Assembly: GCA_003523225.1 (NCBI GenBank)
Contig: DPGK01000004.1
Location: 141,698 to 174,848, forward strand
Direction: 5' to 3'
Origin: Clostridiales bacterium
Lineage (GTDB): Bacteria > Bacillota > Clostridia > Oscillospirales > CAG-272
Length of the DNA stretch: 33,151 nt
The position numbers and the translations under genes are program-made. This document shows positions 1 through 33,151 of this stretch, in pieces. The notes under the pieces are model-generated. The model had not been told where the DNA came from, did not search any database, and saw only the letters and a program-made list of their open reading frames with translations. Position 1 is the stretch's first letter. The number at the start of each line of letters is the position of its first letter.

Positions 1-49
1 CGGCGGGGCACTGTTTGAATCACGTTGCAAGATGATTTGTATGTGCTTT

Positions 50-1909
50 TTATCCTTCTTCGGTGCTTTCGGTCTCAACCTGAGAAGATGTTGTAATGTA
101 TTTCGTGTAATTCTTCTGCTTGGTCGTGGTAAAGATGCGGAATGCGTAATAGCTGCTCTTGACGTTGCTCAGATCCTTTGAGCAGAGGTAAGCATCCTGA
201 TTGAAGATTACGGGAATTACAGGCATATCCTCAAGCAGAAGCTTTTCCGCCTGATGATAAAGCTCGCTGCGGGCGGCGATATCAGTGGTTGCGGAAACCT
301 GATCGAAAATTGCATTATAGGCTTCGTTGTTATATCCGGTCTTGTGAGGATTGAGTATATAATTGTAGTCGAAGGAGTCCTCGGGCTTTTCAAGCGTCAG
401 CTTTTCGCCGGTGTAACCGAATGCAAAGGGGGCAAGCATTGAATACGGATTGGCTGAATATGCAACATAGTCTATGGCGATAACATCGTAATCGTTAGTG
501 GCAAATTTCTCGTTGAAGATATCGTCGTTGATATCAGTTGCTACTTCACCGTTATACATATCGTCGTTCTCGATTGCGGAAACAGCATTTACGGAAACGT
601 TGAATCCGAGTACCTTCCATGCTTCGCATACCGCATCTGCGATCGCGCAATGTACTGCGTTTTCGGCACGGACGGTGATGGAGAAGGTGTAGTCAGAGGG
701 GTTGATTCCGGCGGCGCTGATATGGCTCTGTGCGGCGGCGGTGTCTGCTGCGGTGGAAAGGATGTTTCCGCCTACGCTGCGGAAGGTGGTTTTCGGACTT
801 GCGCCTTCAAATACTCCGGAAGGAACAAGAGCTGTCGCTGCCTCGGCAAAGACAACGAGATTTGCAAGCGCCTGACGGTCTATCGCCGCCGAAAGTGCAA
901 GACGAACTTCCTTGTTTGCAAACAGCTTTTCTGTTGTTCCGTCGGACTTTGCAATATCAGCGTTCTGGTTCAGGTAATATGTGTGCGTGGAAAGCCCGTT
1001 GCTGACCTTGGCGGAGTCGAGATAGTTGGACCTAGCGGAAAGCGCGATGTTTCCCACATAGAATATTTCACCCGCGGCAAATGCTTCAAGCTGTTCCTCA
1101 GCCGTCATTGAGAAATCAATGATCAGACGGTAGGGAGTTACCGACTTATCGAGATAATCCTTTTCGTAGTTGCGGCGGTAGTAGGGGTTTCTTTCAAGAT
1201 ACATTGCAGCCTGGGTGCTGTCCTTTGTACCGTAGTTTACGCGGTATAGCTTGAAAGGACCGCTGCACACGATAGTAGCCGGCTTCTTCGCCCAGTCCAC
1301 GTTGCGGGTCACGATATCCTCGCGCAGCGGAGCAAGAGCAATGCTTGTCAGGTTGAGAAGGAACTCGTCAACATTAATGTCTCTCTCAAACTTTATCTCA
1401 AGAACCAACTCGTCGACAGCGTAAATACCGATGTCGTCGATCGAGCAGTCGCCTTCTTTGGCGCGCTTGGCGTTTTTGATCTCATAAAGCAGGGACGCCG
1501 CCTCAAAGCTCGCTTCGTAATCAAGCAGGCGCTTCCAGGTAAACACTGCATCCTGGGCAGAAATGGGTGTTCCGTCAGACCAGCAGTTGTTGCTCTTGAA
1601 GTAGAGCATCATGGTGTATTCTTTTTTGTTGTCGTCCTTGGTGTATGTATATGTATCAACGATGGAGGGCGTAACCTTACCGTTCGAATCAAGCGCGAAA
1701 AGCGTATCGAACAGAAGCCCGCACACCTTAAGCGCCGATGCGTTGTTGTATGCGACGGCGGGGTCAAGGTCGTAAATCATATCAGTGAGATACATAGTGA
1801 TTTCTGCACCCTTGATATCCTTGCCGTCGATCTTTGAATCGTGGCAGGATGCAAGTAAGGTCGTTACAGTGACCAGGCAGAGAAGTACAGCCAATAGCCG
1901 TTTTGTCAT
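50..1909 (-). CDS. ABC transporter substrate-binding lipoprotein, oligopeptide type (SBP_bac_5)
   Basis: Extracytoplasmic solute-binding protein of the family 5 (OppA/DppA) type, expected to capture peptides or other small solutes and deliver them to an ABC permease. The 619-residue product starts with a lipoprotein signal peptide ending in the lipobox LLAS before Cys22, so it should be lipid-anchored outside the membrane. The family hallmark is visible around residues 110-127 (WSDGTPISAQDAVFTWKRL), and the length suits the family. The start is supported by AGGAGG at 1921-1926 on the minus strand, 11 bases from the ATG. No permease or ATPase genes lie beside it inside the window, so it is either an orphan or the last gene seen of a system continuing beyond the left edge. 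The substrate cannot be told from sequence. Confidence 0.9.
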   Translation of the reverse strand: MTKRLLAVLLCLVTVTTLLASCHDSKIDGKDIKGAEITMYLTDMIYDLDPAVAYNNASALKVCGLLFDTLFALDSNGKVTPSIVDTYTYTKDDNKKEYTMMLYFKSNNCWSDGTPISAQDAVFTWKRLLDYEASFEAASLLYEIKNAKRAKEGDCSIDDIGIYAVDELVLEIKFERDINVDEFLLNLTSIALAPLREDIVTRNVDWAKKPATIVCSGPFKLYRVNYGTKDSTQAAMYLERNPYYRRNYEKDYLDKSVTPYRLIIDFSMTAEEQLEAFAAGEIFYVGNIALSARSNYLDSAKVSNGLSTHTYYLNQNADIAKSDGTTEKLFANKEVRLALSAAIDRQALANLVVFAEAATALVPSGVFEGASPKTTFRSVGGNILSTAADTAAAQSHISAAGINPSDYTFSITVRAENAVHCAIADAVCEAWKVLGFNVSVNAVSAIENDDMYNGEVATDINDDIFNEKFATNDYDVIAIDYVAYSANPYSMLAPFAFGYTGEKLTLEKPEDSFDYNYILNPHKTGYNNEAYNAIFDQVSATTDIAARSELYHQAEKLLLEDMPVIPVIFNQDAYLCSKDLSNVKSSYYAFRIFTTTKQKNYTKYITTSSQVETESTEEG

Positions 1910-1966
1910 TTTTGTGTAATCCTCCTCATGTTAAAAATCAAAACTCGGAACGTATTGATTCACTAT

Positions 1967-1995
1967 ATTATATCACCAAATACCGAAAATTTCAA
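1967..1995 (-). promoter_or_regulatory. Sigma-A promoter for the substrate-binding lipoprotein gene
   Basis: Reading the minus strand, TTGAAA (1990-1995) and TATAAT (1967-1972) are separated by exactly 17 bases, 58 bases upstream of the start codon. This is a near-consensus housekeeping promoter. Confidence 0.7.
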
Positions 1996-2003
1996 TGGAG
2001 ATT

Positions 2004-2040
2004 CCGAACTCTTTGAATGTTCGGCGGATTGCACAATCCG
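2004..2040. promoter_or_regulatory. Two adjacent inverted repeats upstream of the lipoprotein promoter
   Basis: CCGAAC (2004-2009) pairs with GTTCGG (2019-2024). Directly beside it lies the 16-base palindrome CGGATTG-CA-CAATCCG (2025-2040). Both sit just upstream of the -35 box at 1990-1995, where an activator or repressor could bind. On the minus strand the palindrome contains ATTGTGCAAT, shared with three other upstream regions in the window. Confidence 0.4.
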
Positions 2041-2201
2041 GACGTCAAAAATTGTTCATTTTGACCATGTGAGCGCCGACTTCTTAATAAAATCAGCATT
2101 TTTATGGTGCAAAAACGTTTGGTATCAATAGTTTTTTGAAAAAAACATATACTAATAATCCGGATGGTGCCGGATAACGAAATAAATCAGGAAGTGATCC
2201 T

Positions 2202-3167
2202 ATGAGCGATAGCGAAAAAAACTGTGCTGTAAACCGACGCGGGGGCAAAACAAGGCAAAAGCAGGAATTCGCGCGGACCGACCTTGCCTGCGAGTCCTGG
2301 GACGGCAGTGCCGGCGTTATATGCAGTGAGGAGAGCATAAATGCTGCGTCGGTGGACGTATCTGTGACAAGAATGAGGATAGTGACACGTGCCGCCGCCG
2401 AGCGATTGGGCAGAAGACGCGGAAATTACATCACCGCGGTGTCCGGCAGGAGCTTTGCGGAGTTTGACGAGCTTTCGGCAGAGGCTTTTTCGGGAATACT
2501 GAAAAATGAGCTGAGACAGCTTTGCGAATCGCTTTGCGGACGTAAAATAGATTCGGGATTCGGCGTGCTGATAGCAGGTCTTGGAAACTCTGCGATGACA
2601 GCCGATGCAGTAGGTCCGGAGTCAGCCGCCATGATCTCCGCAACACGGCATCTGCGTGAGCTGGAAGCCGGAATTTACGGTGCGCTCGGTTGCTCGGCGA
2701 TATCGGTAGTAGCTCCCGGAGTTCTCGGGCAGACCGGGATAGAGAGCGCCGAACTGCTTCGCGGTGCAGTAAGAGCGGCAAATCCTGATCTTGTAGTTGC
2801 GGTTGATGCGCTTGCGGCGCGCTCGTGCGAAAGGCTGGGACGGACGGTTCAGCTCTCGGACGCGGGAATAACGCCCGGTTCGGGCGTGGGAAACGAAAGG
2901 CAGGCGCTGACGCGAGCGACTCTCGGTGTTCCGGTGATCTCGATAGGCGTTCCGACTGTGGTCGATTCCTCGACTCTTGTATGGGAAGCACTTCAGAAAG
3001 CGGGAATGACCGGAGCGGACGCGGAGGACGAGCTTCCGCCGTCACTGCGCGAGGTGCTTGAAAACGGAAAAAGTTTTTTTGTGAGTCCGCGTGAGAGCGA
3101 TATAATAACCAAACAGGCGGCAAAAATAATTGCAGGAGCAATTGAAGGCGTATTCGGCGGCGGATAG
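2202..3167 (+). CDS. gpr: GPR endopeptidase (germination/spore protease)
   Basis: Aspartate-type protease that degrades the small acid-soluble proteins (SASPs) coating spore DNA when a spore germinates. The 321 residues match the family. The stretch GLGNSAMTADAVGP (about 126-139, with D135) and VDALAARS (201-208, with D202) carry the two conserved catalytic aspartates. The downstream GITPGSGVGNERQ (222-233) and GVPTVVDS (249-256) are family signatures. RTDLACE (25-31) resembles the SASP cleavage site that GPR uses for removing its own propeptide, so the protein is probably made as a zymogen. The start follows AGGAAGTG. spoIIP follows 62 bases downstream in the same order as in other Bacillota. 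In the model organism gpr is forespore-expressed; no convincing sigma-G promoter is visible here. Confidence 0.95.
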   Translation: MSDSEKNCAVNRRGGKTRQKQEFARTDLACESWDGSAGVICSEESINAASVDVSVTRMRIVTRAAAERLGRRRGNYITAVSGRSFAEFDELSAEAFSGILKNELRQLCESLCGRKIDSGFGVLIAGLGNSAMTADAVGPESAAMISATRHLRELEAGIYGALGCSAISVVAPGVLGQTGIESAELLRGAVRAANPDLVVAVDALAARSCERLGRTVQLSDAGITPGSGVGNERQALTRATLGVPVISIGVPTVVDSSTLVWEALQKAGMTGADAEDELPPSLREVLENGKSFFVSPRESDIITKQAAKIIAGAIEGVFGGG

Positions 3168-3189
3168 ACCGCACCGCATAATCCGGATG

Positions 3190-3219
3190 CCTCCGTCATA
3201 TCATTTTAAAAAACGGAGG
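3190..3219 (+). promoter_or_regulatory. Inverted repeat that can sequester the spoIIP ribosome binding site
   Basis: CCTCCGT (3190-3196) is exactly complementary to ACGGAGG (3213-3219), which contains the Shine-Dalgarno sequence of spoIIP; the stem can extend by two wobble pairs. The loop is 16 bases. In an mRNA reading through from gpr this stem would mask the ribosome binding site, while a transcript starting inside the loop would leave it open. Confidence 0.5.
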
Positions 3220-3229
3220 TGCCAAATCA

Positions 3230-4357
3230 ATGAAAGAGCAGGTGTACGGATATGGCAAAGATCACCTTGACGCTGATGAAAATGCGGAAGGGAAAAAGAG
3301 CATCGGCAAGGAGCGAGTGGATATTTTCGGTGAGTACGGCGAAAAGAAAGCTCCAGGCAGCGGAAAGCCGAGCAGACTCCCGGTAAAATATGAGGGCGGC
3401 ACGGCTGAAAGCACCGTACCGCCGACAAAAAACAAATCTTCGCTTATTACTCTTGTCTTGACTGTATTACTTCTTACGACCTCTTTCACGGCTCTTGCCT
3501 GTACTGTTGTGACGGGTATGGGCGGAGATCCGCGTGAAGCCGCAGGTGGATTTGCCGGGAATCTGCTTTTCGGCAGCACTCCCGAGATCACAGCTTACAC
3601 ACCGGAAGAAATGACAGGGGAAGCCACAAAGGCTACCAATGATGTCACTGCGGCGGGAGACGAAGCTGTCACCACAGCTCCGGCCGAGCACGGAGAGACT
3701 CCGGCGGAAAGCACGGATGAAGGCAACGAACAGACTGCGGTAACGACCGATGTCGGCTCTCAGACGGATCACACTGGCCTTATAAACAAAACCGGGTTTG
3801 ACATCAGCCTTGACGCATTGGTGGAGATGTGGGGGACGGCTGTCAGCTCAGGTCTGAAAAAAGGTGGCGTTCTGGTGGTGTGCACACATCCGTCGGAATG
3901 CTTTTCCGACGGCACGTCGGTCAAAGACGCTGCGGCGGCTCTTTGTCAGGCGCTTGAGGCGGCGGGGGTGTACACAGCTCAGTGTACGGGGGATTTTGAC
4001 ACGCCCGGGCGACTCGGCTCATATGCGAGAGCGCGCGAGGCGATAAGCGGAATGCTGAACAGCGGCAGCTTTGCACTTGTGATCGACGTTCACACCGGCG
4101 ACAGCCCCGGTCTGCTTGTCGGCGCGGCAGGGAGCGGAGAGGATGACGCCGGATGGCAGATGAATGCCGCGCTTGCCGCAATGGTCAACGATGAGCTGGA
4201 TACATACAGCGGCAGTGTTACCGTTGACGGCGGAAGGTATAATCAGGATCTGAGAGTGATTTCCTTGCACGCCGAGCTTGACGGAAGCCTTTCCGCATCG
4301 CGCGGTCTGCGCTCCGCTCGCATACTTGCCGACGCAGTAATAAAATTAATGAAGTGA
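3230..4357 (+). CDS. spoIIP: Stage II sporulation protein P (SpoIIP), peptidoglycan amidase/endopeptidase
   Basis: Septal peptidoglycan hydrolase of the engulfment machinery, which works with SpoIID and SpoIIM in the mother-cell membrane. The 375-residue protein has a charged cytoplasmic N-terminus (1-68), one membrane helix (about 71-95), a Thr/Ala/Glu-rich linker (about 120-185) and the SpoIIP hydrolase domain from about 210. Conserved family positions are recognisable: VVCTHPSE with H220, VIDVHTG with H288, GRYNQDL (335-341) and E349, followed by the closing helix SARILADAVIKL. The first block reads CTHPSE rather than the usual HTHTTE, so one of its histidines is absent. The start is fixed by GGAGG at 3215-3219. 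It follows gpr as in Bacillus and converges with the minus-strand gene ending at 4404. Confidence 0.93.
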   Translation: MKEQVYGYGKDHLDADENAEGKKSIGKERVDIFGEYGEKKAPGSGKPSRLPVKYEGGTAESTVPPTKNKSSLITLVLTVLLLTTSFTALACTVVTGMGGDPREAAGGFAGNLLFGSTPEITAYTPEEMTGEATKATNDVTAAGDEAVTTAPAEHGETPAESTDEGNEQTAVTTDVGSQTDHTGLINKTGFDISLDALVEMWGTAVSSGLKKGGVLVVCTHPSECFSDGTSVKDAAAALCQALEAAGVYTAQCTGDFDTPGRLGSYARAREAISGMLNSGSFALVIDVHTGDSPGLLVGAAGSGEDDAGWQMNAALAAMVNDELDTYSGSVTVDGGRYNQDLRVISLHAELDGSLSASRGLRSARILADAVIKLMK

Positions 4358-4403
4358 AGCGAACTGCGGGAAATGCGCTTCCGAATTTATATGCTTATAT
4401 ACG

Positions 4404-4715
4404 TTATATGCGCAGCGCGAAAGCGGACGCGGCGACAACTCCGAGAGCGGATAACACTCCGGTGGCAAAGCCTATGCTGCCTGCCTCGGCGGCGGCAACG
4501 AGCATGAAGAAGCCTATGAACGCCGCAGACAGTGCGACTATCCTTATGGCAAGCCGCACAAGCGAGTTTTCAAAGAATGCAACAATGCTTTCGCATACAC
4601 TGAGGGCGCGCTCGTAAAGGTCGCGCGCGGTGCTGCGTGAGCGCGTGCGGCGTGAGTATGAAGATACATATCTGCGGTTGCGGTATACGGGATATTCATT
4701 GAAGCATTTATTCAT
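4404..4715 (-). CDS. Small membrane protein of unknown function, divergent from an S24 repressor
   Basis: Predicted 103-residue protein with no family that I recognise. The first ~45 residues are rich in Arg, Tyr and Ser (YRNRRYVSSYSRRTRSRS), followed by an amphipathic stretch and two hydrophobic segments (about 55-75 and 80-100) that should form a membrane hairpin, leaving a basic tail in the cytoplasm. The ATG at 4715 is preferred over an upstream in-frame ATG because GGAGG lies seven bases before it and a consensus promoter lies just upstream. The gene is transcribed divergently from the S24 repressor and shares its regulatory region, so it is a likely target of that repressor. In Bacillus the gene divergent to lexA encodes the division inhibitor YneA, but this protein has no LysM domain and no visible similarity. 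Confidence 0.7.
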   Translation of the reverse strand: MNKCFNEYPVYRNRRYVSSYSRRTRSRSTARDLYERALSVCESIVAFFENSLVRLAIRIVALSAAFIGFFMLVAAAEAGSIGFATGVLSALGVVAASAFALRI

Positions 4716-4757
4716 TGCCAACCTCCAAAATTCCATTATCGGAATCATTCTGGCGTT

Positions 4758-4786
4758 ATTATAGCACACGAAAAGCAACTTGTCAA
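4758..4786 (-). promoter_or_regulatory. Consensus sigma-A promoter of the small membrane protein gene
   Basis: On the minus strand TTGACA (4781-4786), 17 bases, TATAAT (4758-4763): both hexamers and spacing are perfect. The sequence GTGTGC directly before the -10 box is identical in the divergent promoter of the S24 repressor. Confidence 0.85.
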
Positions 4787-4799
4787 TAGTAAAATATCA

Positions 4800-4843
4800 A
4801 AAACGGAAAATATTTTGAAAAAGGTATTTACAAAACGGAAAAT
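4800..4843. promoter_or_regulatory. Putative operator: direct repeat AAAACGGAAAAT x2
   Basis: The 12-base sequence AAAACGGAAAAT occurs at 4800-4811 and again at 4832-4843, exactly 32 bases apart (about three helical turns, same face of the DNA). The second copy occupies the spacer of the S24 repressor promoter; the first lies between the two divergent promoters. This is the expected place for an autoregulatory operator. Function is inferred. Confidence 0.5.
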
Positions 4844-4855
4844 GTGTGCTATAAT
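4827..4855 (+). promoter_or_regulatory. Sigma-A promoter of the S24 repressor gene
   Basis: TTTACA (4827-4832), 17-base spacer, TATAAT (4850-4855), 43 bases upstream of the ATG. The spacer contains one of the two AAAACGGAAAAT repeats. Confidence 0.8.
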
Positions 4856-4898
4856 TAGACCGTCGTAAGATAACTTGCACGGAGGTTTGATTTCAATT

Positions 4899-5702
4899 AT
4901 GGAAGAAAACTATCTTGAACGTATAAAAAACCTGAAATCAGAAAAAAAGATAACAAACGAACAGCTCTCCCGGATGACGGGGATCCCGCTCGGAACGCTG
5001 AGCAAATTTCTTGCAGGCATATCCGATTCCGTTAAGCTTTCGAATATTATAGCCGTCTGCAACGCGCTTGACTGCTCGCTTGATTACATTATAAGCGGTC
5101 AGCCGGAGAATACAAATAACTATACTCTCGACATGGGAGAAATAAAGCTTATCGAGGATTATCGCCGGCTTGACGCTCACGGGCGCGAGCTGGTGCTTCT
5201 GGTGCTCGGTAAGGAGGCGGAGCGCATAAGCCATGCCGTCTATACATCTCCTGCCACCCCCGAACCCGCTTTCATCAAGAGCAAAAATACAGTCCGCCGC
5301 CGCTACGGCGAAGCGACCGGGGCGCTTGGCGGAAAGCGCGAGATACCGCTTTACGATCTTCCCGTGTCGGCAGGTCCGGGCGAATATCTTGACGGAGAAA
5401 GCGCGGAGTATATAACCATACCGCGTGACCGCAAGACAGACGGAGCGGATTTCGCCCTCAGGATCAGCGGCAGCAGTATGGAGCCGAAATATCACAACGG
5501 CGATGTGCTTCTGGTTCAGAACTGCGACGCTGTCGAAGTCGGAGAGCCCTGCATTTATATTTTGGACGGAAACGGATATTTCAAGATCTTCGGCGGGGAT
5601 TGCCTGATCTCTCTCAATCCCGATTACGGGAAAATACTCCTCAAGGACTTCTCCGAGATATCCTGTGCCGGCAAGGTTCTGGGAAGATTGAAAAAAAGAT
5701 AA
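4899..5702 (+). CDS. XRE-family repressor with S24 (LexA/CI-type) self-cleavage domain
   Basis: Transcriptional repressor, 267 residues. An N-terminal helix-turn-helix (about 5-65; TNEQLSRMTGIPLGTLSKFL) is joined through a linker to a peptidase S24 domain (about 148-265). The Ala-Gly cleavage site is seen in LPVSAGPG (A158-G159), the catalytic serine is probably S193 in SGSSMEP, and the general-base lysine is K229 in NGYFKIF. Known members are inactivated by RecA-stimulated self-cleavage, so this may be a DNA-damage-responsive switch. The HTH is of the Cro/CI type rather than the winged helix of true LexA, so I do not assign lexA. The start follows GGAGG (4881-4885) at a rather long spacing of 13 bases; no better in-frame start is present. 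It probably represses itself and the divergent small membrane protein. Confidence 0.88.
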   Translation: MEENYLERIKNLKSEKKITNEQLSRMTGIPLGTLSKFLAGISDSVKLSNIIAVCNALDCSLDYIISGQPENTNNYTLDMGEIKLIEDYRRLDAHGRELVLLVLGKEAERISHAVYTSPATPEPAFIKSKNTVRRRYGEATGALGGKREIPLYDLPVSAGPGEYLDGESAEYITIPRDRKTDGADFALRISGSSMEPKYHNGDVLLVQNCDAVEVGEPCIYILDGNGYFKIFGGDCLISLNPDYGKILLKDFSEISCAGKVLGRLKKR

Positions 5703-5832
5703 GCGATATACGCCGCCGTGTAATGTCTGGAGCGCGCTCATATGCGCATGACTGCGGGTTATGCGACCGGATTGTATATGGTCGGAATGATATCCACCGT
5801 TAAATGAATAAATAAGGAAGGTAATTGAACCA

Positions 5833-7251
5833 ATGCCCGGATCGCCGAATATTTTATGGCTTTGTTCCGACCAACAGCGCTGGGATACAATCCATGCGCT
5901 CGGCAACAGCTACATAGACACGCCGAACCTTGACAGGCTGTGCTCCGAAGGGACAGCGCTTACCTGTGCATACGCACAGAATCCGGTCTGCACGCCCAGC
6001 CGCGCCAGCTTTCTGAGCGGAAAATATCCCTCGGCGATAAACTCAAATATACTTGGCGGTACCAATCTGCCGGAGCATTGTACTCTGATCACCAAAGCTC
6101 TTGCCGACGCGGGGTATTGCTGCGGTAACATAGGCAAGCTGCATATCACCACCGCGTGGGGAGGAGCGGAGCGCAGAGGCGATGACGGATACTCCGAATT
6201 TATATACAGCCTCGGTTCGGGTCACGACCTTGAGAACGGTTGCAGTGCCTACCGTGAGTGGCTTGACGGGCAGGGCATTTCGTGGCAGTCTTTGTTTACA
6301 AACGACGGCAAGCATGATTACTACTGGTATCGGGACGATGCTCCGGTCGATCTGCGTCAGACAGCGTGGTGCGCTCATGAAGCAATAAGCTTTATGGAGC
6401 GCCACCGCGACGAACCGTGGATGCTGTCTGTAAACTGGTTTGACCCTCATCCGCCTTACGATGCTCCGAAAGAATATGTTGAAAAATATCTGTCGCGTGA
6501 TCTGCCAGAACCTGTTTTCAGCGATTATGACTTTTACCTTGGTGAGGTGCTTAAAAACGTAAAGCACCAGACCCGCCCCCCTAAAGCGCCGGACTACGAC
6601 GTGCGCCGTAAAAAGGCGTCATATTACGGAATGTGCGAGATAGTTGACATGCACGTCGGTTGGATACTTGACGCGCTTGACCGGCTCGGTCTGCGTGAGA
6701 ATACGCTTGTCATTTATACCTCGGATCACGGCGAGATGCTGGGAGATCACGGGCTTTGCCTCAAGGGGTGCCGTTTTTACGACGGTGCTGTGCGTGTGCC
6801 GCTCATCTTCTCGATGCCGGGAACGGTGCGCAGCGGATTTGTCACGGATACGCTTGCCGAGCTTACCGATATTGCGCCTACGATCGCCGAGCTGTGCGGA
6901 ATATCCTTCACGGATGTACACGGTCATTCACTTGTTCCTCTGCTCAGCAACAGTCCGGACAGTGAGTACAGCCCGCGTAAGTTTGTCCGTTCCGAGTATT
7001 GCGATTCTAATAAGGCGGACACGATGCCGCCGACATATGCCACAATGTACCGTGACGAAAGATACAAGCTTGTGGTCTACCATACAGCCGATTTCGGTGA
7101 GCTGTACGATATGAAGAATGACCCGCAGGAGACGCACAACCTCTGGGAGGAGGAAAGTGCTATGCCGCTGAAGTTTGATCTGATGAAACGCTCCTTCGAT
7201 TCATCTGTGATAATGTCGCGGCCGGGACAGGTCCGTGTTGCGAGATACTGA
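5833..7251 (+). CDS. Sulfatase, arylsulfatase A family (Cys-type)
   Basis: Hydrolyses sulfate esters, most likely on a sulfated carbohydrate. The 472-residue protein has the alkaline-phosphatase-fold sulfatase layout: an N-terminal metal-binding block (ILWLCSDQQRWD, about 7-18), the active-site signature CTPSR at 53-57, whose Cys53 must be oxidised to formylglycine, and the second metal block TSDHGEMLGDHG around residues 297-308. The C-terminus LYDMKNDPQETHNL is typical of the family. It is the Cys type, so in an anaerobe a radical-SAM maturase (anSME) is needed; none is encoded in the window. No signal peptide is visible, so it probably acts in the cytoplasm on an imported sulfated sugar. 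It is followed by a terminator and a CE2-like esterase gene; the two could serve in the same glycan pathway, but that is inference. Confidence 0.92.
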   Translation: MPGSPNILWLCSDQQRWDTIHALGNSYIDTPNLDRLCSEGTALTCAYAQNPVCTPSRASFLSGKYPSAINSNILGGTNLPEHCTLITKALADAGYCCGNIGKLHITTAWGGAERRGDDGYSEFIYSLGSGHDLENGCSAYREWLDGQGISWQSLFTNDGKHDYYWYRDDAPVDLRQTAWCAHEAISFMERHRDEPWMLSVNWFDPHPPYDAPKEYVEKYLSRDLPEPVFSDYDFYLGEVLKNVKHQTRPPKAPDYDVRRKKASYYGMCEIVDMHVGWILDALDRLGLRENTLVIYTSDHGEMLGDHGLCLKGCRFYDGAVRVPLIFSMPGTVRSGFVTDTLAELTDIAPTIAELCGISFTDVHGHSLVPLLSNSPDSEYSPRKFVRSEYCDSNKADTMPPTYATMYRDERYKLVVYHTADFGELYDMKNDPQETHNLWEEESAMPLKFDLMKRSFDSSVIMSRPGQVRVARY

Positions 7252-7309
7252 TATCTGACGCTCGTGTGACAGGGCGGCTGTCAACGTGTTACAGGCCGTT
7301 CGGGTTTAT

Positions 7310-7359
7310 ACCGGGGCTGTCGCAAGTGTGATATAGCGCTTGAGACAGCTCCGGTTTTA
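7310..7359 (+). terminator. Rho-independent terminator after the sulfatase gene
   Basis: ACCGGGGCTGTC (7310-7321) pairs with GACAGCTCCGGT (7344-7355) as a 12-bp stem with one G-U pair, followed by TTTTAT. Confidence 0.75.
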
Positions 7360-7410
7360 TCATCATTGACGCTGAAAGTGTGTCATGTTGAACAAATTCG
7401 GAGCGCTGAG

Positions 7411-7442
7411 ATTGTGCATGATGCTGAAAAAATATTTTTTGT
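7411..7442 (+). promoter_or_regulatory. Upstream element ATTGTGCA-N3-TGCTGAAAA-TATTTTTTGT, copy 1
   Basis: The gene-free stretch 7252-7575 holds the sulfatase terminator and this element: ATTGTGCA (7411-7418), three bases, TGCTGAAAA, then AA and TATTTTTTGT. The same arrangement recurs at 19545-19574 before the M23 peptidase gene. It lies 134 bases before the ATG of the CE2-like protein. An AT-rich promoter-like stretch (TATTATATTATTACAAT, 7474-7490) follows but no clear -35/-10 pair could be fixed. Confidence 0.45.
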
Positions 7443-7575
7443 AAAAAAAACAATGCGTTTTTCCCTTTTTTGTTGTATTATATTATTACAATTCGGAACA
7501 GTTGTTCACATAAACTACTGCGCCGCCCTGTCAAGCATGCTTTCTCAGGTCGGTCTGAAAGGTAAGGTTGAGACT

Positions 7576-10404
7576 ATGAAAAAAATCAGAACATTTGCAA
7601 TTTTTCTTTCACTTCTGCTTGTGCTGCCGCTTGTCCCGGTGATCCCGGCTGCCGCCGCCGAGGAAATGCCGCAGAACACGGTATTTGTTTCTCCCACGCT
7701 TTCGGGGTCAGACGGCACGGCGTATGAAGTGGATTTCGGCGGAAAGAAATATAATGCCGAGATCGGAAAGACTGCTTTCAAAAGCCCGGCGACAGCCATC
7801 AAAGCGCTTTCCGCAGGCGGAACGATGTGGCTGGGCGCGGGTACATATTCCGAGGCGCTTATAATTGACCGCGATATTACTATCCTCGGTCCGAAGGCGG
7901 GAATCGACCCGAACGTCAGGGGGAAGAACAGGTCCGACGACTGGACGCGCAATCCCGAACGCGGCAACGGCGAGGCGACTCTCACGACCAGCTGGCACGT
8001 CGGAATATACGCTTCCTCCAAAACGGTGTATGACTGCCACAAGGTCACCATCGACGGTATTGCAATTTCCGGAGCCGGTATGCTGCGTTCCAACTACGGC
8101 GGAGCGGGATACATTGAGCTTACATACCGCAATATCCTTGTCAGCGGGTATACGACGAATGGAAACGGTCCGTTTTACTGCTATTCCTACTACCCTGACA
8201 AGGCTACAAACCTTTATCTGCGCGATCTGACGTTAGAAAATATCCGTTTTGAGGGTCATACCACGGCTACGGGCTTCCACCTTACCGTTGAGAACATGAC
8301 CGCTTCGGGAATTTATTTTGACGGGAACAGCACCGGAAAGTGCTTTGGATTTGTCACCGTTGCCGACTCGGCGGCGTCAAAGGAAAGCGTAAATATTACG
8401 GTGAAGGATTCAATGTTCAGGCAGAAGGTAAATCAGGTACTTAACTTCAACTTTACAACAAACTCCGGCGGACACAATTTCAACAAAAACATAAGTCAGC
8501 GTAAGAGTGTCAACGCAACGGTGGAGAACTGCGTTTTCTATAACTGCGATTCCGGAGCGTCAACCAACAATAACATAATCGTTCTGCAGATATCGACCGG
8601 GAACGTTTACTTCAATATTTTAAACAACCTGTTTGTGCAGACGGAAAAGGCGGCGGATAACTTCATTGCCATTCACGGTGCGGGTTCTGAGCTTCCGCTT
8701 GGCGAAAAATTCACGCTGAAGGGCAATTCCTTTATCGGTATTCCGACCGCGCTGTCTATTCCTCAGAGCACCACGGCGTTTGACCTTTCCGGCAGTTATT
8801 TTGCCCCTGACGGAGTTGCCGCAAAGCCGGTGGTGAACGGTCCGGATAAGACCGAATGGTGGTATCTCGACGCGGAAATGACGAAAACCAGCCGCGATGT
8901 TGAGGAGCGGCTTGACGGTGTGCCTGCGGCGGGCAAGGTTGATGCCTCTGCCGGAACAGTCACTGACAGCGTTGATACCGAAAGCTACACCTTTGCTATC
9001 AGAACCGAGGCTTACAACACCTTCCGTGTTTATGCCGACCGTGAGCTGACAAAGTCCCTTGGAAATACGGTGCGCCTCAGCGCAAAGGAAAATACATTCT
9101 ATCTGGAGATTCGTTCAATGAGCGGAAAACTCACAAAGGTGTACGAGGCAAAGATCACCACTTCGAAGCCGGATGTTCTGTCCTTTGACCTTGCAAGCGA
9201 GGTTCACTTCTTCGGGCGCACATACGCAGAGAACGGCGCGTACTTCTTCAACTGGTCGGCGTCGGGATTTTCCGTGCGCTTCCGCGGCAGCGGAGTCAGC
9301 GCGGTCATAACCTCAAGCGCGCCGGGCGGAAGCAATAACGCATATCTGAAGATCTATGTTGACGGTGTTGAGATGGAGGACGTCGAGCTGAAAAGCAAGA
9401 CTCAGACCGTAAATCTTGCCGCAGGTCTTGACCCCTCAAAGGAGCATACGGTGAGAGTGCTCAAGCGCACCAATGCCCGCTCCTCCACAGCCGCCGTTAC
9501 GGATATCAGGCTGACAGACGGAGAAAAGCTGTCACCGGAGAAAAACTCCTCAAGACTTATTGAGTTTATCGGCGACTCGCTTACCGTAGGATATGCGGCG
9601 TCAAAGACGGCGCCGGGAGCTACTGCATGGAGCACCGCGACCGAGGACGTGACCCGCACGTATGTCAAGCAGATAGCCGACGCTTTTGACGCCGACTACA
9701 ATGTTGTTGCAATATCCGGGCGCGGCATCGTGCGCAATACCGGAGGGGATACCGACAAGCTGATGCCCTTCCTTTACGGTTATCTTGACCAGTATAATAA
9801 TCCGGGCGTGGCATACGATTTTGCCCGCCAACCCGATGTTATCGTTATCAATCTTGCCACCAACGACGCCAGCGGCAACAATTCCTCGCTGACAGCCGCC
9901 GAGTTCAAGACAGGACTGCGCGCATTCCTTAAGGACGTCCGCGCAAAGAACCCGAATGCTGAGATCGTGTACGCTTACGGTCTTACCTCGACGAAATATT
10001 CTGCTGAAATAAAGTCGGTGGTGGAAGAAATGCAGAGCGCGGGGGATTCACATATAAGCTATTTGCAGCTTAAAGCCTGCTCGGCGTCCGAAAAGCTGCT
10101 CAACCATACCACTGCTGAGGCGTATGTATCGCGCGGTGAGGCGATAATCGAGCTGATATCTTCCCTTACCGGTTGGAAGGCGGGAGAGCCTGCGGAGACA
10201 GAGGCGGAGACTGAGGCTGAGACCATGGCTCCGGAAACTCCGGCTGCAACCGAAACCGATGCTCCCGCATCCGAGACGGCTGCCGCATCCGATACCGAAA
10301 AGGCAGATAAAAAAGGCTGCGGTTCTTCCGCGGCGGCTGCAGCGGTGCTTGCAGCTGTAATTCCGGCGGCGGTCATTTTGCGCAGACGCAGACGCGAGGA
10401 CTGA
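7576..10404 (+). CDS. Secreted, C-terminally anchored protein: beta-helix domain plus CE2-like SGNH esterase
   Basis: Large surface protein, 942 residues from the ATG at 7576, chosen because a classic signal peptide starts there (MKKIRTFAIFLSLLLVLPLV, ending around AAAAEE); an upstream in-frame ATG at 7366 would bury it. Residues ~40-450 look like a right-handed beta-helix with recurrent ENxxF/NxxxxG turns. Residues ~545-650 form a jelly-roll-like domain, followed by an SGNH hydrolase with GDSLTVGYA (about 666), ISGRGIVRN, LMPFLYGYLDQ and NLATNDAS. That order is typical of carbohydrate esterase family 2 deacetylases. A Thr/Glu/Ala-rich linker leads to KKGCGSS, a hydrophobic segment and RRRRRED. 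It probably removes acetyl groups from extracellular polysaccharide. The catalytic Asp of the usual DxxH motif is not evident (NHTTAEAY instead), so activity needs testing. Confidence 0.8.
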   Translation: MKKIRTFAIFLSLLLVLPLVPVIPAAAAEEMPQNTVFVSPTLSGSDGTAYEVDFGGKKYNAEIGKTAFKSPATAIKALSAGGTMWLGAGTYSEALIIDRDITILGPKAGIDPNVRGKNRSDDWTRNPERGNGEATLTTSWHVGIYASSKTVYDCHKVTIDGIAISGAGMLRSNYGGAGYIELTYRNILVSGYTTNGNGPFYCYSYYPDKATNLYLRDLTLENIRFEGHTTATGFHLTVENMTASGIYFDGNSTGKCFGFVTVADSAASKESVNITVKDSMFRQKVNQVLNFNFTTNSGGHNFNKNISQRKSVNATVENCVFYNCDSGASTNNNIIVLQISTGNVYFNILNNLFVQTEKAADNFIAIHGAGSELPLGEKFTLKGNSFIGIPTALSIPQSTTAFDLSGSYFAPDGVAAKPVVNGPDKTEWWYLDAEMTKTSRDVEERLDGVPAAGKVDASAGTVTDSVDTESYTFAIRTEAYNTFRVYADRELTKSLGNTVRLSAKENTFYLEIRSMSGKLTKVYEAKITTSKPDVLSFDLASEVHFFGRTYAENGAYFFNWSASGFSVRFRGSGVSAVITSSAPGGSNNAYLKIYVDGVEMEDVELKSKTQTVNLAAGLDPSKEHTVRVLKRTNARSSTAAVTDIRLTDGEKLSPEKNSSRLIEFIGDSLTVGYAASKTAPGATAWSTATEDVTRTYVKQIADAFDADYNVVAISGRGIVRNTGGDTDKLMPFLYGYLDQYNNPGVAYDFARQPDVIVINLATNDASGNNSSLTAAEFKTGLRAFLKDVRAKNPNAEIVYAYGLTSTKYSAEIKSVVEEMQSAGDSHISYLQLKACSASEKLLNHTTAEAYVSRGEAIIELISSLTGWKAGEPAETEAETEAETMAPETPAATETDAPASETAAASDTEKADKKGCGSSAAAAAVLAAVIPAAVILRRRRRED

Positions 10405-10487
10405 ACGGAAAATAAAAAAAGGGTCTTCTCAAAAACGGTCAACAGAGTATAATTATATTTGACTGAAGACCGCAGAGCAATCATTCA

Positions 10488-10517
10488 GGGGCTGCTGCAC
10501 TGAGGTGCAGCAGCCCC
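10488..10517. repeat. Perfect 13-bp inverted repeat in the gap before the TetR gene
   Basis: GGGGCTGCTGCAC (10488-10500) and GTGCAGCAGCCCC (10505-10517) pair perfectly around TGAG. The stem is followed by AAAAAG, not by a T-run, so it is a poor plus-strand terminator. The gap 10405-10622 also has GGTCTTC/GAAGACC arms and a short ACCGCG-TTG-CGCGGT hairpin near 10560-10575. The GGCTG...CAGCC pattern resembles the hairpins at 7310 and 12924. Confidence 0.5.
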
Positions 10518-10622
10518 AAAAAGATGCAGGAGGTCATTCTCACCCTTGCGGTCAATAAAAAACCGCGTTGCGCGGTCTTGCAGTAGCAGACGAAAGATAA
10601 GTACGGAAAGGTGTGATGTGGC

Positions 10623-11252
10623 ATGAACGAAAAATTTTTCTCTCTCCCACCCGAAAAACAGCAGAAGATAATAAATGCCGGATTCAGGGTGTTTTCTAAG
10701 AACAGCTACTGCAAAAGTCCGATGGGGGAAATTGCCGCGGATGCGGGGATAAGTAAATCACTTTTGTTTCACTATTTCCGCAACAAAAAGGAGCTTTATC
10801 TGTTTTTATGGAACAGATGCGCCGAGATCACAATGGAGTATCTCAATAAATACAAGTGCTATGAACCGACGGACCTCTTTGAGATGATGGAGCGCGGGAT
10901 GATGGCAAAATTCAGGATAATGGAGCTGTACCCGCACATGGCGGCTTTTGCCGTTAAGGCTTTTTACGAAAAGGATGAGCAGATATGCTGTGAGGTACAA
11001 AAGAGCTATCACAAGTTTTTTGATATGAAGGCATCGCGGGCACTTGCGGCGCTTGACCCGGCGGATTACGTTCCGGGGCTTGACCTTAAAATGATGTACC
11101 GCGAGATGTATCTGGCGTCTGAGGGATATCTATGGGAGATGCTTCAGGGCGGCGAGCTTGACGTCGCGCGTATGCAAAAGGATTTTTCCGAGCTTATGAA
11201 GTTCTGGAAGTCGGTATACAGGAGGGATCATAATGAAGGCGATAAAAACTGA
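10623..11252 (+). CDS. TetR/AcrR-family transcriptional regulator
   Basis: One-component regulator of 209 residues. The N-terminal TetR DNA-binding domain is clear: KIINAGFRVFSKNSYCKSPM, then IAADAGISKSLLFHYFRNKKELY (about 14-60). The C-terminal ligand-binding half is variable and gives no clue to the effector. The gene overlaps the ABC ATPase gene by 20 bases and is the first gene of a three-gene operon, so it most likely regulates that exporter in response to its substrate. The start follows AAAGGTG about eight bases upstream. Confidence 0.9.
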   Translation: MNEKFFSLPPEKQQKIINAGFRVFSKNSYCKSPMGEIAADAGISKSLLFHYFRNKKELYLFLWNRCAEITMEYLNKYKCYEPTDLFEMMERGMMAKFRIMELYPHMAAFAVKAFYEKDEQICCEVQKSYHKFFDMKASRALAALDPADYVPGLDLKMMYREMYLASEGYLWEMLQGGELDVARMQKDFSELMKFWKSVYRRDHNEGDKN

Positions 11253-12123
11253 CGGGCTGACAAAATACTACGGGAAGCACCGGGGGATCGAGGGCATCAG
11301 CCTTTCGGTTGACGAGGGCGACTTTTTCGGTTTTATCGGACCGAACGGCGCGGGAAAAAGCACGACGATAAGAACGCTTATGGGTCTGCTGTCGCCCACC
11401 GGAGGAACGGCGGAGATATTCGGTATGGATGTGTGCAAAAACAAGACCGGCATTCTGTCGGAGGTCGGGTATCTCCCGTCCGAGGCCGTGTTTTACGGCG
11501 GGATGCGGGTGCGGGACATCCTGCGGCTGTCAGCCGATCTGCACAAAAAGGATTGCACCGAGGAGGCAAAACGGCTGTGCGAGAGGCTTGAGCTTGACCC
11601 CTCCCGCAAAATTGACGAGCTTTCGCTCGGAAACCGCAAGAAGGTCGGAATTGTCTGCGCCATGCAGCACAGACCGCGGCTTTATGTCCTTGACGAGCCG
11701 ACAAGCGGACTTGACCCGCTGATGCAGAGAGAATTTTATTCTTTGCTTAGTGAACGCAACAAAGAGGGAGCGACGGTATTCCTTTCCTCACACATTCTTT
11801 CTGAGGTGCAGAAGTATTGCAGCCGTGCCGCGGTCATACGCGACGGTAGGATACTGATATGCGACAGCGTGGAAAAGCTCGGGCACACCGGAGCAAAGCG
11901 CGTTGTACTTGCCGGGGTAAGCGATGTCCCGGATCTTGAGGGTGTAAGAGATATAAAAAAGTCACAGGACGGAGTCAGTTTTCTTTACAGCGGCAAAGCC
12001 GATCTTCTTTTGAAGGCACTGTCAGCTTTGCCTGTCACTGACGTTACCATATCCGAGCCTGATCTTGAGGAGATCTTCATGCACTACTATGCAAAGGAGG
12101 AAAACCGAAATGACGGTATTTAA
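11233..12123 (+). CDS. ABC transporter ATP-binding protein (ABC-2 exporter type)
   Basis: Cytoplasmic ATPase of an ABC-2 exporter, 296 residues. Walker A is GPNGAGKST (36-44), the signature is LSLGNRKKVG (130-139), Walker B is LYVLDEPTSGLDP (150-162), and the switch histidine is in LSSHILSEV. A C-terminal extension of about 85 residues is usual in the CcmA/NatA/BcrA-like subgroup. The start is preceded by GGAGG and lies inside the end of the TetR gene; the 3' end overlaps the permease gene by 14 bases, indicating translational coupling. Substrate unknown: bacitracin-like peptides, sodium or other drugs are all transported by relatives. Confidence 0.92.
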   Translation: MKAIKTDGLTKYYGKHRGIEGISLSVDEGDFFGFIGPNGAGKSTTIRTLMGLLSPTGGTAEIFGMDVCKNKTGILSEVGYLPSEAVFYGGMRVRDILRLSADLHKKDCTEEAKRLCERLELDPSRKIDELSLGNRKKVGIVCAMQHRPRLYVLDEPTSGLDPLMQREFYSLLSERNKEGATVFLSSHILSEVQKYCSRAAVIRDGRILICDSVEKLGHTGAKRVVLAGVSDVPDLEGVRDIKKSQDGVSFLYSGKADLLLKALSALPVTDVTISEPDLEEIFMHYYAKEENRNDGI

Positions 12124-12895
12124 GCACGAGCTGAGACGCGGAAGAATATCTCTCATCGTATGGACAGCTGCAATTGCCTTTATGCTTGCGCTTTGCATAA
12201 TTATTTATCCGGAAATGTCCTCACAGATGGGAGATATAAGTGCCATGTTTGCGGATATGGGCAGCTTTTCAAAGGCATTTGGCATGGATAGGATAAATTT
12301 CGGTGAGTTCATCGGCTTTTTCGGAGTGGAGTGCGGGAATGTACTGGGGCTTGGCGGAGCATTTTTTGCGGCGCTTCTTGGAATTTCCGCGCTTGCCAAG
12401 GAGGAAAGCGAGCACACGGCGGATTTTCTGCTGACTCATCCGGTCTCAAGAACGAGAGTAATTGCGGAAAAGCTGTGCGCCGTTATCGCGCAGATAGCAA
12501 TTCTTAACCTTGCCGTAATAGCGGTTACGGCTCTTTCGGTCATGCTGATAGGCGAGGACGCACCGATCGGGACGCTTGCGCTGCTCTTTCTTTCATACTT
12601 TGTTATGCAGCTTGAGGTGGCGGCGGTGACATTCGGCATTTCCGCTTTTCTCAGCCGTCGCGGACTGGGAGTCGGATTGGGACTTGCCGCCGTGTTTTAC
12701 TTCACCAACATAATCTCAAATCTGACTGAAAAGGCATATTTCCTGAAGTATTTTACCCCCTTTGGCTATACGGACGGCGCGGACATCATCGCCGACAAAG
12801 CCATAGATATCGGTTATCTTTCGGTCGGTCTTGTAATCACAGTGATATGTATCCTGCTTGCCTTTTTGAAATACCGCAAAAAGGACATAGCCTGA
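12110..12895 (+). CDS. ABC-2 type exporter permease
   Basis: Integral membrane subunit partnering the preceding ATPase, 261 residues from the ATG at 12110, which follows AAAGGAGG directly (12093-12100). About six hydrophobic segments are visible: one at 15-35 (IVWTAAIAFMLALCIIIYP), then near 80-95, 120-150, 160-185, 190-210 and 235-255, ending in the basic tail FLKYRKKDIA. The block EEESEHTADFLLTHPVSRT is typical of the ABC2_membrane_3/NatB-like group. A strong terminator follows, closing the tetR-ATPase-permease operon. Confidence 0.88.
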   Translation: MTVFKHELRRGRISLIVWTAAIAFMLALCIIIYPEMSSQMGDISAMFADMGSFSKAFGMDRINFGEFIGFFGVECGNVLGLGGAFFAALLGISALAKEESEHTADFLLTHPVSRTRVIAEKLCAVIAQIAILNLAVIAVTALSVMLIGEDAPIGTLALLFLSYFVMQLEVAAVTFGISAFLSRRGLGVGLGLAAVFYFTNIISNLTEKAYFLKYFTPFGYTDGADIIADKAIDIGYLSVGLVITVICILLAFLKYRKKDIA

Positions 12896-12923
12896 TCAGT
12901 CCGTAAACTGGATATAAATATGT

Positions 12924-12957
12924 ACGTGGCTGTCGCTTTAAGCGGCAGCCACGTTTT
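12924..12957 (+). terminator. Rho-independent terminator closing the exporter operon
   Basis: ACGTGGCTGTCGC and GCGGCAGCCACGT pair around TTTAA with one mismatch or wobble, followed by a short T-run (GTTTTG). It lies between convergent genes and could also slow transcription coming from glmS. Confidence 0.75.
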
Positions 12958-13005
12958 GACTTTGTTTGTTAATATCCTTAGACTTCACGGCGCGGAATGT
13001 GTTTG

Positions 13006-14838
13006 TTATTCCACCGTTACCGATTTCGCCAGATTGCGCGGATGGTCAACGTCACAGCCGCGCAGAAGTGCCGTCCTGTATGCCAGCAGCTGGGAGAACA
13101 CCACGCTTTGCAAAGGTGAGAGCAGCGGGTCGGCGGCGGGAAGTACAAACACATCGTCGGCGTATTCCTCGGGAGAGGGGAAGTCGGGAGCGCAAACCAG
13201 TATCACATATCCGCCGCGGCTTCTGACCTCGCGGATATTTCCCGTCATTTTATCATAATATCCCGGTTCTGTAGCAAGCGCTATGACAGGAGTTCCATCG
13301 GTCACAAGCGAGAGAGTTCCGTGCTTCAGCTCGCCGGCGGCGTATGCTTCGCTGTGGATATAGGATATTTCCTTCAGCTTGAGCGAGCATTCGGGGGCGG
13401 CGACGGCGTCTGCTCCGCGTCCGATAAAGAAGATATCGTTGTGAGTATACAGCTTTTGCGCAAGCGTATCGATCTCATCGCCGCGTGCGATTATTCCGGA
13501 AATGTGTCTCGGCAGTGTGGAGGAGATCTCACTGCAAAGCGCACGGGTGCGATCTGCGTTTATCTTGCCGCGAAGATATCCGAGCTTTATTGCAAGCATG
13601 GCGAGCACCGTGACCTGCGAGGCGTAGCCTTTGGTGGTGGCGACGGCAATTTCCGGTCCTGCGCCTGTGTACATTACCGCGTCGGATTCGCGCGCTATTG
13701 CCGAGCCGACCACATTGATTATTCCCAGCGAGGAAAGCCCGCGCTGATGTGCAAGCCTGAGCGCCTGAAGGGTGTCGGACGTTTCGCCGGATTGCGAAAC
13801 CGGTACCGCTATCGTGTGTCCGACGGTCACGGGCGGAGCATAGCGGTATTCGGATGCGAGGTCGACGGTTACGGGGATCTCCGCAAGCCGCTCTATCAGC
13901 ATACGACCTATAAGTCCCGCGTGCATGGCAGAGCCGCAGCCTATTATCGACACGCTGTCCGCAGAGCGCAGCAGCTCATCGTCGATTCCGTCGGCGGAGA
14001 AGTCGGGCAGACCGTCAGAATTTATACGGTGCGACGCGGCGCGGCGTATCACGTCCGGTTGCTCGTGTATCTCCTTCAGCATGAAGTGAGCGTAGCCTTC
14101 CTTGTCTGCCGCGTCCACCGTCCAGTCGATGGTTTCTGGCGTTCTTCTTGAAATTTTGCCGTCAGCTCCGTAAAACTCTATTCCGTCAGGGGTGAGTCGC
14201 GCTATCTCGCCTTCGGCAAGACGTATTATCTGACGTGTGTGCGGCAAAAGTGCGGGAATGTCGGAGGCGATATACGAGCCGTCAGGTGTATGCGCGGCAA
14301 TCAGCGGACTGTCTCGCCGCACCGCGTAAATTTCGTCGGGACGGTCTTTGAATATTATTCCGAAAGCGTATGACCCGGTAATGCGGGCAAGTGCGCCTTT
14401 TATTGCTTCAAGCGGATCGCGGTTCCGGCGGTACAGCATATCAATAAGATGTACCGCGCACTCGGTGTCGGTATCTCCGGCAAATCTGTAGCCTGCCGAT
14501 ATAAGCTCGCGGCGCAGTTCAAGATAATTTTCAATAATTCCGTTGTGAACTAAAACAAGGTTTTCCGAGATCTGCGGGTGAGAGTTCACCTCGCTTGGCA
14601 TTCCGTGGGTCGCCCAGCGGGTGTGACCTATCCCGCAGCAGCCTTCAACGCCGCCGCGCGCCTCGACTTCGCTGCACAGCTGTGCAACTCTGCCGGGACG
14701 TTTGACCGTCACTATGCCTTGCTCTCCGGTCACTGAAATTCCCGCCGAATCGTAGCCGCGGTATTCAAGCGCCCCAAGCCCGCGCAAAAGTATTTCCGCC
14801 GCCTGTTTTTTACCGGTATATCCGATTATTCCGCACAT
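13006..14838 (-). CDS. glmS: Glutamine--fructose-6-phosphate aminotransferase (isomerizing)
   Basis: Makes glucosamine-6-phosphate from fructose-6-phosphate and glutamine, the first committed step towards UDP-GlcNAc and peptidoglycan. The 610-residue length is standard. It begins MCGIIGYTGK, with Cys2 as the glutaminase nucleophile exposed after Met removal, and has the class II glutaminase block GHTRWATHG, two SIS domains (SIIGCGSAMHAG; SGETSDTLQALR) and the canonical C-terminus DVDHPRNLAKSVTVE. The start follows AAGGAG. It is the last gene of a glmM/acyltransferase/glmS cluster. The 105 bases upstream are too short and too AT-rich to hold the glmS ribozyme that controls this gene in many Bacillota, so another control is expected. 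Confidence 0.97.
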   Translation of the reverse strand: MCGIIGYTGKKQAAEILLRGLGALEYRGYDSAGISVTGEQGIVTVKRPGRVAQLCSEVEARGGVEGCCGIGHTRWATHGMPSEVNSHPQISENLVLVHNGIIENYLELRRELISAGYRFAGDTDTECAVHLIDMLYRRNRDPLEAIKGALARITGSYAFGIIFKDRPDEIYAVRRDSPLIAAHTPDGSYIASDIPALLPHTRQIIRLAEGEIARLTPDGIEFYGADGKISRRTPETIDWTVDAADKEGYAHFMLKEIHEQPDVIRRAASHRINSDGLPDFSADGIDDELLRSADSVSIIGCGSAMHAGLIGRMLIERLAEIPVTVDLASEYRYAPPVTVGHTIAVPVSQSGETSDTLQALRLAHQRGLSSLGIINVVGSAIARESDAVMYTGAGPEIAVATTKGYASQVTVLAMLAIKLGYLRGKINADRTRALCSEISSTLPRHISGIIARGDEIDTLAQKLYTHNDIFFIGRGADAVAAPECSLKLKEISYIHSEAYAAGELKHGTLSLVTDGTPVIALATEPGYYDKMTGNIREVRSRGGYVILVCAPDFPSPEEYADDVFVLPAADPLLSPLQSVVFSQLLAYRTALLRGCDVDHPRNLAKSVTVE

Positions 14839-14873
14839 GGTAAGTCTCCTTGATAAACAAAAAATATTAAATC

Positions 14874-14902
14874 AATATAAAAAAATACATCACAAAGCGC
14901 AA
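14874..14902 (-). promoter_or_regulatory. Possible internal promoter upstream of glmS
   Basis: On the minus strand TTGCGC (14897-14902), 17 bases, TATATT (14874-14879). The -35 match is weak and the area is very AT-rich, so chance is possible. If real, glmS could be transcribed separately from glmM. Confidence 0.3.
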
Positions 14903-14943
14903 AAAAAATATACCCGCCCGAAATATAATGCTGTTTGCCGTGG

Positions 14944-15612
14944 TTATTTTCTCTTTACAATGTTATCCGGCGATTTTACAATGCATCCGGCAGGTATCAC
15001 GCCGCGCAGGTGCGTCAGCGGGTAAACCGAGCTTCCGCATCCGACCACAGTTCCGGGACTCAGTACGCAGCCGCAACCGATGTCTGCACCATCGCCGAGA
15101 AATGAGCCGACCTTGCGCAGTCCGGTTTCGTAGTCGCGCTTGCTGTGGATGACAACGTTTTTTCCGTCCGATTTAAGATTTGAGCAGACAGCTCCCGCCC
15201 CCATGTGCGCTCCGCGTCCGAGCACCGAATCGCCCACATAGTTATAATGCGGCACCTGAGCGCGGTTCATTATGAGGCAGTTTTTAAGCTCGGTGGAGTT
15301 GCCGATGACACAGCCCTCGCCGATAAGCACCCCGCCGCGCAGATATGCTCCGGGACGGAGCACGGTGCCGTGTCCTACCACGGCAGTTCCCTCAATAACT
15401 GCGGTAGGTGCGATCTTCACATCTCTGCCGACGAGAACGCCGTCAAAGAGCAGGGAATATCCCTCTGCACCCTCAGACAAAAGCCGTAGAATAAAGTCTT
15501 TTATCCGCGGCAGTAGCTCCCACGGGTATTCAATGCCATCAAACAGAGGTGAAAAAAGAGGGGGAATGTTAGCAAACAGGTCGGAGTTTTTTATCATATC
15601 GCAGTCGTTCAT
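14944..15612 (-). CDS. Left-handed beta-helix (hexapeptide repeat) acyltransferase, GlmU C-domain-like
   Basis: 222 residues. A short helical N-terminus (1-55, including FDGIEYPWELLPRIKDFI) precedes an extended run of hexapeptide repeats such as VKIAPTAVIEGTAVVGHGTVLRPG, IGEGCVIGNSTELKN and LGDGADIGCGCVLSPGTVV. This is the fold of the acetyltransferase half of GlmU, without the uridylyltransferase half. Its position between glmM and glmS suggests acetylation of glucosamine-1-phosphate or a related sugar-nucleotide step. The motif NYVGDSVLGRGAHMGAGAVCSNLKSDG resembles the GlmU acetyl-CoA/sugar-binding region. The exact substrate is inferred from context only. Cys residues are unusually frequent in the final coils. 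Confidence 0.75.
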   Translation of the reverse strand: MNDCDMIKNSDLFANIPPLFSPLFDGIEYPWELLPRIKDFILRLLSEGAEGYSLLFDGVLVGRDVKIAPTAVIEGTAVVGHGTVLRPGAYLRGGVLIGEGCVIGNSTELKNCLIMNRAQVPHYNYVGDSVLGRGAHMGAGAVCSNLKSDGKNVVIHSKRDYETGLRKVGSFLGDGADIGCGCVLSPGTVVGCGSSVYPLTHLRGVIPAGCIVKSPDNIVKRK

Positions 15613-15637
15613 TTATAAAAGACACCTTTCATTCCGT

Positions 15638-15693
15638 CTTGATCGTCATCACGCGGTTATGCGACGTTTTACGCCCGCGTAATGACGGTCAAG
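15638..15693. repeat. Large 19-bp imperfect inverted repeat between glmM and the acyltransferase gene
   Basis: Arms 15638-15656 (starts CTTGATCGTCATC) and 15675-15693 (ends ATGACGGTCAAG) pair over 19 positions with two mismatches or wobbles, loop 18 bases. No T-run follows on the minus strand, so it is not an ordinary terminator. In the polycistronic RNA it would form a strong hairpin just before the next ribosome binding site, a possible processing or stability element. Confidence 0.6.
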
Positions 15694-15713
15694 GCTATTA
15701 TTATTTTTCTGTG

Positions 15714-17360
15714 TCATTCACAGCAGTAACCGCGCTTTTTGATTACAGCGGCAAGCTTTCCGGCATATGCCTCGCAGTCGTCGGCGCTTTCACACTCGAC
15801 CATTATGCGTATCACAGGCTCGGTGCCTGATTCACGCAGAAGGACACGGCCGCGTCCTCCGATAGCGTCGTTTATTTCGGAAAGGCGGCGCTTTACTTCC
15901 TCGTCAGCCATCACCGCGGACTTTGAGGTTACCTTTATGCTGCGGCACAGCTGTGGATAGAGCTTTACCGGTTTTGTCAGCTTTGAGAGAGTCGTCTTGT
16001 TGTCAAGCATCTCCTCGGTTATCATAATAGCGGTGAGAATGCCGTCTCCGGTGGTGGCATATTTCTGAAGGATTATATGCCCCGACTGCTCGCCGCCCAG
16101 ACGGTAGCCGTTCTGCTGCATACATTCGTACACAAAGCGGTCTCCTACGGCGGTCACGGCGCAGTGAATGCCTTCCGCCTCAAGGGAATTTATAAGTCCG
16201 CTGTTGGACATCACTGTGGCAACGACGGTGTTGCCGTCAAGATTTCCGCGTTCCTTGAGGCGCTTGGCAAGGATGTAGAGGATATGATCTCCGTTTACCT
16301 CGTTTCCTTTTTCGTCCACCGCTATGCAGCGGTCGGCGTCGCCGTCAAAGGCAAAGCCGAGGTCAAGATGATTTTCCCGCACGAACTCCCGTAGGGCTTC
16401 CGTATGGGTTGAACCAAAGCCCGAATTGATATTTGTGCCATCGGGGGAAGCGCCTATGACATACGTTTGTGCACCCAGCGCGTCAAATACCGCCTTGGCT
16501 ATCATCCACGAGGCGCCGTTGGCGCAGTCGAGTCCTACGCGAAGGTTGCGGTACGAATGGGATGCCACTGAAATAAGGTATCCGACATATCTGTTACGTC
16601 CGGCAACATAGTCAACGATGCAGCCAATCCGTTCACGGCGGGCAAGGGGAAGGTCGTCGCCGTCAATGCCAAGGCGCGCCATGTCTCCGTCGACGTATGC
16701 CTCGATAAGCGAGGCTGCCGCGTCGTCTATTTTCTCGCCGTACCTGTTGACCAGCTTAATGCCGTTGTCATAATATTGGTTGTGTGAGGCTGAAATCATT
16801 ACGCCGCAGTCGAATTCGTCCTGCTTTGTAACATATGAAACGCTGGGTGTGGTTGTGACATGGAGCATATATACGTCAGCCCCCGAAGCGGTAAGTCCTG
16901 CGACGATGGAGTATTCAAGCATATAGCTTGAACGGCGCGTGTCCTTGCCTATGACGATGCGCGGACGGTAGCCGGGCTTGCGGCAGCCCGAAAGCGGGGA
17001 AGCAAAGTACCATCCGAGAAAACGCCCGACTTTGTACGCCTGCTCCGAGGTCAGCGACACGTTTGCCTCGCCGCGGAAGCCGTCAGTGCCGAAATATTTG
17101 TTGCCGCGTGGCGCGTCGCCATCCTCGGAAGCACTGCTTCCGGATGTGTCGCGGTGTATCACAACGTCATTGTGAAGCAGTTCGTCCGCAGATACCGAAA
17201 ATAACTCGCAGATAAGCAGAACCTTGTCAATGTGCGGCAGTGACTGATCCATCTCCCATTTTGATACCGACTGCCGCGATACGCCGAGCTTTTCGGCAAG
17301 CTGTTCCTGGGATATCTTGTTTGCAATGCGCAGATGCGTTATCTTCTCGCCAATGGTCAT
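15714..17360 (-). CDS. glmM: Phosphoglucosamine mutase with an N-terminal XRE-type DNA-binding domain (fusion)
   Basis: Interconverts glucosamine-6-P and glucosamine-1-P. The ATG at 17360 is chosen because GGAGG lies just upstream and the HTH starts there, giving 548 residues instead of the usual ~450. Residues 1-65 are a complete Cro/CI-type helix-turn-helix (SQEQLAEKLGVSRQSVSKWE, 18-37), followed by a short Ser/Asp-rich linker (66-86). The mutase begins at NKYFGTDGFRG (88-97) and keeps the phosphoserine loop ISASHN (S192), metal site DGDADR (339-344), sugar loop GGEQSGH (422-428) and phosphate site RESGTEP (509-515). The residue after ASHN is Gln where Pro is usual. The open frame has no stop across the junction. 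It heads the glmM-acyltransferase-glmS operon, so I infer a regulator-enzyme that may control its own operon. Confidence 0.93.
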   Translation of the reverse strand: MTIGEKITHLRIANKISQEQLAEKLGVSRQSVSKWEMDQSLPHIDKVLLICELFSVSADELLHNDVVIHRDTSGSSASEDGDAPRGNKYFGTDGFRGEANVSLTSEQAYKVGRFLGWYFASPLSGCRKPGYRPRIVIGKDTRRSSYMLEYSIVAGLTASGADVYMLHVTTTPSVSYVTKQDEFDCGVMISASHNQYYDNGIKLVNRYGEKIDDAAASLIEAYVDGDMARLGIDGDDLPLARRERIGCIVDYVAGRNRYVGYLISVASHSYRNLRVGLDCANGASWMIAKAVFDALGAQTYVIGASPDGTNINSGFGSTHTEALREFVRENHLDLGFAFDGDADRCIAVDEKGNEVNGDHILYILAKRLKERGNLDGNTVVATVMSNSGLINSLEAEGIHCAVTAVGDRFVYECMQQNGYRLGGEQSGHIILQKYATTGDGILTAIMITEEMLDNKTTLSKLTKPVKLYPQLCRSIKVTSKSAVMADEEVKRRLSEINDAIGGRGRVLLRESGTEPVIRIMVECESADDCEAYAGKLAAVIKKRGYCCE

Positions 17361-17418
17361 GATTATCCTCCGTTTTAATTTAGTTTGACGCTGTATTGGC
17401 AGTTTATTCAGTTTGCTG

Positions 17419-17447
17419 ATTATATGATACCACATCGGGGTTGTCAA
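17419..17447 (-). promoter_or_regulatory. Consensus sigma-A promoter of the XRE-glmM operon
   Basis: On the minus strand TTGACA (17442-17447), 17 bases, TATAAT (17419-17424): perfect on all counts. Between it and the start, AAACT recurs three times on the minus strand (plus-strand AGTTT at 17382, 17401 and 17410), a possible operator in the 5' leader. The gene-free stretch 17361-17773 also holds ATTGTGCAA on the minus strand (plus 17487-17495), and a terminator for the opposite neighbour. Confidence 0.85.
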
Positions 17448-17667
17448 ATCAAGCAATTTTTAATGGAATGTTTGTCAACTGTCGGTTGCACAATTGTTTT
17501 TTTCAGCTGCCGCTTTTCATTGAAAGAGAAAGATCAGATTATTTATATCGCAAAAAACGCGATTTTATGATGAAAATATTAAAAAACCGCACGTAATAAA
17601 GCCCCGAATGGATCATTTTATGATCAAAAAAGAAAAAACGCGCAGTGTAAATCAAACGCGTCACGCA

Positions 17668-17715
17668 AAAAATAAATAAAGAAATGCGGCGTCACGCATT
17701 CAGCGCAACGTCGCA
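17668..17715 (-). terminator. Terminator downstream of the small membrane protein gene
   Basis: On the minus strand TGCGACGT (17708-17715) pairs with ACGCCGCA (17685-17692) through one G-U, followed by TTTCTTTATTTATTTTTT. Confidence 0.65.
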
Positions 17716-17773
17716 TGGAAATATTTGATCTTACCGATCCGCGTAAGATATTGCGTTTATCTGATACCGGCTA

Positions 17774-18214
17774 TCAGAAATTTTCAACTGTCGCTTCGTC
17801 GTCAACCGGGATATGTTCACTCACACTATGTCCGTGCGAGGCTGACCCATCGTTTTTTCCGTCAAGCTCTCCGTGCATTATGCTTTCAAGCTCATCCTCC
17901 TCGTCGGGGGATACGATGTCGTATTCGTCGCGGTCAAAAAGGTCTATGGCATATCCGCCGTTGCGTTTTTTGACCTCGGCGATCGCTGAGGCAAGCGCCG
18001 TGAACAGTGCAACAAGCGCCGAGATGCTGAACAGCAGCGTTATTGCCGCTGAGCGACGGCGTTCGCGTCTCAGAAGATCGCGGCGCTGTTCCTCTGCATA
18101 TACGCAGAGCTTGAAAATCGAAATCACCGCTGCCGTTGCGACAGAAAGTCTGAAAGCACGGCGAAGCTGTTTTTTTATTCTTCTCGAACCTGCTGCGTTT
18201 GACTGCTGTTTCAT
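17774..18214 (-). CDS. Small membrane protein of unknown function, downstream of prfB
   Basis: 146 residues, no family recognised. The N-terminus is strongly basic (SRRIKKQLRRAFR), followed by one hydrophobic segment (about 23-40), a very basic stretch (EEQRRDLLRRERRR), a second hydrophobic segment (about 55-82) and an acidic, His-containing C-terminal tail (about 95-146). This predicts two membrane helices with a basic loop between them. The ATG follows CGGAG. It lies 41 bases after prfB on the same strand and ends in a terminator, so the two probably form an operon; that does not by itself indicate a shared role. Confidence 0.65.
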   Translation of the reverse strand: MKQQSNAAGSRRIKKQLRRAFRLSVATAAVISIFKLCVYAEEQRRDLLRRERRRSAAITLLFSISALVALFTALASAIAEVKKRNGGYAIDLFDRDEYDIVSPDEEDELESIMHGELDGKNDGSASHGHSVSEHIPVDDEATVENF

Positions 18215-18255
18215 ATTCTTATCTCCGTTTCTTGTAATATATCAGAAAAAATCAC

Positions 18256-19377
18256 TCAGTTTTCGGATTCCTGTTTGGAAATATATTTGAGGTATGCGTT
18301 CATGAAGCCGTCAAGCGCTCCGTCCATGACGGCGTTGATGTTTCCGGTCTCATATCCCGTGCGGTTGTCCTTGACAAGTGTGTAGGGCATAAAGACATAC
18401 GAACGTATCTGCGAGCCCCATTCGATATTGGTTTTGTTGCCCTGGATCTCTGCGATGGTGTCAAGACGTTCGCGTATCTTTATCTCCATCAGCTTTGATT
18501 TGAGCATTTTCATTGCAGTTTCCTTGTTCTGAAGCTGCGAGCGCTCTGTCTGGCAGGTGACCACGATGCCCGTCGGCTTGTGTACAAGACGAACCGCGGA
18601 GCTTACCTTGTTGATGTTCTGTCCGCCCGCGCCACTTGAATGGAAGGGAATGAAGTCATAGTCCTCGTCGCGCACGACTACCTCGTCCAGCTTGTCGAAT
18701 TCCGGCATGACTTCAATTGAGGCAAAGGAGGTCTGACGTCTTCCGGCGGCGTCGAACGGGGAGACGCGCACAAGGCGGTGAACGCCGTTCTCGCTCTTGA
18801 GGTATCCGTAGGCGTTGGGACCTTCAACAAAGATCGTGGCGCTTTTTATGCCGGCTTCCTCTCCGTCAAGCCAGTCGGTCAGCTTGACCTTATATCCGTT
18901 CTGCTCCGCCCAGCGGGTTATCATGCGGTAGAGCATGAGCGCCCAGTCCTGAGCCTCAGTGCCTCCCGCGCCGGGGTGGAAGGAGACGATCGCGTTGTTG
19001 TGGTCATATTCTCCCGAAAGCAGGATAGAGGTGCGTTCGTGTTCCTCCTGCTTCATTATCGCCTCAAGCTCAGCCTGAACCTCGGGAACCGAGCCTTCGT
19101 CATTTTCTTCTATCGCCATTTCGGCAAGGGTTATGGCGTCCTCAAGTCTTGCGCACAGCGCCTCGTATTCGGCTACTGTGTCCTTTGATTGCTTGATAGT
19201 CTGTAAAATTTTCGATGAGCGTTCCTGGTTTCCCCAGAAGTCCGGTTCGAGCGTTACTTTTTCAAGCTCTTCGGCTTTCTGACGCAGCTCGTCAACACGC
19301 AGCGCCGAACCCAGTTCCTTCAGAACCGGACGCATTGAAACCAGCTTGTATTTTGCCTCTTCAAGTGCAACTATCAT
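18256..19377 (-). CDS. prfB: Peptide chain release factor 2
   Basis: Recognises UGA and UAA stop codons and triggers peptide release. The 373-residue protein has the coiled N-terminal domain, the RF2-type SPF anticodon tripeptide (RVSPFDAAGRRQTSF) and the GGQ catalytic motif in HSSGAGGQNINKVSSAVR. Unlike most bacterial prfB genes, the frame is continuous from the start codon. The place where the programmed +1 frameshift (CTTTGA) usually lies corresponds to the coding for LGSALRVDELR and has no stop codon, so the autoregulatory frameshift is absent here. The start follows CGGAG at a long spacing. Confidence 0.96.
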   Translation of the reverse strand: MIVALEEAKYKLVSMRPVLKELGSALRVDELRQKAEELEKVTLEPDFWGNQERSSKILQTIKQSKDTVAEYEALCARLEDAITLAEMAIEENDEGSVPEVQAELEAIMKQEEHERTSILLSGEYDHNNAIVSFHPGAGGTEAQDWALMLYRMITRWAEQNGYKVKLTDWLDGEEAGIKSATIFVEGPNAYGYLKSENGVHRLVRVSPFDAAGRRQTSFASIEVMPEFDKLDEVVVRDEDYDFIPFHSSGAGGQNINKVSSAVRLVHKPTGIVVTCQTERSQLQNKETAMKMLKSKLMEIKIRERLDTIAEIQGNKTNIEWGSQIRSYVFMPYTLVKDNRTGYETGNINAVMDGALDGFMNAYLKYISKQESEN

Positions 19378-19423
19378 GACAGATAATACTCCGATATTTG
19401 TTTTAACGATTTCATTTCAGTAT

Positions 19424-19453
19424 AGTATACCATAAAATGCGGTCACATTGCAA
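19424..19453 (-). promoter_or_regulatory. Probable promoter of prfB
   Basis: On the minus strand TTGCAA (19448-19453), 18 bases, TATACT (19424-19429), 47 bases before the ATG. The gene-free stretch 19378-19684 otherwise holds the copy of the ATTGTGCA element and the leader of the M23 gene. Confidence 0.55.
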
Positions 19454-19544
19454 TAGGAAAAGCGAAAAATTCTGATTTTTCAGTCCGGAAAATGCGTCAC
19501 GGGTATTTTTTATCATTTTGAGAATCTGATACTCTTAGTGAATT

Positions 19545-19574
19545 ATTGTGCAATGTGCTGAAAATATTTTTTGT
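19545..19574 (+). promoter_or_regulatory. Upstream element ATTGTGCA-N3-TGCTGAAAA-TATTTTTTGT, copy 2
   Basis: ATTGTGCA (19545-19552), three bases, TGCTGAAAA (19556-19564), TATTTTTTGT (19565-19574). It matches copy 1 at 7411-7442 except for two missing A residues. A TACAAT box (19613-19618) with TGGAAA 17 bases upstream is a plausible promoter between the element and the gene at 19685. Confidence 0.45.
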
Positions 19575-19684
19575 GATAAATAAATATGGAAAAACAGCTT
19601 TATTTATGTTACAATGTAATATGAGAAAAAAAGCGGTGCGCAGAGTGGCTTCGCTTAAAAAATAATGCAGAAAGGACGAACATC

Positions 19685-20008
19685 ATGAAAACAACAGAAA
19701 AACGCAGACACATTTTCGGACCTATCGCTTTTATCCTTGCATTTGCAATGCTGGCGGCATCTTCGATGCCAGTCGGCGCCTCTGATGACGAAGCGTTAAG
19801 CACATCCGGCATTGATGCACAAGAATGTGTACCGATAGCTGGGGAGACGTGGGTGTTAGGTCTTCTTGATGGAGATCTGTCACTCGATCAGTTGAAAAAC
19901 GCTTCGCTGTCAGATAACGATCTTCCGTATGTAATCAGTCGTTCGCTGGCTAATGAAAGACAGCATGTCAACAGGCTTATGAACAGGAACCGGACGATTA
20001 TACTGTGA
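19685..20008 (+). CDS. N-terminal fragment of a frameshifted secreted M23 peptidase
   Basis: 107 residues starting with a clear signal peptide (KRRHIFGPIAFILAFAMLAASS, cleavage near VGASDD), preceded by AGAAAGGA. The frame ends at 20008, overlapping the next frame. Reading in the other frame just upstream of the next start gives YEQEPDDYTV running smoothly into MFQNLDGGKTVYIF, while this frame ends in the unlikely NRNRTIIL. One T missing from a TTT run near 19976-19980 (CTTATG instead of CTTTATG) would join ...HVNRL to YEQEPDD.... So this is the amino end of the following protein, carrying its export signal. Either a real mutation or a sequence error. Confidence 0.75.
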   Translation: MKTTEKRRHIFGPIAFILAFAMLAASSMPVGASDDEALSTSGIDAQECVPIAGETWVLGLLDGDLSLDQLKNASLSDNDLPYVISRSLANERQHVNRLMNRNRTIIL

Positions 20009-22536
20009 TGTTCCAAAATCTTGATGGCGGAAAAACAGTGTACATATTCTCTGTTCCGGTTAAGAGTCAGTCAATCGAAGGGTCGGTGAGCGATATGCGG
20101 GCAGAGGACGTTATATCGCAGACCACTGTGGCAACGGCAGGAGTAGGATTTGACTGTACATCAGAAGCTGCTTCGGTGACATTTGGCGGCGATTTTCTTG
20201 CGGAACGGCTTGGGAATTCTGCTTCAGACCATCCTTTATTTGATTATAACATCGGGCATTGTGACGTAATGCGCATTGGAAGCGCAGAGCTTTACGGAGG
20301 TATCTCCTCAGACGGAGTCGATATTACACGCTCAGCCCGTGAATGGGGCAAGGCATCTGATGAGCAGAAAAACACTTTTTCAATCGTTTCAGCAGACCTT
20401 CAGAATATGTCGGGAAGTACTGCAATTATAGGCAATTCCGTGACAGCGGGCGATATCATATGTATTTCAATGACATATTCTACAATAGCCGGAGAATACG
20501 CATTGAAGCATGATACGGCTAATAAGTATCTTTCCAATGTGAATAGTAGCCTCATGAGCAATAGTCTCAGAATGCTTTCATCACTTTACGCTCCTCGGGG
20601 TAAATGGCTGCTTGAGTATCAGACATACGGAAACTATATGATAAGATCGCAGTCAAATCAGGATAATTATCTTATCGCAGTGTCGGATACTGAAGTTGAA
20701 GTGGGCGACCATGAGGACGGAACGTGCGTATGGTTCTATGATATGGATGATGGGAGGTTGTCGCCGTCAAACGATCACACAGTTGCCCTTGGGTCAGATA
20801 TGTCAATATGCGATCTGACTGTTTCAGGCTCGTGGTCTTTTACAAACCATGTTGATTTTGTTGAAACTACCGGCATATATATCCGGCTTCCTAACTCAAC
20901 TACCGACATCAAGGCAATATTCGGTAAGTCGGGTGAAACATTTGAATTTCAAGTAGTATATGTTCCGTCAAATTCCACATATAAAAATATATCATTGACG
21001 CTTCCGGATGAAATTGAAGATGTAAATACTGGTAGCGAAATAGCATTCAATGATGAATATGAGGGGAGCATAACTATATCGTATGCATATAAATCACTGA
21101 GTGCGCACATCATACCGACTATAGTCGGGTCTGATAGCTCAACAGTAAGGCTTCAGAATATGATATTTAATTTATGTCAGGTATCGGGATCGAATGTTAA
21201 GTATCTGACATCAAATACCTCCGCGGATGGTGTGACATATTCGCAGAGTCAGGCGCATAGCTCAACAAACACAACGCTTAATATAAAAAAACCTGATGAT
21301 TACAATACACAGTTTTACATTTGTGCCGTCTCCTCCGGCTCTGACCTTTTCACGGTAAAGTCGGTGAAAAGCGACAAGTATCTTTCTGCCGGAGTCTCAG
21401 GAACGCTCAGTCTCGCTTCTGCAGCGTCAGACAACACTACTTGGCGCATACTTGAACTTTCCGACGGTAGCTTTGCTCTATGGAATCCAACTACAACACG
21501 CTTTCTGAATGTGAATACATCTGGAACACCGGTTGCTGGAGCAGACATAAGCAATACGCATTGGACATTCAGAATAGGAGGAGTGTATCAGCTTGTCAAC
21601 GCCTCGACGGGTAAATATATGACAGTCCAAGATGGGTATGATACCGATCCTTCAAATTCGGATAATAATATCACAGTCAACATCGTTACAGAGAGCGTTA
21701 ATGCTGCGGGTTCATTGGAAGATCTTGATTCCAACCAACATTACAGAATCGTTTATAAGGATGATATTGGCGGATATCTTCTTTATCCCATTTGCAGTAT
21801 GAACGGAAGCCGACGTGTGATAGGAAAAGCTTCTTCCGGAGCGGGACAGGTGGTGCTGAAAAATTACAGTTCTACGTCAATGGATAAGGTTGATATAACA
21901 TACGCAGGAACGGGAGCGTCATATACTGTAAAGTGTGGGAGCTACGCCATGGCAGATTCAGAAAGTAGCGTAGTGTACAGCAGTTATTCGTCCTCAGCTA
22001 CAAACCAAAAATGGACATTTACGGCGGATTATTCTCGCATTCGTGATGAACTTCAATTCTCCGGTATAGACATAGTGTTTCCTGTTGGCGGTGATCCTAG
22101 TATAACAAGTGGGTATGGATTTCGTGAGTATACAGGATATCGCTTCCACGACGGTGTGGATATTGGGGTATATAATGTGGGCTTAAAAGCCCCATTTGAT
22201 GGTACAATTGTTTTTGTTGGAACAAATTCAAGTGATGAACGCGGATTGTACATTGTATTGAAATCAAATGAATACAGTAATCTTTATACCCATTTCTATC
22301 ATCTATCAAGTATAGACGTTATAGAAAACCAAGTAGTATCTAAAGGAGAAACAATTGGGCTAACGGGTTCTACTGGTTTGGGTTCAGGAGCACATTTGCA
22401 TTTGATTTTTTCTGCTTCGAGTGGAAATGGACCAAATAATTATATTCATACATTTGACCCACTGTGGTTTTATCCAAATATTCAATTTTCACGAAACGAT
22501 AGTACAGATAGTATAATTGGAGGTATTAGGCAATGA
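20005..22536 (+). CDS. Secreted M23 metallopeptidase with ricin-like repeats (main part of the frameshifted gene)
   Basis: 843 residues in the open frame from a GTG that is probably not the true start: the signal peptide lies in the preceding fragment, one frame away. The middle (about 170-330 and 430-660) contains several stretches resembling ricin-type beta-trefoil units, such as YLSAGVSGTLSLASAASDNTTWRI and YQLVNASTGKYMTVQDG, usually used for carbohydrate binding. The C-terminal 170 residues are an M23 (LytM-type) domain: TSGYGFREY, RFHDGVDIG with the zinc His and Asp, and GAHLHLIF with the HxH motif. All zinc ligands are present, so the domain should cut peptidoglycan cross-bridges if exported. 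The M23-coding DNA is noticeably AT-richer than the preceding part. Confidence 0.85.
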   Translation: MMFQNLDGGKTVYIFSVPVKSQSIEGSVSDMRAEDVISQTTVATAGVGFDCTSEAASVTFGGDFLAERLGNSASDHPLFDYNIGHCDVMRIGSAELYGGISSDGVDITRSAREWGKASDEQKNTFSIVSADLQNMSGSTAIIGNSVTAGDIICISMTYSTIAGEYALKHDTANKYLSNVNSSLMSNSLRMLSSLYAPRGKWLLEYQTYGNYMIRSQSNQDNYLIAVSDTEVEVGDHEDGTCVWFYDMDDGRLSPSNDHTVALGSDMSICDLTVSGSWSFTNHVDFVETTGIYIRLPNSTTDIKAIFGKSGETFEFQVVYVPSNSTYKNISLTLPDEIEDVNTGSEIAFNDEYEGSITISYAYKSLSAHIIPTIVGSDSSTVRLQNMIFNLCQVSGSNVKYLTSNTSADGVTYSQSQAHSSTNTTLNIKKPDDYNTQFYICAVSSGSDLFTVKSVKSDKYLSAGVSGTLSLASAASDNTTWRILELSDGSFALWNPTTTRFLNVNTSGTPVAGADISNTHWTFRIGGVYQLVNASTGKYMTVQDGYDTDPSNSDNNITVNIVTESVNAAGSLEDLDSNQHYRIVYKDDIGGYLLYPICSMNGSRRVIGKASSGAGQVVLKNYSSTSMDKVDITYAGTGASYTVKCGSYAMADSESSVVYSSYSSSATNQKWTFTADYSRIRDELQFSGIDIVFPVGGDPSITSGYGFREYTGYRFHDGVDIGVYNVGLKAPFDGTIVFVGTNSSDERGLYIVLKSNEYSNLYTHFYHLSSIDVIENQVVSKGETIGLTGSTGLGSGAHLHLIFSASSGNGPNNYIHTFDPLWFYPNIQFSRNDSTDSIIGGIRQ

Positions 22537-23600
22537 GAGGTCGGTTGTTCATAAAAAAAATAATAATCGCATGTCTTTCCCTGTTTTGCATATTGTCGTT
22601 ATTTTCTGTTGGTATCTGTGCCGAGGAACTTGATGACCCTGTTATAGATGAGCTGTTGTCAGACGCCGTGGATTGGTTACTGCTTACTCACATTTATGCA
22701 GATGCCTTAACTTCAAGCTCAGCTGATTATTATGGCACTTGTAATACACTGAGAGATTATATTGACGAAACTGTTAAGATCACTTTGCAATATGACCTTA
22801 CCTCACCATATATACATACCAATGTGACGGTTTATGATTTTGACTACTTCAAGGTTACGTATCACAATTGGAACGGCTTGGAGGATATGTACTCCGAGGC
22901 ACGGAAAATATTCTGCGGGGAATGGGTCGAGCGTTCGGTGCATAGTATAGCAGGACAGAAAAGTGGCTCTTATCCTGTTTTCTACCAAACATATGAGCAG
23001 TTTATAGAAAGAGACGGTAGCCTTTATGTTTGTTGCAGAAGCAGAGGGGAAGATTTTATGTACCTTCTTAGCAGACAAATTGGAACAAGATACGAATTGC
23101 TTGGTAAAGAGAGCGCAATTGGGTACGACGAGGAGGAATTTGAGGCTTTGAAGCCGTATGTTAATGCGCATCTGTACCCATATCACGGGTATGTTTACAA
23201 AGACGCAAAGGTCGCAGATAAATACCTATACAAAGTGGCAGAGGCAAACGACACACGGGCGCTTGTCGAGGTGATCATGTTTGACGAGCTGGCTGTCAGA
23301 AATCAGGCGTTCAAAGCGACACTTGAGCTTTCAAACACTGCCGACGGATGGCGTATCGCGGGAGGAACACTCATTGAGGCGCTTTACGATGGTAAGATCC
23401 TTACCAAAATCTCAGAGGACGAATACCTTGCCTTTCTTGCCGATATCGGCAGAGAGGAAATAAATCCGCCGCGTGTCTCTCCGGACACCGAAGACGCAAG
23501 CGGTGCGCGTGTGGCGTTTCTTGCCGCGACCACCGTACTTGCTGCGATAATTCCCGCCGGGGTCTTGACAGTTTGGCGCAGAAGAAAGAGAGAATTATGA
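22533..23600 (+). CDS. Exported protein with C-terminal membrane anchor, unknown function (possibly IseA-like)
   Basis: 355 residues. A signal peptide (KKIIIACLSLFCILSLFSVG, cleavage near CAEE) and a C-terminal hydrophobic segment followed by WRRRKREL show it is exported and tail-anchored. The central part (ARKIFCGEWVERS...TYEQFIERDGSLYV) faintly recalls the IseA family of endopeptidase inhibitors, but too weakly for an assignment. Its ATG overlaps the stop of the M23 gene (ATGA), so the two are translationally coupled and should be made together. Inference: it may modulate or present the neighbouring peptidase. The tail closely matches that of the CE2-like protein at 7576-10404. The 5' half is AT-rich, the 3' half GC-richer. 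Confidence 0.72.
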   Translation: MRGRLFIKKIIIACLSLFCILSLFSVGICAEELDDPVIDELLSDAVDWLLLTHIYADALTSSSADYYGTCNTLRDYIDETVKITLQYDLTSPYIHTNVTVYDFDYFKVTYHNWNGLEDMYSEARKIFCGEWVERSVHSIAGQKSGSYPVFYQTYEQFIERDGSLYVCCRSRGEDFMYLLSRQIGTRYELLGKESAIGYDEEEFEALKPYVNAHLYPYHGYVYKDAKVADKYLYKVAEANDTRALVEVIMFDELAVRNQAFKATLELSNTADGWRIAGGTLIEALYDGKILTKISEDEYLAFLADIGREEINPPRVSPDTEDASGARVAFLAATTVLAAIIPAGVLTVWRRRKREL

Positions 23601-23685
23601 GCTTTACTGCGTGCGGCGATAGATTCCTGCATTCGTGATGCTCCCGCGCGGTTTTATTTCATGAACCCCGTTGGATAAACGCAAG

Positions 23686-23731
23686 ACCGTTCAATGCTTT
23701 GTGACAAAGCGGCGAACGGTTTTGTTTTTTT
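23686..23731 (+). terminator. Rho-independent terminator after the M23 operon
   Basis: ACCGTTC (23686-23692) pairs with GAACGGT, and inside it GCTTTG-TGA-CAAAGC forms a second stem; a long T-run (TTTTGTTTTTTT) follows. It lies in the gene-free stretch 23601-23912, which also holds the promoter at 23840. Confidence 0.85.
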
Positions 23732-23839
23732 GCCGTGTGTTGTTCCCGGGCGTGTTCCGCGCAGGACACGTTATGATATCACGGAAAAATTTACACACAA
23801 AGTCGAATTCAAAGTCCCTGGCAAAGTCCTGCAAGACTA

Positions 23840-23868
23840 TTGACTTTGAGCCTTTTATTGGGTATAAT
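23840..23868 (+). promoter_or_regulatory. Sigma-A promoter for the DUF1858-trmK-nif3 operon
   Basis: TTGACT (23840-23845), 17-base spacer, TATAAT (23863-23868), 44 bases before the ATG at 23913. Confidence 0.75.
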
Positions 23869-23912
23869 ATATGTGGGATCAGTTATATTTTTTTGAAAGG
23901 AATTATTGAAAA

Positions 23913-24128
23913 ATGACTGTTACAAAGCAATCCGTAATCGGAGACGTACTTGATTTTGACATCAACACCGCCGAATTTTTCTTTGCCATTGGAATGCACT
24001 GCCTCGGCTGCCCCGCCTCACGCGGTGAGACCATTGAGGAAGCCTGCGCCGTTCACGGCACAGATGCTGACGCTCTGGTGGCTAAGATAAACGAATTTTT
24101 AGCCAACAAGTCGGGCGAAAAGGCTTGA
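23913..24128 (+). CDS. DUF1858 domain protein (hybrid-cluster-associated disulfide redox family)
   Basis: 71-residue protein with the full DUF1858 pattern: TKQSVIGDVLDFDINTAEFFFAIGMHCLGCPASRGETIEEACAVHG. The CLGC pair (C30, C33) is the conserved dithiol proposed to act in redox chemistry in anaerobes. The start follows AAAGGAAT. It lies 25 bases before trmK, probably co-transcribed. Role in this organism unknown. Confidence 0.9.
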   Translation: MTVTKQSVIGDVLDFDINTAEFFFAIGMHCLGCPASRGETIEEACAVHGTDADALVAKINEFLANKSGEKA

Positions 24129-24153
24129 GCGGCAGGTCCGTCAGCATCAGGTA

Positions 24154-24879
24154 ATGACATTCAGGACTCCCGGCGCGCGGCTTCTTGCCGCCGCCGGATT
24201 TGCCCGGCGCGGCAGGAGAATTGCCGACATCGGAACCGACCATGCATATCTTCCGGTTTTTTTGGTCGGCGGAGGTGTATCGGTCTGCGCCGAAGCAACC
24301 GACATAAACCGCGCGCCGCTTGAACGCGCTGCCGCCAATATTGCGGCGGCGGGACTCTCTGACAGGATAACAGTACGCCTTGCGGATGGTCTTGACGGAG
24401 TCGGGGCGTTCGCTCCCGAGGATATTTTTATTCTCGGCATGGGCGGAGAGCTTATAGCGCGCATCTGCGGTAAGTCGGAATATATAAAAAATAAAGATAT
24501 CCGTCTCGTGCTTCAGCCAATGACCCGCCCGGCGGCGCTTCGGCGCTTTTTGCTTTCCGGCGGCTTCTGTATTGAGGATGAAGAGCTTGTAAAAGAGGAC
24601 GGAGACAGAATATATCAGATAATCTGCGCACACTATGACGGCGTGCGCCGTGCCGCCGACGAACCGTCCCTTGCCGTAGGTGCGATAAACCTTGGGCGCG
24701 GAGGAGAAGTGCTTTGCGAATACTGCTCCCGCCTTGAACGCGAGCTGTTGCGCCAAGCGGCAGGCAAGCGGCAGGGCGGGGATCCTGCCACCGCCGCGAT
24801 CGACGAGGGTCTTGCGGCGGAGCTTTCCGCGGTGGCTCACGGCAATGCGTACACAGGAGATGGTTACTATGAGACTTGA
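24154..24879 (+). CDS. trmK: tRNA (adenine(22)-N(1))-methyltransferase
   Basis: SAM-dependent methyltransferase making m1A22 in tRNA, 241 residues. The SAM-binding block RRIADIGTDHAYLPVFLV and the catalytic-region motif IFILGMGGELIARI are the TrmK signatures, along with LQPMTRPAALRRFL. The ribosome binding site (CAGGT) is close to the ATG and weak. The gene overlaps the Nif3-family gene by 11 bases; the trmK-nif3 pairing is widely conserved in Bacillota, which supports both assignments. Confidence 0.93.
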   Translation: MTFRTPGARLLAAAGFARRGRRIADIGTDHAYLPVFLVGGGVSVCAEATDINRAPLERAAANIAAAGLSDRITVRLADGLDGVGAFAPEDIFILGMGGELIARICGKSEYIKNKDIRLVLQPMTRPAALRRFLLSGGFCIEDEELVKEDGDRIYQIICAHYDGVRRAADEPSLAVGAINLGRGGEVLCEYCSRLERELLRQAAGKRQGGDPATAAIDEGLAAELSAVAHGNAYTGDGYYET

Positions 24880-25648
24880 CGCGCTTTGTGCGGCGCTTGA
24901 GAGAAAAATACCGCCGCTTGAGGGATGCGAGGATTTTGACGGCACCGCGTTTTTGCCGTGTCCCGACAGGGAAGCGCGCCGGATAGCCCTGGCGCTCGAC
25001 GCCAATCCCCGGACGGCGCGCGCAGCACTAGAAGCGGACGCCGATCTTTTGCTGACTCACCATCCGATGCTGTACGGAGGAGAGCCGGAAAAGGGAAGCC
25101 CGCAGGATATTGCCCGCGAGCTGCTGATCTCGCGCGGGATCGGAGCAATGTCTTTGCACGCCCGTCTTGACGCGGCGCGCGGAGGCATGAACGATACCCT
25201 TTGCCGCATACTCGGAATTTTTGACCGCGATAGCATGATCCCATTCGGAATTCCCGGCGAGGAGGGGCTTGGGCGCATCGGAATGCTTGCGCCGGAGCAT
25301 CAGACCTCCGGCAGAAAGCTTGCCGCCTGTATAAAGGAAGCGCTTGGCGCGCCGCGGATCGTGCTTGCCTGTCCCGATAAGATCATCCGACGCGCCGCAG
25401 TTGTCAGCGGCTCGTGCTCGGATTTCGTACCGGCTGCGTATTCATTGGGCGCGGATGCCATAATCGGCGGAGAGTTCAAATACCATACGCTCGACTATGC
25501 CGCCTCGGTCGGTATATGCTGCATAGGCGCTGGGCATTATTCTACCGAGCGCCACGCGCCGGAGGTGCTTCGTACTCTGCTTGCCAAGATCGCGCCGGAC
25601 GCCATTACAGTTACGGTCGACCCGGGCTGTCCCGCCTGTGTGCTGTGA
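24869..25648 (+). CDS. Nif3-like dinuclear metal center protein
   Basis: 259 residues from the ATG at 24869, preferred over an upstream in-frame ATG because CAGGAGA precedes it and the family N-terminus starts there. Metal ligands are recognisable in LLTHHPMLYGG (H64, H65), HARLDAARGGMND and GHYSTERHAPEV. In most relatives the third block is HTNLD, so Arg replaces Asn here. It is the short form, lacking the PII-like insert of Bacillus YqfO. Relatives bind two metal ions as hexameric rings; one described role is GTP cyclohydrolase-like activity, but the general function is unsettled. Confidence 0.92.
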   Translation: MRLDALCAALERKIPPLEGCEDFDGTAFLPCPDREARRIALALDANPRTARAALEADADLLLTHHPMLYGGEPEKGSPQDIARELLISRGIGAMSLHARLDAARGGMNDTLCRILGIFDRDSMIPFGIPGEEGLGRIGMLAPEHQTSGRKLAACIKEALGAPRIVLACPDKIIRRAAVVSGSCSDFVPAAYSLGADAIIGGEFKYHTLDYAASVGICCIGAGHYSTERHAPEVLRTLLAKIAPDAITVTVDPGCPACVL

Positions 25649-25709
25649 AGCATATTTTCAATTACTATCACCGTTATTTATGAGCTTATCAAGAAAGGTA
25701 ATGTAAGCC

Positions 25710-26393
25710 ATGACCTACGTAATGTCCTGCCTTAACGGCTGCTATTCGGATTTTCTCAAGATGCTTAAAATTATCTCCTTCGGGAAAAAGGATGTGCTTT
25801 TTCTGCTCGGAGATGTTTCCGATACCGGTGAGGAGCCTATGGAGCTTCTCTGTGACCTCAGCTTCCGCGAAAATGTCTGGCCGGTATGCGGCGATCGCGA
25901 TGCGGCTGCAAGCAAGATGCTCTCCGGCTTCGAGCGGATGCTCAAGAGCGGCGAGACGCCCGATAAAAAATTTATTGCGGAGATGAACGAATGGGCGTCG
26001 GGAGGCGGGCGCGTTGCCCTTGATGCTTTCCGCACACTTGACGAGGACATGAAGGATGGCGTGCTGGATTATCTTGCGGATTTTGCGCCGTATGATACCG
26101 TTCATGTCGGAGATACCGATTATCTGCTGGTTCATTCGGGCATTGCCGGATACCGCGAAGGGCGCGACCTTGACGATTATCCGGAGGAGGCGTTCAGGAC
26201 TGACGGCGAGAAAACGGTGCTGAGCTTTCCCGGAATGACGGTGGTGTGCGGCGGCAGACCAATCGGGGAGAGCTTTACGCCGGAATCGAAGATACGCCGC
26301 AGCGAGGGACTTATCGAGCTTGACTGCGGTGCGGGTCACGGCGGAAGGCTCGGATGTCTGCGACTTGACGACGGAGCGGAATTTTACGTCTGA
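25710..26393 (+). CDS. Metallophosphoesterase-family protein with degenerate active site
   Basis: 227 residues that align along their length with calcineurin-like serine/threonine phosphatases of Clostridia, but several metal-site residues are replaced. The first motif, normally MSDIHG, reads MSCLNG (Asp to Cys7, His to Asn9). GDxxDRG reads GDVSDTG (34-40; both Asp kept, Arg lost). GNHE/GNHD reads GDRD (61-64; Asn to Asp, His to Arg). HAG is kept as HSG (H142), but the last GHT motif reads CGGRP. At least four ligands are gone, so hydrolysis is unlikely. The frame is intact with a good ribosome binding site (AAAGGTAA), arguing against simple decay. It may be a non-catalytic binding or regulatory protein. 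It sits between nif3 and rlmD. Confidence 0.8.
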   Translation: MTYVMSCLNGCYSDFLKMLKIISFGKKDVLFLLGDVSDTGEEPMELLCDLSFRENVWPVCGDRDAAASKMLSGFERMLKSGETPDKKFIAEMNEWASGGGRVALDAFRTLDEDMKDGVLDYLADFAPYDTVHVGDTDYLLVHSGIAGYREGRDLDDYPEEAFRTDGEKTVLSFPGMTVVCGGRPIGESFTPESKIRRSEGLIELDCGAGHGGRLGCLRLDDGAEFYV

Positions 26394-26398
26394 GCGAT

Positions 26399-28069
26399 AT
26401 GAGAAAAAACGATATTGTTGAGCTTGAGATAAGCTCTGTGTCCAACCTCGGCTGCGGGGTTGGACGCATTCCTGATACGGACGCTGACGGCGGAATGGTG
26501 GTCTTTGTCCCCGGCGCGGTTTCCGGCGACCGGGTGAGGGCAAAGATCATCAAGGTCACGAAAAGCTATTGCGCCGCAAGGCTTGAAGAAGTGCTTAAGC
26601 CGTCAGCGGAGAGGGAGGATACTCCCTTCTGCCCGGCTCCGGCAAGCTGCGGCGGGTGCGCATACCGTTTTCTGAAATATGAAAGCGAGCTTGAGCTGAA
26701 AAGAGAGACAGTCCGGAGCGAGTTCCGCAAGGCAGGGCTTGGCGGGGTTGAGGTGTCTCCGGTGCTTTACGCCGCCGATGCGGACGGTGCGCCCAAGACC
26801 CGCGGCTGCCGCAATAAGGCGCAGTACCGTTTTGTCAGTACAAAAAGCGGTATCCGCGCCGGTTTTTATGCTTCGGGAACTCACCGGGTCGCAGGTTATG
26901 AGGATTGCTCACTGCATCCCGCGGTATTCCGCGATATAGCGGTGTGGTTCTGTCGGTGCGCCGACCGTTACGGCTTATCTGTTTACAGCGAGGAAACCGG
27001 GCGCGGGCTTTTGCGCCACCTGTATCTTCGACGCGGAGAGGGCAGCGGTGAGCTTGAGGTCACTGTGGTGATAAATGGAGACGAGCTTCCGCACGGCAGT
27101 GAAATTGCCCGTGAGCTTGCCGTGGCTTTTCCGGAGGTCAGCGGTGTGCTGATAAACATAAACCGCGGAAATACAAATGTGATAACGGGCAGGGAATATC
27201 GTACACTTTACGGAAAGCCGTATCTTACCGATATTTTCTGCGGAATGGAGCTTGAAATATCCCCTGCGGCGTTTTATCAGGTCAATCACGACGCGGCAGA
27301 GCTGCTCTGCCGTACAGCCGCAGGATTGCTCGGGGACTCGGCGGAGGATCTGCGGCTGCTTGACCTTTACTGCGGTATCGGGACGATAGGACTTTCAATG
27401 TCGGGGCTTTGCCGCGAGCTTTGCGGGGTTGAAATAGTCCCGGAGGCGGTTGAATGCGCCCGCCGCAACGCCGCGCGCAACGGTATCGAAAACGCAAAGT
27501 TTGTCTGTGCGGATTCCGCCGCAGGAGCGGAGGAGCTGCTTTTCGCCGCCGGCTTCAAGCCGGACGTCGTTGTGCTTGACCCTCCGCGCAAGGGCTGCTC
27601 TCCTGAGCTTATCGACGCGCTCGTCCGCGCCGGAATAGAAAAAATAATTTATATTTCCTGTAACCCGGCAACGCTCGCAAGGGACGTGTCCCGCCTTTGC
27701 GCTCTCGGCTATACTCCGGGCAGCGTCACACCCGTCGATCTTTTCCCGAGAACCGGACATGTGGAAACGGTATGTCTTTTGTCCAAACTAAAATCAACTC
27801 AGCATATTGAAGTTGAGCTGGATATGGACGAGCTGGATTTGACCGATGCGGAGAAGAAGGCTACCTATCAAGAGATTAAGGATTATGTGCTGGAGCATAG
27901 CGGCTTGAAAGTCAGCAATTTGTATATCGCACAGGTGAAAAAGAAGTGCGGTATTATTGAGCGTGAGAATTATAATAAACCGAAGTCAGAGGACGCAAAA
28001 CAGCCCCAATGTCCGCCGGATAAAGAAAAAGCAATCAAGGAGGCATTGAAGCACTTCGGAATGATTTAA
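26399..28069 (+). CDS. rlmD: 23S rRNA (uracil-C5)-methyltransferase RlmD with an extra C-terminal tail
   Basis: TrmA-family RNA methyltransferase, 556 residues. An N-terminal TRAM domain (1-65), [4Fe-4S] cysteines C78, C84, C87 and C170, the SAM motif LDLYCGIGTIGLS (321-333), the motif VLDPPRKGCSPE (392-403) and the catalytic Cys421 in SCNPATLARDV are all present. The normal family end is reached at GHVETVCLL (453-461). From there about 95 more residues follow (ELDMDELDLTDAEKKATY..., NYNKPKSEDAKQPQCPP), with AT-richer codons than the rest. This tail resembles those carried by integrative elements of gut Clostridia inserted at the 3' end of rlmD, restoring the gene's end. I recall this from gene families, not from a search. 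Family membership is certain; the position it modifies (U1939 in E. coli) is inferred. Confidence 0.9.
   Translation: MRKNDIVELEISSVSNLGCGVGRIPDTDADGGMVVFVPGAVSGDRVRAKIIKVTKSYCAARLEEVLKPSAEREDTPFCPAPASCGGCAYRFLKYESELELKRETVRSEFRKAGLGGVEVSPVLYAADADGAPKTRGCRNKAQYRFVSTKSGIRAGFYASGTHRVAGYEDCSLHPAVFRDIAVWFCRCADRYGLSVYSEETGRGLLRHLYLRRGEGSGELEVTVVINGDELPHGSEIARELAVAFPEVSGVLININRGNTNVITGREYRTLYGKPYLTDIFCGMELEISPAAFYQVNHDAAELLCRTAAGLLGDSAEDLRLLDLYCGIGTIGLSMSGLCRELCGVEIVPEAVECARRNAARNGIENAKFVCADSAAGAEELLFAAGFKPDVVVLDPPRKGCSPELIDALVRAGIEKIIYISCNPATLARDVSRLCALGYTPGSVTPVDLFPRTGHVETVCLLSKLKSTQHIEVELDMDELDLTDAEKKATYQEIKDYVLEHSGLKVSNLYIAQVKKKCGIIERENYNKPKSEDAKQPQCPPDKEKAIKEALKHFGMI
27758..27790 (+). other. 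Likely integration junction at the 3' end of rlmD
   Basis: The codons for HVETVCLL (27758-27781) are the conserved RlmD segment known as an insertion site for integrative elements in several Bacillota. Immediately after, codon use becomes AT-rich and the coding continues into the non-native tail. Only one junction lies inside the window; the other is beyond the right edge. Confidence 0.5.
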
Positions 28070-28080
28070 GGAGGGCGGAT

Positions 28081-28326
28081 ATGACGCATTTGATTTCTTG
28101 CGAGTTCAACATGGATACTGCCTGTGTGGAGCTGAAATTTGCTGATGGCCGCATGATTTCCATTGACACGATCGCCGTGGAGAACGAGGTCGCCGACAAT
28201 ATGTATCAGCGGTCGGAATTGGATTATCTGATCTACAATGCGCCGTTGGAATATGCAGACCTTATTTTGAACGGCGATCCTGAAACATATCTCAAAAGCG
28301 TTACCGAATATAAGCCACTTGGCTAA
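28081..28326 (+). CDS. Small DUF6061-like protein
   Basis: 81 residues (begins MTHLISCEFNMDTACVELKF, ends SVTEYKPLG), preceded by GGAGG. It looks like the short DUF6061 proteins that accompany integrative elements in gut Clostridia; this is from memory and not searched. It begins 11 bases after the rlmD stop and ends in a terminator, so it is expressed with rlmD. Acidic with hydrophobic patches, no membrane segment, function unknown. Confidence 0.7.
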   Translation: MTHLISCEFNMDTACVELKFADGRMISIDTIAVENEVADNMYQRSELDYLIYNAPLEYADLILNGDPETYLKSVTEYKPLG

Positions 28327-28332
28327 TTCTAT

Positions 28333-28374
28333 ATCCCTCTGTGTTGCTTGAATAATACAGAGGGATTGTTTTTT
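28333..28374 (+). terminator. Rho-independent terminator after the DUF6061-like gene
   Basis: ATCCCTCTGT (28333-28342) pairs perfectly with ACAGAGGGAT (28357-28366), followed by TGTTTTTT. Confidence 0.85.
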
Positions 28375-28410
28375 AACTATAATCCGCAAGAAGTTGCGAA
28401 TTATAGTTAA
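28373..28410. repeat. 17-bp AT-rich inverted repeat upstream of the XRE operon
   Basis: TTAACTATAATCCGCAA (28373-28389) and TTGCGAATTATAGTTAA (28394-28410) pair with one mismatch around a four-base loop. It lies just upstream of the promoter at 28428-28456, so it may be a binding site for the operon's regulator or part of the preceding terminator. Confidence 0.6.
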
Positions 28411-28427
28411 GAATTTCGTGAATCATA

Positions 28428-28456
28428 TTGAAATTTTGGTGTTTTCAGTCTATAAT
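28428..28456 (+). promoter_or_regulatory. Sigma-A promoter of the XRE/zinc-ribbon/SPFH operon
   Basis: TTGAAA (28428-28433), 17-base spacer, TATAAT (28451-28456), 33 bases before the ATG of the XRE gene. Confidence 0.75.
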
Positions 28457-28489
28457 ATATCAAAGCGTATTATTGACAGGAGTGTGCGT

Positions 28490-28711
28490 ATGGGAATTAG
28501 CTATAAAAAGCTGTGGATATTGCTCATTGAAAAGGAAATCTCCCCTGCTACGTTAAGAAAAGATTTGAACATTGCTACGGGCACAATGACGAAATTGCGG
28601 CGTAATGAAGAAGTGGCGCTATCTGTTCTTTTGCGTATATGCGAGTATTTAGATTGCAATATTGGTGATGTCTGTGACGCTGTACGAACAGATGTCAAGG
28701 AGGACATATAA
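28490..28711 (+). CDS. Small XRE-type (Cro/CI-like) transcriptional regulator
   Basis: 73 residues, almost entirely a helix-turn-helix (KLWILLIEKEISPATLRKDLNIATGTMTKLRRNEEVALSVLLRICEYLDCNIGD), like the YozG-type single-domain repressors. The ATG at 28490 follows ACAGGAG; an earlier in-frame ATG has no ribosome binding site and would overlap the promoter. Its stop overlaps the next ATG (TAATG), so it is coupled to the zinc-ribbon/TM2 gene. As the first gene of the operon it probably controls the cassette, perhaps at the 17-bp inverted repeat. Confidence 0.85.
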   Translation: MGISYKKLWILLIEKEISPATLRKDLNIATGTMTKLRRNEEVALSVLLRICEYLDCNIGDVCDAVRTDVKEDI

Positions 28712-29172
28712 TGGCTTACTGTGCAAATTGTGGAACGGAATTACAAGAAGGATATGAGTTTTGTCCCGAATGTGGGCAGGCAGTATCCAATAATTCAACG
28801 AGTGCATATAACGGGAAATTTAAGACTTGTAAGAATTGTGGAGAACAAATGCCAGAAGACGCATTTTACTGTTTGGGTTGCGGGATGACATTTGATGCCC
28901 AAGAAATAGAGTTTGATGACGTAAAAAGCCGGGTGCTCAATACAGGAAAACCACAAAAACGAGTGGTAGATACCTCTGTAGGGGTTTGGAAAAATAAATG
29001 GGTGTCATTGATTTTGTGTATCTTTTTCGGTGTGTTTGGCATTCATCGTTTTTATGAGGAAAAGAAAATTACTGGATTTATATATCTATTTACATTCGGA
29101 CTTTTTGGCTTGGGATGGTTTTTCGATATCATCCTTCTTGCTACAAAAACAAATCCATATCGGGTAAAATGA
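28711..29172 (+). CDS. Double zinc-ribbon protein with TM2 domain
   Basis: 153 residues. Two CxxC...CxxC zinc ribbons (C4/C7/C18/C21 and C40/C43/C54/C57) are followed by a linker and a TM2 domain (about 98-143): VSLILCIFFGVFGIHRFY, then GFIYLFTFGLFGLGWFFDIILL, two membrane helices joined by a charged turn. The ribbons should lie in the cytoplasm. The N-terminus MAYCANCGTE is nearly identical to that of the next protein (MAYCVNCGTE), suggesting ribbons that recognise a common partner. Second gene of the operon. Confidence 0.88.
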   Translation: MAYCANCGTELQEGYEFCPECGQAVSNNSTSAYNGKFKTCKNCGEQMPEDAFYCLGCGMTFDAQEIEFDDVKSRVLNTGKPQKRVVDTSVGVWKNKWVSLILCIFFGVFGIHRFYEEKKITGFIYLFTFGLFGLGWFFDIILLATKTNPYRVK

Positions 29173-29189
29173 GTGTGAGGTGAGGACAT

Positions 29190-30956
29190 ATGGCATATTG
29201 TGTAAATTGCGGAACGGAGATAGTCTCAAATGCGAAATTCTGTCAGAAGTGCGGGCACCCAACAGGCGCACAGAATGACACTTCGACACGAAAACAAGAG
29301 TTTGCCGGAAAAATATATAAATGTCCAAATTGCGGCGAAGTGCTAAAAGCATTCGAGATCAATTGTCCTGCCTGTGGACACGAATTAAGAGGTACAAAAG
29401 CTTCAAGTGCCGTAAAAGAATTCGCATTGAAACTTGAAGCTATCGAATCAAGACGTGAATATGAGAAACCTCGTGGTCTATTTGCGGCGGCGGAAGCACA
29501 GCAGAGAGTATCCAAAACGGACGAACAGAAAATTAGCCTAATTAAGAACTTTTCTGTCCCTAATTCAAAAGAAGATATGCTGGAGTTTATGATTCTTGCA
29601 ACTTCCAACATGAATATGAATGCCTATGATTCTGCAAATACTGCAACAACTAAGGCTGAAAAGGAAATCAATGCGGCTTGGTTTTCTAAGGTGCAGCAGG
29701 TGTATGAAAAAGCAAAACGAAGCTACTCCACGGATGATGTCTTTGCAGAAATCAAAGAACTTTATGACCAATGCAACATCAATATCAACAAAGCAAAGAA
29801 AAAAGGAATCCTAAAGTGGATACTTCTATTGGGATGGATACCAATTCTCTTTGTTGTAGTATTTGGTATTCTTGGGGTAACAGAGCCTAAAGCCGAAAAG
29901 GCAGAAATTGAGCGTCTGGAAAGTATTGTAGCTGAAGTTCAGCAAGCTTTAGACAACAAAGAATATAAACACGCATTGCGAATTGCAGATTCCATTGACT
30001 ACCAAAGATATGACGTAGATATGGAGCGCAAGTGGGATATTCAAAGAGAATATTGGGTTGAAAAAGTTATTGATGCGGCTGCTGCCGATGGGATTACATT
30101 AGACTATACCCCAACTCCAGATATTGATAAAGCTAACGATGAGCCAGAACAAGATAACGAAGAATATGCTGGTGGTTATGTAGAAGGTTTTGTAGATGGT
30201 ATTGAATCCGGATTGGATGAAGTTCAAAATAACATTGATGAGTTTAATTCTGTCATGGATGACGCAAAAGACAAAACACAATATACAACTGATTCTACCC
30301 AGACAACACCTCCACCAGAGGAATTATCCTCTGAAATCAAGAACGACTATTCTACAAACATCATCGAAAAGGGTATTGTGTATACATATGGTCATGATGA
30401 ATGGGGGCTTTACTGTGCTACAGCCATATCGGATCGCATCATAAAAATCGAACGGTGGGGAAAGCACCTTTCGTCGGAAACATCATTCGATCAAGAATAT
30501 GAAGTAGGAGCATTCAGAATCACTGATGCTCAATATGAGTTTTCTTGGCTTGATGAAGATCACACTGCTTTTTCGTTCGCCTTGACAGATAAGAGCGATG
30601 GAGATTTTAAAGAATCACAGAATGTGGTGTTTACTATCTTAGGAACTGATAGTGACACAAATAAGGGTACAAATTATGATGCCAACGGTGTTTGTTATTC
30701 ATACCAGAATGATGATTGGCATTTATATAGGGCAATTCCGTTGACAAAAGAGATTATTAAAATCGAATGTTGGTATAGGTCGATGGCTTTTGGCAACTTT
30801 CATTACGGATATGATGTTTACATCATCAATCAAAATGATACTGACACTGATTTTGAATGGACTGACAATGAGCATACTTCATTCACTATTTCAATTCAGG
30901 ATAAAATGAATAGTGACTTGAAGAAATTAACATTTGTGTCATTTACGCAAGATTAA
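29190..30956 (+). CDS. Zinc-ribbon membrane protein with duplicated extracytoplasmic domain
   Basis: 588 residues. Two zinc ribbons (C4/C7/C18/C21; C45/C48/C59/C62), a helical cytoplasmic region (about 75-205), one membrane helix (208-230: ILKWILLLGWIPILFVVVFGIL), a helical stretch, an acidic linker (about 306-390) and two copies of a ~90-residue beta-rich domain (395-485 and 500-586). The copies share WGLYCA...IIKIERW versus WHLYRA...IIKIECW and FSWLDEDHTAFSF versus FEWTDNEHTSFTI. Topology suggests cytoplasmic ribbons and extracellular repeats, as in a sensor. It recalls Bacillus YdjG (zinc ribbon plus membrane helix), which works with SPFH protein YdjI; the next gene here is YdjI-like. I do not recognise the repeated domain. 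Confidence 0.78.
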   Translation: MAYCVNCGTEIVSNAKFCQKCGHPTGAQNDTSTRKQEFAGKIYKCPNCGEVLKAFEINCPACGHELRGTKASSAVKEFALKLEAIESRREYEKPRGLFAAAEAQQRVSKTDEQKISLIKNFSVPNSKEDMLEFMILATSNMNMNAYDSANTATTKAEKEINAAWFSKVQQVYEKAKRSYSTDDVFAEIKELYDQCNININKAKKKGILKWILLLGWIPILFVVVFGILGVTEPKAEKAEIERLESIVAEVQQALDNKEYKHALRIADSIDYQRYDVDMERKWDIQREYWVEKVIDAAAADGITLDYTPTPDIDKANDEPEQDNEEYAGGYVEGFVDGIESGLDEVQNNIDEFNSVMDDAKDKTQYTTDSTQTTPPPEELSSEIKNDYSTNIIEKGIVYTYGHDEWGLYCATAISDRIIKIERWGKHLSSETSFDQEYEVGAFRITDAQYEFSWLDEDHTAFSFALTDKSDGDFKESQNVVFTILGTDSDTNKGTNYDANGVCYSYQNDDWHLYRAIPLTKEIIKIECWYRSMAFGNFHYGYDVYIINQNDTDTDFEWTDNEHTSFTISIQDKMNSDLKKLTFVSFTQD

Positions 30957-30969
30957 GGGGGACGAAAAA

Positions 30970-32346
30970 ATGGCTTTATTCAATAGGAGCAACCGCAAAG
31001 GCGGATTTATGGACGAGATTCGCTGCGATGAACCATCGTACTTAATTTGGAAATGGCATCCGTCTGGTGTGCAAGCCGGAACAGGCAATCGTGAAAATGC
31101 AATTCGTTGGGGATCGTCCTTGCGGGTTAAGGACGGCGAGGTTGCCGTGTTCGTATATAAGCAGAAAAATGGCACCATGCAGGATTTCATTGTTGGTCCT
31201 TTTGATCAGACAATAAAAACAGCAAACTTCCCGGTACTTGCCAGCATTGTAGGTCTTGCCTACGAGGGCGGCACCCCGTTCCAGGCAGAAGTTTACTTTA
31301 TCAACCTTGCCCGTATTATCCAAGTTAGGTTCGGGGTTCCGTTCTTCGATGTGTATGATCCGAGATTTATGGATTTCGGAGTGCCTGTTGCAGTCAGAGG
31401 TACTGTCAGCTTTGGTATCGCAGATTACCGGGAGTTTATTAAATTACATAGGCTCAGCAGTTTCAACCTTGATGACTTCCAGCGGCAGATTCGTGATGCG
31501 GTCAACCGCTATGTAAAAGACGCTGTTGCGAATGCTCCAGCTGCACACAACATTCCTGTTGTCCAGATTGAGAGCAAAACCGCACAAATCAATGATGTAG
31601 TAGAATACGATCTCAGCGAACGCCTAAAGGAAACTTTTGGTGTTGTTGTTTCCAGTATCGACATCGGTGCAATAGAAATTGATAAATCCAGCGAGGGTTA
31701 TCGTCAGCTTATGAGCGTGACCAAGGATCTCGCCGGGGCAACCGCAAAGGCTGAAGCAGAAGCGAAAATTAAAGATATTGCTGACAAGCAGCGTATTGAG
31801 GCTGAGAACTACGAGGAAGTCTTGCGTATCCAGCGTGAAGAAGCTCAGTACGCACAGCACAAGCAGACGCAGACGGCTAATTTCGGTGCTTTCCAAGTAG
31901 AAAAGCAAGCAGAGGTCGGTGTCGCCGGTGCGGAAGCTCTTGGGCAGATGGGAGCAAACGGAGCTGGCAATGTGAACTTAGGTGGTAATGGTGGCGCTGA
32001 TGGATTTAACATAGCCGCTATGATGGCAAGCATGGCTGTTGGCGGTGCGGTTGGTCAGAATATCGCCGGTGCTATGAATAATATGATGGGCGGCATCAAT
32101 CAGCAGACAACGCCTGGAACAGTACCACCTCCTATTCTTTCTGTGGCATATCATGTAGCTGTCAATGGACAAGCAACAGGCCCGTTTGATCTTTCTGTAT
32201 TGGCACAGATGGCAACCGCAGGACAGTTTACGGCGGATAGCTTGGTCTGGAAAAAGGGTATGGAGCAATGGGCAAAAGCAGGAACGGTTGATGAGTTGAA
32301 GAATCTGTTCGCAAATGTTATGCCGCCTATCCCGCCACAGGAATAA
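30970..32346 (+). CDS. SPFH-domain protein (YdjI-like) with C-terminal GYF_2 domain
   Basis: 458 residues from the ATG at 30970 (preceded by AAGGGGGAC). Residues ~15-300 match the YdjI/virion-core-like SPFH family (RCDEPSYLIWKWHP, SSLRVKDGEVAVFVYKQKNGTMQDFIVGPF, NFPVLASIVGLAYEGGTPFQAEVYFINL), ending in a charged coiled coil (AKAEAEAKIKDIADKQRIEAENYEEVL). A Gly/Ala/Met-rich stretch (about 330-375) leads to a GYF_2-type domain (about 395-447; GPFDLSVLAQMATAG, WKKGMEQWAKAG). SPFH proteins form oligomeric membrane scaffolds; in Bacillus, YdjI is linked with PspA-type membrane-stress proteins. No PspA homologue is in the window. Confidence 0.88.
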   Translation: MALFNRSNRKGGFMDEIRCDEPSYLIWKWHPSGVQAGTGNRENAIRWGSSLRVKDGEVAVFVYKQKNGTMQDFIVGPFDQTIKTANFPVLASIVGLAYEGGTPFQAEVYFINLARIIQVRFGVPFFDVYDPRFMDFGVPVAVRGTVSFGIADYREFIKLHRLSSFNLDDFQRQIRDAVNRYVKDAVANAPAAHNIPVVQIESKTAQINDVVEYDLSERLKETFGVVVSSIDIGAIEIDKSSEGYRQLMSVTKDLAGATAKAEAEAKIKDIADKQRIEAENYEEVLRIQREEAQYAQHKQTQTANFGAFQVEKQAEVGVAGAEALGQMGANGAGNVNLGGNGGADGFNIAAMMASMAVGGAVGQNIAGAMNNMMGGINQQTTPGTVPPPILSVAYHVAVNGQATGPFDLSVLAQMATAGQFTADSLVWKKGMEQWAKAGTVDELKNLFANVMPPIPPQE

Positions 32347-32380
32347 ACAAAGCAACGAAAGCATTGAAGGGGCTGTTTGT

Positions 32381-32566
32381 ATGAAATTTGGCGATAGTGA
32401 ATTGATTCGGAATGAAGGAAATATTCGACTGATAAAAGTTGGAGCAAGAGGAGACCGGGAGGTTTACGCTGTGTTGGGTGGCGGCTCAACCAAGCACTTT
32501 GACGATTATGAGGATGCTCTTGAAGAATTTAACCTCCGTTGGATGAAAGAAAAATATGGGGACTGA
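32381..32566 (+). CDS. Small acidic protein of unknown function
   Basis: 61 residues from the ATG at 32381 (preceded by GAAGGGG, eight bases away): MKFGDSELIRNEGNIRLIKVG..., ending EEFNLRWMKEKYGD. Soluble, alpha/beta-looking, no cysteine or membrane segment, no family recognised. Follows the SPFH gene by 34 bases and precedes the next gene by five. Confidence 0.6.
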   Translation: MKFGDSELIRNEGNIRLIKVGARGDREVYAVLGGGSTKHFDDYEDALEEFNLRWMKEKYGD

Positions 32567-32571
32567 TCAAT

Positions 32572-32883
32572 ATGGCACAAAATTGGGATTATGCAGAATT
32601 ATCAAAAGCGGCCAAGGTGGCAGGTGGACCGGAAAAGTATGTTGAAATGTTAGAACGTGCAAGTCGAGATGCAGGTAAAATGGAAATGCTGCCTTGGGTG
32701 GGAGTGGCTGCGGTTGGAGCATCGTTGCTTACTGTAGCGGCTGTCAAAGTTGTGGATTTTTTCAAATCAAAAAAGCGACAAAATCAAGAAGATATCGAAG
32801 CTGCCAAGCAAGAAATAATTGCAGGTATCAAGGCTTATGACGCTGAACATGAAAGTATTGAGGAGAATCCGGGTGTAGAATAA
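32572..32883 (+). CDS. Small single-pass membrane protein of unknown function
   Basis: 103 residues from the ATG at 32572. A soluble helical N-terminus (1-38) precedes one membrane helix (about 42-62: VGVAAVGASLLTVAAVKVVDFF), a basic stretch (KSKKRQNQ) and an acidic helical tail. The basic side suggests the tail is cytoplasmic. It ends the operon and a terminator lies 65 bases on. No family recognised. Confidence 0.65.
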   Translation: MAQNWDYAELSKAAKVAGGPEKYVEMLERASRDAGKMEMLPWVGVAAVGASLLTVAAVKVVDFFKSKKRQNQEDIEAAKQEIIAGIKAYDAEHESIEENPGVE

Positions 32884-32947
32884 CACCAACACGGCTGGAT
32901 CGTTTTTTAACCCGCTCACGCTGTGTAGCCAACTGCTCAGCAGAGCA

Positions 32948-33005
32948 AAAAAATCCCGCAGGTTTCATCCAACGTTTTAGGATGAAGTCTGTGGGATTTT
33001 TATAT
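32948..33005 (+). terminator. Rho-independent terminator closing the SPFH operon
   Basis: AAATCCCGCAG pairs with CTGTGGGATTT and an inner TTCATCC pairs with GGATGAA, followed by TTTTTATATTTT. It is the last feature before the non-coding right end. Confidence 0.8.
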
Positions 33006-33017
33006 TTTCTGAGGAGC

Positions 33018-33144
33018 ACCAAACTGCGGGATAAGGTAGCATTTTACAGTTTGGTACTATTTGTGAGGAAAATAAATGGGGTGTCCAGAGGGGAAAATCC
33101 CCTCGGCTCTGGGTTTCCAATAGGGGCGAGAGCATCCCTGTTGG
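33018..33144. repeat. Cluster of inverted repeats at the right edge
   Basis: ACCAAACTG (33018-33026) and CAGTTTGGT (33047-33055) form one pair. Next comes GAGGGGA-AAA-TCCCCTC (33088-33104), nested in an alternative CCAGAG...CTCTGG (33085-33112). Last is CCAATAGGG (33117-33125) with CCCTGTTGG (33136-33144), one wobble. No gene is visible here. Such clusters occur at transfer origins and in regulatory leaders of integrative elements; which applies cannot be decided from this window. Confidence 0.45.
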
Positions 33145-33151
33145 CACACGA

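Follow-up and report, generated by a model that had tools for sequence, protein, structure and literature searches.

A conserved fusion of phosphoglucosamine mutase with an XRE-type helix-turn-helix domain as a probable regulator of its own amino-sugar operon

In the 33,151-nucleotide stretch of Clostridiales DNA analyzed here (the window), the phosphoglucosamine mutase GlmM carries an N-terminal helix-turn-helix (HTH) domain of the XRE type, and this fusion, HTH-GlmM, is real and conserved. From what could be computed, namely the fusion, its conservation, the content of its operon and a palindromic site together with its link to the HTH, we consider it very probable that HTH-GlmM is a working GlmM which at the same time regulates transcription of the amino-sugar operon encoding it, most likely by repression (Table 1). 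The argument for binding to DNA is strong and that for repression moderate, and the sensing of a metabolite through the mutase domain is a plausible conjecture.

Table 1. Positions, in the window, of the fusion gene, its upstream elements and the neighboring amino-sugar genes
Feature	Position	Strand	Basis
HTH-GlmM fusion, 548 aa	15714..17360	-	ORF translation, Pfam, NCBIfam
Cro/CI-type HTH, residues 1-65, helix VSRQSVSKWE	17166..17360	-	HTH_3, 52 bits
GlmM part, residues 88-545	15726..17099	-	TIGR01455, 500.1 bits; GlmM structure alignment
Ribosome binding site GGAGG, before the ATG	17367..17371	-	read in the sequence
Consensus promoter, TTGACA (17447-17442)-17-TATAAT (17424-17419)	17419..17447	-	12/12 matches
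Putative O2, degenerate, downstream of O1 at an offset of 22 bp; right half (ATTGC) recognizable, left half not	17453..17467	-	by eye
Putative O1, GCAACCGACAGTTGA, one mismatch to GCAAC-N5-GTTGC	17475..17489	-	motif scan
Left-handed beta-helix acetyltransferase, putative GlcN-1-P acetyltransferase	14944..15612	-	TIGR03992
GlmS	13006..14838	-	TIGR01135, 708.3 bits, cut-off 418.05

As the initial annotation had proposed, a complete Cro/CI-type HTH is joined in frame to a full-length GlmM: the continuous frame is free of internal stops, HTH_3 matches residues 10-61 above its Pfam cut-off of 23 bits, all four PGM_PMM domains lie between residues 88 and 537, and the protein passes the NCBIfam glmM model (cut-off 447.55), with the GlmM structures 7ojr and 3pdk as top solved-structure matches over residues 87-542. 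The ribosome binding site directly before the HTH and the perfect consensus promoter described there were also recovered. An artefact of frameshift or assembly was rejected in view of the 100% identical protein (P0002) recorded on 59 contigs and of the HTH Pfam domains found in 119 of the 120 listed homologues (at least 69% identity; 8000 scored). The one homologue lacking them, P0037, corresponds to the window sequence with its start set at Met37, within the HTH. Among the matches listed from a plasmid collection, none covers the HTH part. Regarding a second start near 17105, the other point raised against the fusion, the 10 codons that precede the GlmM domain in the window contain no ATG, GTG or TTG, the nearest start-like codon being a GTG 21 codons before the domain. 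Production of a stand-alone GlmM from the window gene is thus unlikely; internal starts may be used in some fused relatives, as 15 of the 45 fused genes have a start-like codon within these 10 codons, which is an ATG in five of them.

The catalytic-serine, metal (three-Asp), sugar and phosphate motifs, announced as intact, were all four found in the GlmM part of the window protein, in which Gln follows ASHN at a place occupied by Pro in 40 of the 45 fused genes. By pattern search, the serine and phosphate motifs are kept in all 45 fused genes, and strict DGD[AG]DR and strict GEQSGH in 39 each; those inspected among the 11 deviating genes retain DGDxDR and GExSGH, except for the metal motif of L034, which was not found with the pattern used. 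A second GlmM-like gene (39-57% identity) is listed in six of the 45 fusion genomes and a second fusion in G044. Because no other GlmM-like copy was found in 38 of the 45 (incomplete metagenome-assembled genomes, MAGs, among them), the fused protein presumably interconverts GlcN-6-P and GlcN-1-P as GlmM does. An AlphaFold model of the window protein built from 20 sequences has a mean pLDDT of 75, with values near 90 for residues 1-40, of 73-76 for residues 41-70 and below 50 for the linker, so that no route of coupling between HTH and mutase can be read from it.

The fusion genomes (G001-G045, many of them MAGs) and 33 HTH-less relatives come from a scan of species genomes in which the best 80 of 593 loci were kept, a selection biased to close relatives. 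By our own classification, 45 of these 80 loci are fused, or 46 of 81 rows with the window, and they belong to Clostridia and to one branch of Bacilli-labelled MAGs. Even samples were drawn around the fusion genome G001: in the family sample of 200 genomes, 19 matches started from query residue 1 (one at residue 12) and one further fusion was split between two contigs, and in the class sample of 391 genomes 15 had a fusion at an E-value limit of 1e-150, at which short fragments would be missed. Fusions are thus a minority in both the family and the class sampled. In the tree built from the GlmM region, the presence or absence of the HTH takes two changes to explain, which can be read as a single gain plus a loss in L039; the pooled tree takes four, the HTH-less L039, L205, L230 and L231 having fused genes as nearest rows. 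The expectation that fusions would form a clade next to glmS was hence borne out for the tree, in one part of which they cluster, and not for the neighborhood, where glmS is seldom the neighbor and nagB is the usual third gene. In four loci of Oscillospiraceae type (L061, L064, L066, L078), a separate HTH gene, with 35-42% identity to the fused HTH, lies about 130-210 bp behind an HTH-less glmM. As for the host of the window, adjacent germination protease and SpoIIP-like genes (2202-4357) indicate that it is probably a spore former, and an 843-aa protein combining a ricin-type lectin region with an M23 peptidase domain is encoded at 20005-22536.

Upstream of fused genes, a palindrome, GCAACYNNNRGTTGC, was first spotted by eye; the motif was then fixed as GCAAC-N5-GTTGC and counted in the 200 bp before the start. 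In 44 fused genes including the window, 30 had an exact site, five a site with one mismatch (the window among them), two a site with two mismatches and seven none; this count was made without L049, whose upstream sequence is missing, and L030 and L039 were added later. Among 34 unfused rows, none had a site with 0-1 mismatch in the same 200 bp and three had one with two mismatches, the true control being 33 since L024 proved to be a fused gene cut at the contig start. Elsewhere, only four exact copies occur in 1.126 Mb of loci, shuffled upstream regions contain on average 0.005 regions with an exact site, and in the 33 kb of the window nothing but O1 matches the motif at one mismatch or better. 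It lies just outside 17380-17450, the stretch that the initial annotation had suggested for DNA-binding tests.

Additional loci, fetched after the motif had been fixed (14 fused from the family sample and 13 from the class sample, omitting genomes already used, four fused and one unfused, and the fragments L201 and L216, devoid of upstream sequence), gave the same picture, with a site in 27 of 27 fused genes (24 exact, three with one mismatch) vs none of 14 HTH-less ones (Fisher 3e-11). All 27 sites have a pyrimidine at position 6 and a purine at position 10. Pooled at one mismatch or fewer within 400 bp upstream, and with relatedness left in, the count is 64 of 72 fused genes (eight having no such site) vs 0 of 48 HTH-less ones. 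The site is also absent upstream of all four HTH-less loci nested among fused ones, and the four independent pairs of HTH and no-HTH lineages on the tree all agree, with p 0.125, the lowest value possible with four pairs. As is usual for XRE regulators, HTH-GlmM would thus have a palindromic operator near its own promoter.

When 30 loci with a far-upstream site were aligned on this first site (three of them picked at two mismatches or at an unusual position), a weak -35 TTG could be seen at about +37, with a -10 at about +60. Mean mismatches to the palindrome fell to 4.9 of 10 at offset 22, vs 6.5-8.8 at 20 other offsets, and offset 22 again gave the lowest mean (5.85), ahead of 23 (6.19), in the 27 loci fetched later. 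These minima point to a second, degenerate site two helical turns downstream of the first and directly before the -35. Upstream of the Bacilli-labelled fused genes of L018, L020-L023, L027 and L040, a second shared element resembling GTAAA-N6-TTNAC was noticed by eye, including in some that have no palindrome.

The palindrome is not restricted to HTH-GlmM genes. Exact sites occur in 40 of the 41 fusion genomes scanned, mostly one to five each (15 in G009, 8 in G010), in a scan where a reversed control pattern yields up to seven copies per genome. Of 45 different sites inspected, 11 precede fusion genes, eight other XRE genes and two nahK-like kinase genes (L092, L106), and 24 are in or before other genes; that most exact sites elsewhere in the genomes inspected lie in or before unrelated genes speaks against the explanation proposed here. 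In the eight XRE genes, whose recognition helix resembles that of the fusion, the palindrome stands 49-122 bp upstream (L084, L103, L107, L144, L145, L146, L150, L155), and it looks like a sequence through which XRE proteins with a VSRQSVSKWE-like helix usually regulate themselves. These genes thereby suggest the likely target of the fused HTH; as they share the palindrome within the same genomes, cross-talk or binding by paralogues is also possible. Covariation of the recognition helix was given little weight: a site accompanies 34 of 35 intact helices vs two of nine changed ones in the first set (three of 10 after L030 was added), while the tree test has four pairs (p 0.25) and the Val-to-Ile helices of L225, L227 and L228 retain exact sites.

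Taken together, the HTH-linked, operator-like site and the amino-sugar operon support the earlier suggestion of a DNA-binding regulator of amino-sugar genes. Beyond these computed features, we infer DNA binding itself, the geometry of the dimer, the sign of regulation and any coupling to a ligand. GlmM forms an M-shaped dimer (PMC8573169), and for this reason HTH-GlmM is expected to offer two HTH domains to GCAAC-N5-GTTGC before the operon. A second dimer would probably sit on the weaker O2, two helical turns away and abutting the -35 region, and binding would most likely repress, so that more enzyme would mean less operon output, with a ligand in the mutase domain possibly tuning this repression. 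HTH-GlmM might instead activate the operon from the same site, as lambda CI does at PRM. Class II activators bind directly upstream of the -35, and this is where the sites lie in 30 loci. Repression is favored, however, because seven Bacilli-labelled loci have the site only 26-33 bp from the ATG (in L018, by eye, downstream of the -10) and because a promoter of perfect consensus such as that of the window should need no activator; we hence judge activation possible in Clostridia and, all in all, rather unlikely.

A rival reading, in which the palindrome is the target of a different XRE protein encoded in the same genome and the HTH of the fusion is a relic or a structural module, would fit the XRE genes of similar helix that carry this site upstream, and is nevertheless improbable in our view. 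HTH-less relatives, including the four nested among fused ones, do not have the site, and the fused HTH is conserved and under protein-level selection, since its dN is lower than its dS in all 10 pairs computed, yet higher than the dN of GlmM in seven of them. Least credible of all is a role of the palindrome as an RNA hairpin or terminator in place of an operator: it is indeed a short inverted repeat, but its stem is followed by A and not T, its symmetric flanks leave a T run on neither strand, and it occurs together with the HTH and upstream of the promoter in most loci. The terminator reading was rejected. A further step beyond regulation by HTH-GlmM would be that the state of the mutase, either bound GlcN-6-P or sugar bisphosphate or the phospho-serine, controls DNA binding by the HTH and makes the protein an amino-sugar sensor that sets the supply of cell-wall precursors. 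We advance this tentatively, with rather more doubt than confidence. If true, precursor supply (nagB or glmS, the acetyltransferase and sometimes nahK) would be set by GlmM, in genomes that yielded no glmS ribozyme and in lineages of which the majority have apparently lost GlmS.

The usual order of the operon is HTH-GlmM, the acetyltransferase and then often NagB, with GlmS in the window. An acetyltransferase was found near the fusion, almost without exception as the next gene, in 40 of the 45 fused loci; that of the window resembles the C-terminal part of archaeal-type GlmU, matching TIGR03992 over this part with 140.5 bits, below the full-length cut-off. Of the 41 fused loci with usable gene lists, 19 have a nagB-like gene among those that come next, and nagB scores above the TIGR00502 cut-off in 38 of the 45 fusion genomes, at matching places (e.g., G001:C14), whereas glmS lies inside the operon in the window, L036, L221 and L223. 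In the HTH-less L230, the acetyltransferase and nagB still follow glmM. The gap between glmM and the acetyltransferase, a few bases in most relatives, is 101 bp in the window and contains a strong imperfect hairpin (15638-15693, 19-nt arms, 89% complementary); a 117-nt stretch here folds at -36 kcal/mol (z -4.6), with no clear T run after it.

Full-length GlmS (E < 1e-100) was found in 13 of the 45 fusion genomes vs 30 of the 33 HTH-less ones (Fisher 4e-8, relatedness left in). With nagB in 38 of the 45, this suggests salvage or a reversed NagB. In Akkermansia, according to PMC5902328, GlmS is lost, NagB kept and GlcNAc then required, NagB being unable to form GlcN-6-P at physiological conditions. 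The glmS ribozyme (RF00234) was detected in none of the 45 fusion genomes (over 40 with stricter filters) vs eight of the 33 HTH-less ones, a difference explained in part by the many fusion genomes in which GlmS was likewise not found, since the ribozyme is not expected where GlmS is absent; it was dismissed as a regulator of the window operon, as no Rfam match occurs in the window. Before separately located glmS genes, the operator was found in none of seven at one mismatch or fewer. Kinases which we take to be nahK-like are present in 27 of the 45 fusion genomes, and 30 such loci include three exact sites upstream (0.04 expected), one of them without the pyrimidine/purine pattern, and one site with one mismatch; occurring in only some genomes, the operator was not retained as a general feature of these genes. 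In L043 (G042:C2:9091-10212), a nahK-like gene lies within the HTH-GlmM operon itself, between the acetyltransferase and nagB.

Among the titles and abstract openings of the open-licence literature, no report of the fusion or its site was found, and what appears new here is the operator-like palindrome common to fused genes and tied to their HTH. The automatic label 'phosphoglucosamine mutase' conceals the regulator part of this protein. If our proposal is true, an enzyme of peptidoglycan-precursor synthesis would itself control the transcription of its operon, at a defined operator. This would be a protein-based way of keeping amino sugars in balance, in addition to the glmS ribozyme and GlmY/GlmZ/RapZ, and would operate in gut and rumen bacteria, most of which yielded no GlmS.

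Known systems offer partial parallels. NadR of enteric bacteria is a biosynthetic enzyme with an XRE-type HTH at its N-terminus, as HTH-GlmM is, and regulates genes of its own pathway; its enzyme and pathway are however unrelated, and its regulation has been tested whereas that of HTH-GlmM is read from sequence. BirA, both biotin ligase and repressor, likewise has an N-terminal DNA-binding domain and binds as a dimer to the operator of its own pathway, as proposed for HTH-GlmM, but through a winged helix and not an XRE domain, at the biotin operon and with proven ligand coupling. The glmS ribozyme, which controls GlcN-6-P supply in many Firmicutes, differs in being RNA and not protein. Finally, stand-alone bacterial GlmM (TIGR01455; 7ojr, 3pdk) shares the mutase part and active-site motifs with HTH-GlmM and is without the HTH and, in the 48 HTH-less relatives, without the operator upstream; its known moonlighting, as described in PMC8573169, is the inhibition of the c-di-AMP cyclase CdaA.
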